A stretch of 52,089 nucleotides of DNA from Holophagaceae bacterium (GTDB lineage: Bacteria > Acidobacteriota > Holophagae > Holophagales > Holophagaceae): the NCBI GenBank assembly GCA_025357545.1, contig JANXPB010000212.1:1-52089 (forward strand). Reading direction: 5' to 3'. Both the position numbers and the translations under genes were made by a program. Under the pieces are notes generated by a model. That model was not told where the DNA came from. It made no database searches and worked only from the letters and a program-made list of their open reading frames with translations. Shown piece after piece: positions 1-52,089 of this stretch; within the stretch, counting starts at the first letter, position 1, and each line of letters opens with the position of its first letter.

Positions 1-150
1 CAAGCCGCCATCGCCAAGGCGCGAGGCCACCGGAATCCCCAGAACCGCATCACCATCGCCTACCTCGTTGCAGGCAAACTCGACTTCAATGCGGTTCCCA
101 CCCTGAATTCCATTACCCACATGCAACAGCGAAGAACCTTAGATTATTAA
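1..150 (+). CDS. C-terminal fragment of an unrecognised protein
   Basis: An open frame enters from the left edge and stops at TAA 148-150, giving 49 residues that end MQQRRTLDY. The tail is moderately basic and has no membrane segment or motif I recognise. The beginning lies outside the window, so the family cannot be named. Base composition becomes clearly AT-richer around its stop (130-200) than in the rest of the window, which could mark the edge of an acquired or decayed stretch. That it is coding at all rests only on the open frame reaching the edge. Confidence 0.4.
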   Translation, partial: QAAIAKARGHRNPQNRITIAYLVAGKLDFNAVPTLNSITHMQQRRTLDY

Positions 151-161
151 TAAGGAATGCA

Positions 162-365
162 ATGCAACTAATAATTTGCACTGGAACTTGGATGTTAGCT
201 TTGAGCTTTTTCGGGGTAATCCCCACATCGGCTCAGGCACCCTTTTATGCCGCAGGCGCCATGAAGAAGCAGAACTGTTTTTTCAATCTCCAAATTTCAA
301 GCCATCCTGCGCCTGCCGTAGCGGTGATGCAGGCCGCCCTTGGCGGGAAGCGCCACCACCGTTGA
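162..365 (+). CDS. possible small exported protein or gene remnant
   Basis: A 67-codon frame starts at ATG 162 with an AAGGA ribosome-binding site five bases upstream. The first 25 residues look like a signal peptide: a hydrophobic core (MLALSFFGVIP) followed by TSAQA, a plausible signal peptidase I site. The rest has no recognisable domain and its last third runs into GC-rich sequence that reads as well on the other strand. It may be the truncated start of a secreted protein rather than a functional gene. The 3' half overlaps the putative transposase tail on the minus strand, so at most one of the two is real there. Confidence 0.2.
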   Translation: MQLIICTGTWMLALSFFGVIPTSAQAPFYAAGAMKKQNCFFNLQISSHPAPAVAVMQAALGGKRHHR

Positions 366-386
366 GCTTGCGTTCGGCGGGACCTC
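297..386 (-). pseudogene. possible C-terminal remnant of a DDE transposase/integrase
   Basis: On the minus strand a short frame ends TVVALPAKGGLHHRY plus a basic tail and a TGA at 297-299. A closing GGLHH(R/H)Y preceded by VVALP is, from memory, a recurrent C-terminus of integrase-core transposases in soil bacteria. Nothing of the catalytic core is visible upstream: the receptor gene occupies that DNA in another frame. If the reading is right this is a stub left by an old insertion. The call rests on one short motif and is weak. Confidence 0.22.
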
Positions 387-430
387 CGACTTGCAGAGGC
401 GATCGATTGGACGGTATGGGTCGTTGACAC

Positions 431-3343
431 CTAGAACTTCAATTTCACCCCGAACTGGATCTGCCGCTTTGGGCCATAGCGGAGGGGGGTACCGTAGGCG
501 GGCGACTCTGATGTCTGGACGTTCTGGAGCTGGATCACGTTCACGCGGTTGAACAGGTTGAAGGCTTCTACCAGTATCTCGAGATGGGTGCGGCCAAGGG
601 CGAAAGTGCGCGAGGCCCGGAGGTCCACCGTGGCGGTGGAAGGCGTCATCTCGGTGTTCCGGCCCAGGCCGCCGGGACGGTCCGAGGTGCCGTCCCCATC
701 CAGGTTCACGTCGGAGCCCGCAAGCTGCGAATAGGGCCGCCCCGAGGCCCAATGGAGAATGCCGCTGACGCGCCAGTCGCGCCTCCAGGCCCCGCCTTCG
801 TGGCCGGAGGCCCACAGCGCCACGGCGGTGAAGCGATGGGTCTGGTCCTGGAGGCTGCGGCCCCACTCGCTGGCGGGATCGAAGGAGTTCTGGGGGGTAT
901 AGTCCGAAGTCCAATCGGTGGTGTTGTCCTTCGCCACCGAGTGGGTGTAGCTCGCGTTGAGCTGGAACCGTTCGTTCCGCTTCCAGGTCCAGGTCAGACT
1001 CTGGCCGTCGTAGTCGGCGTTCCCACTGCCATCCACCCGGTTGAGGGTGCTGTAGCGCAGGTCGGGCCGCCGCCGCACCAGCTGGCTGGTGGCGGGGTTG
1101 AAGTAGATCTGGAAAGCGTTCACATCCCGTACGTTCATGAAACCCCTGGCCCTCGAATGCACGAGCTCAAGGGCAAAGAGGTGCTGGGGATTCAGGTTCC
1201 ACTCGGCGCCCAAATTCTGCTGCCACAGGGTGGGAAAGGCCACGTCACCGGGGAGCACGAAGGTGGTGGGACCGGCGGGCAGCGCGGCATAGCGGTGGTC
1301 CCTGGCCGCCCCATCCGCATTGGCCCAGGTGATGAGCGGACTTTGGAGGATCGGATCAAGCAGCGTGCGCACCAGGGTCTGGATATCGCGGCCATTGAAA
1401 AGGCGGATGCCGTACACCGGCCCGAGATTCGTCGGCCCCCCGAAACGGCCGCCGCCGCCGTAGATCCTCAACTCCGGCCGGACCTGCCAGCTGAAGGCCA
1501 GGCGGGGATGCACGCGGTTGGCGCTCCAATCGCGCTGGATCCTGAAATTGGCCGGATAGTCGTAGGCCCCCGCCGGGAGCTGGGTGGGCCCCAGCACCGG
1601 ATCCACGGTGGCGGGCGAGTGTTGGATGGCCTGGTAGTCCGCCGTATCCGGGAAGGCCGGCAGCGACTCCCGCTCAAAACGAAGGCCGAGCTTCAACAGA
1701 AAGTTTGGATGGAGCTGCCAATCATCCAGAAGAAAAGCGGCCTCGCTTTTGGCCGTGAAGCGGGCGTGCGGGTTGCCGTAGCTCTGCACGAAAGCCACGG
1801 GCAGGCCGGTGCCGCCGAAGGGATTGGGGGCCCCGAAGGCCGCCAAGGAACTGGGAATGCCGATCTGTGGGATGGCCTGGAAGCGGTAGACCCCGGCGAA
1901 ATTCTGGGCCACGGTGGCGTCATTGTCCGAATGAAGAATGTCGAGGCCGCCCTTCAGCGTGTGGTTCCCGCGCACGGTGGTAAGGGTATCCGCCAGTTGC
2001 GTGTAGCGGATGTGGGCCTGCTGGTCCGCCAGGCGCTGGGTCCCGAAGATCGCGGTGCCCAGGATTTCCACATAGACGCTGTGCTGCGGATCCAGGCTAT
2101 CGATGCGCGTCTCGCGGTCCGCCACCATCACCCTGAAATCGTTGAACCATTCGGATCCCACCCACTGGTGCGCCAACGTCAAAGTCTGGTCGTGGGTGCT
2201 GCGGGAGCCGCCGGCGCTGCGGGCGGTGAGGCCGCCCCAAGGGATTTCGTTCTCATTCTTCGATTGCCCCAGGAGGGCGCGGAAGGTCCAGCGGCTGGCG
2301 GGATTCTGCGCCCAGTCCAGGCGCAGGAAGCCCGACGTGTCTCCTTCTTCATAGGGCAGCTTGCCAGTGTCGAGCTGAAACCCCGCGGCGCGGATGAGGC
2401 TGGCAGCGGCGGGGTCGATGACCACAAGATTTTCGTCGGTGCGCCGCATGCGCTCCACGGCGGCGAAGTAAAAGAGCCGGTCCTTGAGGATCGGGCCGCC
2501 CACCGAGGCGCCGTACTGCTGGCGGCGTTCGTCGCTGGTGGTGGAGGTGGCGTCCAGGCTGCCCGATTTCGTGAAGTAGAAAAGCGAGCCCTTCAACTCG
2601 TTGGTGCCCTGCTTGGTGACGGTGTTCACGATGCCACCCAGGGCCCGGCCGTATTCCGCGGAAAAGCCGCCGCTGATGACCTGGAATTCCTGCACGGCCT
2701 CCTGGCTGATGCTGGCCCTTAGCGCGCCACCGCCCAGGTCGTTGTTGTCCAATCCGTCCAGCAGGAAATTATTCTGGCGCGGCGTCATGCCCGAAAAGCT
2801 CAAGGGCGAACCCGCGCTGCCATTGCCGCCGGGAAGGTTGCTGGTGGTGGCGAAGGGCGCGGTGAGGCTGAAGTCCACGAAGCTGCGGCGGTTGATGGGC
2901 AGATTCGCGATGAGGTTCTGGTTCACCACCCCGGAAACCTGGGTACGCTCTTCGTCCGCGGCGGCTTCCACCACCACAATGGGATACGCGGTCATACCGC
3001 CCGGGACCAGCACCAGGTTCCTGCTGCTGGTGCTGCCCACCTGCAGGGTGATGCCGGCGAACGCCGGCGCCAAGGCGGGCGAGCTGGCGGTGAGGCGATA
3101 GTCCCCTGCTGGAAGCAGCCGGAAGCGGTAGAACCCATTCGGATCAGTCTTGGTGAAGAAGGATTCGTTTTGTTCCAGCCTCCTCAAGGCCACCGACACA
3201 TCTGCGAGGGGCCGCCCGCCGTCGTCTCGCACGATGCCTTTCAAATCCGCCGTGGTGACGCCCGTGCTCTGGGCCGCCAGCGCCAGCGGCAGCGCGCCGA
3301 GGTATAGCCCCAGCGGGAAGACAGGAAGGATCGATCGGCCCAC
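431..3343 (-). CDS. TonB-dependent receptor, Oar-like, with carboxypeptidase-regulatory domain
   Basis: A 970-residue outer-membrane protein. A signal peptide (about residues 1-24, ending ALAAQS) is followed by a beta-sandwich carboxypeptidase-regulatory-like domain (about 30-110, with GxVRDDGGRPLADVSV), a TonB plug domain (about 125-240, with a DGLDNNDLGG turn and VQEFQVISGGFSAEYGRALGG) and a long beta-barrel ending in phenylalanine (FGVKLKF), the usual C-terminal residue of outer-membrane barrels. Acidobacteria carry many such Oar/SusC-like proteins, generally thought to import large substrates or aid surface functions; the ligand here is unknown. The start is GTG 3343 with GGAG six bases upstream. 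It is divergent from the diguanylate cyclase gene, with 169 bp between the two starts. No partner lipoprotein (SusD type) lies beside it. Confidence 0.9.
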   Translation of the reverse strand: MGRSILPVFPLGLYLGALPLALAAQSTGVTTADLKGIVRDDGGRPLADVSVALRRLEQNESFFTKTDPNGFYRFRLLPAGDYRLTASSPALAPAFAGITLQVGSTSSRNLVLVPGGMTAYPIVVVEAAADEERTQVSGVVNQNLIANLPINRRSFVDFSLTAPFATTSNLPGGNGSAGSPLSFSGMTPRQNNFLLDGLDNNDLGGGALRASISQEAVQEFQVISGGFSAEYGRALGGIVNTVTKQGTNELKGSLFYFTKSGSLDATSTTSDERRQQYGASVGGPILKDRLFYFAAVERMRRTDENLVVIDPAAASLIRAAGFQLDTGKLPYEEGDTSGFLRLDWAQNPASRWTFRALLGQSKNENEIPWGGLTARSAGGSRSTHDQTLTLAHQWVGSEWFNDFRVMVADRETRIDSLDPQHSVYVEILGTAIFGTQRLADQQAHIRYTQLADTLTTVRGNHTLKGGLDILHSDNDATVAQNFAGVYRFQAIPQIGIPSSLAAFGAPNPFGGTGLPVAFVQSYGNPHARFTAKSEAAFLLDDWQLHPNFLLKLGLRFERESLPAFPDTADYQAIQHSPATVDPVLGPTQLPAGAYDYPANFRIQRDWSANRVHPRLAFSWQVRPELRIYGGGGRFGGPTNLGPVYGIRLFNGRDIQTLVRTLLDPILQSPLITWANADGAARDHRYAALPAGPTTFVLPGDVAFPTLWQQNLGAEWNLNPQHLFALELVHSRARGFMNVRDVNAFQIYFNPATSQLVRRRPDLRYSTLNRVDGSGNADYDGQSLTWTWKRNERFQLNASYTHSVAKDNTTDWTSDYTPQNSFDPASEWGRSLQDQTHRFTAVALWASGHEGGAWRRDWRVSGILHWASGRPYSQLAGSDVNLDGDGTSDRPGGLGRNTEMTPSTATVDLRASRTFALGRTHLEILVEAFNLFNRVNVIQLQNVQTSESPAYGTPLRYGPKRQIQFGVKLKF

Positions 3344-3512
3344 AAGTACTCCAACCGCGGTTCACCATTGAGGATGCGTGAAGGTTTTGTAACACAGATG
3401 GGGCCGCCGCGGGCAAAGGTACGGCCCAAGCATGGGCGTGTGGAGCGCAGGGGGCCTGGGCTTCCCGAATCCGCGGTAGAATCCGACACCGCCACTACAG
3501 CCTGGTGTTTCC

Positions 3513-4772
3513 ATGCGGAACCCTTTCCAGCTACCCCCCGAGCAGGCCCACTTCGCCCCGGAGCTGGAGCGGGCCGTCGTGGACGAGCTCTACAAGCGCG
3601 GCTGGGGTGCCTTCGCGGCGCTGCTCCTGGTTTTCGCCGTCATGAGATCAGTTCTGAGCGAGGCCATCCATCGGCATCCTCCCATCGGCCGAGTTCTCTT
3701 GCTGATGGCTGCCGCTACCTTGTTCCGGACGCTTGGGCTCGTACTGATGCGGAAAATCCCCAGCCCCCGCGTTCGCCTTTGGGGCTTCATCATCGGTTCC
3801 ACGCTGGTGGCTTGCGGATTTGCCACGTTGAACGCCATCAGCTATCCCTACCTTGAACCCGCTGATGTGGCCCTGCTCGGGATGATTCTCGCGGGAGTGG
3901 CTTCCGGAGCTCTCATCAGCATGGGAAGCAGCTTCCTGACCTACATGTTCTACGTGCTCCCGATCATCGGCTCCATAGCCTTGATCGTGGCGGTGGGCCC
4001 CGCTACGCGCTGGACCCACAATTTCCTGCTGCTCGGCTGCATCTACCTTCCGGCCCTGGTGCTGCTGGCCTTCCAACAGGCGCTCGCCTACCGGCGCGAG
4101 GTGATCCTGCGCCTGGAGATGGCCGAGATGGCCGTGCGGGACAATCTCACCCAGCTTCGAAACCGGCGCGCCCTTATTGAATTCATGTCCCTGGAATCCG
4201 AGCAGGTGCTGCGCTCCTGGCGGACCCCACCGGATTCAGCCCATCCAAAGGCAGCCCTGAGCCTGGGCATCCTGATGCTGGACATCGACCATTTCAAGGC
4301 GGTGAACGACACCTATGGCCACTTGGCCGGAGATGCGGTGCTCAAGCAAGTGGCCACAATTCTGGAAGAAACAGCCCGCAAGCCCGACATGGTGGTGCGG
4401 TGGGGTGGCGAGGAATTCGTCATCGTGGCCCGGGACACCGATCGGAAACCCCCGTCCCGCTTGGCGGAGCGGATCCAGGAGCGGTTGGCCCAGCACCGCT
4501 TCAGCCTGCCATCGGGGCAAACCATTCAGGTGACCTGTTCCATCGGCTACTCGGTTTTCCCTTTCCATGAAACCCTGCCCGCCCTGCTGGCCTGGGAACA
4601 GATCGTTTCCGTGGCGGACGTCGGCATGTACTTCGCGAAGACCCATGGGCGCAACCGCAGCGTAGGCATCGTAGCCGGCGACCGGATCCAGGTCGACTCC
4701 GAGATCCAGGCCCACTTGGAGCAAAGCCTGGAGCAGGCTCAAGCCGAGGGGCTGGTATGCCTCGTCGAGTGA
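3513..4772 (+). CDS. membrane-bound diguanylate cyclase (GGDEF)
   Basis: A 419-residue protein with about six hydrophobic segments between residues 30 and 195, then a GGDEF domain (about 208-400). The domain shows DNLTQLRNRRAL, the metal/substrate strand MLDIDHFKAVNDTYGH, and the active-site loop GGEEF at 298-302. An RxxD inhibitory site (R289-D292) lies exactly five residues before it, so product inhibition by c-di-GMP is expected. It should make c-di-GMP from two GTP at the inner membrane; the N-terminal membrane region has no sensor domain I can name. No EAL or HD-GYP domain follows. The gene stands alone, convergent with udk. Confidence 0.9.
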   Translation: MRNPFQLPPEQAHFAPELERAVVDELYKRGWGAFAALLLVFAVMRSVLSEAIHRHPPIGRVLLLMAAATLFRTLGLVLMRKIPSPRVRLWGFIIGSTLVACGFATLNAISYPYLEPADVALLGMILAGVASGALISMGSSFLTYMFYVLPIIGSIALIVAVGPATRWTHNFLLLGCIYLPALVLLAFQQALAYRREVILRLEMAEMAVRDNLTQLRNRRALIEFMSLESEQVLRSWRTPPDSAHPKAALSLGILMLDIDHFKAVNDTYGHLAGDAVLKQVATILEETARKPDMVVRWGGEEFVIVARDTDRKPPSRLAERIQERLAQHRFSLPSGQTIQVTCSIGYSVFPFHETLPALLAWEQIVSVADVGMYFAKTHGRNRSVGIVAGDRIQVDSEIQAHLEQSLEQAQAEGLVCLVE

Positions 4773-4857
4773 ATTCCCTGGGCCATTCCCCGTTGATTCG
4801 ATTCGATCCGAAGTCCGGTCCGCCCTCGCACTGGCCAAGTATTTTTGCCGCCTCGAC

Positions 4858-5517
4858 CTAATTCGAAGCGCCATTCGGAGGCGGGAAGCTCCGGGCCCTG
4901 ATGCTGAACTCCCTGAGGCTGAACTCCCTGAGGCAACCCTCGAGGCTTGCGTCGTCCCTGGCGATCCAGGTGGCGTGGGCCTTGGAGGGTTCCACGAATT
5001 GTTCGTGCATGGGGTGGACCTGCGCGTCCCATTGTTTCTTCACACCTTCGGGCGACCGGCCGCGCTCGGCGATGTCGCGTTGCAAGCGCCGCTCGAAGCG
5101 GACCTGGGCAGGTACGTCGATGAAGACCGAGGCGTCGAGCTGCGCTCGCACCGAGGGCTGCCCCAGGATCAGGATCCCATCCACCAGCACCACGCTGCCG
5201 GGCTGGAAGGGCTCGGACTCAGGCCGGCGGGTATGGGTCGGGAAATCATAAATGGGGACGGCCACCGGCAGGCCCTGCCGCAGCATGGCAAGGTGTTCCG
5301 CCAAGAGCCCGAACTCCAGGGAATCCGGGTGGTCGAAATTCACCTCGCCACCGTCTTCTTTGAAACGGGAGCTCTGGTCCAGGTAGTAGCTGTCCTGGCT
5401 CAGCACCGAGCAGCGCTCTGCCCCCAGGGTCGCCCGGACTTTCCGGGCGAAGGTGGTCTTGCCGGAACCGCTGCCGCCGGAGATGGCGAAGATCAAAGGT
5501 CGTGGGGCCATGGTCAC
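4858..5517 (-). CDS. udk: uridine kinase
   Basis: A 219-residue P-loop kinase of the uridine/phosphoribulokinase family. Walker A is GGSGSGKTT near residue 15; the uridine-site region has DSYYLDQS and NFDHPDSLEF, and the lid helix has RDIAERGRS. It phosphorylates uridine (and cytidine) to the monophosphate. The start overlaps the upp stop by four bases (GTGA, GTG start at 5517); an ATG two codons further in is an alternative. It is the last gene of the putative URC uracil-degradation operon, where it would feed UMP from uridine. The tail carries a five-residue tandem duplication (LREFS twice). Confidence 0.9.
   Translation of the reverse strand: MTMAPRPLIFAISGGSGSGKTTFARKVRATLGAERCSVLSQDSYYLDQSSRFKEDGGEVNFDHPDSLEFGLLAEHLAMLRQGLPVAVPIYDFPTHTRRPESEPFQPGSVVLVDGILILGQPSVRAQLDASVFIDVPAQVRFERRLQRDIAERGRSPEGVKKQWDAQVHPMHEQFVEPSKAHATWIARDDASLEGCLREFSLREFSIRARSFPPPNGASN
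4904..4933. repeat. 15-bp perfect tandem duplication inside the 3' end of udk
   Basis: The 15-mer ctgaactccctgagg occurs twice head to tail (4904-4918 and 4919-4933). In the minus-strand reading frame it duplicates LREFS, so the frame is preserved. It looks like a recent replication-slippage event in the non-conserved C-terminal tail of the kinase. Confidence 0.9.
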
Positions 5518-6155
5518 ACCGTGTTGTAAAGCCGGTCGCCCGCATCACCTAGGCCCGGCAGGATGTAGCCCTTCTCGTTGAGCTGGCGCTCGATGGAAAG
5601 GCAGTGGATGGGCGTGCCCGGGTGCTCTGCGGAGACCGCCCGGATGCCTTCGGGGGCTGCTAGGAAGCAGAGGAACCGGATGTCCCCGACACCATACTGC
5701 TTCAGCCGGGAGATGGCCGCCACGGCTGTGCTGCCCGAGGCCAACAAAGGATCCAGCAGCAGCACGGGTTTGCCTTCGACCTCGTTGGGCAGCCGGAAAT
5801 AATATTCGATGGTGCTCTTCACAAACTTGTCGCGATAGATGCCGATGTGCCCCGCACCTGCATTCGGGAGCACCTGCAGGACGCCGTCCAGCATGCCGTT
5901 CCCCGCTCGCATGATTGACACCACCAGCATCGGCTGCTCGAGAAAAGGCGCGTCCATGGCCTCGAAGGGCGTCTCGATGGGCCGCCGCTGCAGGGAGTGG
6001 TCGCGCGTCACTTCGAAGGCCATCAACTTGCTCATCTCCGCCATGAGCCGGCGGAATTCCGTGGGCCGCGTCTCCTTCCGGCGCAGGGTGGAAAGGTGGT
6101 GCTGCAGCACCGGATGCTCGATGACATGGACATTCGGGAAGGGTGATTCAATCAT
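5514..6155 (-). CDS. upp: uracil phosphoribosyltransferase
   Basis: A type I phosphoribosyltransferase that converts uracil and PRPP to UMP. The PRPP loop is LLLDPLLASGSTA and the C-terminus has the uracil-binding GLGDAGDRLYNTV. I start it at ATG 6155 (MIESPFPNVHV), ten bases after the stop of the DUF1688 gene and with AAAGG eight bases upstream; a GTG ten codons earlier (6185) stays open but overlaps the neighbour and lacks a better site. The length, 213 residues, fits the family. In yeast the same enzyme activity (URC6) is required for the URC uracil-degradation route, and here it directly follows the URC1- and URC4-like genes, so a catabolic as well as a salvage role is likely. Confidence 0.92.
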   Translation of the reverse strand: MIESPFPNVHVIEHPVLQHHLSTLRRKETRPTEFRRLMAEMSKLMAFEVTRDHSLQRRPIETPFEAMDAPFLEQPMLVVSIMRAGNGMLDGVLQVLPNAGAGHIGIYRDKFVKSTIEYYFRLPNEVEGKPVLLLDPLLASGSTAVAAISRLKQYGVGDIRFLCFLAAPEGIRAVSAEHPGTPIHCLSIERQLNEKGYILPGLGDAGDRLYNTV

Positions 6156-6165
6156 TTGAATGCCT

Positions 6166-7413
6166 TTAAAAAACGGTGCCGTCACTGACCAGGTTCAAGG
6201 GGGGTGCTCCGCCGGGGCGGAGCCCTGAGGCCAGTTCCCGGCCGGCCCACCAGGTGCCGCCCTCCAGCAGCTTCACCAACGGGAATGCCTCCGCGGTCTT
6301 GCCAAGCTTGGCCCGCACCGGATCCGCCAAGCGCTCCAGCAGGGCCAAAGTCAGGGCGCGCCATTCGATGATGAGTTCCGAGCCGGGCCGGTGGGCGGCG
6401 GCGGCGAGCGCGCCGTCCCGCAATTTGATCAGACCGGAATCCAGCATCAGGCCTCCATTCCTGTATTCCGCGAGACCTGTCAAGTCATCGGCGCCTGCGA
6501 TCTCTAGGCCCGCCTCCAGCAACGGTTCAAAGAGCGAGTAGGACATCCATTGGGAGAGTTTGTGGAAGGGCATGATGGATGCGACGCTCAGATCACGGCC
6601 CAGCGGTGGGTAGTGCCAGGCGTCGCCTAGATTGAAGGTCTCGGTGCCGGTTGCCAGATTCAAGCGGCCGGGCCAGATGGGCCCCAGGCCCCGTTGGAGC
6701 GCCCGCAGGATCTGGGGAGCGCGAAGCTGCCCCTTGATCGCCGCGCCTTGGAAATACGCCAACAATCCACCCGGCCGGGCCTCCTCGCCGAACAATTCCG
6801 GATCCCGGACCAATGCCTCGCCAAGGGCTTTCACCAGGGCGAAGCGGCCCTCGAAACCCTCCAGTGGATTGGCCGCGGAGACCTGGAAACCCGCCGCCAG
6901 ATTGGTCGCCTCGAGGTTCGCGAGTCCCTGGCCGTCGACCTGCAAAGGCCGCTCGGGGTCTGAGGAGAAACGGCCTTCCATGAACATGTTCCAACTAGCC
7001 ACGGCCAGGCCTTCGGAACGCCCCGTAGTGGTGCCCCTCGCCGCCTCCCGGTACTTCCATTCCTGGCCGGCGCCCGCGTCCAACAGAACGCTGACGACCA
7101 CCAGATCCAGCTTCGACTTCACCCGCTCGTCCACGGGAAGTCCCGCCAACCGGACATCCAGCAGGCTGTTGCGGTCCACGCCCGCCGCCCGGAAATGGTT
7201 CCAGCGGGAGTGGAAGGGAATGTCGAGCGTCGGGTAGTTGCGCAGCGTGATGGCCGACACGAGCGCCGCCACTTCTTCCAGCCGGTCGAGGTGGACCGAG
7301 AAGTGCGTCCCCCCTTCCAGCGACCGCGAGAAGATGGTCTCGGCGCAGCTCCGGATGGTGGAGGGAGCGAGCAGGAATTCGAGCTCTTCCCGGTTGCCGC
7401 GAAGCTCAGTCAT
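6166..7413 (-). CDS. URC4/Urg3-family protein (DUF1688), uracil catabolism
   Basis: A 415-residue protein I recognise as the DUF1688 (URC4/urg3) family, from the N-terminal region with LRNYPTLDIPFHSRWNHFRA and the central PGRLNLATGTETFNLGDAWHYPPLG. In yeast URC4 is essential for uracil degradation by the non-reductive URC pathway; its exact reaction has not been settled as far as I know. No nucleotide-binding loop or metal motif is obvious, and no signal peptide, so it is cytoplasmic. I start it at ATG 7413, which overlaps the end of the URC1-like gene by eight bases; a TTG one codon earlier is also open. Translational coupling to both neighbours argues for a shared pathway. Confidence 0.82.
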   Translation of the reverse strand: MTELRGNREELEFLLAPSTIRSCAETIFSRSLEGGTHFSVHLDRLEEVAALVSAITLRNYPTLDIPFHSRWNHFRAAGVDRNSLLDVRLAGLPVDERVKSKLDLVVVSVLLDAGAGQEWKYREAARGTTTGRSEGLAVASWNMFMEGRFSSDPERPLQVDGQGLANLEATNLAAGFQVSAANPLEGFEGRFALVKALGEALVRDPELFGEEARPGGLLAYFQGAAIKGQLRAPQILRALQRGLGPIWPGRLNLATGTETFNLGDAWHYPPLGRDLSVASIMPFHKLSQWMSYSLFEPLLEAGLEIAGADDLTGLAEYRNGGLMLDSGLIKLRDGALAAAAHRPGSELIIEWRALTLALLERLADPVRAKLGKTAEAFPLVKLLEGGTWWAGRELASGLRPGGAPPLNLVSDGTVF

Positions 7414-8656
7414 CAAGGCCGCGGCCCTTCACATCGTTCAGCGCCGTGCCGTATTTCACATCACCCGCGGTGTAGTAACCGGCGGCCTTCTTGGCCTCCA
7501 TCTCCACGGAAGCATCCTTGGGCACCAGCCCTTCCGGGATGGAGACCCGCTCCCGCACTTCGATTCCAGAACCGACGATGGCGTTGAATTTCATGTCGCT
7601 CATCGAGACCAGGCGGTCGATCTTGGTGATGCCCAGCCAGTGGAGGGCATCGGGCATCAACTCCTGGAAGCGCATGTCCTGGACGCCCGCCACGCATTCG
7701 GTGCGGCGGAAATAGGTGGCGGCGCTGTCACCGCCCTCCTGGCGCTTCCGGGCGTTGTAGACCAGGAACTTCGTCACCTCGCCCAGGGCGCGGCCCTCTT
7801 TGCGGAAGTAGACGATCACGCCGGAACCACCCTCCTGGGCGGTCCGCACAGCCTCTTCGATGCCGTGGGTGAGGTAAGGGCGGCAGGTGCAGATGTCCGA
7901 CCCGAAGACATCCGAGCCGTTGCATTCGTCGTGGACCCGCACCGTGAGCTTCTGGGTGGGATCGCTGATTTTTTTCGGATCACCGAACATGTAGACCGTG
8001 GTGCTGCCGATGGGCGGCAGCAGGACTTTGAGATCCGGCCGGGTGATGAGCTCCGGGTACATGCCTCCGGTCTCTTCGAAGAGCACCCGGCGCAGGTCCC
8101 CCTCCTCCACTCCAAAGCGCTGGGCGATGCCCGGCAGGTACCACACCGGCTCCAGCGCCGCCTTGGTCACCGCGATATCGCCCTGTTCGCGGATGACCGT
8201 GCCGTCTTTCTGCAGTCGCCCGGCCTGAATGGCCTCCAGGATTTCCGGCATCAGCATATGGGCTTTGGTGACCGCGATGGTGGGGCGGATGTCGTAGCCC
8301 GCATCCAGGTGATCCCCGAAGACCTGCGCCACCTGGGCCCCCCAGGGATCGATGGAGACGATCTGACTGGCATCGAACCACGAGGGGAAAGGGCCGATGT
8401 CGATGACCGGGGAAGTATTCGTCAGGTCCGGGCGATGTTCCGGTGTGAGATCTCCGGCGGCGGTGGCCAGGGCGCGATAGACGCCGTAGCTGCCGCTGTG
8501 GGTGCCGATGGCGTTGCGGTGGGCCTTGCAGGTCATGGAGCCCACCACCGGTCCGCGTTCCTTGGGCTCCCGGGCGCCCCAGTGGATGGGCAGCGCGCCC
8601 TTGAAGATGCTGCCGGGATGGGAGGTGAGCCCCAAATGGGAATAGGTTTGCGTCAC
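7406..8656 (-). CDS. URC1-like GTP cyclohydrolase II homologue (uracil catabolism)
   Basis: A 416-residue protein whose C-terminal half is homologous to GTP cyclohydrolase II (RibA). The zinc ligands are preserved as C245-x10-C256-x-C258 after RVHDE, and a YFRKEGRALG segment (about 283-292) stands for the RibA motif YYRQEGRGIG. The roughly 200-residue N-terminal part is not a RibB (DHBP synthase) domain, and the stretch after the RQEG-like motif diverges from RibA (no DTVEAN segment). This architecture is that of URC1/Urg1, which in yeast acts in uracil degradation, probably opening the pyrimidine ring, rather than in riboflavin synthesis. The start is GTG 8656. The neighbours (URC4-like, upp, udk) support the catabolic reading; an automatic RibA label would be misleading. 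Confidence 0.85.
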   Translation of the reverse strand: MTQTYSHLGLTSHPGSIFKGALPIHWGAREPKERGPVVGSMTCKAHRNAIGTHSGSYGVYRALATAAGDLTPEHRPDLTNTSPVIDIGPFPSWFDASQIVSIDPWGAQVAQVFGDHLDAGYDIRPTIAVTKAHMLMPEILEAIQAGRLQKDGTVIREQGDIAVTKAALEPVWYLPGIAQRFGVEEGDLRRVLFEETGGMYPELITRPDLKVLLPPIGSTTVYMFGDPKKISDPTQKLTVRVHDECNGSDVFGSDICTCRPYLTHGIEEAVRTAQEGGSGVIVYFRKEGRALGEVTKFLVYNARKRQEGGDSAATYFRRTECVAGVQDMRFQELMPDALHWLGITKIDRLVSMSDMKFNAIVGSGIEVRERVSIPEGLVPKDASVEMEAKKAAGYYTAGDVKYGTALNDVKGRGLDD

Positions 8657-8682
8657 GTTGGAGCCTTAAAGAGGGGAAGGAT

Positions 8683-10164
8683 CTAGTTCATCCAGTTTTG
8701 ATCTTTTTGCAAGGACCATTTCTGGCTGACCTTCTTTTGACGGCTCCAAAAGGCGACGCCATCCATCCCGGTGATATCCCCGTGGCCAAATCGGGAATCG
8801 CTGAAACCCCCGAAGGAGAAGGGTTCCCGGGGCACGGGTACGCCGATGTTCACGCCGATCATGCCGGCGTGGGCCTGCCGCGCGACTTCCTCGGCCACGG
8901 CCCCGGAGCTGGTGAACACCGAGGCCGCATTGCCGTAAGGACTCTCGTTCTCCAGGGCCAGCGCTGCGCTCAGATTCTCCACACGCACGACCGAAAGAAT
9001 GGGACCGAAGAGTTCGTCGCAGGCCGCCTGGGAGCCGGGCTGAACGTGGTCCAGCACCGAGGGTCCGATCCAGTTTCCGTCCCCAAAGTCCGCCGCCACC
9101 GGAATGCTGCCACGCCCATCCGCAAGGAGCTGCGCACCTTCTGAGCCCGCCCTCCCCACGGCGTTGCGAAGCTTTTCCACGGATTCCGCGGTGATGATGG
9201 CGCCCATGTCCCGGCCCAGCTCCATGGCACCGGCGCGCCGGGCCAGATCCGCCACGATGTCATCCACCGGGCCCACGCCCACCACCACGCTGGAGGCCAT
9301 GCAGCGCTGCCCCGCGCAGCCAGTGAAGGAAGCCAGGATGCCGCTGGCGGCCATCTCGGGATCCGCGTCGGGCATCAGGATGATGTGATTTTTCGCGCCG
9401 CCCAGGCAGAGGGCCCGCTTGCCATTGGAAGTGGCGCGCACGTAGACGCTGCGGGCCACGGGAGTGGAGCCAACGAAAGCCACGGCCTTGATGTCCGGGT
9501 GGTCGCAGATCGCCTCCACCGCTTCCCGACCGCCCTGCACGATGGACAGCACGCCGTCCGGCAGGCCCGCGGCCCGGGCGGCCTCGGCCAGCAGCAGCGA
9601 CGTGAGCGGCGTCTTGTCCGAGGGTTTCCAGAGGAAGGCGTTGCCCGCGGTGATGGCGAGGGGAATCATCCACATGGGCACCATGGCGGGAAAGTTGAAC
9701 GGGGTGATGCCCGCCACAATGCCCAGGGGTTCGCGGCGATACTCGCAGGTGACGCCAGTGGAGACCAGCATCTTGCCGCCGCCATCGAGGTTCTGCAGGC
9801 TCAGAGCGAATTCCAACACTTCGATGCCCTTCAGCAATCCGGCCCTGGATTCGGAGAGCAGCTTGCCCGACTCGGCACTGACGCTGTTCGCGATGGCATC
9901 CTGCCGCGCGAATAGTTCATCCCGGAAGCGGAACATGACCGCCGTGCGCTCCTTCAGGGGCAAGTCGCCCCAGGCCCGCGCCGGCCCCTGGGCAGCCTTC
10001 ACCGCGGTCGCGACGTCCGCCGCCGAGCTGGCGAATAGCCGGCCGATTCCCTGGCCCGTCCAGGGACTGCGGAGCTCGGCCACCGGGCCTCCGCCAGGTA
10101 TCCACCCCCCGCCGATCAGGTTGCGGACTTCCGTGTCGGGATCAGAAAACTGAAGCATGTGCAT
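8683..10164 (-). CDS. CoA-acylating (methyl)malonate-semialdehyde dehydrogenase
   Basis: A 493-residue aldehyde dehydrogenase of the MMSDH type. The catalytic cysteine is in CAGQRC (second Cys, about 288). The general-base glutamate of ordinary ALDHs is missing: the segment reads LCLGGAKNH (about 253-260), the signature of the CoA-dependent methylmalonate/malonate-semialdehyde enzymes. It would turn malonate semialdehyde into acetyl-CoA and CO2 with NAD. I start it at ATG 10164 with AGGGA six bases upstream; an in-frame ATG at 10203 is an alternative, 13 bp after recD. It precedes the URC1-like gene by 26 bp, so the likely substrate is the C3 product of uracil breakdown (malonate semialdehyde, the step before 3-hydroxypropionate in yeast). 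Valine or inositol degradation are the other known contexts. Confidence 0.87.
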   Translation of the reverse strand: MHMLQFSDPDTEVRNLIGGGWIPGGGPVAELRSPWTGQGIGRLFASSAADVATAVKAAQGPARAWGDLPLKERTAVMFRFRDELFARQDAIANSVSAESGKLLSESRAGLLKGIEVLEFALSLQNLDGGGKMLVSTGVTCEYRREPLGIVAGITPFNFPAMVPMWMIPLAITAGNAFLWKPSDKTPLTSLLLAEAARAAGLPDGVLSIVQGGREAVEAICDHPDIKAVAFVGSTPVARSVYVRATSNGKRALCLGGAKNHIILMPDADPEMAASGILASFTGCAGQRCMASSVVVGVGPVDDIVADLARRAGAMELGRDMGAIITAESVEKLRNAVGRAGSEGAQLLADGRGSIPVAADFGDGNWIGPSVLDHVQPGSQAACDELFGPILSVVRVENLSAALALENESPYGNAASVFTSSGAVAEEVARQAHAGMIGVNIGVPVPREPFSFGGFSDSRFGHGDITGMDGVAFWSRQKKVSQKWSLQKDQNWMN

Positions 10165-10216
10165 AAAATTCCCTGGCATGGTGATGGGCAAGAGGGGAAG
10201 CATAGCCTAGTCACCC

Positions 10217-12122
10217 TCAGGCTTCCTGCCTTCCCGCCGCCAACCGCGCCTCCAGCCCCCCACGCCGCTCCAAGGGCTTGTCCGCGGCCTTCTGCAGCAA
10301 TTCAAGGCTGCCCAGGATGGTCACCGAACTCCTTGCCCGCGTGAGGGCGGTGTAGACGATCTCGCGGGTGAGCAGGGGGCCGTCCTGCGTCGGCAACACC
10401 AGGGCGACGCGCTGGAATTCACTGCCCTGGGCTTTGTGCACCGTCACGGCGTAGGCCAGCTCCAGGAACCACAACAGGGGCGCTGCAGCGAAGGCACGGA
10501 AGCCATCAGCGGTGGGGAACACCACTTCCAGGTTGGTGCCACCGCCGGGCCGTTGCACCCGCAGCATGAGCCCCTGATCGCCATTGAAGATGCCTCGCCC
10601 ATAGTCATTGTGGGTCATCAGGACGGGCTCACCCGATGAAAATGCGAGCCGCCTCTCCAGCCCGCTGCCCCGGCTCGCCAGCACCTGGTCGTGAAGGTAG
10701 GCGTTGATGGCGGTGGTGCCGCGCAGGCCCGGACCCTCCCGCAAGGGACACAGGATGCGGGCCCGGTCCAGGTGGGCGAAGAGCCGTTCCAGCCGCGGAA
10801 GGTCCGCGGAATCCCAGCCTTCCACGCCAAGGCGGTGGACGTGATGGATCCGCTCCTGGAATGCGTCGAGGCCTTCCACATCCTCCGCCAGCCAACGGTC
10901 CAGAAAGTCCCGGAGGCCGGCCTCATCCACCTCCAATAGTTCGACGCCTTGCTTCATCACCTCGCCAACATGGCTCCGCAAGAGGATGGCGTGGGGCCCT
11001 TCGAGCAGGCCGCCGGGATTGGCTTCGATGAGTTTCTGCGACAAGGAAAAGATGGCGGCGCCCTCGGCCGAGCCCAGGCGGTAGCTGTGGGTGAGCCGGC
11101 ACACCGCGGAGCCCATTCCCGACACCAGATCCCTGAACACCGTGCCCGCCTCCACCGAAGGCAACTGCTGGGCGTCTCCCAACAGGATCAGGCGGGCATT
11201 GTGAGGCAGGGCCAGCAGCAGTCGTTCCATGAGCGCCTGGTCCACCATGGAGGCTTCATCCACCACCACCAGTCGCGCCTGGAGAGGATTGTCCTGGTGA
11301 TGCCGGAAGCGCGCCTGACCGGGGAGGTAGCCCAACAGGCGGTGCAGGGTGCGCGGCGCCATTTGCGCCGACAGTAAGGGCAGGTCCACCTCGCCCAACG
11401 CTGCCTCCCCTCCCAACGCTTCCAGGGCGCTGCGGAGGGCACCGTGCATGCGATGGGCGGCCTTGCCCGTGGGGGCCGCGAGGACCAGGTCAGTGGGCCG
11501 CAACCCGGCCCTCAAAGCGACCCGGAGGATCGCCACCACGATGGAGGTCTTGCCCGTGCCGGGTCCCCCGGTGATAAGGGTGATGGGCCCTCTCAGCGCC
11601 TGGACCACCGCCTGCCGCTGCTCCGCGGACAGCACCACCGGTTGGGAGAGCACTTCTTCCGGCACCGGCAACGGCACCATTCCAGCCTGGCTGCGAGCCA
11701 GGAGCAAAGCCGCGAGGCTGCCTTCGGATTCGAAGAGCCGCCGGGTGGAGAGCCGCGCGTCATGAAGGATCAGCAGGCCCTGCCCTTGTGCGCCCGTCAC
11801 CCATGCCGCCAGTGCTGGATCCTTCAGCAATTCCAGTGGCAATTCGGTTTCGTTCAACGAACGGGCCAGGCGGCCCAACCAGGCCTGATCATCCAGCGGC
11901 AGGCAGGTGCTGCCCTGGGCCTCGTTCACCAGCACCGCCAGCAGCAGCAGCGCGAAACCCCGGCGGCGATCAGCGTCCACTGCCGTGGCGAGGGCGGACA
12001 GCGTCCAGACCGCGGCCAGCAGGCCTTCGGGCAGCGCCAGCGCGCGCAACGCGGACTGCCATCGGCGCGGTGCGGCCTCCTTTGGCGCAGCCAGGAATCC
12101 TTCCAGCGGAGGGAGGGCGCCT

Positions 12123-12130
<8 letters not shown>
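10217..12130 (-). CDS. recD: exodeoxyribonuclease V alpha subunit RecD
   Basis: A 637-residue superfamily 1B helicase, the 5'-3' motor of RecBCD. Walker A is GGPGTGKTS (about residue 186) and Walker B/motif II is VVVDEASMVDQAL; LILLGDAQQLPSVEAG is motif III, and the C-terminal motif VI region has YTALTRARSSVTILG with the preceding VTVHKAQGSEFQ. The length and order fit the E. coli enzyme. ATG 12130 overlaps the recB stop by eight bases, so the three rec genes are translationally coupled. Confidence 0.93.
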
Positions 12131-15553
<3,423 letters not shown>

Positions 15554-15557
<4 letters not shown>

Positions 15558-18500
15558 AGCACTTCCTCCCAAGTCCGGCTCCAGGCCGGGAAGTCCCCGA
15601 AGCGCCGCCGGGCCAATTCCTCCCAGTGGGTTTCCAGCGAGGCCAGCGCGGCCCGGGGCAAGGGGCCATAGCGCGCCGCGAAGCTGCTGCGCGGGTCATC
15701 GCGCGCCTGGTCGGCCCAGGCATTGAGGTCGAACCTGCCATCCGCAGCGCGCTCGTCGAATAGGTTGAGGATCCCCTCCACCGGCAGGGCAGCCCAGCGA
15801 CGGTCCTGCAGCGCCTCCTGCAGCCAAGCCGTGAGCTGCGCCTGGGCACCGGCCTGATCCACCGCCGGCAGCCGCACCCGCCACTTCCTTCGCTTGTCCT
15901 TGCGAGCGCTGAGAATCACAACGGACTCCGGCGCTTCGAGGCCCGCCGCCCGCAGGATGAGCTGGTCGATCCACACCCTCAGCAAGGAACGGCGGTCCGC
16001 GATGGCCGGATGTTTGCGCGAGGTGGGCGGCTCCTGATCGCTGATGAGCCAAGCTGCGCCACCCCCCATGGCTTCCGTGCTGCCCACCAGGGACACCTTC
16101 ACGGTGCGAGCCCCCAGCGGGATTTCCAGGACCACAGGATCCGCCAGAATGACCCGATGGAAGCTCCTCCGCCCCGACCGGTCCGGTCCGAAGCGCACCA
16201 CCTTCGTGGACGGCAGACCGCCACTGAGGCTCCGCCAGGCTTCTATCTGAGCGGCCAGCGCCAGCCGCTCGCCCGCCAACATGGCCCCCACCGGCATGCG
16301 GCCCGCTTCGAGCGTCTGGTGTAGCGCCGCATCCAACGCTGGGGCCACTTCGCCGCCCTCGGTCAGCACTCGCCAAAAGACCTCCCGGCTGATCTGCCGC
16401 CGGTCCAGGAACTCCCCTTCGAAAGGTTCCTCGGCTACTTGGGAAGGATCGCGCTCGGCTTCGCACCGCAGGTCCAGGCGGATCAAGGCGCCGCCCTGCA
16501 AGGGGTCCTCCAGCCACTTGCGCAGGGCCGTCAGGCTGGTGGTGGGTGCATCTGGCAGGGCGTCAAAATCCCGGACGGTTCCCAGCGGACCCGTCCAGGC
16601 GCTGCGAGCTTCCAGCTCGGCCTGGGCGGCCTTGGCCAGCCCCCAACTTGCGATTTTGCCGGGCAGGGTCGTACGTTCCCCGGCCGCCCGCCGCAGACGG
16701 GTTCCGAGCCACGTGGCCTCGGCTTCCGTGCGGGCCGCAGGATGGTGGTTGTTGGGCAGTCCACCCGCGCCGCCCAGGTCGGGGAAGTAGTCGAGGGAAT
16801 GCCGATAAACGGGATGGCGGGTGCAGAGCCGCAGCCATCCTTCAGGGCCCCACCGGGGTGCCAGAATGTCCCGCAGGTCCAGCAACAGTGGACTGGGCTG
16901 CAGGGCCCCGCCCGTCAGCGGATCCCGGCTCACGTAGGTGCACACCAGACGCTCGCGCGCCGCCAATACCGCTTCCAGAAACAAGGTCCGGTCCCGCTCC
17001 AGGCCGCTCAAATCCCCGGCCCGGCGCTGGCCGCCCCGCAGGTCCAAGGAGTTGCTGGCCTCCGGCCCTGGAAACACGCCCTCCCCCAAGGCCATCAGGA
17101 TGACCAGCTTGAACGGGATGCCCCGCAAGGCCGCATGGCAGGCCACCACCACGCCCTTCCCCGGCTGCCCCAAAGCTTCCCCCAGCAGGCGCTGAAAGCC
17201 TTGGTCCAGAACGGCCTTCACTTCGCGCAAGCCGAGCAGGGGCGCGGGAAGTCCTGGCAATTCCAGCTCCACCAGTCCTGTGACCGTTTTGACCAGGCTG
17301 TCCAAGGCCCGCACCAGGTCCTCGTCACCGTGGCCCCCGAGGGGCTCCAGATACCCACGCAGAAAGGCCGAGACATCCCGGGCCCAGGCTCCGGGAGTCT
17401 GGCGGCGGCCGGCGAGGGTTTTCGTGTCGGCCAGCAGGGCCTGCACCAGCTGAAGCAGATCCAGCTCGGCTGGCGTCGTGGCGGCCCCGGGCAGGGCTTC
17501 TCCCGGAAGATCGAGGTGGCCCCCGCCCCCGACAAAACGCCCCGCCGCCGCCCGCTGAAGGCCGCGCTCCCAGGTCCAGAGCCCCCCGGCCAGGCTGGTG
17601 CCGGCAGTCTCCTCCCGCGTGGCTCGCGCGATGATGCCGCAGCGCTCGCATAGCCCCGCCAGATCCTCCAGAGGCAGTGCCGCCCATCGCCGCCGGAAAG
17701 CCGGATGTCCCGTGAGCCGCAGCACCTCCGCGCGGTTGGCATCGCCAAGGCCGAGCTGGAGTAGCAGCAGCGACACCTCCGCCAGCTCCCGCAGCGGCCC
17801 AGGCCCTTCGCCCGCGAGGGCCCAAGGGATGCTGCGGGTTCCAGCGAAGGCCAGGCGCAACGCATCGAGGTACTCCTCCTTCACGCCTTCGGGCAGTACC
17901 ACGGCGATATCTGAAAAGCTGAAGTCCCCGCCGCCCGGCAGCACGCAGTCCCAGATGAGGTTCGCCACCACCTCCGCTTCCCGGCGGGGGGAGGGACAGG
18001 CATGTAGCGAGAGGCTCGCATCCCTGGTCGACGCGGTCGATTCGCCTGGAACCGCTTCCGGTGAAAGCAGTGCTTGCTGCAATTGATCCAGCAGGGAAGT
18101 CCCATCCTGTGGGCGGAAATCCGGGCGGAAATCTTCGGTGCACTGCCAGGCCGCCCGGGCCATCAGCAGGCGCACCTGCTCGCGCGCAGGTCGGCCCCAG
18201 CGCCGCAGCGCCAGATTGCCGCGACCTTCCAATCCGAAGGGATCGTCGCCCTCGGCCAGCTTGTTGAATTCTCCTGCGAAGTCATCCCAGGCCTCGCGGA
18301 AAGGGCTGAAGGCATAGAAGCGCACATCACAGTGCTCACCCAGTTTCTCGAAGGCCTCCAGGTGGGCTGCCGCCACGTGGCCGAGGCCCAGGACAAAGAC
18401 TTGGGAGGGGAAGTTGGCAAGGACGAAGCGCCCGTCCCGCACGTATTCAGGCAGGGTGAGCCAGGGCTCCCCCGAGCTGTTCAGCTTGGCTTTCAGGCGC

Positions 18501-19048
18501 CGCCACAGGGCCCGCTGCCAGGCTTCGAGACCTTCCGGCGCCCCGGCGGCCATCGCCCTGCCCCGCTCCCAGGCCGGCGCCCAGTCCGGCCGGGTCAGCA
18601 GGTAGCCCTCGAAGAGTCCCGCCAGTTCCGCCGCGAGCTGGAGGGTTTTCATGTCCCGGGCGGGCTCCTGCAGGTAGCCCTGGACCGCCTGGAGCTCCGC
18701 GCTGTCAAGGGTCGCCGGGTCCTGCAGTAGCCCCAACAATCCACCCTGAAGGGAATTGCGATCCAACAGGCGGATGGCTCCTTCACCCTTGGGCAGGAAG
18801 CGCCGCCAAAATCCCTCCAGGTAGCTCGATTCCACATTGGCCAAAACGCCGAAGACCTTCGTCAGCTCCCGCAGCACGAACTGTTTCACCCCCGGATTCG
18901 GCAGCACCAAGTGCACACGCTCCCACTCCCCTTGAGCCGACGTGGCCCGCAAGCGCGCGATGTCCGTCGCGAGCGCCCCCAAAAGCCCTTCGGCCCTATC
19001 GCTGAAATGGAGATGAATCATGCCCGCCATACGTATGGATTCAACCAT
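15554..19048 (-). CDS. recC: exodeoxyribonuclease V gamma subunit RecC
   Basis: A RecC homologue of about 1160 residues; it holds the inactive helicase/nuclease fold that scans for Chi in the E. coli complex. Typical N-terminal features are VHLVLPNPGVKQFVLRELTK and ANVESSYLEGFWRRFLP; the middle shows the family stretch GVFPGPEASNSLDLR. It is the first gene of the recCBD order. The start is uncertain: ATGs at 19048, 19030 and 19021 are all in frame without a convincing ribosome-binding site, and the last gives MIHLHFSDRAEGLL, which resembles the family N-terminus. A 12-bp perfect palindrome (ccatacgtatgg, 19027-19038) spans this start region. Confidence 0.9.
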
Positions 19049-19172
19049 GACAGGGTGGGGAAACAGCGGCTGGGGGGCTCCAATTGCAAGCCCCGGCCAG
19101 GGCAGGCGAGGGGGAAGACCGTCAAGTTCAGCGACTGGTAGCGGGCTTCCAGGCCGACGCCCCGGCCTGGCC

Positions 19173-19979
19173 TCAGCGTTTCACCGCCCACAGCACCAGG
19201 TCGGAAGTCCCACCACCCCATGAGTCTCCGGTCATGCTGCCAAAGGCCTCGCGCACCTCGAAGCCGGCGTCTCGCAAAGGGCCTTCCAGCTCCGAGCGCC
19301 GCCACCCGCGCAACATTACATTCCGGGCGGCGATAAGTTCCAGGGGCGGTTCCAGCCCCGGCCGGAAGCGGAGGGTGGCGGGGGTGAAGTTCAGCATTCC
19401 ACCCGGCTGGTGCGTCATCAGCCGCAGGAAGACGGTCTCCTCGCCTTCGGCCTCGCCGGGCCGCAGGCTCACAGGAAACGTGCGTTCGCCCCGGTCGAGA
19501 ATGCGGTCGTAATTCAGGAGCTGCAGCAGGACAGGCGCGCCCGCCACCAGACGGCTGGCCAGGCCTGTGAAGAAGTGGCCCAACGCATCCAGCTCCGTGA
19601 GGTGCGGCAGGGTGTTCCCCAGGCAGATGGCCCCGCCAAAACCGGCGGGGACCAGGGTCTCGATGGACTCAAGACCGCCCTGCACGAACCGGAGGGTTCC
19701 GCCATCCTCTGGTGGGCAGGCTTCGGCTTCGACGATCTGAGCCTCGGAGGCATCGACCCCCGTCACCTGGTAGCCGAGAGCTTGAAGGAAGCGGCTGTGC
19801 TCGCCCGTGCCGCAACCCAGGTCCAGCACGGCAGTCACCGGTGCCGTGCCCAGCACCCGCTCCAGCAGCGGAGCCTCCCGCCGAAGCCGCTCAGGCCAGG
19901 CAATGAGGCCGCGATAGCGGAGTTGGTCGTAGGGATCGGCTGGGTGGTCGGGTTCCACGGGATCTCCGGAACTGAGCAT
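19173..19979 (-). CDS. class I SAM-dependent methyltransferase
   Basis: A 268-residue cytoplasmic protein with a Rossmann SAM-binding fold. Motif I is VLDLGCGTGEHSRFL, followed by an acidic residue at the end of beta 2 (VTGVDAS) and the post-I region CLGNTLPHL. No substrate-recognition domain can be named, so small-molecule, lipid or protein substrates are all possible. I start it at ATG 19979; the open frame continues 81 codons upstream but that part is arginine/proline-rich, lies in the intergenic region and does not look coding. It points toward recC, with 124 bp between. Confidence 0.78.
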   Translation of the reverse strand: MLSSGDPVEPDHPADPYDQLRYRGLIAWPERLRREAPLLERVLGTAPVTAVLDLGCGTGEHSRFLQALGYQVTGVDASEAQIVEAEACPPEDGGTLRFVQGGLESIETLVPAGFGGAICLGNTLPHLTELDALGHFFTGLASRLVAGAPVLLQLLNYDRILDRGERTFPVSLRPGEAEGEETVFLRLMTHQPGGMLNFTPATLRFRPGLEPPLELIAARNVMLRGWRRSELEGPLRDAGFEVREAFGSMTGDSWGGGTSDLVLWAVKR

Positions 19980-20227
19980 ACTGCGTCCGCCCCCAGGCCT
20001 TCGCCACCGACCTCGCCTTGGTTGGATTGTCCGAGAGGGCCTGGCCTGCGGTAACACCGGAACCGAAGTGCCTCCAGGACCCGCAGCCTGGAGTTGGACT
20101 GTTCCACCCTGAAAGCAGCGAGCATGACAAAACGAGCCGTCGATGGCGCCTCGTAGCTGAACTGGAGCGGAGGATTCACGTCCTCGCCACAGGGGCGCCC
20201 GCACACTGCTGTCCTGGAGCAACGGAC

Positions 20228-21229
20228 ATGGACCAGACGCGGCACATCGGCCAACACATCCTCATCGAGCGCGTGGCGCTGGATCCCTTCGGCAGCCTTC
20301 ACCGGGCGGTGAAACTGACGGGGGATGGCTACGACCGTCACGCCCTGGCCCGCAGCTACAACGGCGAGGTGCTCCGCGGCCAGGGCTTCGACCAGCGATT
20401 GCACCAGGCAAGTTGGGTGATCCACGACCTGCCTCGGGAATGGTCCTGCGGACGGCGTTGGCGCCTCGACGAATCCGTGGAACCCCTTCTTTCGTGTGAT
20501 TACGCGCCAGGCCTGACCCTCGCCTCGGTCCTCCGCAAAGTCGCCCGCGCCCGCACGTTCCTGCCGGTGCCGTTCGTCCTGTCCGTGCTTCAGCAGGTGG
20601 CCGTCGGCGTTCACTTCCTTCGGCAACAGCAGGTGGGTTTCGGCATCCTGAGCCCGCACCTGGTGTGGTTGGGATTTGACGGCAGCGCGCATCTGCTGGA
20701 CGCCCCTATGGCCCCCTTCCTGGCCGAAAGCCTGGCGAGGCTGCCGGAGGCCCGGATGACCCTTCTGCCTTTCCTCGGCTTGGGTATCGAGGAACCCGAA
20801 CGCCGCGACCTCTTCCAACTCGGCGCACTCGCATTGACGGCCTTGACCCTAACCCCCCCGAGTGGCTACCGCACCCTGCTGCATGAGGGTGTACCGGCCC
20901 TGTGGCCACACAGCAGCCAATTTCCTGAAGCCATGCGGTTGTTGGTGGCCCGCCTGCTCGGATTGGAAACCCCTTATCAGGAGGTGTCGGCAGGTGTGCG
21001 CGCCATCGATGCCCTGGCTTTCGATCCGGCTTTCGAATGCGGCGCCGTGGAGCGCGCGCTCCACTTGCGCAGAGCCTTTCCAGAGTCGTACCGCCTGCAA
21101 ACCCGCGATTGGAAGTGGGAGGCCCGGCTGGACTGGAGCAAGTACTTTAGGCTGAATAAGCGCCAGCTTGGACATGCACCCCGCGGCGAGGCGAAGGGAC
21201 GAGGCCTGTTGGCCGGGGTGACTGGTTGA
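20228..21229 (+). CDS. kinase-like protein with degenerate active site (putative pseudokinase)
   Basis: A 333-residue protein that follows the outline of a bacterial Ser/Thr kinase: an N-lobe start (IGQHILIERVALDPFGSLHRAVKL), a hinge-like segment (LLSCDYAPGLTLASVLRKV), a long alpha-E helix and a catalytic-loop-like stretch (GILSPHLVWLGFDGSAHLLDAP). The glycine-rich loop, the beta-3 lysine and the HRD aspartate are not conserved; only an aspartate in the DFG position (LLDAP) remains. It should therefore bind rather than phosphorylate. ATG 20228 has GGAG twelve bases upstream and an ACGGAC stretch between. The STAS gene follows 259 bp downstream on the same strand, which may mean a shared signalling role. 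The kinase reading is by fold-like pattern only. Confidence 0.5.
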   Translation: MDQTRHIGQHILIERVALDPFGSLHRAVKLTGDGYDRHALARSYNGEVLRGQGFDQRLHQASWVIHDLPREWSCGRRWRLDESVEPLLSCDYAPGLTLASVLRKVARARTFLPVPFVLSVLQQVAVGVHFLRQQQVGFGILSPHLVWLGFDGSAHLLDAPMAPFLAESLARLPEARMTLLPFLGLGIEEPERRDLFQLGALALTALTLTPPSGYRTLLHEGVPALWPHSSQFPEAMRLLVARLLGLETPYQEVSAGVRAIDALAFDPAFECGAVERALHLRRAFPESYRLQTRDWKWEARLDWSKYFRLNKRQLGHAPRGEAKGRGLLAGVTG

Positions 21230-21488
21230 AGCCCTCGGGCCTGCCGGCTCCTCACCCAAGAATCCGCCCTGGATCGAACGGAGACCGCAATAGGGGCGCC
21301 GGGGGCAGAGGCTTCCTTCTTCGCGCATTGCCCTTCGTGCCAGCTTGGCCCAGGAGGGTTTTTGCAGCCTTCGACCCCGGCTGCCTGCTTCCGCCAAGCT
21401 GAAGGCCTCCCTCGAGATCGGATCCGTTTTCACGGGATTGTTACAAGAGGTTGGTTCACTGGGGATCATCGACCACCCAGGAGCTCCC

Positions 21489-21821
21489 ATGACCCTGAGG
21501 AAACACCAGCACCAGGACATCACGATCATTGCGCCCGGCGAGAAATTGACCATTTCGGAAAATGGCGACGAGTTGTCGGCGGCCGTGCGCGAGGCGCTGG
21601 AGAGCGGGAGCACCAAAATCCTGTTCGACTTCTCGGAAGTGGAATTCATCGACAGCCTGGGGGTGGGTCAGGTCGTCGCCAGCCACGTCGCCGTCAACAA
21701 CAAAGGAGGGCACCTGATCCTGTGCGGCCTCAAGCCCCGCATCCTCCTGGTGCTCCGCATGGCCAGCCTGCACCTAATCCTGGACATCAAAGACACCGGG
21801 CCTGGTGCAGTCATCTGGTGA
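21489..21821 (+). CDS. STAS-domain protein (anti-sigma factor antagonist type)
   Basis: A 110-residue single STAS domain, as in SpoIIAA/RsbV. The core reads ILFDFSEVEFIDSLGVGQVV, matching the family's D-S-(S/T)-G-L-G loop, but the second serine position is leucine (D55-S56-L57-G58). In SpoIIAA-type proteins a serine of this loop is phosphorylated by an anti-sigma kinase, so regulation may differ here. ATG 21489 is preceded by AGGAG at six to seven bases; the frame is open 48 codons upstream but reads as intergenic. No anti-sigma kinase or phosphatase is in the window. Confidence 0.82.
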   Translation: MTLRKHQHQDITIIAPGEKLTISENGDELSAAVREALESGSTKILFDFSEVEFIDSLGVGQVVASHVAVNNKGGHLILCGLKPRILLVLRMASLHLILDIKDTGPGAVIW

Positions 21822-22155
21822 AGAGCGGAAAAGCTGCCGCTCGATTTTGGGCCACTGCTTGCCAGGGGCCTGTCGATCCTCCGAGGCGAAGCGCCGAGCC
21901 GCGAGCGCGACGGGGCTTGCAGCTCAAGGGAGCCAGGTCCGGCGCACTGGATCGATGGGGTCCGTCGCACACAGGTACCGCTCCGCCGCGATGCTAGAGC
22001 GGCAGGCTGCACACCGGGCTTCGGTTTTTCCAGAACACCAGGAGGCCGATATCCCGAACCCGCATCCGGCTGGCTGCGCACGGTCGTTCCGCTCCGCGGA
22101 ATCGGCTTCGGACGCTCCTGCGCCCTCCGCCTCCCGCTACCTGCGCACCATCCGT
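21822..22155. other. gene-free interval between the STAS gene and the tRNA hairpin
   Basis: About 330 bp without a convincing reading frame on either strand. Short inverted repeats are present (for example ccgctc/gagcgg around 21978-22002), and on the plus strand a weak stem with a run of five T ends near 22029 (accg-ggctt-cggttttt), which could terminate the STAS transcript. Nothing else is recognised. Confidence 0.4.
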
Positions 22156-22203
22156 AACCACCAACCAAAAGAGCGCCCGGAGGCGCTCTTTTGGTTGGTG
22201 GTT
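22156..22203 (-). terminator. 22-bp perfect hairpin overlapping the tRNA-Lys 3' end
   Basis: Positions 22156-22177 and 22182-22203 are perfect inverted repeats around a four-base loop. The core (AAAAGAGCGCC-loop-GGCGCTCTTTT in both directions) is a standard bidirectional rho-independent terminator. Unusually, the arms extend 11 bp further: the inner arm contains the CCA end and acceptor-stem bases of the tRNA, and the distal arm is an inverted copy of them. The hairpin therefore competes with the acceptor stem of the precursor. Confidence 0.85.
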
Positions 22204-22272
22204 CCTCAGGGACTCGAACCCTGGACCCGCTGATTAAGAGTCAGCTGCTCTAACCAACTGAGCTAAGGAACC
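22199..22272 (-). tRNA. tRNA-Lys (anticodon CTT)
   Basis: A 74-base cloverleaf: acceptor GGTTCCT/AGGAACC, D-stem GCTC/GAGC, anticodon stem GCTGA/TCAGC around CTCTTAA (anticodon CTT, reading AAG), T-stem CAGGG/CCCTG around TTCGAGT, discriminator A. All stems pair fully. CCA is encoded (22196-22198). It sits between the trpS gene and the STAS gene and is not part of a tRNA cluster. Confidence 0.97.
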
Positions 22273-22281
22273 TGACAGCCT

Positions 22282-22309
22282 AGTGTAGCAAGGGCTGGGG
22301 CTTTGGCAA
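22282..22309 (-). promoter_or_regulatory. putative sigma-70-type promoter of tRNA-Lys
   Basis: Reading the minus strand, TTGCCA (22304-22309) and TACACT (22282-22287) are separated by 16 bp, and the -10 box ends ten bases before the mature 5' end. The matches to consensus are moderate. It lies just downstream of the trpS stop, so the tRNA probably has its own start rather than relying on read-through. Confidence 0.45.
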
Positions 22310-22332
22310 GGTCAAGATTTCGGGCAGGTGGG

Positions 22333-23322
22333 CTACAAAGTGGGCAGCTGCATGGCTTCGCGCACTTCGGCCATGGTGGCCTGGGCCACCTGGCGGGCCT
22401 TGGCGCTGCCGGCGCGCAGGACGTCCCGGAGGTGGCCCTTGCGCGACAGATTGTCCTCAATTTTTTCGCGGACCGGGGCGATGCGGCGGGTCATGGCTTC
22501 GGCCACCTTCTTCTTGCAGTCGAAGCAGCCGATGCCGGCGCGGCGGCACTCGGTGTTGACCATCTGCACGGTAGCGTCGTCGCTGAAGAGCTTGTGGAAC
22601 TCGAAGACCGGGCACACGTCGGGGTTGCCGGGGTCGGTGCGCTTGACGCGGGCAGGATCGCTGGCCATCTGGCGGGTGCATTTCTCCAGGATTTCGGCGT
22701 CGCTGTCCCGCAGGTAGATGCAGTTGCCATAGGTCTTGGACATCTTGCGGCCATCGAGGCCCGGCACCTTGGGAGTCTTGGTGAGCACCGCGACTGGCTC
22801 AGGAAAAACCTCCTTCCGATAGAGAAAGTTGAAACGCCGCAGCACTTCACGGGCCAACTCCACGTGGAAGAGTTGATCCTCGCCCACGGGCACTTGGTCG
22901 GCTTTGTAGAGGAGGATGTCCGCAGTCATCAGCAGCGGATAGCCCAGGAAGCCGTAGCTGCTGAGGTCGGCCACGGAGTTCTGCAGCTTCTCCTTGTAGG
23001 TGGGCACGCGCTCCAACCAGGAGAGGGGCGTGATCATGCTGAGCAGCAGGTGCAGTTCGGCGTGCTCCTTCACCAGGCTCTGGATGAAGATGGTGGTCGT
23101 TTCGGGATCCAGCCCCGTGGCCAGGAAGCAGGCCGTGAGCTCTTCGGTCGCGGGCCAAATTTCCTCCACGGCCTCGTACTTCGACGTGAGCGCGTGCCAG
23201 TCCACGATCATGTAGAAGGCCTCGTTGCCATGCTGGAGCTTCTCGAAATTGTCGAGGGCCCCCACCAGATGGCCAATGTGCTGGGAACCGGAAGGCTGGA
23301 TGCCGGAAAGGACGCGCTGCAT
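22333..23322 (-). CDS. trpS: tryptophanyl-tRNA synthetase, cysteine-rich (Fe-S) type
   Basis: A 329-residue class I synthetase that charges tRNA-Trp. SGIQPSG and the HIGH motif QHIGH are at the N-terminus, and the KMSKS loop is GRKMSKTYGN. Between residues about 230 and 275 there are four cysteines spaced C-x21-C-x6-C-x2-C (CPVF...NTEC, then GCFDCKK). A near-identical set (C-x22-C-x6-C-x2-C) binds a 4Fe-4S cluster in Thermotoga maritima TrpRS, close to the anticodon-binding region. ATG 23322 is one base after the stop of the protease gene, with GGAG upstream, so the two genes are co-transcribed. Confidence 0.94.
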   Translation of the reverse strand: MQRVLSGIQPSGSQHIGHLVGALDNFEKLQHGNEAFYMIVDWHALTSKYEAVEEIWPATEELTACFLATGLDPETTTIFIQSLVKEHAELHLLLSMITPLSWLERVPTYKEKLQNSVADLSSYGFLGYPLLMTADILLYKADQVPVGEDQLFHVELAREVLRRFNFLYRKEVFPEPVAVLTKTPKVPGLDGRKMSKTYGNCIYLRDSDAEILEKCTRQMASDPARVKRTDPGNPDVCPVFEFHKLFSDDATVQMVNTECRRAGIGCFDCKKKVAEAMTRRIAPVREKIEDNLSRKGHLRDVLRAGSAKARQVAQATMAEVREAMQLPTL

Positions 23323-23323
23323 G

Positions 23324-24073
23324 TCAGGCTCCGAGAAGAACGCGGGCGACGGGCATCACGGGCCATAGCGCCACTCTGAAAATGGGGGAGATGAACCGCT
23401 CCGACAGGAAGGGCACCATGACCATGACGATGAGGAGGATGTACATCGTCTGCTGGTGGCGCTCGAACCATTGGGTGGCCCGGTAGGGCAGGAAGCCCTT
23501 CAGGATTCCACCGCCGTCCAAAGGGCCCAGCGGGATCAAGTTGAAGATCGCCAGCAGGATGTTGATGATGATGAGCCTCCCGGCCAGGGAGAGCAGGACC
23601 ATCTGCGCGGGATCCACTTCCAGGTTCGCGAAGGCCTCCGGTCCCCGCAGACCCGCATAGAACAAAGCGAGTCGGTCGTAGGGCTCGGCGATGGTGAAGC
23701 GGAGCGTAAGGGTGGTGACCAGCATGAACACGATGCACAGAGCCACGTTGGAGGCAGGACCGGCCGCGGAAACCAGGGCGGCGCCGGTCCGCATGGTCAC
23801 TTTCCGGGTGAAGCGCTGAGGATTGTAAGGCACGGGCTTGGCCCACCCGATGAGCGGAAAGCCCGTGGTCATGCCGATCAGCGGGAACAGCACCGTGCCG
23901 ATGGGATCGATGTGCGCGATGGGGTTGAGCGTCATGCGGCCCAGCCGGGCGGCGGTGTCGTCGTCCAGCAGGTAGGCGGCCGTGGCATGGCTCGCCTCAT
24001 GGAAACTCAGCGAAAAAAGCAAGGCGATGTAGCTGATGAGGATGGTCGGAATGGAAATATGGTCGAACAACAA
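23324..24073 (-). CDS. site-2 protease family (M50) membrane protein
   Basis: A 249-residue integral membrane metalloprotease homologue with about five or six membrane segments. The zinc motif HEASH is at residues 25-29 in the first membrane helix, and the second motif NLIPLGPLDGG near residue 175 supplies the third ligand aspartate. Small M50 proteins of this rhomboid-sized group are widespread next to trpS in bacteria; their substrates are mostly unknown. There is no ATG near the N-terminus: the start is TTG 24073 or the next TTG (24070), with AGGAG just upstream favouring the second. Confidence 0.87.
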   Translation of the reverse strand: MLFDHISIPTILISYIALLFSLSFHEASHATAAYLLDDDTAARLGRMTLNPIAHIDPIGTVLFPLIGMTTGFPLIGWAKPVPYNPQRFTRKVTMRTGAALVSAAGPASNVALCIVFMLVTTLTLRFTIAEPYDRLALFYAGLRGPEAFANLEVDPAQMVLLSLAGRLIIINILLAIFNLIPLGPLDGGGILKGFLPYRATQWFERHQQTMYILLIVMVMVPFLSERFISPIFRVALWPVMPVARVLLGA

Positions 24074-24129
24074 GACTCCTGGATCTGATCGAAGGTCGCG
24101 GGTTCCCTTCGGGCATCCGCAGATGACGA

Positions 24130-25377
24130 TTAGATCACAATGGTTTCATGGATCAGCTTGCCTTCGCGGAAGCGGTTCCAGCTCAAGGGGCTACAGTCGA
24201 TGGTGCGGTACTCGCCATGGAGGATCAGTTCCGCCAGGCAGACGCCCACGGCCGGGGATTCCATGGCGCCGTGGCCGCTGTAGCCCACCTGGAGCAGAAG
24301 GCCCGGGTGGTTGCCGTGCCAGCCCACGATGGCGTTGTGGTCGGCGGAATTGGTGTCGTAGAGCCCGCCCCAGCCGGACTTGAGCTTGCAGACGGATGTG
24401 GTCGGGATGCGCTCCTGCATGGGCAGGTTCACTTCGTCCACGTAGTAGGCCGGCTCGAAGGCGGTGCTGAAGCTGTCGGGCTCGTCGGGGCGAGCCTTGC
24501 CAATCATCAGGTTGCCGCTCTCGTACTTGAAGTAGATGCCCTGGTCGATGATGGTGAGCGGGATGTCGTGCCAGCGCGGGTCTTCGTTGGGATGGCCGGG
24601 GAAGTCGGTGATGAACATCATGCGCTTCTGGGAAATCACCGGCGTGAGATCCTCGTCGGGCAGGCCGCTGCGGCGCAGCAGCTCGTTCACCCAGGGGCCG
24701 CAGCAGAGGGCCACGATGCCCGCCTCGATGGTTTCCTCGGCGCCGTCGGCATCCTTGATGGCGATGCCCGTGGCCCGGGCGCCGTCGAAATTCACCTTCA
24801 GCACTTCGGTGTTGAGCTTCATTTCGAGCTTGGTCGTGAAGTCGGTAACGGCCCGCTCGAAATAGCCCACCGCCGCCTGGCTGGGGTCGAAGCTGCCGCA
24901 ATCGCGGCCCAGGACGCCCCCCACGATGGGCTCGAAGCCCAGGAATTCGGCCACCTCGGGGTCAATGTGATCGATGCCACATTTCAGCCCCGGAATGATC
25001 GCTTCGATCTGTTCCGGGCCCAGCAAATCGAAATTCACGCCGTTGCGGGCCCAGATCTCAGCGGCTTGGGGGATCTTCGCCCAGGATTTGGCGTAGTAGG
25101 TGAACAGGTAGCCCGAGGGGTGGTAGCCGCAGGACACGCCCATGTCGCTCTGGAAGTTTTTCAGCAACTCGATGGCGTGGGTGCAGAGCTGCTGGTTGAT
25201 CTCGGTGGTCCACAGGTTCCGGAAGCCCCCGGCGCTGAAGGCCGTGGGCCCATAGGCGATCTTGTCGCCGCGCTCCACCACCAGGATGCTGCCGGTGAAG
25301 CCCTGCTTAAGCAGGTTATAGACCAGGGAGCCCGAGCTGATGCCCGCGCCCACCACCACCAAATCGAAACGGCGCAC
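24130..25377 (-). CDS. FAD-dependent oxidoreductase (DAO family, FOXRED1-like)
   Basis: A 415-residue flavoprotein. The N-terminal dinucleotide-binding motif is DLVVVGAGISSGSLVYNLL. The C-terminal part, GGLYDTNSADHNAIVGWH then LQVGYSGHGAMESPAVG and TIDCSPLSWNRF, is characteristic of the D-amino-acid/sarcosine/pipecolate oxidase family and closest, by recollection, to FOXRED1. It would oxidise an amine or imino acid, donating electrons to oxygen or a quinone. I use the GTG at 25377, with GGAG six bases upstream; the frame is open further but unlikely to be coding. It is divergent from an aldehyde dehydrogenase gene across 134 bp, which suggests a joint pathway such as lysine/pipecolate oxidation. 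Confidence 0.8.
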   Translation of the reverse strand: MRRFDLVVVGAGISSGSLVYNLLKQGFTGSILVVERGDKIAYGPTAFSAGGFRNLWTTEINQQLCTHAIELLKNFQSDMGVSCGYHPSGYLFTYYAKSWAKIPQAAEIWARNGVNFDLLGPEQIEAIIPGLKCGIDHIDPEVAEFLGFEPIVGGVLGRDCGSFDPSQAAVGYFERAVTDFTTKLEMKLNTEVLKVNFDGARATGIAIKDADGAEETIEAGIVALCCGPWVNELLRRSGLPDEDLTPVISQKRMMFITDFPGHPNEDPRWHDIPLTIIDQGIYFKYESGNLMIGKARPDEPDSFSTAFEPAYYVDEVNLPMQERIPTTSVCKLKSGWGGLYDTNSADHNAIVGWHGNHPGLLLQVGYSGHGAMESPAVGVCLAELILHGEYRTIDCSPLSWNRFREGKLIHETIVI

Positions 25378-25511
25378 GTCCGCTCCTATGCAAAGCAGTA
25401 GCCTACCTGTTGGACGCCGGTTCTCCAATCCCCCGGACCGCGCCCCGAACCGCGCGGGACAAGCGGGGAAGGCCGCGCTATCCTTGAGGGTTTGATATTG
25501 GAGCAACTCTC

Positions 25512-27119
25512 ATGATCCTGAAACCCAACGCCCCCGAAGCCGCCCACGCCGGAAAGACCGTCCATGGCTTCAATTTCATTAATGGCAAGGAGGTCGAGGG
25601 CGTCGGCTCCATTGAATCCCGCTCCGCCGTGGACAGCCGCGACCTGGTCGGCGTCTTCCCCGACAGTGGCGAGCAGGACGTAGCCAATGCCGCCAAGGCC
25701 GCGGCCGACGCCTTCAAGGGCTGGTCCGCCACGCCCGCCCCCATCCGCGGCGCGGTGATCCAGCGCATCGGCCAGGTGCTGGAGGCCCAGAAGGAGAAGC
25801 TAGCGCACATCATCACCCGCGAGATCGGCAAGACCCCACGCGAGGCCATGGGCGAGGTGCAGGAGGCCATCGACACCTGCACCTTCTTCACCTCCGAAGG
25901 CCGCCGCCTCTACGGCCAGACCGTGCCCTCCGAGATGGCCCACAAGGAGCTCTACACCTACCGCCGGCCCATCGGCGTGTGCGGCATCCTGGCCGCCAAC
26001 AATTTCCCCATGGCCGTGCCGTCCTGGAAGATCATCCCGGCTATTCTCTGCGGCAACACCGTGGTGTGGAAGCCCAGCGACGACGCGCCCACCATCGCCT
26101 ATCTCTTCATCAAGGCCATGCAGGATGCAGGCGTCCCGGCGGGCGTGGTGAACACGGTCAACGGCAAGGGCCGCGCGGGCTGCGGCAAGCATTTCCTGGC
26201 GGGCATCGACAAGGGCTACTACCAGAAGTTCAGCTTCACCGGCTCCACCCAGGTGGGCCGCACCATCGGCGAGATGTGCGGGCGCAACCTGATGATCCCG
26301 AGCCTGGAACTGGGCGGCAAGAATCCCATGGTGGTCATGCCCGACTGCGACATGGAGAACGCCGTGCGCGGCGCGCTGTGGGCCGCCTTTGGCACCGCGG
26401 GCCAGCGCTGCACCAGCCTCGCCAACATCATCGTGCACGAGGCCTGCGCCAAGGACTTCAAGCAGGGCTTCATGGACGGCCTGGCCAAGTTGGAGATCGG
26501 CAACCCCGTCACGCACCCGGAAGTGACCTACGGCCCCATGATCAACGCGCGCTTCGCCGCGGGCTTCGAGGAGCACTGGGAAATGGGCGCCAAGGACAAG
26601 GGCGCCAAGTGCCTGAGCGGCGGCGCCCAGTGGACCGAGGCCAATCGCACCGCGCTCGTGAAGGGCGACATCAGCCATGGCCAGTACATGCAGCCCAGCG
26701 TGTGGGACGACGTCACCCCCGACATGTGGCTGTTCCAGACCGAGGTCTTCGGCCCGACAGTGAATATCTCCACCGTGAAGGACTTCGACCAGGCCATGGA
26801 CTACGCCAACGGTACGCCCTACGGCCTGTCCAGCTCGCTCTACACCGAGAACCGCCACTGGGTGGAGCGCTTCAAGCGCGAGATCAAGGCGGGCATGAGC
26901 TCCATCAACAACACCACCTCCGGCGCCGAGGCCCACATGCCCTTCGGCGGCAACGGCTGGAGCGGCAACGGCACCCGCGAAAGCGGCATCTGGGTCATCG
27001 ATTCCTACACCAAGTGGCACGCCGTGAACGACGACGCCAGCGGCAAGCTGCAGCTCGCGCAGATCGAAACCAACTACGGCGGCGCCGCGGCCGTGCCTAC
27101 GGACTGGGCCTCGATCTAA
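25512..27119 (+). CDS. aldehyde dehydrogenase (possibly aminoadipate-semialdehyde type)
   Basis: A 535-residue NAD(P)-dependent ALDH. The catalytic glutamate is in LELGGKNP (E266) and the nucleophile in GTAGQRC (C300), so unlike the enzyme at 8683 it hydrolyses to a free acid. The segment GILAANNFPMAVPSWK forms the cofactor/substrate tunnel. ATG 25512 has GGAG eight bases upstream. Codon choice is strikingly uniform (third-position C/G nearly throughout), a sign of high expression. With the divergent FAD oxidoreductase it could perform the second step of an amine/imino-acid oxidation, as amaB follows amaA for pipecolate in Pseudomonas. The specific substrate is a guess; succinate-semialdehyde is another candidate. 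Confidence 0.83.
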   Translation: MILKPNAPEAAHAGKTVHGFNFINGKEVEGVGSIESRSAVDSRDLVGVFPDSGEQDVANAAKAAADAFKGWSATPAPIRGAVIQRIGQVLEAQKEKLAHIITREIGKTPREAMGEVQEAIDTCTFFTSEGRRLYGQTVPSEMAHKELYTYRRPIGVCGILAANNFPMAVPSWKIIPAILCGNTVVWKPSDDAPTIAYLFIKAMQDAGVPAGVVNTVNGKGRAGCGKHFLAGIDKGYYQKFSFTGSTQVGRTIGEMCGRNLMIPSLELGGKNPMVVMPDCDMENAVRGALWAAFGTAGQRCTSLANIIVHEACAKDFKQGFMDGLAKLEIGNPVTHPEVTYGPMINARFAAGFEEHWEMGAKDKGAKCLSGGAQWTEANRTALVKGDISHGQYMQPSVWDDVTPDMWLFQTEVFGPTVNISTVKDFDQAMDYANGTPYGLSSSLYTENRHWVERFKREIKAGMSSINNTTSGAEAHMPFGGNGWSGNGTRESGIWVIDSYTKWHAVNDDASGKLQLAQIETNYGGAAAVPTDWASI

Positions 27120-27180
27120 CCTTCTGGGTTGTCCAGATCCCAAAACCCCGGAACCCCACAGGCTCCGCTAACCTCAGCGG

Positions 27181-28593
27181 ATGCGCACACTGGTGTGGTT
27201 CCGGGGGAAGGATCTGCGGGTGACCGACCACGCACCGCTGCACGAAGCCGCCGCTGTGGTCGAAGTGATCCCGGTCTTCGTGCTGGATCCCTTCTTCTTC
27301 GCGCCGGAGCGCGCCCAGGAGCTGCCGCACCGCATGCAGTTCCTGCTGGAGTCGCTGCACAGTCTCGCCGCCAATCTCGCCCATCTGGGCTCCCGCCTGG
27401 TGGTGGTCTCGGGCCGCAGCGTGGAGGTGATCCCGCGCCTGGCGGAGCAATGGCAGGTGGACCGCGTGGCGGCCCAGCGCTGGAGCGAACCCTTCGGCAT
27501 CGAGCGGGACCGGCGCATCGCCAAGGCCCTAGACCGCCTACGGGTGCCTTTCGACCTGCATGAAGGCGAGACCCTGGCCCCGCCGGGCTCGCTTCTGAAT
27601 CAAAGCGGCAGGATGTTCGGCGTGTTCACCCCCTTCGCCCGGGCCTTTTCGCGTGAAGCCTTCATCGCGGCGCCTCTCCCTGCTCCGAAATCCCTTCCGC
27701 CGGTTCCAGCGGATCTCGGCAGGATGGAAACACAGATTCCGAGCCTCGAAGCGCTGGGGATCCAACCCAACGAGCGACTCCAGCCTGGCGGCGAGAAGGC
27801 CGCCAGGGGCCGGCTGAAGGCTTTCCTGGATTCGGGTCTCGAAGGTTATTCAGACACCCGCAACCGCATGGACCTGGAGGGCACTTCCCGCCTGTCCGCC
27901 GACCTGAAATTCGGGACGCTGTCGGCCCGCAGCCTCTGGCACGCGGTGGCGGAGCGGGATGGCGCCGGCCCCCGCGCCTACCGCAATGAACTGGTGTGGC
28001 GGGACTTCGCCCACCACCTGCTCTGGCATCGTCCGGACCTGCTCACGCAGCCCTTCCGCCCAGAGTTCCAAACCTTCCCGTGGCGGGAGGATGCAGGCGC
28101 ATGGACGGCATGGCACGACGGCCAGACCGGCTTTCCGGTGGTGGACGCTGCCGCGCGGCAGCTGCAGGCCACGGGTTTCGTGCACAACCGCGCCCGCATG
28201 GTCGCCGCGAGCTTCCTCGCCAAGCAGTTACTCACCAGCTACCAATGGGGCGAAGCCCACTACATGAAGTGGCTCACGGACGGCGACTGGGCCAATAACA
28301 ATTCCGGCTGGCAGTGGAGCGCCGGCTGCGGTTGCGACGCCCAGCCCTGGTTCCGCATCTTCAACCCGGTGCTCCAGGGCGAGAAATTCGATCCCCTAGG
28401 CGACTACGTGCGCACCTGGGTGCCTGAGTTGGGGGACTTCGACGCCAAGTGGATCCACCAGCCCTGGGCGGCGCCGGCAGCCCTGCGGCAGAGGTCCCAC
28501 TACCCCGAACCCATCGTCGACCACCCCGCCGCCCGGGCGCGCTTCCTGACCGTGGCCAAAGCGCACCTTGGCTCCACCACCACCCAGGCTTGA
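27181..28593 (+). CDS. phrB: deoxyribodipyrimidine photolyase
   Basis: A 470-residue class I cryptochrome/photolyase family protein that would repair UV-induced pyrimidine dimers with blue light. The N-terminal antenna domain starts LVWFRGKDLRVTDH; the FAD-binding helical domain shows LVWRDFAHHLLW, TGFPVVDAAARQLQATGFVHNR and WQWSAGCGCDAQPWFRIFNP, which carries the tryptophans and the asparagine expected near the flavin. The length matches E. coli PhrB (472). It starts at ATG 27181, 61 bp after the ALDH stop. Confidence 0.92.
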   Translation: MRTLVWFRGKDLRVTDHAPLHEAAAVVEVIPVFVLDPFFFAPERAQELPHRMQFLLESLHSLAANLAHLGSRLVVVSGRSVEVIPRLAEQWQVDRVAAQRWSEPFGIERDRRIAKALDRLRVPFDLHEGETLAPPGSLLNQSGRMFGVFTPFARAFSREAFIAAPLPAPKSLPPVPADLGRMETQIPSLEALGIQPNERLQPGGEKAARGRLKAFLDSGLEGYSDTRNRMDLEGTSRLSADLKFGTLSARSLWHAVAERDGAGPRAYRNELVWRDFAHHLLWHRPDLLTQPFRPEFQTFPWREDAGAWTAWHDGQTGFPVVDAAARQLQATGFVHNRARMVAASFLAKQLLTSYQWGEAHYMKWLTDGDWANNNSGWQWSAGCGCDAQPWFRIFNPVLQGEKFDPLGDYVRTWVPELGDFDAKWIHQPWAAPAALRQRSHYPEPIVDHPAARARFLTVAKAHLGSTTTQA

Positions 28594-28615
28594 GTCCTTT
28601 CATATTCCGGAGGGC

Positions 28616-29032
28616 TCAGGGATGCTCCGCCAGTCGCGCCAGTTTGCGCATGGCGATGGGCAGTTCCGCCCTCATCTTCGGTCCCAGGACCCGGGCCCAG
28701 ATCCAGGCCAGGGGCCCCTGCACCTCGATGCGGTGGGTGAGCCGCGTGCCCATGCCCGTGGTTTCGAGACTGTGGTGGAAGCGCAGGTCCGCGAAGGGCA
28801 GCCGGGTGAGATCAGAAAAAGAGTGGCCTTCCGCCAGGTCCGTGAGGGTGAAGGCCATGGGCGAGCCGGTGCGGGTCTTGAGTTCGCCCCGGGTCCCGAC
28901 CTTGAAATCACCCTCCAGTTTCGCCCACTCCACCGTCTCGTCCCACTCCGCATAGGTGGACGTGTCCGTCCACCGGGCCCAGATGGCTTCGGGCCGCGCG
29001 GTGGTTTCAAGGGTGTGCTGAGCCACGATCAT
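28616..29032 (-). CDS. SRPBCC (START-like) family protein
   Basis: A 138-residue single-domain protein of the polyketide-cyclase/dehydrase type: HTLETTARPEAIWARWTDTSTYAEWD at the N-terminus and the closing helix with RAELPIAMRKLARLAE. These proteins form a hydrophobic cavity and bind lipids or aromatic compounds; no function can be assigned. ATG 29032 has AGAGG four bases upstream; the open frame extends 36 codons further but without a comparable site. It is convergent with phrB, 22 bp apart. Confidence 0.8.
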   Translation of the reverse strand: MIVAQHTLETTARPEAIWARWTDTSTYAEWDETVEWAKLEGDFKVGTRGELKTRTGSPMAFTLTDLAEGHSFSDLTRLPFADLRFHHSLETTGMGTRLTHRIEVQGPLAWIWARVLGPKMRAELPIAMRKLARLAEHP

Positions 29033-29039
29033 GGAGCCT

Positions 29040-29083
29040 CTGGGTGCTGAGAGTGGGTCTTGAGCTTTGGGTCCAGGATACCC
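29040..29083. repeat. possible degenerate copy of the CTGGGTCCTGAG repeat
   Basis: Three imperfect copies of a 12-14-base unit lie close together (ctgggtgctgag, tgggtcttgag, ttgggtccagga). They resemble the arms of the elements at 38534-38662 and 44435-44548, but no inverted partner is seen. It may be a fragment of that family or chance. Confidence 0.3.
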
Positions 29084-29176
29084 GTCGTTCCGCCGGTGCG
29101 GCCCCTGCGGACGCGCCAGAAAAACTGGAGGCAATGTCACTGCGGTCGCTAAGCTTGCTCATTCCGGGAGGTTTCC

Positions 29177-30064
29177 ATGGAGATCAACAGCATCGGCATC
29201 GTGGGGTGCGGGCTCATGGGGGCGGGCATCGCGCAGGTGGCCCTTGAAGCGGGCTTCGAGGTCACGGCCAAGGAGATCGACCAGCCCTCTCTGGATCGCG
29301 GGCTGGCGCGCATCCAGGCCCAGTGGGACAAGGCTGTGGCCAAGGGGAAACGAACCCCGGATGAAATCGCGGGGTTCCGCGCCCGCATGCAGGGCACCTT
29401 GCAATGGACCGCCCTGGCGGATTGCGAACTGGTCATCGAGGCCGTGCCTGAACTCCTGGAGCTCAAGCTGCGAACCTTCAAGGAGCTGGACCGCTGCCTA
29501 GCGCCCTCGACGGTCCTCTGCTCCAACACTTCTTCCATCTCCATCACCAGCCTCATCGCGGGCCTGGGCCCCGACCGGCACCCGTTCACCGCGGGACTGC
29601 ACTTCTTCAACCCGGTGCCGGCCATGCCATTGGTGGAGATCATCCGCACGGTGCTCAGTTCCGCCGACACGGTGCAGGCGCTGCAGGCCTTCGTGGCGCG
29701 CATCGGCAAAACCCCCGTGCTGGCGCCGGACAGTCCCGGCTTCATCGTGAACCGCCTGTTGGTGCCTTTCATCCTCGATGCCATCCGTTGCCGCGAGCAG
29801 CAGCTCGCCACCACCGCCGATCTCGACGCCGGCATGAAGCTGGGTTGCGGCCACCCCATGGGGCCTCTGCACCTGTCGGACTTCATCGGCCTGGACACCA
29901 TCGCCAACGTGGCCGAGGTCATGTTTGAAGCCTTCGGCGAGCCCCGTTTCAAGGCGCCTTCCCTGCTGAAACAACTGGTGGCCGCCGGCCGCCTGGGCCG
30001 CAAGAGCGGCTCGGGCTTCTACCGCTGGGAAGGCGAACTGCGCCTGGAACCGGTCGCGCTATAG
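29177..30064 (+). CDS. hbd: 3-hydroxybutyryl-CoA dehydrogenase
   Basis: A 295-residue NAD(P)-dependent 3-hydroxyacyl-CoA dehydrogenase. The Rossmann motif is IGIVGCGLMGAGIAQVALEAG; SNTSSISIT and the catalytic histidine in GLHFFNPVPAMPLVEII follow, and the C-terminal domain has GFIVNRLLVPFILDA. It interconverts acetoacetyl-CoA and 3-hydroxybutyryl-CoA in fatty-acid or butyrate/PHB metabolism. The start ATG 29177 has GGGAGG six bases upstream. The peptidase gene begins ten bases after its stop, so the two may share a transcript without an obvious functional link. Confidence 0.92.
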   Translation: MEINSIGIVGCGLMGAGIAQVALEAGFEVTAKEIDQPSLDRGLARIQAQWDKAVAKGKRTPDEIAGFRARMQGTLQWTALADCELVIEAVPELLELKLRTFKELDRCLAPSTVLCSNTSSISITSLIAGLGPDRHPFTAGLHFFNPVPAMPLVEIIRTVLSSADTVQALQAFVARIGKTPVLAPDSPGFIVNRLLVPFILDAIRCREQQLATTADLDAGMKLGCGHPMGPLHLSDFIGLDTIANVAEVMFEAFGEPRFKAPSLLKQLVAAGRLGRKSGSGFYRWEGELRLEPVAL

Positions 30065-30073
30065 GGCGCGGCT

Positions 30074-31459
30074 GTGCGCCTTTGGGGATTCCTGTTCGCA
30101 TTGCAGGCGCTGGTCGGAGCTCCTCCCGCGCCGGATCCGTGGCGCTACGAGGCGACCCTCGCCACGGATTCCAGGGAACTGAGCGTGGAAGCCTGGCTGC
30201 CCGCCGGAGTGGCTGGCACCTTCAGCGTGGATGAAGGCTGCGAGCCCTTCATCGCCGATGTGGAGCGGGAGTCTGAAGGGCAGTGGAGCCCCGTCGACCA
30301 GGCCCGCGACGCCTGGTATCCGCCCACGGACCGCCCCCTGCACCTGCGCTACCGGTTCCGCCTGGAGGCCGCTGCCGCCGCACTCCACAATTCGAACCAG
30401 GTGAGCCGGCGCGCCGGTCTGACCTCGAGCGTGACCATGGCCTCGCCCGCCGCCTGGATCCTGCGGCCCTGGAAAGCAGCTGCCAACACCCCGCTACGCA
30501 TCCACTGCGCGACGCCGCCGGGCATTCGGTTGGTGACAGGCCTCAGGACCAGCGAAGGCGGCACAGCCATCGACGACACCTACGACCATTTGGATTACGC
30601 GCCCTACACGGCCTTCGGCCCCTTCGACGTGGACCGCTTCGCCTCTGGCGGCGTGGAGGTGCAGATGGCGACCCTGCCGGGAACTCTTGCCCTATCGGAT
30701 GCGGACTTAAGAGCTTGGGCCGGGGAGGCCATCGCCAACCTGAGGGTGGCCTACGGAACCTTTCCCACGGACAGGCTGGTGGTCATGGTCCTGCCCAGCG
30801 GCGGGCAGGGCGTGGTGTTCGGGTCCACCAAGGGTGGCGGCGGCCCCGCGCTCTCCATTCTTTTGGCCCGCACCGCCACCTTCGAGGATTTGAAGCGCGA
30901 CTGGGTGCTCACCCATGAGTGCATCCATCTCTCCCATCCGGACCTGCCCCGGGCGCAGCACTGGTTCGAGGAGGGCCTTGCCACCTATTTGGAACCGCTC
31001 CTGCGGGCGCGCCGCGGCATCATCAGCCCCGAAGAGGTGTGGCGGAACTTCATGGACAACCTGCACCACGGCCTGCCGAGGACCGGCGACCAGGGCCTGG
31101 ACCACACTCGCAGCTGGGGCGCCACCTACTGGGGCGGGACACTTTTCTGCTTGCTGGCAGACCTGGAGATCCGGCAAGCCAGCGGCGGGAAAAAGTCCCT
31201 GGACGATGCGCTGCGGGGCATCGTGGTGGGCGGCGGCAACCACCTGGCGCGGTGGTCCATCGAAAAGACCCTCGAAACTGGCGACCAGGCGGTGGGCGGC
31301 CACGTGCTGCGGGACCTGCACCGTCGCCTGGGCCTCCGCGCGGAAACCACCGATCTTGATGCGCTCTTCAAGCGGTTAGGAGTCGGAATCCACGACGAGA
31401 AAGTGACCTTCGATGAAGGCGCACCCATGGCCGCCGTTCGACGAGGCATGGCCCGATAG
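30074..31459 (+). CDS. exported M61-like (gluzincin) metallopeptidase homologue
   Basis: A 461-residue protein with a short signal peptide (LWGFLFALQALVGAPPAP) and a gluzincin core: HECIH at 281-285 and the downstream zinc glutamate in WFEEGLATY (299-300). The N-terminal half is a beta-rich region as in the glycyl aminopeptidase (M61) and M1 families. There is no PDZ domain after the catalytic core, unlike typical M61 proteins of about 600 residues. It starts at GTG 30074. It probably acts in the periplasm on peptides; specificity is unknown. Confidence 0.78.
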   Translation: MRLWGFLFALQALVGAPPAPDPWRYEATLATDSRELSVEAWLPAGVAGTFSVDEGCEPFIADVERESEGQWSPVDQARDAWYPPTDRPLHLRYRFRLEAAAAALHNSNQVSRRAGLTSSVTMASPAAWILRPWKAAANTPLRIHCATPPGIRLVTGLRTSEGGTAIDDTYDHLDYAPYTAFGPFDVDRFASGGVEVQMATLPGTLALSDADLRAWAGEAIANLRVAYGTFPTDRLVVMVLPSGGQGVVFGSTKGGGGPALSILLARTATFEDLKRDWVLTHECIHLSHPDLPRAQHWFEEGLATYLEPLLRARRGIISPEEVWRNFMDNLHHGLPRTGDQGLDHTRSWGATYWGGTLFCLLADLEIRQASGGKKSLDDALRGIVVGGGNHLARWSIEKTLETGDQAVGGHVLRDLHRRLGLRAETTDLDALFKRLGVGIHDEKVTFDEGAPMAAVRRGMAR

Positions 31460-31467
31460 CCCAGGGG

Positions 31468-31850
31468 CTAGACTCATACTGATTTGCATTCAAAAGATTA
31501 AGATTCACCACCATCTATCTTTACGTCTCGTGTATCGGCAAAGCCGATACCGAGCAGGCACGAAGCCACCAAGCAAAGCACCAAGCTCCGCCGCCTTTGA
31601 TCCCTACTCAAACTTGCTTCGTGGGGCGTGCAGCGTCTGCGGGCTGAAGGCCCGCAAATTCAGGCGGTCCGGCGTGGATCACACAGAGCGTGAGTCCACC
31701 GCCGAACCGCCCGGATTGATCCGCGAAGCCGGCACATGAGGTAGCTCTTCTCGGCATCGGCTGCGCCGATACACGAGACAAAGTGAAACTTGGTGCCCTT
31801 GGTGTCTTGGTGGTTCTATTTTATTGAATGCAACTTGGTATCAGCCCTAG
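31468..31850. repeat. 383-bp palindromic element with long imperfect terminal inverted repeats
   Basis: The interval begins and ends with CTAG, and roughly the outer 100 bp on each side are imperfect inverted copies. Shared blocks include TTGCATTCAA and a 15-base exact match, gtctcgtgtatcggc (31525-31539) against its complement (31765-31779). Each arm holds its own small hairpin (atcggc-n3-gccgat). Two further stems sit inside (31639-31655 and 31663-31711). No protein is encoded. It fills the whole space between two convergent stop codons. It resembles a MITE or large REP-type element. Confidence 0.75.
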
Positions 31851-31851
31851 T

Positions 31852-34137
31852 TCAGTTCTGGAAGAGCAGTGCTGGGCCGCTGTCAGTCTGCCGCAGCCGC
31901 GTTCTCTGCCCCGTTGGGTCGCCCCGCAACCAATCCTTCAACTGGTCGTGGCGGTGGCTTGAACCCAGGTGGCCGCTGACGCCCAATGGCACCACCAAGG
32001 TCGTGCCATCGGGATCGCCCCAGTCCAGGATCAGGCGCATGCTCTGCCCGAAGTCCGGCTGGGTCACGCGCACCGTATGGTTGGCGCCGCCTTGGGCAGC
32101 GTGGGGCGGGTTAAAGAGCCAGCCCAGCAGCCCGCCGGCCCTGCCCACGGGATGCTGCAGGTCGAGCCGGTCCCGCTCGCCCCAGGTCTTGGGGCCGTCC
32201 AGAAGTAGCTTCCGCGCTTGGCGCTGGGTTTCGACCACGGCTTCGGCCTTGTCGCCTAACCCGGCCCGGGACCAGGCTTCCTGATCCACTTTCAGAGCCT
32301 CCCGGAGCAGCGCATCGCTAGTGTCGGAGCTGAAGGTGTCCGCATCCCAGCCGGTGCCCCGGAGAATGCGATTGAACACCAGGGCGCGGAATTGTTGCTT
32401 GAGGAGGTCCGCCTCCAGGAATAAGCGCGAACCCGATGTGGCGGCCCCGTCCCAATTCTGGAAGCGGTCCCGCACCTCCCGTTCCAGCAGTGGGGCGAGG
32501 AGTTTCATGAACTCCTGGTGTTCCAAGGAAACCACGTCCAGCTGGATGCGCTCGGCCCCCGCATGGTCCAGTTTGCCCGCTGCTTCGATGAGTTCGGCGA
32601 TGCGCTTGGCCCGCACGGGGCTCGCCCAGCGGGTGGCCACCGGGTAGGGAAAACCGCTGCCCAGGATGCGTTGGTTGGCGGTGACCAGGTAGCCCTTGGC
32701 TGGATCCAGCACCCGTGGCATCTCCCCCTGGCTCACGAAGCCCTGCCAGTCATTGGCGGGGTCGTTGCCATCCACCGGCAGCGACCCATCATCGCCCTTT
32801 TTACGGATGGGAATGAGCCCCGTCGCGCGGTACCCGATGTGGCCTTCGGCGTCGGTGTAGACGATGTTCTGGGCGGGCCCCAGGAAGCCATCGCAGGCGG
32901 CGTTGAAACTCTCCCAATCCGTGGCCCGCACCATTTTCGTGATAGGCATCCGCAGGTACACCGGGTCCAGTGCGGTCCACTTGAGGCTGTACCCGGGCCG
33001 CACTTGGGGGCCATGGGCACCAAGGGCGACCCGGAACCGCTCCGCGGCGCGGCCCTTCACGGGAATGTCCTCCGTGCGTTCGCCCCTCGGCGCCTCCCGG
33101 TAGAGGTCCTGCACATCCGTTCCCAGATTGGTGAAGCCCCAGGCGATGGCCTGGTTGCGGCCCAGGGTGATGCCCGGCAGGAAGGGCAGCGAAACACCCT
33201 CGGCGAAACGGTCTCCCACCTCGATGCGCAGCGGCAACCAGATGCCGGGACTGGCGAGGCTCAGGTGGGGGTCATTCACCAGGATGGGCTTCCCGCTGGC
33301 GGTGCGGCTGCCCGACACCACCCAAGCGTTGGAACCGACGGCGGCATTCCGTTCCCCGGCCCTGGGCTCCAAGCCCAAGTCGTCCTGGGACGGCCCGGAC
33401 AGCCGGGCGGTCTTCGTTATTGGCACGAGCAGAGGGACGGGCGCTCCGCGGAACAGGAGCTCGGCATCCAGTTTGGGTGGCTCCGCATCGGGAATGAGCA
33501 ACTGATCCCAATCCGTGGCTACGGCCTGGATGGCCCGGTTCTCAGCCTCCGGCAAGGCCCTGAGCGCCTCGTTCCGCAGTTCCGCCTTCCAGGTGCTGGA
33601 CAGGTCCTCGTGCAAGAGCAGCAGGCCCTTGAGGCAGTCCGCCGAGGTCCAGGGACGGGGCTTGGTTCCGAGAAGCTGGAACTCCAGTCCCCAGCGGTCC
33701 GGGTGGCTCTGGATGAAGGCATTCACGCCATCGGCGAAGGCTTCCAGCGCCTCGCGCTCATCCTCCGGCAGCAGGGGCACCGCGGCCTCCGCCACCTGGT
33801 GGAATCCGTAAAGGCGATGGGTGCGGTCCAGGGGCAGCGCTGCAGGGCCGATGAGCTCAGCCAGCAGTCCATCCGCCGCGCGGCGCTGCAGTTCCATCTG
33901 GAAGAGCCGCTCACGCGCCGACAGGTAGCCTTGCACCCGGAAGGCATCGAGAAAGGAGCCCGCGCGGATGGTCGCCACCCCGCGCGCATCGAAGGCCACC
34001 TGCACGCGGCTGGCGAGGCCCGGAATCGCCGGAGCCGCACGGTCCGGTTGTTGGCGGTAGACCAGCCACCAGGCACCCACCGCTGCCAGGGTCAGGAGCG
34101 CCGTGAGGCTCAGGACGATCCGCTTCAACCACCGCAT
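31852..34137 (-). CDS. penicillin acylase family protein (Ntn hydrolase)
   Basis: A 761-residue N-terminal-nucleophile hydrolase precursor. One N-terminal membrane anchor or signal (about 6-27) is followed by the alpha chain with ARERLFQMELQRR, then the autocatalytic site VGSNAWVVSG: S269 becomes the first residue of the beta chain. NDPHLSLASPGIW and the later GFTNLGTDVQDLY are typical of the family. Members cleave amide bonds of beta-lactams, acyl-homoserine lactones or other N-acyl compounds; the natural substrate here is unknown. It is expected in the periplasm. Its stop codon abuts the palindromic element. Confidence 0.9.
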   Translation of the reverse strand: MRWLKRIVLSLTALLTLAAVGAWWLVYRQQPDRAAPAIPGLASRVQVAFDARGVATIRAGSFLDAFRVQGYLSARERLFQMELQRRAADGLLAELIGPAALPLDRTHRLYGFHQVAEAAVPLLPEDEREALEAFADGVNAFIQSHPDRWGLEFQLLGTKPRPWTSADCLKGLLLLHEDLSSTWKAELRNEALRALPEAENRAIQAVATDWDQLLIPDAEPPKLDAELLFRGAPVPLLVPITKTARLSGPSQDDLGLEPRAGERNAAVGSNAWVVSGSRTASGKPILVNDPHLSLASPGIWLPLRIEVGDRFAEGVSLPFLPGITLGRNQAIAWGFTNLGTDVQDLYREAPRGERTEDIPVKGRAAERFRVALGAHGPQVRPGYSLKWTALDPVYLRMPITKMVRATDWESFNAACDGFLGPAQNIVYTDAEGHIGYRATGLIPIRKKGDDGSLPVDGNDPANDWQGFVSQGEMPRVLDPAKGYLVTANQRILGSGFPYPVATRWASPVRAKRIAELIEAAGKLDHAGAERIQLDVVSLEHQEFMKLLAPLLEREVRDRFQNWDGAATSGSRLFLEADLLKQQFRALVFNRILRGTGWDADTFSSDTSDALLREALKVDQEAWSRAGLGDKAEAVVETQRQARKLLLDGPKTWGERDRLDLQHPVGRAGGLLGWLFNPPHAAQGGANHTVRVTQPDFGQSMRLILDWGDPDGTTLVVPLGVSGHLGSSHRHDQLKDWLRGDPTGQRTRLRQTDSGPALLFQN

Positions 34138-34180
34138 GCCCGCTCCGATTCCGCCCGCAATTATTTCCTTTGGTGAAGTT

Positions 34181-34235
34181 TAGGGGGCGTTGCGAAATTT
34201 TCGGCGCTTTTCTGGTTATTTCGCCACGCCCCCTA
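34181..34235. terminator. 18-bp inverted repeat between the acylase and tesA remnants
   Basis: Arms 34181-34198 and 34218-34235 match at 17 of 18 positions (tagggggcg...cgaaat against its complement), with a 19-base spacer. It lies upstream of the acylase start and downstream of the tesA-like remnant, both on the minus strand. It could be an old terminator of tesA or an operator; there is no clear T-run. Confidence 0.5.
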
Positions 34236-34285
34236 GGTCGGACCACCCCCGCGCGCACCAGCTTTTACGCAACGGCTAATCCCTA

Positions 34286-34906
34286 TCAATGCGCACGGGT
34301 GAGCATCGGCCCCAACTTCTCCCAAAGGTGCTCCGCCACTTTGCGGGCGCCCTTTGAGTTGGGGTGGATGCCGTCCGCCTGGTTCAATCCCAGTTCCATG
34401 GCCACCCCTTCGAGCAGGAAGAGCACCAGCGGTACATGGAATTCCGCCGCCAGGCGCGGGTAGATGGCCGCAAAGCGGGCTTGGGCCTGGGCCCCGAAGT
34501 TGTCCGGCAGGCGCAGACCCGTCACCAGCACCTTGGAGCCTTCCTTCCGGGCCCGGCGCAAAATCGCACGCAAATTCTGCTCGGTCTGTTCCGTGGGAAC
34601 CCCGCGCAAGCCGTCATTGGCCCCCAAGGGCCACCACCAGCACCGCCACCCTTTGCTTGTAGCTGCAGTCGAGGCGGGCCAAGCCGCCCGCGGTGGTGTC
34701 GCCGGAAATGCCCGCGTTCACCACCTTCCAGAATCTGCGCTCCTGCTTGATCCGCGCCTCGATGAAAGGACTATTCCAACGGCAAGCCCAGACCCGCCGT
34801 CAGACTGTCTCCCAGGAAGACGACGGTGCGGCGGACCTCGGTGGGGATGGCGGCGCGGATCCCGCAACTGAAATAGACAAAGGGCAGGAATCATCCAACG
34901 GCGCAT
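34286..34906 (-). pseudogene. tesA: broken tesA-like SGNH lysophospholipase/arylesterase
   Basis: Pieces of one TesA-like gene lie in different minus-strand frames. Start: MRRWMIPALCLF (34906), which must shift near 34865-34875 to reach SCGIRAAIPTEVRRTVVFLGDSLTAGLG (block I, catalytic Ser). That frame ends at an in-frame TAG (34771-34773). A third frame gives VVNAGISGDTTAGG, then a one-base excess in a C-run (34621-34625) is needed to enter GANDGLRG and finally DGIHPNSKGA (catalytic Asp-His). At least three shifts and one stop make it a pseudogene. A restored reading would have a lipobox-like cysteine. In E. coli tesA is divergent from ybbA-ybbP, exactly as here. Confidence 0.88.
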
Positions 34907-34920
34907 GCCAAAAGAATCTC

Positions 34921-35640
34921 ATGGCTGCTGTCCAGGATTCAGGGAACGCCTTCCGGTACCTTTGGAGCGTGATCGAACTGCGCGATGTCTCCCAGATCTT
35001 CGACTCCCCCTCAGGTGAATCCCGGGCGGTGCTGGAAAACCTGTCCTGCGCTTTCGAGGCGGGGCTCTCCATTGCCATCGAAGGGCCTTCCGACAGCGGC
35101 AAGAGCACCCTGTTCGGCCTCTCGGCGGGCCCGGACCAGCCCACGTCAGGCGAGGTGATCGTCGCGGGCCACGTTCTCGGAAAACTGAATTAGGCAGGAC
35201 TTTGGCGCTTCCGGGCCCAGAACCTGGGCTTCGTGTTCCAGGCCTTCCACCTGCTCCAGCATTTCTCAGCCCTGCAAAACGTCGTCATCGCTGCCGAGAT
35301 CGCAGGTCTTGAAGCCCCTGTGAAAGCGGCGCAGGAGGCCCTGGCGCGGGTGGGCCTGGAGCCCCGCACCGCGCACCTGCCGGGCCAGATCAGCGGTGGA
35401 GAGTGCCAGCGCGTGGCCAGCGCCCGGGCCATCGTCACACGCCCGAAGATCCTGCTCTGCGACGAACCCACCGGCAGCCTGGACCGGGTGAATGCCGCGA
35501 AGGTTTTCGAGCTGCTGCTCGAATTGCATCACGACCTGGGCACCACCCTGGTGCTGGTGACCCACGATCCCCACCTGGCCAACCGCCACGACCGCCAGGT
35601 CTTCCTTGAGGGCGGCCGCATCGTGAACGGCGCCGCATGA
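34921..35640 (+). pseudogene. ybbA: ybbA/lolD-like ABC transporter ATPase with in-frame stop
   Basis: An ATPase of about 230 codons read in a single frame but interrupted by TAG at 35191-35193. Upstream are VIELRDVSQIF and the Walker A region GPSDSGKST, where the usual third glycine (GPSGSGKST) is aspartate. Downstream are NLGFVFQAFHLL (Q-loop), ISGGECQRVASARAI (signature), ILLCDEPTGSLD (Walker B) and LVLVTHDPH. Both the nonsense codon and the Walker A change suggest lost function. The start is ATG 34921 or GTG 34969. The 3' end overlaps the permease start by four bases (ATGA), so the original operon structure survives. Confidence 0.88.
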
Positions 35641-38100
35641 CGCAAGGATTCCTCCTGCGCATGGTGGGCCGGGAGCTTGGGCGCCAGAAAGGGCGGCTGG
35701 TGCTCATCGCCCTCTGCCTTTCCTTGGGCTTCGCCGCCTTCGCCGCCACCTAGGGATTTTCCGCGAGGGTGCTGGGGGCCATCCATTCCGAAAGCCGCGC
35801 CATCCCGGGCGGCGACGCGGCCCTGAATGCCACGGGACTGCTGCCCGAAGGCCTGGAAGCGAAGGTGCGCGCGGCGGGTCCGGGCTATCCCTTGGCCGAG
35901 GCTCTGGATATCGTCGGCGACCAGGCCCTTGACCACGGCGTGTTCGTGGAAGCCGTCCTCGCGCAGGCTTTCAATCTCAATCAACCCATAGCCCCCCACG
36001 GCGGGAATCCCGCCGACCACTTCCCCCTCGACCTTGAAAATCGGAAGCGGCGAAGTACCGGTCAGGGGCATTGTGGCCAAGGATGAAGCCCGCCAAGCTT
36101 CCGCCTTCACGCTGGGCCCCAGGGCGCACATGGAACTGACCACCGCGCGTACCTTATGGCCTGCTCACCCAGCGTTCGCGCATGATGGGTCGCCTGCTGA
36201 TGACCTTGAAGCCCGGTGTCCAGATCGGAAGCCTCATGCCGAAACTGCAGGCCTTGGCCGGGAGCGCGGGACCGGCAGTGCGAGCTCAAAGCCACGAGGA
36301 AGCCAGTGGCGCCCTGGCCCGCCCCATCCGCAATCTCAACCGCTGCATCCAGCAGTTGGGCCTCTTCACCCTGCTGTTGGCGCTGCTCGGTGCCTGGGCC
36401 ATTCTGGCGGCCGTCCTGGACGGGCGCCGGCGAGATGCGGCCATCTTGCGCTGCCTCGGCGCGCCACCAACTGCGCCGGTGTTGATCTTCGGCGGCCTCA
36501 CCCTGATTCTCCTGCTGACGGCCCTGGTCCTCGGATTTGCTTTTGGTACCGCAGCTTCCTCCTTCACTCCACGTTGGCTGGGGGACATCATCCCCATCGC
36601 GGCGCAGAACGCGCCGGCCCGCTGGCCGCCAGTTATGGAGACCCTGGCGGCGCTGGTGATGGTGCTGCTTCCCTCCCCGCCGCCCCTGCTTCGCCTGGGG
36701 AAGGTAAGGCCTCTGGAGCTGCATCGGGAATCCACCATTAGCCATGGTGACCGTTTGCTGGCTTGGTTCTGCAGCAGCGCCGCCCTTGGGGTCGCGGCCT
36801 GGCTGGTGCTGCGCATTGCGCCCAGCTGGAAGGTCGGGTTCGTCACCCTGGCGGCCCTGGCGCTGCTTTTCGCCCTGTTCATGGGGGCTACGCGACTGCT
36901 GCTCTGGCTCTATGGCCGCTTCGCGGTGCGCATGCCCCTCCCCCTGAAGCTCAGCTTCGCGCAGCTGGGCGCCAGACCAGGCCTCACGTCGCTCATGATG
37001 GCGGTGATGGGCCTGGCCATCTTTCTGATCCTCGCTACCTCCTTCATCAAGGACGATCTGGTGGGTCCGATCCTGAAACTGCGCGGCGCGGACAACCGGC
37101 CCAATTTGTTTTTCATCGACGCACAACCCGACCAGAGCGGCGCCCTCCAGTCGCAACTCAAAGGCCTTTCCGGGCGCAATCCCTTGGTGGCGCCCCTGGT
37201 ACGGGCCCGCCTCAAGGCCATCAATGGCCAGACCGTCCATGAAGCCCCGGTGGCGGAGGGCAACGAGGACCAGGCGCGCCGTGACGGCTTCCGCACCCGG
37301 GAGCAGAACCTGACTTATCGTGCGGTTCTGGAAGAAGGCGAGACCCTGGCGGCCGGGCGCTTGGGGGAGGACCCGCAATCGCCCCACGCGGAGATCTCCC
37401 TGGAGGAATCCTTAGCACAAAGCATCCAGGCCAAGCTCGGCGATGAGCTCAGCTTCGACGTGCAAGGTCAGGAGGTAAGCGGCAAGGTCACCTCCCTGCG
37501 CAAGGCCGTGTGGCAGACCTTGCGACCGAATTTTTTCATCGTGCTGCACCCCTCGATGCTGGTAGGCGCGCCGCGCTTGGATCTGGTGGCCCTCGAAGCC
37601 AAGGATGAAGCCACACGCGCACGCTCCAGACGGAAGTGTCCCGGGCCTTTCCCAACATCACGGTCATCGACATCACTGAGGTCGCCCGGAAGGTGGGGCG
37701 CATCCTGGACCTGATCTCGACCGTCGGCCGGGCCCTGGCGATGCTCATGCTGGCCTCCAGCCTGCTGGTGCTAGCCGCGAGTCTGCTGGCCGGCCGCTTG
37801 GGCCGCCAGCGGGACCTGGCCCTGTTGCGCACCCTTGGCGCTCCGTATAAAACGTTGTTGGGAAGCCTGCTCTGGGAGTTGGTGCTGCTGGGAGCCACCG
37901 CCGCCCTCATCTCGGGCGTCCTGGCGCGGGTCCTTTCGGATCTTAATGCCAAGAAAATTCTGGAACTGCCCACCACGGCGAATCCCTGGGCTGCTCCTCT
38001 ACTGCTGCTGGCCGCGGCGCTGCTCACCGCCCTGGTGGGCCTGCTGGGGTCGTGGAGGGCCTTGAACGCCAAGCCTTTGGAGGTGCTCCGGTCAGAGTGA
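35637..38100 (+). pseudogene. ybbP: ybbP-like FtsX-family ABC permease, stop and frameshifts
   Basis: An intact version would have about 820 codons, like E. coli YbbP. The sequence starts at ATG 35637 (MTQGFLLRMVGRELGRQKG), hits TAG at 35751-35753 in the first membrane helix, continues in the same frame to about 36030, shifts frame there, again near 36155, reads a long section (36160-37615) with several membrane helices, and shifts once more near 37620 to end GSWRALNAKPLEVLRSE. Membrane segments and the FtsX-type ends (DLALLRTLGAP) are recognisable throughout. With one stop and three shifts it cannot make a full product. It would have paired with the broken ATPase upstream. Confidence 0.9.
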
Positions 38101-38160
38101 TCGAAGCGCCCTTTCCCGCTGCCTGCACCCGCTCCCGGGCCCCTGCTAACATGGAATTCC

Positions 38161-38205
38161 GCCCGGTGTGGCACCACTCCTGAATGCTGGGGTGCCGCAC
38201 CGGGC
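38161..38205. promoter_or_regulatory. hairpin upstream of the ferredoxin gene
   Basis: Arms 38161-38175 and 38191-38205 (gcccggtgtggcacc against its complement) pair at 14 of 15 positions around a 15-base loop, ending 20 bp before the ferredoxin ATG. No T-run follows, so it may be a 5'-UTR structure rather than a terminator of the ybbP remnant. Confidence 0.45.
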
Positions 38206-38225
38206 GCCTTCCTAGCGAGCCATCC

Positions 38226-38534
38226 ATGTTCACGGTTTCATTCAAGGGCAAGTCCACGGGCGAGGTGCAGTTGGAGCGGGAACTCAGCCTGCTCGCCATC
38301 GCCACCAAGGCCGAAGTGGACCTTCACCACCGCTGCGGCGGCCACGCCCGCTGCGGCACCTGCCTTATCACCATCGACAGCGGCCTGGATAAACTCAGCG
38401 AGCCCCTCTCCGCCGAGCGGCGCATCCTCACCATCCTCAAGGCCCAGCCCAACCAGCGTCTGGCCTGCCAAGCCTGGGCCCAGGGCGACGTCTGTTGCGT
38501 GGTGGGGGATGAAGGGAAGGACCTACGGAAATAG
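38226..38534 (+). CDS. 2Fe-2S ferredoxin, adrenodoxin-like
   Basis: A 102-residue soluble electron carrier. The four cluster ligands are C37, C43, C46 and C81, spaced C-x5-C-x2-C-x34-C as in adrenodoxin/Isc-type rather than plant-type ferredoxins; extra cysteines C90-C91 lie near the end. I start it at ATG 38226 (MFTVSFKGKS), since the frame upstream runs through the hairpin. It is monocistronic. Its redox partner is not evident in the window. Confidence 0.88.
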   Translation: MFTVSFKGKSTGEVQLERELSLLAIATKAEVDLHHRCGGHARCGTCLITIDSGLDKLSEPLSAERRILTILKAQPNQRLACQAWAQGDVCCVVGDEGKDLRK

Positions 38535-38662
38535 GCCTGGGTCCTGAGGCCTGGGTCCTGAGGGAATTTAGTAGCGGCGCTGAGCACCGCGCCATCAACT
38601 CAAGTCATTGCGGCCAAAGGCCGCAGCGATATTGAACCTCAGGACTCGAGACCCAGGCCCCA
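38534..38662. repeat. inverted-repeat element, CTGGGTCCTGAG family, copy 1
   Basis: The left end holds a perfect 14-bp tandem duplication (ggcctgggtcctga at 38534-38547 and 38548-38561). The right end (38638-38662) is an inverted, slightly diverged copy (cctcaggactcgagacccag). A small hairpin (gcggcc-aaa-ggccgc, 38610-38624) is inside. It fills the space between the stops of two convergent genes. Confidence 0.7.
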
Positions 38663-38665
38663 GGG

Positions 38666-39394
38666 CTAATCCAGCAGGAACCCCACGCCTTGCCACACCC
38701 GCACGCGGGTTCTGCCCTCGCCGATGGTGGCGGCTTCGAAGACCAGGCGCTTGGCGGCCTCCACGCAGGCATCATTGGCTTTGTCCACCCACTCGCCTGT
38801 ACCCGGCAGGCCCTGAAGCAGTTTGGTAGCCAGAACTTCGCCGCTCTCGCCCACCAGCACGTTCACCACCACCACACCCTTATCTACCTTTTTCGCCTTG
38901 GGGCGCACCTGGCTGAGGTTGATGGGCTTCGCGGGAACCACATCCGGTGTGATTGGCAGCAGCGTGCCCTCGCCATGCTTGCCCGCCAGCTTTTCGTTGG
39001 CGGCCGAGAGGTCGGCCTTCAACCTGGCATTTTCATCCTGGACCGCCTTGGTGGCCGCCCTGGCTTTCTGGAGGTCGGCCAGGATGCTGTCGCCACTCTG
39101 CTGGTTCTCCTTGAGGCTGCCATGGATCTGATCCAGCTCCTTGTGCATGGAAGCGGCCTCCTCTTTGGCCAAATCCCGGCTCTTTTGCGCCGCCGCCAAG
39201 TCCTCCTGCAGGACCAGGGCAGCCTGGAGCTTGGCGGCGAGATCGTCGCGCTCGGAGCTTAGCCGCTTCACCTGGGCCTGGAGGTTCACCAAGGCCTGGG
39301 AGGTGTGGGTCGCCTTGGCTTTGGATTTGGGAGGGACGGCGGAGAGGGGCAACACGAGAGCCGTCAATGCGAAGCAGGTGGTGGCGATACGCAT
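38666..39394 (-). CDS. exported coiled-coil protein with TonB-like C-terminal domain
   Basis: A 242-residue protein. The signal peptide is MRIATTCFALTALVLPLSAVP. Residues about 30-135 are a continuous heptad-rich coiled coil (lysine/glutamate/alanine, e.g. LVNLQAQVKRLSSERDDLAAKL). The last 75 residues, VVVVNVLVGESGEVLATKLLQGLPG onward, resemble the TonB C-terminal (energy-transducer) fold. It lacks TonB's membrane anchor and proline-rich spacer, so it is a periplasmic relative rather than TonB itself. ATG 39394 has GGAGG four bases upstream. Function unknown. Confidence 0.72.
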   Translation of the reverse strand: MRIATTCFALTALVLPLSAVPPKSKAKATHTSQALVNLQAQVKRLSSERDDLAAKLQAALVLQEDLAAAQKSRDLAKEEAASMHKELDQIHGSLKENQQSGDSILADLQKARAATKAVQDENARLKADLSAANEKLAGKHGEGTLLPITPDVVPAKPINLSQVRPKAKKVDKGVVVVNVLVGESGEVLATKLLQGLPGTGEWVDKANDACVEAAKRLVFEAATIGEGRTRVRVWQGVGFLLD

Positions 39395-39491
39395 GGAACC
39401 TCCAAGGGGATGACCCCAGGTTCTCATGATTTGACGGCCCGCCCGAAGCCCTCCAACTGAGGCCCAGAAATCACGGCTCGTCACTGTCGGT

Positions 39492-40616
39492 CTAATGATA
39501 GGTCTGCGTCCGTGAACCCGGGGGGCCTGCGCTGCTCACCTTCAGCACACCCCGGCGGATCAGCTTAGCGAAAATGGACAAGCATTCTTCCGGGGGGAAG
39601 GGGCTCACGGCGATGAGGTCGCGGATGCTCCACACTCCGTTCACCCGTGTGGCCAGGAAGGCCTCGCTGGATTCCATGTGGGTCTGCATGAGCTCGTCCA
39701 TGCCCAGGGCCAATTCCAGAATCTGGTCCTGGTCCAGGCTCCGGTCTTCGATCTTGTGCTGCACGGCCTCCAGCATCCGGGTGGCCTCGGTCATGCGCGG
39801 GTCCTGCTGGAGCAGCCGCCGCAGCTCAGCCTGGGCCTCCTGCAGCTTCTCTTTTTCGATGAGGGCCTTGGCCTTCTGCAGCTGGGCTTGGGAGGTGTCG
39901 TTCAAATGACCACCCGGATCGACGACCCGGATCATGCCCCGTTCGAGCATGGCATGCAGGTGCTGGCTCAGCAGGAATTCCGGCCGTCGCATCTCTTTCA
40001 TGAGGTCGCTCACTGTCTTGCGCTCGTCCAGGCGGAACAGCACTTCGGCGTCCTCTGGAGCCAGGGGCAGCATATCGGCGATGACCTCCGAGACGGGCCC
40101 TAATACCGCGTCCGCACCCTTGATGACCTGGCGGATGACCTTCCATTCATCCACGCGCCGGGCCCCTTCCAGCACGATGCCAGTGACCTCAAGGCTCAGC
40201 AACATCGTCTTATGGTCCGGCTGGCGGTTGTCATGAAATTCGAAAGTGCCCAGCTCCCACAGAAACGTGTCGTAGATGCTTTCCTCGGTCTTTGTCTGGA
40301 CGATGCGGCGGATCTCGGTTTCGCTGATGAGGTTCCGGTTCACCAGGATCTTCCCCAGCACCTGATTTTCATCCTCCTGGGCGGCCAGGGCTTCCTGCAA
40401 TTGCGTTTCGGTGATGCGATTCGAGGACAGCAAGTACTGGCCCAGGTAGTCCCGGGGGTCCGAGGACCAGACCGAAGAGACCTTGCCATCCGAGAAGCTG
40501 ATGCGCTTGGCATGTTGGGCGCCCTTGATTTCCAGGACCCCGGTCTTCTTGCCCACGGCCAGCCACTGGAAGATATCCTCCAGCCCCATGGTGGCAAGTT
40601 CGCCCTTCAACCCCAT
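39492..40616 (-). CDS. DUF4388 (PATAN) domain regulatory protein
   Basis: A 374-residue cytoplasmic protein. The N-terminal MGLKGELATMGLEDIFQWLAVGKKTGVLEIK with SFSDGKVSSVWSSDPRDYLGQYLL is the DUF4388/PATAN domain, common in acidobacterial and deltaproteobacterial signalling proteins. A middle region (about 190-250) resembles a winged-helix-like segment, followed by a helical repeat region (AQLQKAKALIEKEKLQEAQAELRRLL) and a C-terminal LIRRGVLKV helix. I start it at ATG 40616, with AAGGA upstream; ATG 40643 is open but lacks a site. It likely relays a signal, possibly with a two-component system not present here. Confidence 0.8.
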   Translation of the reverse strand: MGLKGELATMGLEDIFQWLAVGKKTGVLEIKGAQHAKRISFSDGKVSSVWSSDPRDYLGQYLLSSNRITETQLQEALAAQEDENQVLGKILVNRNLISETEIRRIVQTKTEESIYDTFLWELGTFEFHDNRQPDHKTMLLSLEVTGIVLEGARRVDEWKVIRQVIKGADAVLGPVSEVIADMLPLAPEDAEVLFRLDERKTVSDLMKEMRRPEFLLSQHLHAMLERGMIRVVDPGGHLNDTSQAQLQKAKALIEKEKLQEAQAELRRLLQQDPRMTEATRMLEAVQHKIEDRSLDQDQILELALGMDELMQTHMESSEAFLATRVNGVWSIRDLIAVSPFPPEECLSIFAKLIRRGVLKVSSAGPPGSRTQTYH

Positions 40617-40709
40617 CCAGGTTTCCTTTTCCCTGACCCGCATCTGACGCAGGCAAGTATTTTACGCACAGAAGAAAAAGTCATCCCACCGACCGGCAGA
40701 ATTGGCCCG

Positions 40710-41687
40710 TTAAAGTTTTGTAACCAAGGCTTTGAGCGCCTTCAACAAGCGGCCAGGATGGTGCCGCGCCACTGGCGCATCAAGGTCCAGCAGCGGTTCC
40801 GAAGTCACGGGAACCCCCAGCACCACCGGGCCTGAAGGCAGGACGGGGGAGCCTCCCTCCGCGCGGTACCGGGTTAAAAGCTCTGGGCCAGGCAGGGTTT
40901 CATTGGCCAATACCGCCGTGGGCTGGATGCCGCCGATGTCCTGCAAGGCCTGGATATGCGCCGCCAGATCCAGACCGCTGGTCTCGCCAGGTTCGGTCAT
41001 TAGGTTGGCCACATAGATGATCGGCGCGGAAGAATTCTGGAGGGCCTGGCGCAATTCCGGGATCAGCAGATTAGGCAGAGTGGAGGTATAGAGGCTGCCC
41101 GGCGCCAGCAGGACCAGGTCCGCCCGCAGGATCGCGAGCATAGCCTCCGGCAGCGGTTCCGGGGCTTCAGGCACCAACCAGATGCGCTGGATGGAGGCGG
41201 TGGCCTCATTGACGGCGGTCTCGCCGACGTAGCGGTGGCCCTCCACGTCTTCGGCACAGAGTGTGACCGGCACCGTCGTGGAGGGGTAGAGCCGGCCAGC
41301 GGTCACCAGCACGCCGCTCAATTGCCGGATGGCCTTCACCCAGTCGCCGGTGATGTCCACCATGGCCAGGAGCATCAGGTTGCCCAGGCTGTGTCCGGCC
41401 AGGCTGCCTTCCCCCTTGAACCGGTAGCTCAGCAGATCGCTGAGGATGGATTCCTCCCGGGTGAGCGCCGAGAGGCAGTTGCGAAGGTCGCCGGGCGGGA
41501 TGCCGCCCAGTTCTTCCCGCAACCTTCCCGAAGATCCGCCATTGTCCGAGACCGTGACGATGCCGGTGATCTGCCACGGCTGTTCGGGCCGCTCAGCTTC
41601 GGATTTCAGCGCCCGCAGCAGGGCTGCCAACCCGGTACCGCCCCCGAGGGTGACCACGCGGAGGGGTTGGTCCGGATGGAGGGCCAT
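40710..41687 (-). CDS. yvcK: YvcK/CofD-like gluconeogenesis factor
   Basis: A 325-residue UDP-sugar-binding protein of the YvcK family. The hallmark motifs are VVTLGGGTGLAALLRALK near the N-terminus, VTVSDNGGSSGRLR and GDLRNCLSAL. In Bacillus YvcK is needed for growth on gluconeogenic carbon and for cell-wall homeostasis, binding UDP-GlcNAc; it is related to CofD but not itself an F420 enzyme. It ends 94 bp before the DUF4388 gene on the same strand. Confidence 0.92.
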   Translation of the reverse strand: MALHPDQPLRVVTLGGGTGLAALLRALKSEAERPEQPWQITGIVTVSDNGGSSGRLREELGGIPPGDLRNCLSALTREESILSDLLSYRFKGEGSLAGHSLGNLMLLAMVDITGDWVKAIRQLSGVLVTAGRLYPSTTVPVTLCAEDVEGHRYVGETAVNEATASIQRIWLVPEAPEPLPEAMLAILRADLVLLAPGSLYTSTLPNLLIPELRQALQNSSAPIIYVANLMTEPGETSGLDLAAHIQALQDIGGIQPTAVLANETLPGPELLTRYRAEGGSPVLPSGPVVLGVPVTSEPLLDLDAPVARHHPGRLLKALKALVTKL

Positions 41688-41738
41688 GGGGTTTGGGTTG
41701 GGGTTGTCGGTCTAGGAGTCCAGGCGCATCAGATGCGG

Positions 41739-42254
41739 CTAGGAACGCTCGATGGCCGCGAAGGGCGCCGTGTTGCGCACGCCATCAAAATCCGTCTCGA
41801 GCCGGTACAGGTGCAGCAGGTCTCCGTCCAGCAGCAGCGATCGGTTCAATGCCTCGGCGGCGGCCTCGGCATCGCCCATCTGCGCGAAAGCCGAAGCCTT
41901 GAGGAACTGCAGGATGCCGTTGGTGGGCTCGGCGGCGATGGCCTTGTCCAGCAGGGTCAAGGCCCCTTGGGAGTCGCCGCGGTTCAGCAGCCACTGGGCG
42001 TCCCCTTCGGGCCGGGCGGCGCCCTTGGGTGCCTTGGCGGTCTTGCGTTCGCACAAGGCCAGGTAATTGCGCACCGTGCGTTCAAGGGTCAGGCTGCCGG
42101 CCTCCTTGGCGGGTCCCACCAAGGCCTGGAACAGCTCCGTGGCCTCGGCATATTTCTTGGCCTCAACCAAGGCGAGGGCCTTGGAGAGCTGGCTGTCAAC
42201 CGCCTTGGGAAGGATAGGAGCAGCAGCCGTACCCGATGATTTCGCCTTGGCCAT
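41739..42254 (-). CDS. tetratricopeptide-like helical protein
   Basis: A 171-residue cytoplasmic protein. An alanine/lysine-rich N-terminus is followed by helical pairs resembling TPRs: LSKALALVEAKKYAEATELFQAL, then WLLNRGDSQGALTLLDKAIAAEPTNGI and FLKASAFAQMGDAEAAAEALNRSLLL. Such repeats mediate protein-protein contacts. ATG 42254 has GAGGA five bases upstream. It lies 51 bp before yvcK on the same strand and could share its transcript. No partner is identified. Confidence 0.7.
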   Translation of the reverse strand: MAKAKSSGTAAAPILPKAVDSQLSKALALVEAKKYAEATELFQALVGPAKEAGSLTLERTVRNYLALCERKTAKAPKGAARPEGDAQWLLNRGDSQGALTLLDKAIAAEPTNGILQFLKASAFAQMGDAEAAAEALNRSLLLDGDLLHLYRLETDFDGVRNTAPFAAIERS

Positions 42255-42339
42255 TCGATTCCTCACTGATGGATGGGACCTGAATGATACCTCAGGCTAC
42301 CAACCTTGATTCAACCACGGAAAGGCCAGAAGGCGGCTG

Positions 42340-43560
42340 TCACTGCTTGAAGAGCACCGACTCGCGGTTCAGCAGGCGGGTGGATATCCAGGCCATGCCG
42401 CCCGCGAGCCCGGTGGTCATGAGGAAGGCCAGGATGTACTGCCAGGCGACGGCCTGGTGCGAGAAGAGCTTCCGGATAGTGAGCGCCACGTTGAGCACCG
42501 GGATGTAGGGCAGCGCCGCCATCTTGTCCAGGCCCGGCGCCATGGAGAAGACGCCCAACATGATGACCACGAAAATGCCCGGCGTGATGGCGGTCATGGC
42601 CTCCCGGGTGTTCTTGGCCTGGGTGCCCAGAAACAGGATGATGCTCGAGAAGAAGAGGCCCAAAGGGATCAGCAGCAGCAAAGTAAGCATCAACGTCGAG
42701 GGGCTGGCCATGTCCGCGAGTTTCACCGTCTCCATGGCCGCCCCGCCTTGCATAGCCTCCGCTGTGGCGATCTGGCGTCCCAGCAGGATGAAACTCAAAT
42801 TCATCGCGACGATGTTCATGATGGTGCCCAGCACGCCGATGGAGAAGGTGGCCAGCAGCTTGCCCCAGATGATGTGGGTCCGTGGCAGGGAGGTGGACAG
42901 CAGGCTCAGCAGGGTGTGCCGTTCCTTTTCGCCGGCGGTCATATAGGCGCCGTGCTGCATGGCATTCGTGTAGAGCCCGATAAGCAGGATATAAGGCACC
43001 CACATGCCCAGCACCTTGCTGAGCTCCAGCGCCAGATCGCTGGCCTTCTCCTTGACCAGATTGGTGGGGTTGGGCAGGTCCTTGGGGGCTTTGATGGCCT
43101 CCAGCCGCGCGGCCACCCAGGCCTTGTCCTGCTTTTCCAGGGTGTCCTTCAGGCGCTTCATGGCGTACTCGGAACTGCTTTCGCTTTCATCCACCATGGC
43201 CTTGATAGTGAAGGGCTCCTGCTTCTGGAGCTTGGCCGCGGCATCCGCGTCCACTTCGATGGCGAGATCCAGCTTCTGGTCCCGCAGGGCCTGTTTCAGA
43301 TCCCCGCTCGGAGTATCCATCACCAGGAAATCCTTCGAATCAAGGCTGAGGATGGGTTTCAGCGCATTGCTCGGATCCACCACCACGATGCGGCTGGCCT
43401 GGCCGTGGCGCCGGTCCCGGTCCCCCTGGGCCATCTTGGTCATCATGGTGAAGATGGCCGGGTACAGGATGAGCGGCATGATGAACGTGAAGAATAGCGT
43501 CCGCTTGTCCTTGCTGAATTCCATCCATTCCTTCTTGAAGATCAGACCCACGCCCCTCAT
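42340..43560 (-). CDS. ABC-2 type permease, NatB-like
   Basis: A 406-residue exporter permease. The first membrane helix follows KKEWMEFSKDKRTLFFTFIMPLILYPAIFTMM; a large extracytoplasmic domain of about 150 residues comes next, then at least five helices from residue about 175 on (YILLIGLYTNAMQ, LLLLIPLGLFFSSIILFLG). The arrangement matches NatB/CcmB-like ABC-2 permeases of sodium or drug efflux systems. It overlaps the ATPase gene by four bases (ATGA). Substrate unknown. Confidence 0.84.
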   Translation of the reverse strand: MRGVGLIFKKEWMEFSKDKRTLFFTFIMPLILYPAIFTMMTKMAQGDRDRRHGQASRIVVVDPSNALKPILSLDSKDFLVMDTPSGDLKQALRDQKLDLAIEVDADAAAKLQKQEPFTIKAMVDESESSSEYAMKRLKDTLEKQDKAWVAARLEAIKAPKDLPNPTNLVKEKASDLALELSKVLGMWVPYILLIGLYTNAMQHGAYMTAGEKERHTLLSLLSTSLPRTHIIWGKLLATFSIGVLGTIMNIVAMNLSFILLGRQIATAEAMQGGAAMETVKLADMASPSTLMLTLLLLIPLGLFFSSIILFLGTQAKNTREAMTAITPGIFVVIMLGVFSMAPGLDKMAALPYIPVLNVALTIRKLFSHQAVAWQYILAFLMTTGLAGGMAWISTRLLNRESVLFKQ

Positions 43561-44312
43561 CGCGCACCCCCCGCCGCCAATTGAAAGAAGACTTCATCCA
43601 GCGTGCGCACCGAATAGCGCCCGAGTATCTCTCGGGGCGGTGCATCGCCGTAGAGCTCGCCGTCGAAGATGATCCCCACCCGGTCGCAGATCTCGTCCAC
43701 CAGCGGCATGACGTGGGTGCTGACAATGACCGTTCGGCCCTCGCTCTTCATGACCCGGAGCAAGTCCAGCACAGTTTTGGCCGTGAGCACGTCCAGCCCT
43801 GTGGTGGGTTCGTCGAAGATCACCACCTTGGGGTCGTGGAGGAGGGCGCGGGCGATGGAGACCTTCTGCTTCTGGCCCGAGGAGAGGCCGTCCATCTTCA
43901 CATCCGAGAAATCAGCGAGCTGCAGCTTTTCCAGCAGGTAGATGCCGCGCCGCTCAGCGATGGTGGGATCGACGCCCTGAAACTCCCCGAAGAGCCGCAG
44001 CAGTTCCCGGGGAGTGAAGCGTTCGTACACATTCATGTCAGTGGAGAGGAAGCCCAGTTTCCCGCGGACCTTTTCGCCTTCCTTCTGGGTGTCCAGGCCG
44101 CAGACCTCGATGTGGCCCTGGTCCGGCTGCATGAGCGTGGCGATCATGCGCAGCGTGGTGGACTTCCCGGCGCCATTGGGGCCCAGCAACCCGTAGATTT
44201 CCCCGGGCTGGACCGTGAAGGAGATCCCGCGCACGGCCTCGATGCGCTTCTTCGATTTGGTCTTCCGGTCTTTCACCGTGAAGGCTTTGTGCAGATTCGT
44301 CACCTGGATCAC
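43557..44312 (-). CDS. ABC transporter ATPase, NatA-like
   Basis: A 251-residue ABC ATPase. Walker A is GPNGAGKST, the signature is LSSGQKQKVSIARAL, Walker B is VVIFDEPTTGLD and the switch histidine is in STHVMPLVDEI. It has an insertion of basic residues (KDRKTKSKKR) near residue 20. The start is GTG 44312 with AGGAG five bases upstream. It drives the permease encoded immediately downstream. By similarity to NatAB it may export sodium or a small molecule. Confidence 0.9.
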   Translation of the reverse strand: MIQVTNLHKAFTVKDRKTKSKKRIEAVRGISFTVQPGEIYGLLGPNGAGKSTTLRMIATLMQPDQGHIEVCGLDTQKEGEKVRGKLGFLSTDMNVYERFTPRELLRLFGEFQGVDPTIAERRGIYLLEKLQLADFSDVKMDGLSSGQKQKVSIARALLHDPKVVIFDEPTTGLDVLTAKTVLDLLRVMKSEGRTVIVSTHVMPLVDEICDRVGIIFDGELYGDAPPREILGRYSVRTLDEVFFQLAAGGAR

Positions 44313-44434
44313 GGGAACTCCTACCTGGGCAATGGAGCAAGTCTACGGGAGTCCCGCACCCCGCCTGGCGCCCATCGGTGAACGGGGCAGGGGAATCGGC
44401 GAGCGGCGGAAGGGGTGGGATGGATGGAATGGAA

Positions 44435-44548
44435 TCTGGGTTCTGGGTCCTGAGGTTCAGTTCGGTGGCAGCCCATGGCCGTACTGAATATCTGACGGTG
44501 CCCGGAGGCGCCTATAGATATTGGTAGCCCAGGACCCAGGATTCAACC
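44435..44548. repeat. inverted-repeat element, CTGGGTCCTGAG family, copy 2
   Basis: The left end has tctgggttctgggtcctgag (44435-44454); the right end holds the inverse (cccaggacccagg, 44528-44540, then attcaacct). The arms share CTGGGTCCTG with the element at 38534-38662. The right boundary coincides with the uppP stop codon, and the left side lies in the leader of the NatA-like gene. Inside, atatctgacgg... and ...ctatagatat form a further short inverted pair. Confidence 0.65.
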
Positions 44549-45427
44549 TCACCGATGTGGCATCGTGCTTACGTAAAAGAGGCCGTCCACCCCCACGGTC
44601 CCCAGAATCAGCATCAACGAGCCCATGCACAGGCAGTAGAAGGCGAAACCGTTCAGCTTCGGCGCCTTGGTGAAGCGGTCCAGCAGGCCGATGGCGAAGT
44701 AGCCCGAGATGGCCGCCACCACGACGCCCACGATGCAGGCCCCCAATGGGCTCACGGAGCCCTCGGGAAACCTCAGCTCTTCAGGAAGGGGCAAGTGTTG
44801 GATCAGAGGTTTGATCAAGTCCTTGGTCTCCACCAGCGCCGCCGCGGCGATGGTGGGGATGCCCAGGAGGAAGCTGAAGCGGGTGGATTCCGGCAGTTTC
44901 AAGCCGCGGAACACGCCCATGGAAATGGTCGAACCGCTGCGGCTCAGCCCAAAGCCACCGCCCAGGCCCTGGATGGCGCCGATGGCCAGGGCGTCCTTGG
45001 CGTTCATCTCCACGACCTCGCGGCCCACTTGTTTCTGGCTCCGTTCGTTGGCCATGTAGAGCATCCAGGCGGTCACCAGCAGACCGATTCCGTAGACCCA
45101 CAGATGCGCCTTGGCCGCCTCTTTAACCGCTTTGGTGGCCAGCCCCAGAATGCCCGTCGGGATCATCGCGATAAAGAGCCAAAGCGCCAATCTGCGGCCC
45201 TCAGCATCCTTTCCGACGATACCCAGCAGCACCTGCAGCACTTCTTTTCGGAAATACACAAAAAGGGCCAGCAGGGTCCCCACATGCAGCAGCACGTCGA
45301 AGGCCAGGGGCATGCCCCGCCCCAGCATTAGGTGCTCCGCCAAGGTCAGGTGGGCGGTGGACGACACCGGCAGGAATTCCGTCAGCCCTTGGATTAGGCC
45401 GAGAAGGATGGCGTGCCAAAGCTGCAT
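44549..45427 (-). CDS. uppP: undecaprenyl-diphosphatase
   Basis: A 292-residue polytopic membrane enzyme (BacA family) that regenerates the undecaprenyl-phosphate carrier for cell-wall synthesis; it also confers bacitracin tolerance. The first motif is LIQGLTEFLPVSSTAHL and the second GLSRSGSTISMGVFRGL. The second motif usually begins P-G-x-S-R-S; here the proline position is phenylalanine (FGLSRS), while the serines and arginine are kept. About eight membrane segments are visible. ATG 45427 has GGAG seven bases upstream. Confidence 0.92.
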   Translation of the reverse strand: MQLWHAILLGLIQGLTEFLPVSSTAHLTLAEHLMLGRGMPLAFDVLLHVGTLLALFVYFRKEVLQVLLGIVGKDAEGRRLALWLFIAMIPTGILGLATKAVKEAAKAHLWVYGIGLLVTAWMLYMANERSQKQVGREVVEMNAKDALAIGAIQGLGGGFGLSRSGSTISMGVFRGLKLPESTRFSFLLGIPTIAAAALVETKDLIKPLIQHLPLPEELRFPEGSVSPLGACIVGVVVAAISGYFAIGLLDRFTKAPKLNGFAFYCLCMGSLMLILGTVGVDGLFYVSTMPHR

Positions 45428-45678
45428 GTAGGATCTCCAGGCGAATCCTCCAGCTTAGCTGTTCGGGCGGTTTTCTCCGGGCCAGGAATCGCCAGGAACG
45501 ACAATGGCACCGGTGTAACGGCCAACGGAATGAATGTCGGCGGCCAATCTGCGGCGGAAACTACCGTTCGCCTTGGAGCTAGGGAATTGGATCGAATTCC
45601 AGGCCTTCCGTCACCCAGGCGCCGAACTCTCCGTTCCACCTGTATTCAACGGAGCTCAGTTGTGGTGTCGTTAGTCCC

Positions 45679-46716
45679 ATGAAACTTCTCGATTTCCGCT
45701 CCGACACCGTCACCAAGCCCTCTCCCGAAATGCGCACCGCCATGGCCAACGCTGAAGTCGGGGATGACGTACTGGAGCGCGACCCCACCCTGGACCGCCT
45801 GGAGCGCCGGGTGGCAGAGTTGCTGGGAAAGGAGGCCGGGCTGTGGACGCCCACCGGCTGCATGGCCAACGGCATCGCCATGATGCTGCACCTCCAGCGG
45901 GGCGACCGCTTCTTCGCCCCGGCCCAGGCCCACGTGCTGGGCTCAGAGCTGGGCACCGCGGCCTGGCTGGCGGGGGGCATGCCCGAAGCCCTGCCCTGGG
46001 AAGGAAAACCGGGCCGCATCTCCGCCGACCAGGTGCGCCACGCCGCGGGGAATTCTGGCCCTTACTACACCCTGCGTTCAAGGCTACTGGCCCTGGAGAA
46101 CACCCACAATTTCGCGGGCGGCACCTGCCTGAGTCTCCAGGACCACCGGGAGCTCACGGCGGCGGCCCGCGAAAAGAACCTGGTGGTCCATCTGGACGGT
46201 GCCCGCCTGTGGCACGCCGCCGCCGCACTGGAAGCGCCTCTGCACGAGCTGTCCGAGGGCGCGGACACCGTGAGCGTTTGCCTCAGCAAGGGCCTCGGCG
46301 CGCCCATGGGCTCCCTGCTCTGCGGTTCCAAGGACGCCCTTGAATCGGCCCGGCGCCTCCGGAAAATGCTAGGGGGCGGCGTGCGCCAAGGCGGCGTGAT
46401 GGGTGCTGCGGGCCTGGTGGCCCTGGACTACCTGCCCCGAATCCACGAGGACCATGCCAAGGCGCGTGACCTTGCCGAAGGCTTGCGTGCCTTGGGGTTC
46501 ACGTTGGAGACCCCGGAAACCAACATCCTGCTAGTGCCGGTGGCGTCCGTGCCCAAAGCCACCGAGCTGCTCCGCAATATCGGCGTCCTGGTCACGAACG
46601 TGGGCGCCTCCCTGCGCTTCATCACCCACCGCGACATCGAGGCCGCAGAAGTCAAAGAAGCCTTGGCCCGGCTGGCAGGTTGCGCCGCAGCCATCTGCAC
46701 CGGCCTGGCCGTTTGA
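45679..46716 (+). CDS. ltaE: low-specificity L-threonine aldolase
   Basis: A 345-residue PLP enzyme of fold type I that cleaves threonine/allo-threonine to glycine and acetaldehyde. The N-terminus MKLLDFRSDTVTKPSPEMR and VGDDVLERDPT are family hallmarks; the PLP lysine is K204 in VCLSKGLGAPMGS, and HLDGARLWHA carries the cofactor-binding aspartate and arginine. The 250 bp upstream contain no other gene. The next gene follows 80 bp downstream. Confidence 0.93.
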   Translation: MKLLDFRSDTVTKPSPEMRTAMANAEVGDDVLERDPTLDRLERRVAELLGKEAGLWTPTGCMANGIAMMLHLQRGDRFFAPAQAHVLGSELGTAAWLAGGMPEALPWEGKPGRISADQVRHAAGNSGPYYTLRSRLLALENTHNFAGGTCLSLQDHRELTAAAREKNLVVHLDGARLWHAAAALEAPLHELSEGADTVSVCLSKGLGAPMGSLLCGSKDALESARRLRKMLGGGVRQGGVMGAAGLVALDYLPRIHEDHAKARDLAEGLRALGFTLETPETNILLVPVASVPKATELLRNIGVLVTNVGASLRFITHRDIEAAEVKEALARLAGCAAAICTGLAV

Positions 46717-46796
46717 TTCCAGAAGATCCGTGGGACGGATTCTCCTGGGGTCTAAGCGATGCGTGGGGTGATCCGTAGTGCAAGCAGGGGGTCACC

Positions 46797-47666
46797 ATGC
46801 GGGATGGCGGTTGGAGCAATGGGGACTCGCCGCCGCCGGGCCATCACAGAACTTGGCTCAAATGGGTGCTGGGTGGGGCGGGCCTGGCCATCGCCATTCC
46901 GCTCCTGATCGGTGGCACCATCGGCAGCATGGCGCTCCGGAACCGGGCCCGGATTTGGCCGGCGGTCCGCACCATCCACACCCGCCTGCAGACCGATGAG
47001 GGCGCTCGGGACCTCTTCCTGAAAAACCCAGCCTTGGCGGACACCTACGCCGACAGCCAAACCTTTGTGGAAACGGCTCGGGACTGGCGGGACAAGATCG
47101 GCGCCCTTCCCGTTCAGCAGCCCTCCGAGGGTCCCAGCTATCAACTCAGGTATGAGCCTGACGAAGCCGGTGCTGCCATTCAGGGCTTGGGGGGAGCCTG
47201 GATGAGTGTGGATATCCAGGGTGGCACCCTGGCGGGGCCCATCCGGGGCGAGGGCCTCACCCACCTGCTGTTCGGGGTGGACGAGAAGGGTCTTGAGGCC
47301 GCCCGGGAAGCGGCCAACACATTCCGGACTCAACATGAATGGAATGACTTCCGGAATCTGATGCTCCAGTGCGGCGATGACCGGCTGGCGGCCAAATTGT
47401 ATGCAAAGGAACCAGGCCTGCAGGCCACCTACCGCAGCCAGTCCGCCTTCCTGGAGCACCTGCGGACCCTCCGCCTGGGCCTTGCGGGGCTGCCTGTCGA
47501 GCGCCGCGACGGCGCCCATGACTTCAGCATCCAAACCATTCAATCGCCCCTCGGGCACACCCGGAAATTGGCCTACCAGCGCCCCGACGGCCAGCTCCTG
47601 GTCGCCATCTGGGGTGACGGGCAACTCACCCGGGTGGAACTCCGCCTCGCAGCCAATCCCGGATGA
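46797..47666 (+). CDS. membrane-anchored protein of unknown function
   Basis: A 289-residue protein. One membrane segment (about 23-48, WVLGGAGLAIAIPLLIGGTIGSMAL) follows a short polar N-terminus. The remaining 240 residues are predicted outside or inside without a recognisable domain; two regions look related to each other (LKNPALADTYADSQTFVETARDWRDKIGALPV and YAKEPGLQATYRSQSAFLEHLRTLRLGLAGLPV), suggesting an internal duplication of about 170 residues. ATG 46797 has AGGGGG upstream. Confidence 0.7.
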   Translation: MRDGGWSNGDSPPPGHHRTWLKWVLGGAGLAIAIPLLIGGTIGSMALRNRARIWPAVRTIHTRLQTDEGARDLFLKNPALADTYADSQTFVETARDWRDKIGALPVQQPSEGPSYQLRYEPDEAGAAIQGLGGAWMSVDIQGGTLAGPIRGEGLTHLLFGVDEKGLEAAREAANTFRTQHEWNDFRNLMLQCGDDRLAAKLYAKEPGLQATYRSQSAFLEHLRTLRLGLAGLPVERRDGAHDFSIQTIQSPLGHTRKLAYQRPDGQLLVAIWGDGQLTRVELRLAANPG

Positions 47667-47685
47667 ACGAGGCCCGGAACCGAGG

Positions 47686-48840
47686 CTAGGCCATCGCGAA
47701 TAGATCCGATCGCCGCAGGTCTTCCACGAGGCCGGGGAGCATTTCCGATACTTGGTGGATTTCTTCCATGGTGGTGAAGCGGCTGAGGGACAGGCGGATC
47801 GTTCCCCCGGTGAATGCCGCCGACACCCCCATGGCGCGCAGCACGTGGCTGGGCTCCTTCTGGCCGGTGGTGCAGGCGCTGCCGGTGGAAACACAGACCC
47901 CGCGCTCGTTGAGCTTCAGCAACAGGGCCTCGCCTTCCAGCCCCTGAAAGCTCAGTAGAGATGTATTTGCGAGGCGGGGCGAGCCGGCGCCAGTGATGTG
48001 CAGCTCCGACACGCGGGCCCGCAAATCTGTTTCCAGGTGGTCGCGCAGAGTGGCTATCCGGTGGACTTCCGGCAGGTGCGCGGCCGCCAGTTCGCTAGCC
48101 TTGCCGAGCCCGACGAGGCCGGGCACGTTCTCGGTGCCCCCCCGCCGCCCGCGCTCCTGGTGGCCGCCCAGCATGAAAGGCTTCAACCGCAGACCTCTTC
48201 GGATGTAGAGGGCGCCCACGCCCTTTGGCCCATGGAATTTGTGGCCGCTGAAATTCAACAGGTCCACCGGCAGCTTGGAAGTATCTATGGGGATCTTTCC
48301 GATGGCCTGGGTGGCATCCACGTGCAGCAGCGCGCCCTTCCCTTTGACGAGCCCGGCGATCTCGTCCAGCGGGAACAGCACGCCCGTTTCATTGTTGGCT
48401 GCCATCACAGACACCAACGCCGTATCAGGGCGCAGCGCGGCTTCCAGAGCCACTAGGTCCAGCCGCCCGTCGCCATCCACTCCCACGGAAGTCACTTCAG
48501 CCCCTTGGCGCCTCAGCCATTCGGCCACCGCGAGCACCGCAGGATGCTCCACCAAGCTGACCACGAAATGCCGTTTCGCCGGGAAGGCTTCGAACACGCC
48601 CCGGAAGGCGTGGTTGATGCCTTCGGTGCCGCCGCTGTTGAAGGTCAATTCCATTGGCGCGCAAGCCAGCATCGCCGCCACCTGTTCCCGCGCCTGCGCC
48701 ACGGCCCCTTCGCTGAGGTGCCCCAGCGTGTGCGCCGACCCGGCATTGCCATAGTGGTCCCGCAGAAAGGGCAGCATGGCGTCCAGCACCGCGGGATCGA
48801 GGCGGGTGGTGGCGTTGTTGTCCAGATAGATCACGTTCAT
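47686..48840 (-). CDS. cysteine desulfurase (NifS/IscS family)
   Basis: A 384-residue PLP enzyme that moves sulfur from cysteine to a carrier for Fe-S cluster or thiolation pathways. The N-terminus has YLDNNATTRLDPAVLDAM; the PLP lysine is K201 in FSGHKFHGPKG, and the persulfide cysteine is C323 in STGSACTTGQKEPSHVL. The long loop around C323 is of the group I (NifS/IscS) type. No iscU, iscA or nifU gene is adjacent, so its acceptor is unclear. It is convergent with the unknown membrane protein and divergent from the lipoprotein hydrolase gene. Confidence 0.9.
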   Translation of the reverse strand: MNVIYLDNNATTRLDPAVLDAMLPFLRDHYGNAGSAHTLGHLSEGAVAQAREQVAAMLACAPMELTFNSGGTEGINHAFRGVFEAFPAKRHFVVSLVEHPAVLAVAEWLRRQGAEVTSVGVDGDGRLDLVALEAALRPDTALVSVMAANNETGVLFPLDEIAGLVKGKGALLHVDATQAIGKIPIDTSKLPVDLLNFSGHKFHGPKGVGALYIRRGLRLKPFMLGGHQERGRRGGTENVPGLVGLGKASELAAAHLPEVHRIATLRDHLETDLRARVSELHITGAGSPRLANTSLLSFQGLEGEALLLKLNERGVCVSTGSACTTGQKEPSHVLRAMGVSAAFTGGTIRLSLSRFTTMEEIHQVSEMLPGLVEDLRRSDLFAMA

Positions 48841-48873
48841 CCAGCCAGTGTAGGCTCACCCAAGAGGTCCTCC

Positions 48874-50013
48874 ATGGCGCGCATTGGCAAAGGGATGGGA
48901 TGGGCCGCTCTGGCACTGGCGGCGGCTGGGTGCGTGGCTTGGCAGGCACGCCTGGAACCGTCCACCCCCGCCCGCTGGGCCTCGGCGGCCCCGCCCATTG
49001 CCAGGCCCGGGGACCCCTTTGTCGTGCAAGTCGTGGAGCTGGACCCCGCAGGCCGGCCCAAGGTTCCCCGCCAAGTGGCTCAAGTGCTGGCGGCCGCGGG
49101 TCGAGCCGATGACGTGTTCGTCTTCATCCATGGCTGGCGCCGCGATGCGGGCGATGTTCCCGCCATGGAAGCCTTTCTTTCCATCTACCGCCAGGCCTTC
49201 GCCTGCCTCGCCACCCGGGATGTGGAGGGCACCGCGGCCTGCGCGGCCGCTCATGGCTACTGCCACGGCAAGTCCCGTGATTCGAAACTGGTAGTGCTGG
49301 TGCTGTGGGATGCGAAGAGCGGCCTGCTGGGCTTCCGCCGGGGCCAGGCCAGGGCTCTGGCCGTGGGCGAAAGGGGACTGCTGCCCTTGCTCCGCCAACT
49401 GCAGGGAGCCGTGAAGGACCGGGGCACCCTGTTGGCCTTCGGCCACAGCCTGGGCGCCACGGCCTTGGCAGCGTCCCTCCGCCGGGCTGCCAATGAAGGT
49501 CCCCTTCCCCTGGACGGCGCCCTGCTCGTGATGGGGGCCTTCCCTTCACGGCTGCTGGAACCCGCGCAACGGCTGCCGGACATGGGCGCCCAGGACGTGG
49601 TGCTGCTGAACCTCTTCAACCCGAAGGATGGCTATCTCCGCCTTTACGAAAAGGTCTATGGCGATAGGCCGGCCGGATCACGCGGGTTGGAATCTGTCCC
49701 CATGAGCGACGGCATCATGTGGGAAAAGGAGGGCTCCGACTGCGCTGGGCCCGGCACTTCCGTGGGCGCCTCGATCCTGGACCACGCCCAGGTGCTGCTA
49801 TTGTCGAGCGGCGCCACGGTGGAGGCGCTGAACCTGGATGTCTCGGCGCTGGTGAAGGGCCACCAGGACACCGAAGCCATGCCCGCCATCCGCCTCTACA
49901 ACCGCGCCGTGGCCGAAACCCTCTTCCGGATCCTCTGGAACCGGGCTTACCCCGATGTGGTGGAACGCGAACACTCCCCAACTGGACCTCGCGGACCTGG
50001 ACGGTCCTCCTGA
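48874..50013 (+). CDS. alpha/beta-hydrolase lipoprotein
   Basis: A 379-residue predicted lipoprotein: hydrophobic stretch MGWAALALAAAGC with a lipobox ending at the cysteine near residue 20. The body has hydrolase features: FVFIHGWRRDAGD (HG oxyanion region) and the nucleophile elbow FGHSLGATALAASL (G-H-S-L-G). A catalytic histidine may be in ILDHAQVLLL. No close family is recognised. ATG 48874 has GAGG seven bases upstream. It would act at the inner face of the outer membrane or in the periplasm on an ester or peptide substrate. Confidence 0.75.
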   Translation: MARIGKGMGWAALALAAAGCVAWQARLEPSTPARWASAAPPIARPGDPFVVQVVELDPAGRPKVPRQVAQVLAAAGRADDVFVFIHGWRRDAGDVPAMEAFLSIYRQAFACLATRDVEGTAACAAAHGYCHGKSRDSKLVVLVLWDAKSGLLGFRRGQARALAVGERGLLPLLRQLQGAVKDRGTLLAFGHSLGATALAASLRRAANEGPLPLDGALLVMGAFPSRLLEPAQRLPDMGAQDVVLLNLFNPKDGYLRLYEKVYGDRPAGSRGLESVPMSDGIMWEKEGSDCAGPGTSVGASILDHAQVLLLSSGATVEALNLDVSALVKGHQDTEAMPAIRLYNRAVAETLFRILWNRAYPDVVEREHSPTGPRGPGRSS

Positions 50014-50207
50014 CCAGGTTTTCCGGGCTTCAAGCACCGTTCGGATGCCAACCGTCATCACAAGTGGGCGCGGGCTCCCAGTCCCTCATGGCCAGCCCTT
50101 AGGGCAGGGAATACACTCAATCTGTGATGGATGTTTGACCATGCTCTCCGCGCTTCCGCGGCTTCGGAATCCCACCGATCTCCGATCTCCATGAAGAGGA
50201 ACCTTCA

Positions 50208-50897
50208 TTGACACCGACCGACTCCTCCCCAGACGCCCCCAGCCCCCGCGCCGTCCGAAGCCATTCCGACCTGGCCCTGCTGGCCTCGGCAGGGCTCCTG
50301 CTTGTTCTGGGATGCAACCGGGACAACGCCACCCACTACCGAGTGCCCAAGGAAAGGGCTTTGCCGCCAGCCCAAGCGCCCCACGCTGATGCTGGAATGC
50401 CGCCAGACATGGGAATGCCGCCTGGAGCCAATCCAGCTCCCGCGAATGGCGAGCTGCCTCCCCCGCCCCGCCCCACCGGCCAAGGGGCGCTGAAGTGGAC
50501 ACTGCCCAAGGGCTGGACCGAAGGCGAGGCCGGCGGCATGCGCTACGCCACGCTCAAACCCTCGGTTCCCGGCAAGGTGGAAGCCACGGTCGTGGTTCTG
50601 CCTGGCCCCGCCGGGGGCGAACTGAGCAATGTCAACCGCTGGCGCGGCCAGATCGGCCTGGGCCCCCTGGACGAGAAGGCCCTGGCACCCCAGCGCAAGA
50701 CCGTCAATTCCAAGGCCGGTGCCATTTCTGTGTTCGATTTCACCAGCGAAGGCCAGGCCAAGAGCCGCATGGTGGCAGGCCTTCTCTCCACCCCCGACGG
50801 GAACACCTGGTTCCTAAAACTCACCGGGGACGCCGAGCCTGTCGCCAAGGCCCAGCCCGACTTCATGCGCTTCCTGGGGAGCCTCCGCCTTGATTAA
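50208..50897 (+). CDS. proline/methionine-rich lipoprotein preceding resB
   Basis: A 229-residue predicted lipoprotein. A hydrophobic segment (LALLASAGLLLVLGC) with a lipobox at LVLGC is followed by a low-complexity linker rich in Pro, Ala, Gly and Met (about 55-90), then a globular domain of about 135 residues (KWTLPKGWTEGEAGGMRYATLK ... PDFMRFLGSLRLD). The start is TTG 50208 with GAGGA seven bases upstream; no ATG is available. The stop overlaps the resB-like start by eight bases, so it is likely part of the cytochrome c maturation operon, perhaps as a chaperone or copper/haem-related factor. That role is inferred from position only. Confidence 0.7.
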   Translation: MTPTDSSPDAPSPRAVRSHSDLALLASAGLLLVLGCNRDNATHYRVPKERALPPAQAPHADAGMPPDMGMPPGANPAPANGELPPPPRPTGQGALKWTLPKGWTEGEAGGMRYATLKPSVPGKVEATVVVLPGPAGGELSNVNRWRGQIGLGPLDEKALAPQRKTVNSKAGAISVFDFTSEGQAKSRMVAGLLSTPDGNTWFLKLTGDAEPVAKAQPDFMRFLGSLRLD

Positions 50898-52050
50898 GCG
50901 ATACCTCGACCAAACCTGGGAATTCCTCACTTCCTTCCAGCTCACCATCGTCTCCCTGGCGCTGCTCATGGTGCTGGTGGTGCTCTGCACTCTGGCCCAA
51001 GTCCAGATGGGCACTTACGGCGCCGTGACCACCTACATGCGCAGCTTTTTCATCTGGTGGGGGCCGCAGTCGTCGAACTGGATCTTCCCGGTCTTCCCCG
51101 GCGGCACCCTGGTGGGCCTGGTCCTCACCGTGAACCTGCTGGCCTCCACCGTGAAGCGTCTCAAGTTCTCCTGGGCCAAGGCGGGCCTCTGGCTCGTGCA
51201 CCTCGGCCTCATCCTGCTGGTGTCGGGCGAATTCGTCTCGGCCGCCCTGCAGGTGGACGACCGCATGGCCATCGAGCAGGGCCAGACCGTCAACTTCGCC
51301 GAGAGTTCCCGGTTCATGGAACTGGCGGTCATCGATGTGACGGACCAGGCCTACGACGATGTCTACGCCGTGCCGACCTCAGTGCTATCGCGATCCACTT
51401 CCGTGAAGCTGCCCGACAGCCCCATCACCCTCAACGTGAAGCAGTACTTCCCCAATGCCGAACTGACCAACCGCGCGCCCACCCAGCCGCCCTCCCTGGC
51501 CACCATGGGCGTTGGCGCTTCGGTGCACATCGAGGAGCGGGCCGTGGTGTCGACGGACGACGCCATCAACAACACCTCCGCCTTCATCGAGCCCGTGGCG
51601 GGCGGCAAGAGCTACGGTGTCTGGCTGGTCTCCATCGCCCTGGGAGCGCCCCAGTCCTTCACCCATGAAGGCCGCACCTACCAGATGCTCATGCGTCCGG
51701 TGCGCCATTACCTGCCCTACGCCCTCACCCTGAAGAAATTCAGCCACGATGTCTACGCAGGCACCGAAATCCCCAAGAACTTCTCCAGCCTCGTGCAGAT
51801 CTCCAATCCCACCAAGGGCGAATCCCGAGACGTGCTGATCTACATGAACCAGCCCCTGCGCTACGAAGGGCGGACCTTCTACCAGGCCAGCTTCGGCAAG
51901 GGCGATACACTCTCCATCCTGCAGGTGGTCGAGAATCCCGGCTGGCTCATTCCCTACCTGTCCTGCGTGCTGGTGACCCTCGGGCTGCTGGTCCATTTCG
52001 CCACCTCGCTGCGAAAATCCCTGAAGCGACGGCAGGAGAAGCAGACATGA
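50890..52050 (+). CDS. ResB-like cytochrome c biogenesis protein
   Basis: A 386-residue membrane protein. Helices at about residues 14-36 (FQLTIVSLALLMVLVVLCTLAQ), 65-85, 97-115 and 350-370 flank a large periplasmic domain. The N-terminus and layout match ResB/Ccs1, which with CcsA holds and delivers haem for cytochrome c in system II. The start is TTG 50890, overlapping the lipoprotein gene. It is followed by a gene overlapping as ATGA, expected to be CcsA or another assembly factor. Confidence 0.83.
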   Translation: MIKRYLDQTWEFLTSFQLTIVSLALLMVLVVLCTLAQVQMGTYGAVTTYMRSFFIWWGPQSSNWIFPVFPGGTLVGLVLTVNLLASTVKRLKFSWAKAGLWLVHLGLILLVSGEFVSAALQVDDRMAIEQGQTVNFAESSRFMELAVIDVTDQAYDDVYAVPTSVLSRSTSVKLPDSPITLNVKQYFPNAELTNRAPTQPPSLATMGVGASVHIEERAVVSTDDAINNTSAFIEPVAGGKSYGVWLVSIALGAPQSFTHEGRTYQMLMRPVRHYLPYALTLKKFSHDVYAGTEIPKNFSSLVQISNPTKGESRDVLIYMNQPLRYEGRTFYQASFGKGDTLSILQVVENPGWLIPYLSCVLVTLGLLVHFATSLRKSLKRRQEKQT

Positions 52051-52089
52051 AATCCACCAAGCTCATTCCCCTCCTGGCAGGTGTGGTCG
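52047..52089 (+). CDS. start of the next operon gene, truncated by window end
   Basis: ATG 52047 overlaps the resB-like stop (ATGA). Only 14 complete codons are inside the window (MKSTKLIPLLAGVV), reading like a signal peptide or first membrane helix. Position suggests a ccsA-type or other cytochrome c assembly gene, but the sequence is too short to tell. Confidence 0.6.
   Translation, partial: MKSTKLIPLLAGVV

Follow-up and report, generated by a model that had tools for sequence, protein, structure and literature searches.

A contig of a Holophagaceae bacterium (assembly GCA_025357545.1, contig JANXPB010000212.1; the 52,089 nucleotides analysed are called the window here) carries a tesA gene on the minus strand that diverges from a ybbA-ybbP pair on the plus strand (34286-38100), and an initial annotation made from the letters alone had read all three genes as disabled. 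The question that this locus raises is whether an entire module has genuinely decayed together, and if so, what its loss says about its function. Our reading, to which we assign a probability of roughly 0.88, is that the unit was recently and jointly pseudogenised, and that it is an orthologue of E. coli YbbAP-TesA. This is ordinary gene loss, caught in progress. The source genome (G000) is a draft of 3.27 Mb in 239 contigs, 95.6% complete, of which the window is contig C126, and four congeners (G001 to G004) were compared with it. In the literature we found no report on decayed ybbP or tesA.

Disabling lesions in tesA, ybbA and ybbP

Lesions were read from the draft contig consensus and called by codon-level alignment with the intact copies of two genomes of the same genus, G001 and G003. 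This alignment revealed disabling lesions in all three genes, as had been claimed, and confirmed nearly every lesion listed in the initial annotation. In G001 (JANXXC010000068.1) tesA, ybbA and ybbP are all complete at the same place, and in G003 (JANYJQ010000154.1 and contig C20) tesA and ybbA are complete while ybbP is open on either side of a contig break. These intact loci share with the window the gene order, the flanking acylase and ferredoxin genes and the ATGA overlap between ybbA and ybbP, but unlike the window they have open reading frames. A further difference in G001 is an additional SDR-family reductase gene (L009:3089-3898) that separates ybbP from the ferredoxin gene; E. coli likewise has an SDR gene (ybbO) with tesA.

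The tesA pseudogene (34286-34908, minus strand), encoding an SGNH hydrolase, was delimited by tblastn with intact G001 and G003 TesA, by alignment and by matches to NF007819 and Lipase_GDSL_2. Its tblastn matches are split over three frames (34765-34857, 34623-34766 and 34286-34627), and alignment with the two intact relatives identified an in-frame TAG (34771-34773, minus strand), an 8-nt loss adjoining it and two further frame changes, in agreement with the at least three shifts and one TAG described initially. The start region lies in a different frame from the GDSL block, and the GDSL, GAND and DGIHPN blocks are legible, but spread over three different frames. The ybbA pseudogene (34969-35640, plus strand), encoding an ABC ATPase with 84% identity to intact G003 YbbA, keeps a single frame throughout with no frameshift. 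Both changes previously attributed to it are present: one internal in-frame TAG (35191-35193, plus strand, by alignment with the intact relatives) and a G-to-D replacement in the Walker A motif (35092-35094, plus strand), which reads GPSDSGKST in the window and GPSGSGKST in both intact relatives. The replaced glycine is invariant in seven other family genomes, and the intact Walker A motif and open reading frames that mark a working YbbAP-TesA are lacking in the window copy.

The ybbP pseudogene (35637-38100, plus strand), encoding a permease with two FtsX domains (36359-36694 and 37735-38076), was recognised by these domains, by its match to NF041854 and by tblastn matches in three frames. 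Alignment placed an in-frame TAG at codon 39 (35751-35753), and frame switches between tblastn segments located two frame changes at 35980-36160 (near 36.0 kb and 36.16 kb) and a third at 37600-37630 (near 37624), all on the plus strand, so that the TAG and three shifts reported earlier stand; a 93-nt (31-codon) in-frame loss relative to G001 and G003 (35860-35870, near 35865, plus strand) had been missed. Both FtsX domains and a 510-aa YbbP piece persist in long open frames, and selection on the module appears only partly relaxed, observations that would be expected if the fragments were still functional, for example as split permease pieces or through stop read-through. We regard this as extremely improbable, as YbbA has a stop and lacks the invariant Walker A glycine, the start and the GDSL block of TesA are in different frames, as are its catalytic blocks, and the neighbouring genes are in ordinary frames without internal stops.

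Genuine decay and sequence error

Elsewhere in the window, from 22.3 to 52.1 kb, approximately 20 genes with orthologues each match these along a single frame with no break. The lesions are therefore concentrated in the module, and general sequencing error is unlikely, as the initial annotation had argued from the integrity of the flanking genes. Both flanks are indeed intact by their domain and orthologue matches: a penicillin-amidase-family acylase gene (31852-34137, minus strand; PF01804, E=1.3e-161; orthologues 77-81%), whose named near relatives are Holophagaceae MAGs, and a 2Fe-2S ferredoxin-like gene (38184-38534, plus strand; PF00111; orthologues 83-90%). A more local artefact, in which the organism has intact genes and the draft consensus at this place is erroneous or chimeric, would be in keeping with a genome in 239 contigs and with the switch of nearest relative between module and flanks described below, which a chimeric contig could also produce. 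We consider it very unlikely, given the unbroken genes on the same contig, and given that three separate nonsense codons, losses of 8 and 93 nt and a Walker A missense change do not look like simple indel errors. Real relaxed evolution is also indicated by the codon position 1 and 2 excess (see below), and the case against error is, taken together, strong if indirect. In its own genome (G000), a search for a second copy of the module found no other TesA and no other full-length YbbP, the other FtsX proteins being distant from YbbP, and this is consistent with decay of the whole unit.

Relationship to E. coli YbbAP-TesA

In E. coli, YbbA, YbbP and TesA form a complex of a type VII ABC transporter and a hydrolase (PMC12646458, PLoS Biol 2025). 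The physical complex, extraction of membrane lipids and esterase activity have been reported, and it has been proposed that YbbAP, driven by ATP, pulls hydrophobic compounds or lipids out of the inner membrane so that TesA can hydrolyse them (PMC12646458). The function of the module, which had been annotated as unknown, is thus already described in this organism. Intact G001 YbbP aligns to residues 14-788 of 9ge6_A (E=5.3e-54), and nothing in the PDB matches its sequence other than E. coli YbbP (9ge6-9ge8); G003 TesA matches E. coli TesA, among others the chain from the YbbAP-TesA structure (9ge8_T, E=3.9e-38). Since E. coli YbbP is the only PDB match of YbbP, the genes of the window are, on sequence grounds, true relatives and orthologues of the E. 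coli complex. The E. coli chains are similar over their full length to YbbP and TesA of the intact congeners, the permease has the length (approximately 800-860 aa), the two FtsX domains and the full-length match of a YbbP-type protein, and the GDSL and DGIHPN blocks of a Ser-Asp-His SGNH hydrolase of TesA type are present in the intact relatives and legible in the window. The three homologous genes also have the same divergent layout in E. coli, with tesA facing ybbA-ybbP. They differ in that all three are broken in the window, and in that tesA there adjoins the acylase gene, not ybbO. The intact relatives' YbbP scores 260 bits against a curated NCBIfam cut-off of 999 bits, as expected for a distant phylum. 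By analogy with the E. coli structures and assays, the machine would have a role in lipid extraction and hydrolysis in the Holophagaceae also.

Presence and absence of the module in the family

The divergent arrangement of tesA and ybbA-ybbP occurs in the window, G001, G003 and seven more family genomes. In a survey of 60 relatives TesA and YbbP were both found in 19 and neither in 41, with never one alone (four further genomes had only weak SGNH matches). Among 77 family genomes both were present in 24, with YbbP alone in one genome that is 77% complete and TesA alone in another that is 58% complete. Several single-contig family genomes have neither protein, and about two thirds of the family are without the pair. 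In the congener G004 the ferredoxin and acylase genes are approximately 100 bp apart and keep their own upstream sequences, with no trace of the module between them. Internal stops and frame changes are found only in the window copy among the family copies, other split copies lying at contig ends. Copies caught in a broken state are thus rare next to complete absences, as would be expected if decayed copies are deleted soon.

These data support the earlier proposal that the whole unit decayed jointly and recently, through the intact orthologues, the clean absence in G004, the relaxed codon-position ratios and the failure to find a second copy. We infer the order of the lesions and the reason for dispensability as follows. 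This lineage probably came to do without the complex; failure of one subunit would have left the remaining two without purpose, so that they decayed in turn; and the usual end state is complete absence, as in G004. That the function became dispensable is better supported than the window by itself could show, given how much of the family is without the unit. E. coli deletion gives no distinctive phenotype (PMC12646458), and dispensability in laboratory conditions is therefore already known; the present survey shows that most of a family can do without the machine. One genus offers a natural series in which this recently characterised machine is intact, decaying or absent. Its parts are kept, broken and lost together, which argues independently, on evolutionary grounds, that YbbA, YbbP and TesA function only as a single machine, and this pattern of joint retention and loss complements the 2025 structural work.

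Age of the decay

Of the window-specific substitutions in the module, a fraction of 0.475 lies at codon positions 1 and 2 (bootstrap CI 0.419-0.529). The corresponding fraction is 0.389 for a set of ten control genes from the window (Fisher p 0.010) and 0.31 for the branch of the intact G003 module (p=8.5e-5), the neutral expectation being about 0.667. The excess is moderate, with individual control genes ranging widely (0.15-0.46), and it was seen with the ten-gene set but was absent in an earlier comparison with the four nearest genes alone as controls. An excess of changes at family-invariant residues was not significant (53/424 versus 38/431, p=0.10). Full neutrality of the remnants is ruled out, as 0.475 is well below 0.667. 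These values support evolution of the module that is relaxed, not neutral, and hence a recent decay. A simple mixture of position 1 and 2 fractions, assuming equal rates at the three positions, gives a rough estimate that perhaps 30-45% of the branch substitutions (approximately 20-30% of the branch length) postdate the end of selection, a figure that is soft because control genes vary widely and the four-gene comparison gave no excess. Recency had previously been argued from the ATGA overlap; the overlap is present, and the substitutions favour recency, but as dating evidence it fails, because both intact relatives have the same overlap and it says little on age.

Possible exchange of the module before decay

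At third codon positions the distance of the window's module is 0.384 to G003 and 0.455 to G001, G003 being the nearer, and in both adjacent flanks the reverse holds, with the window nearer G001 than G003; the 99% intervals of the distance difference for module and flanks lie on opposite sides of zero. In the module tree the window groups with G003, alternatives being rejected (AU p 6e-5). The rooted flank tree was unresolved, as it did not reject a grouping of the window and (G003,G004) that leaves G001 outside (AU p 0.18), and the reversal is accordingly one of silent distances, not of rooted topology. These patterns suggest that the module may have been exchanged before it decayed. A variant compatible with joint pseudogenisation is that, once the lineages had split, recombination brought in the module from a G003-like congener and it then decayed in the recipient, in place of decay after strictly vertical descent; we give this somewhat less than an even chance. 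The distances are most simply explained in this way, because G001-G003 distances change little, and both the third-position reversal and the module tree are in its favour. Against it, the flank tree does not resolve, so that unequal rates, or a replacement in the G001 lineage, could play a part; the G001 locus has its extra SDR gene; and the nearest relative also varies in other regions of the window. Our main reading, joint and recent pseudogenisation, can be extended tentatively to a picture in which tesA and ybbA-ybbP form an all-or-none cassette in this family, one that lineages repeatedly lose and exchange with each other at a constant site; in the window it would have come from a G003-like relative and decayed as a whole, with G004 as the emptied end state; we would sooner bet against this wider picture than for it.

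Other features of the window

The gene at 25500-27116 encodes a protein 93% identical to that of G003 and only 71% identical to the best G001 match, reflecting either a variable nearest relative or a G001 paralogue. The acylase gene shares its strand with tesA and also lies beside tesA in two other genera, those of G008 and G014, which suggests that the association of the two genes is old. Between tesA and the acylase gene is a palindromic repeat with the conserved core ACCAGAAAAGC (34177-34244, minus strand reading), scattered copies of which occur in G000, G002, G003 and G004; the window thus has it at one module junction, and in G003 a copy lies at the opposite one, between ybbP and the ferredoxin gene. 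Upstream of the ferredoxin gene, positions 38160-38215 form a strong G+C-rich predicted hairpin (MFE z -2.9), a possible leader or terminator; an inverted repeat resembling it occurs in G001 and G003 and, in part, in G004. A tRNA was the sole match in an Rfam scan of the window. Short interspersed repeats are present at 38527-38670 and 44139-44213, with many partial copies in the genomes of the genus.
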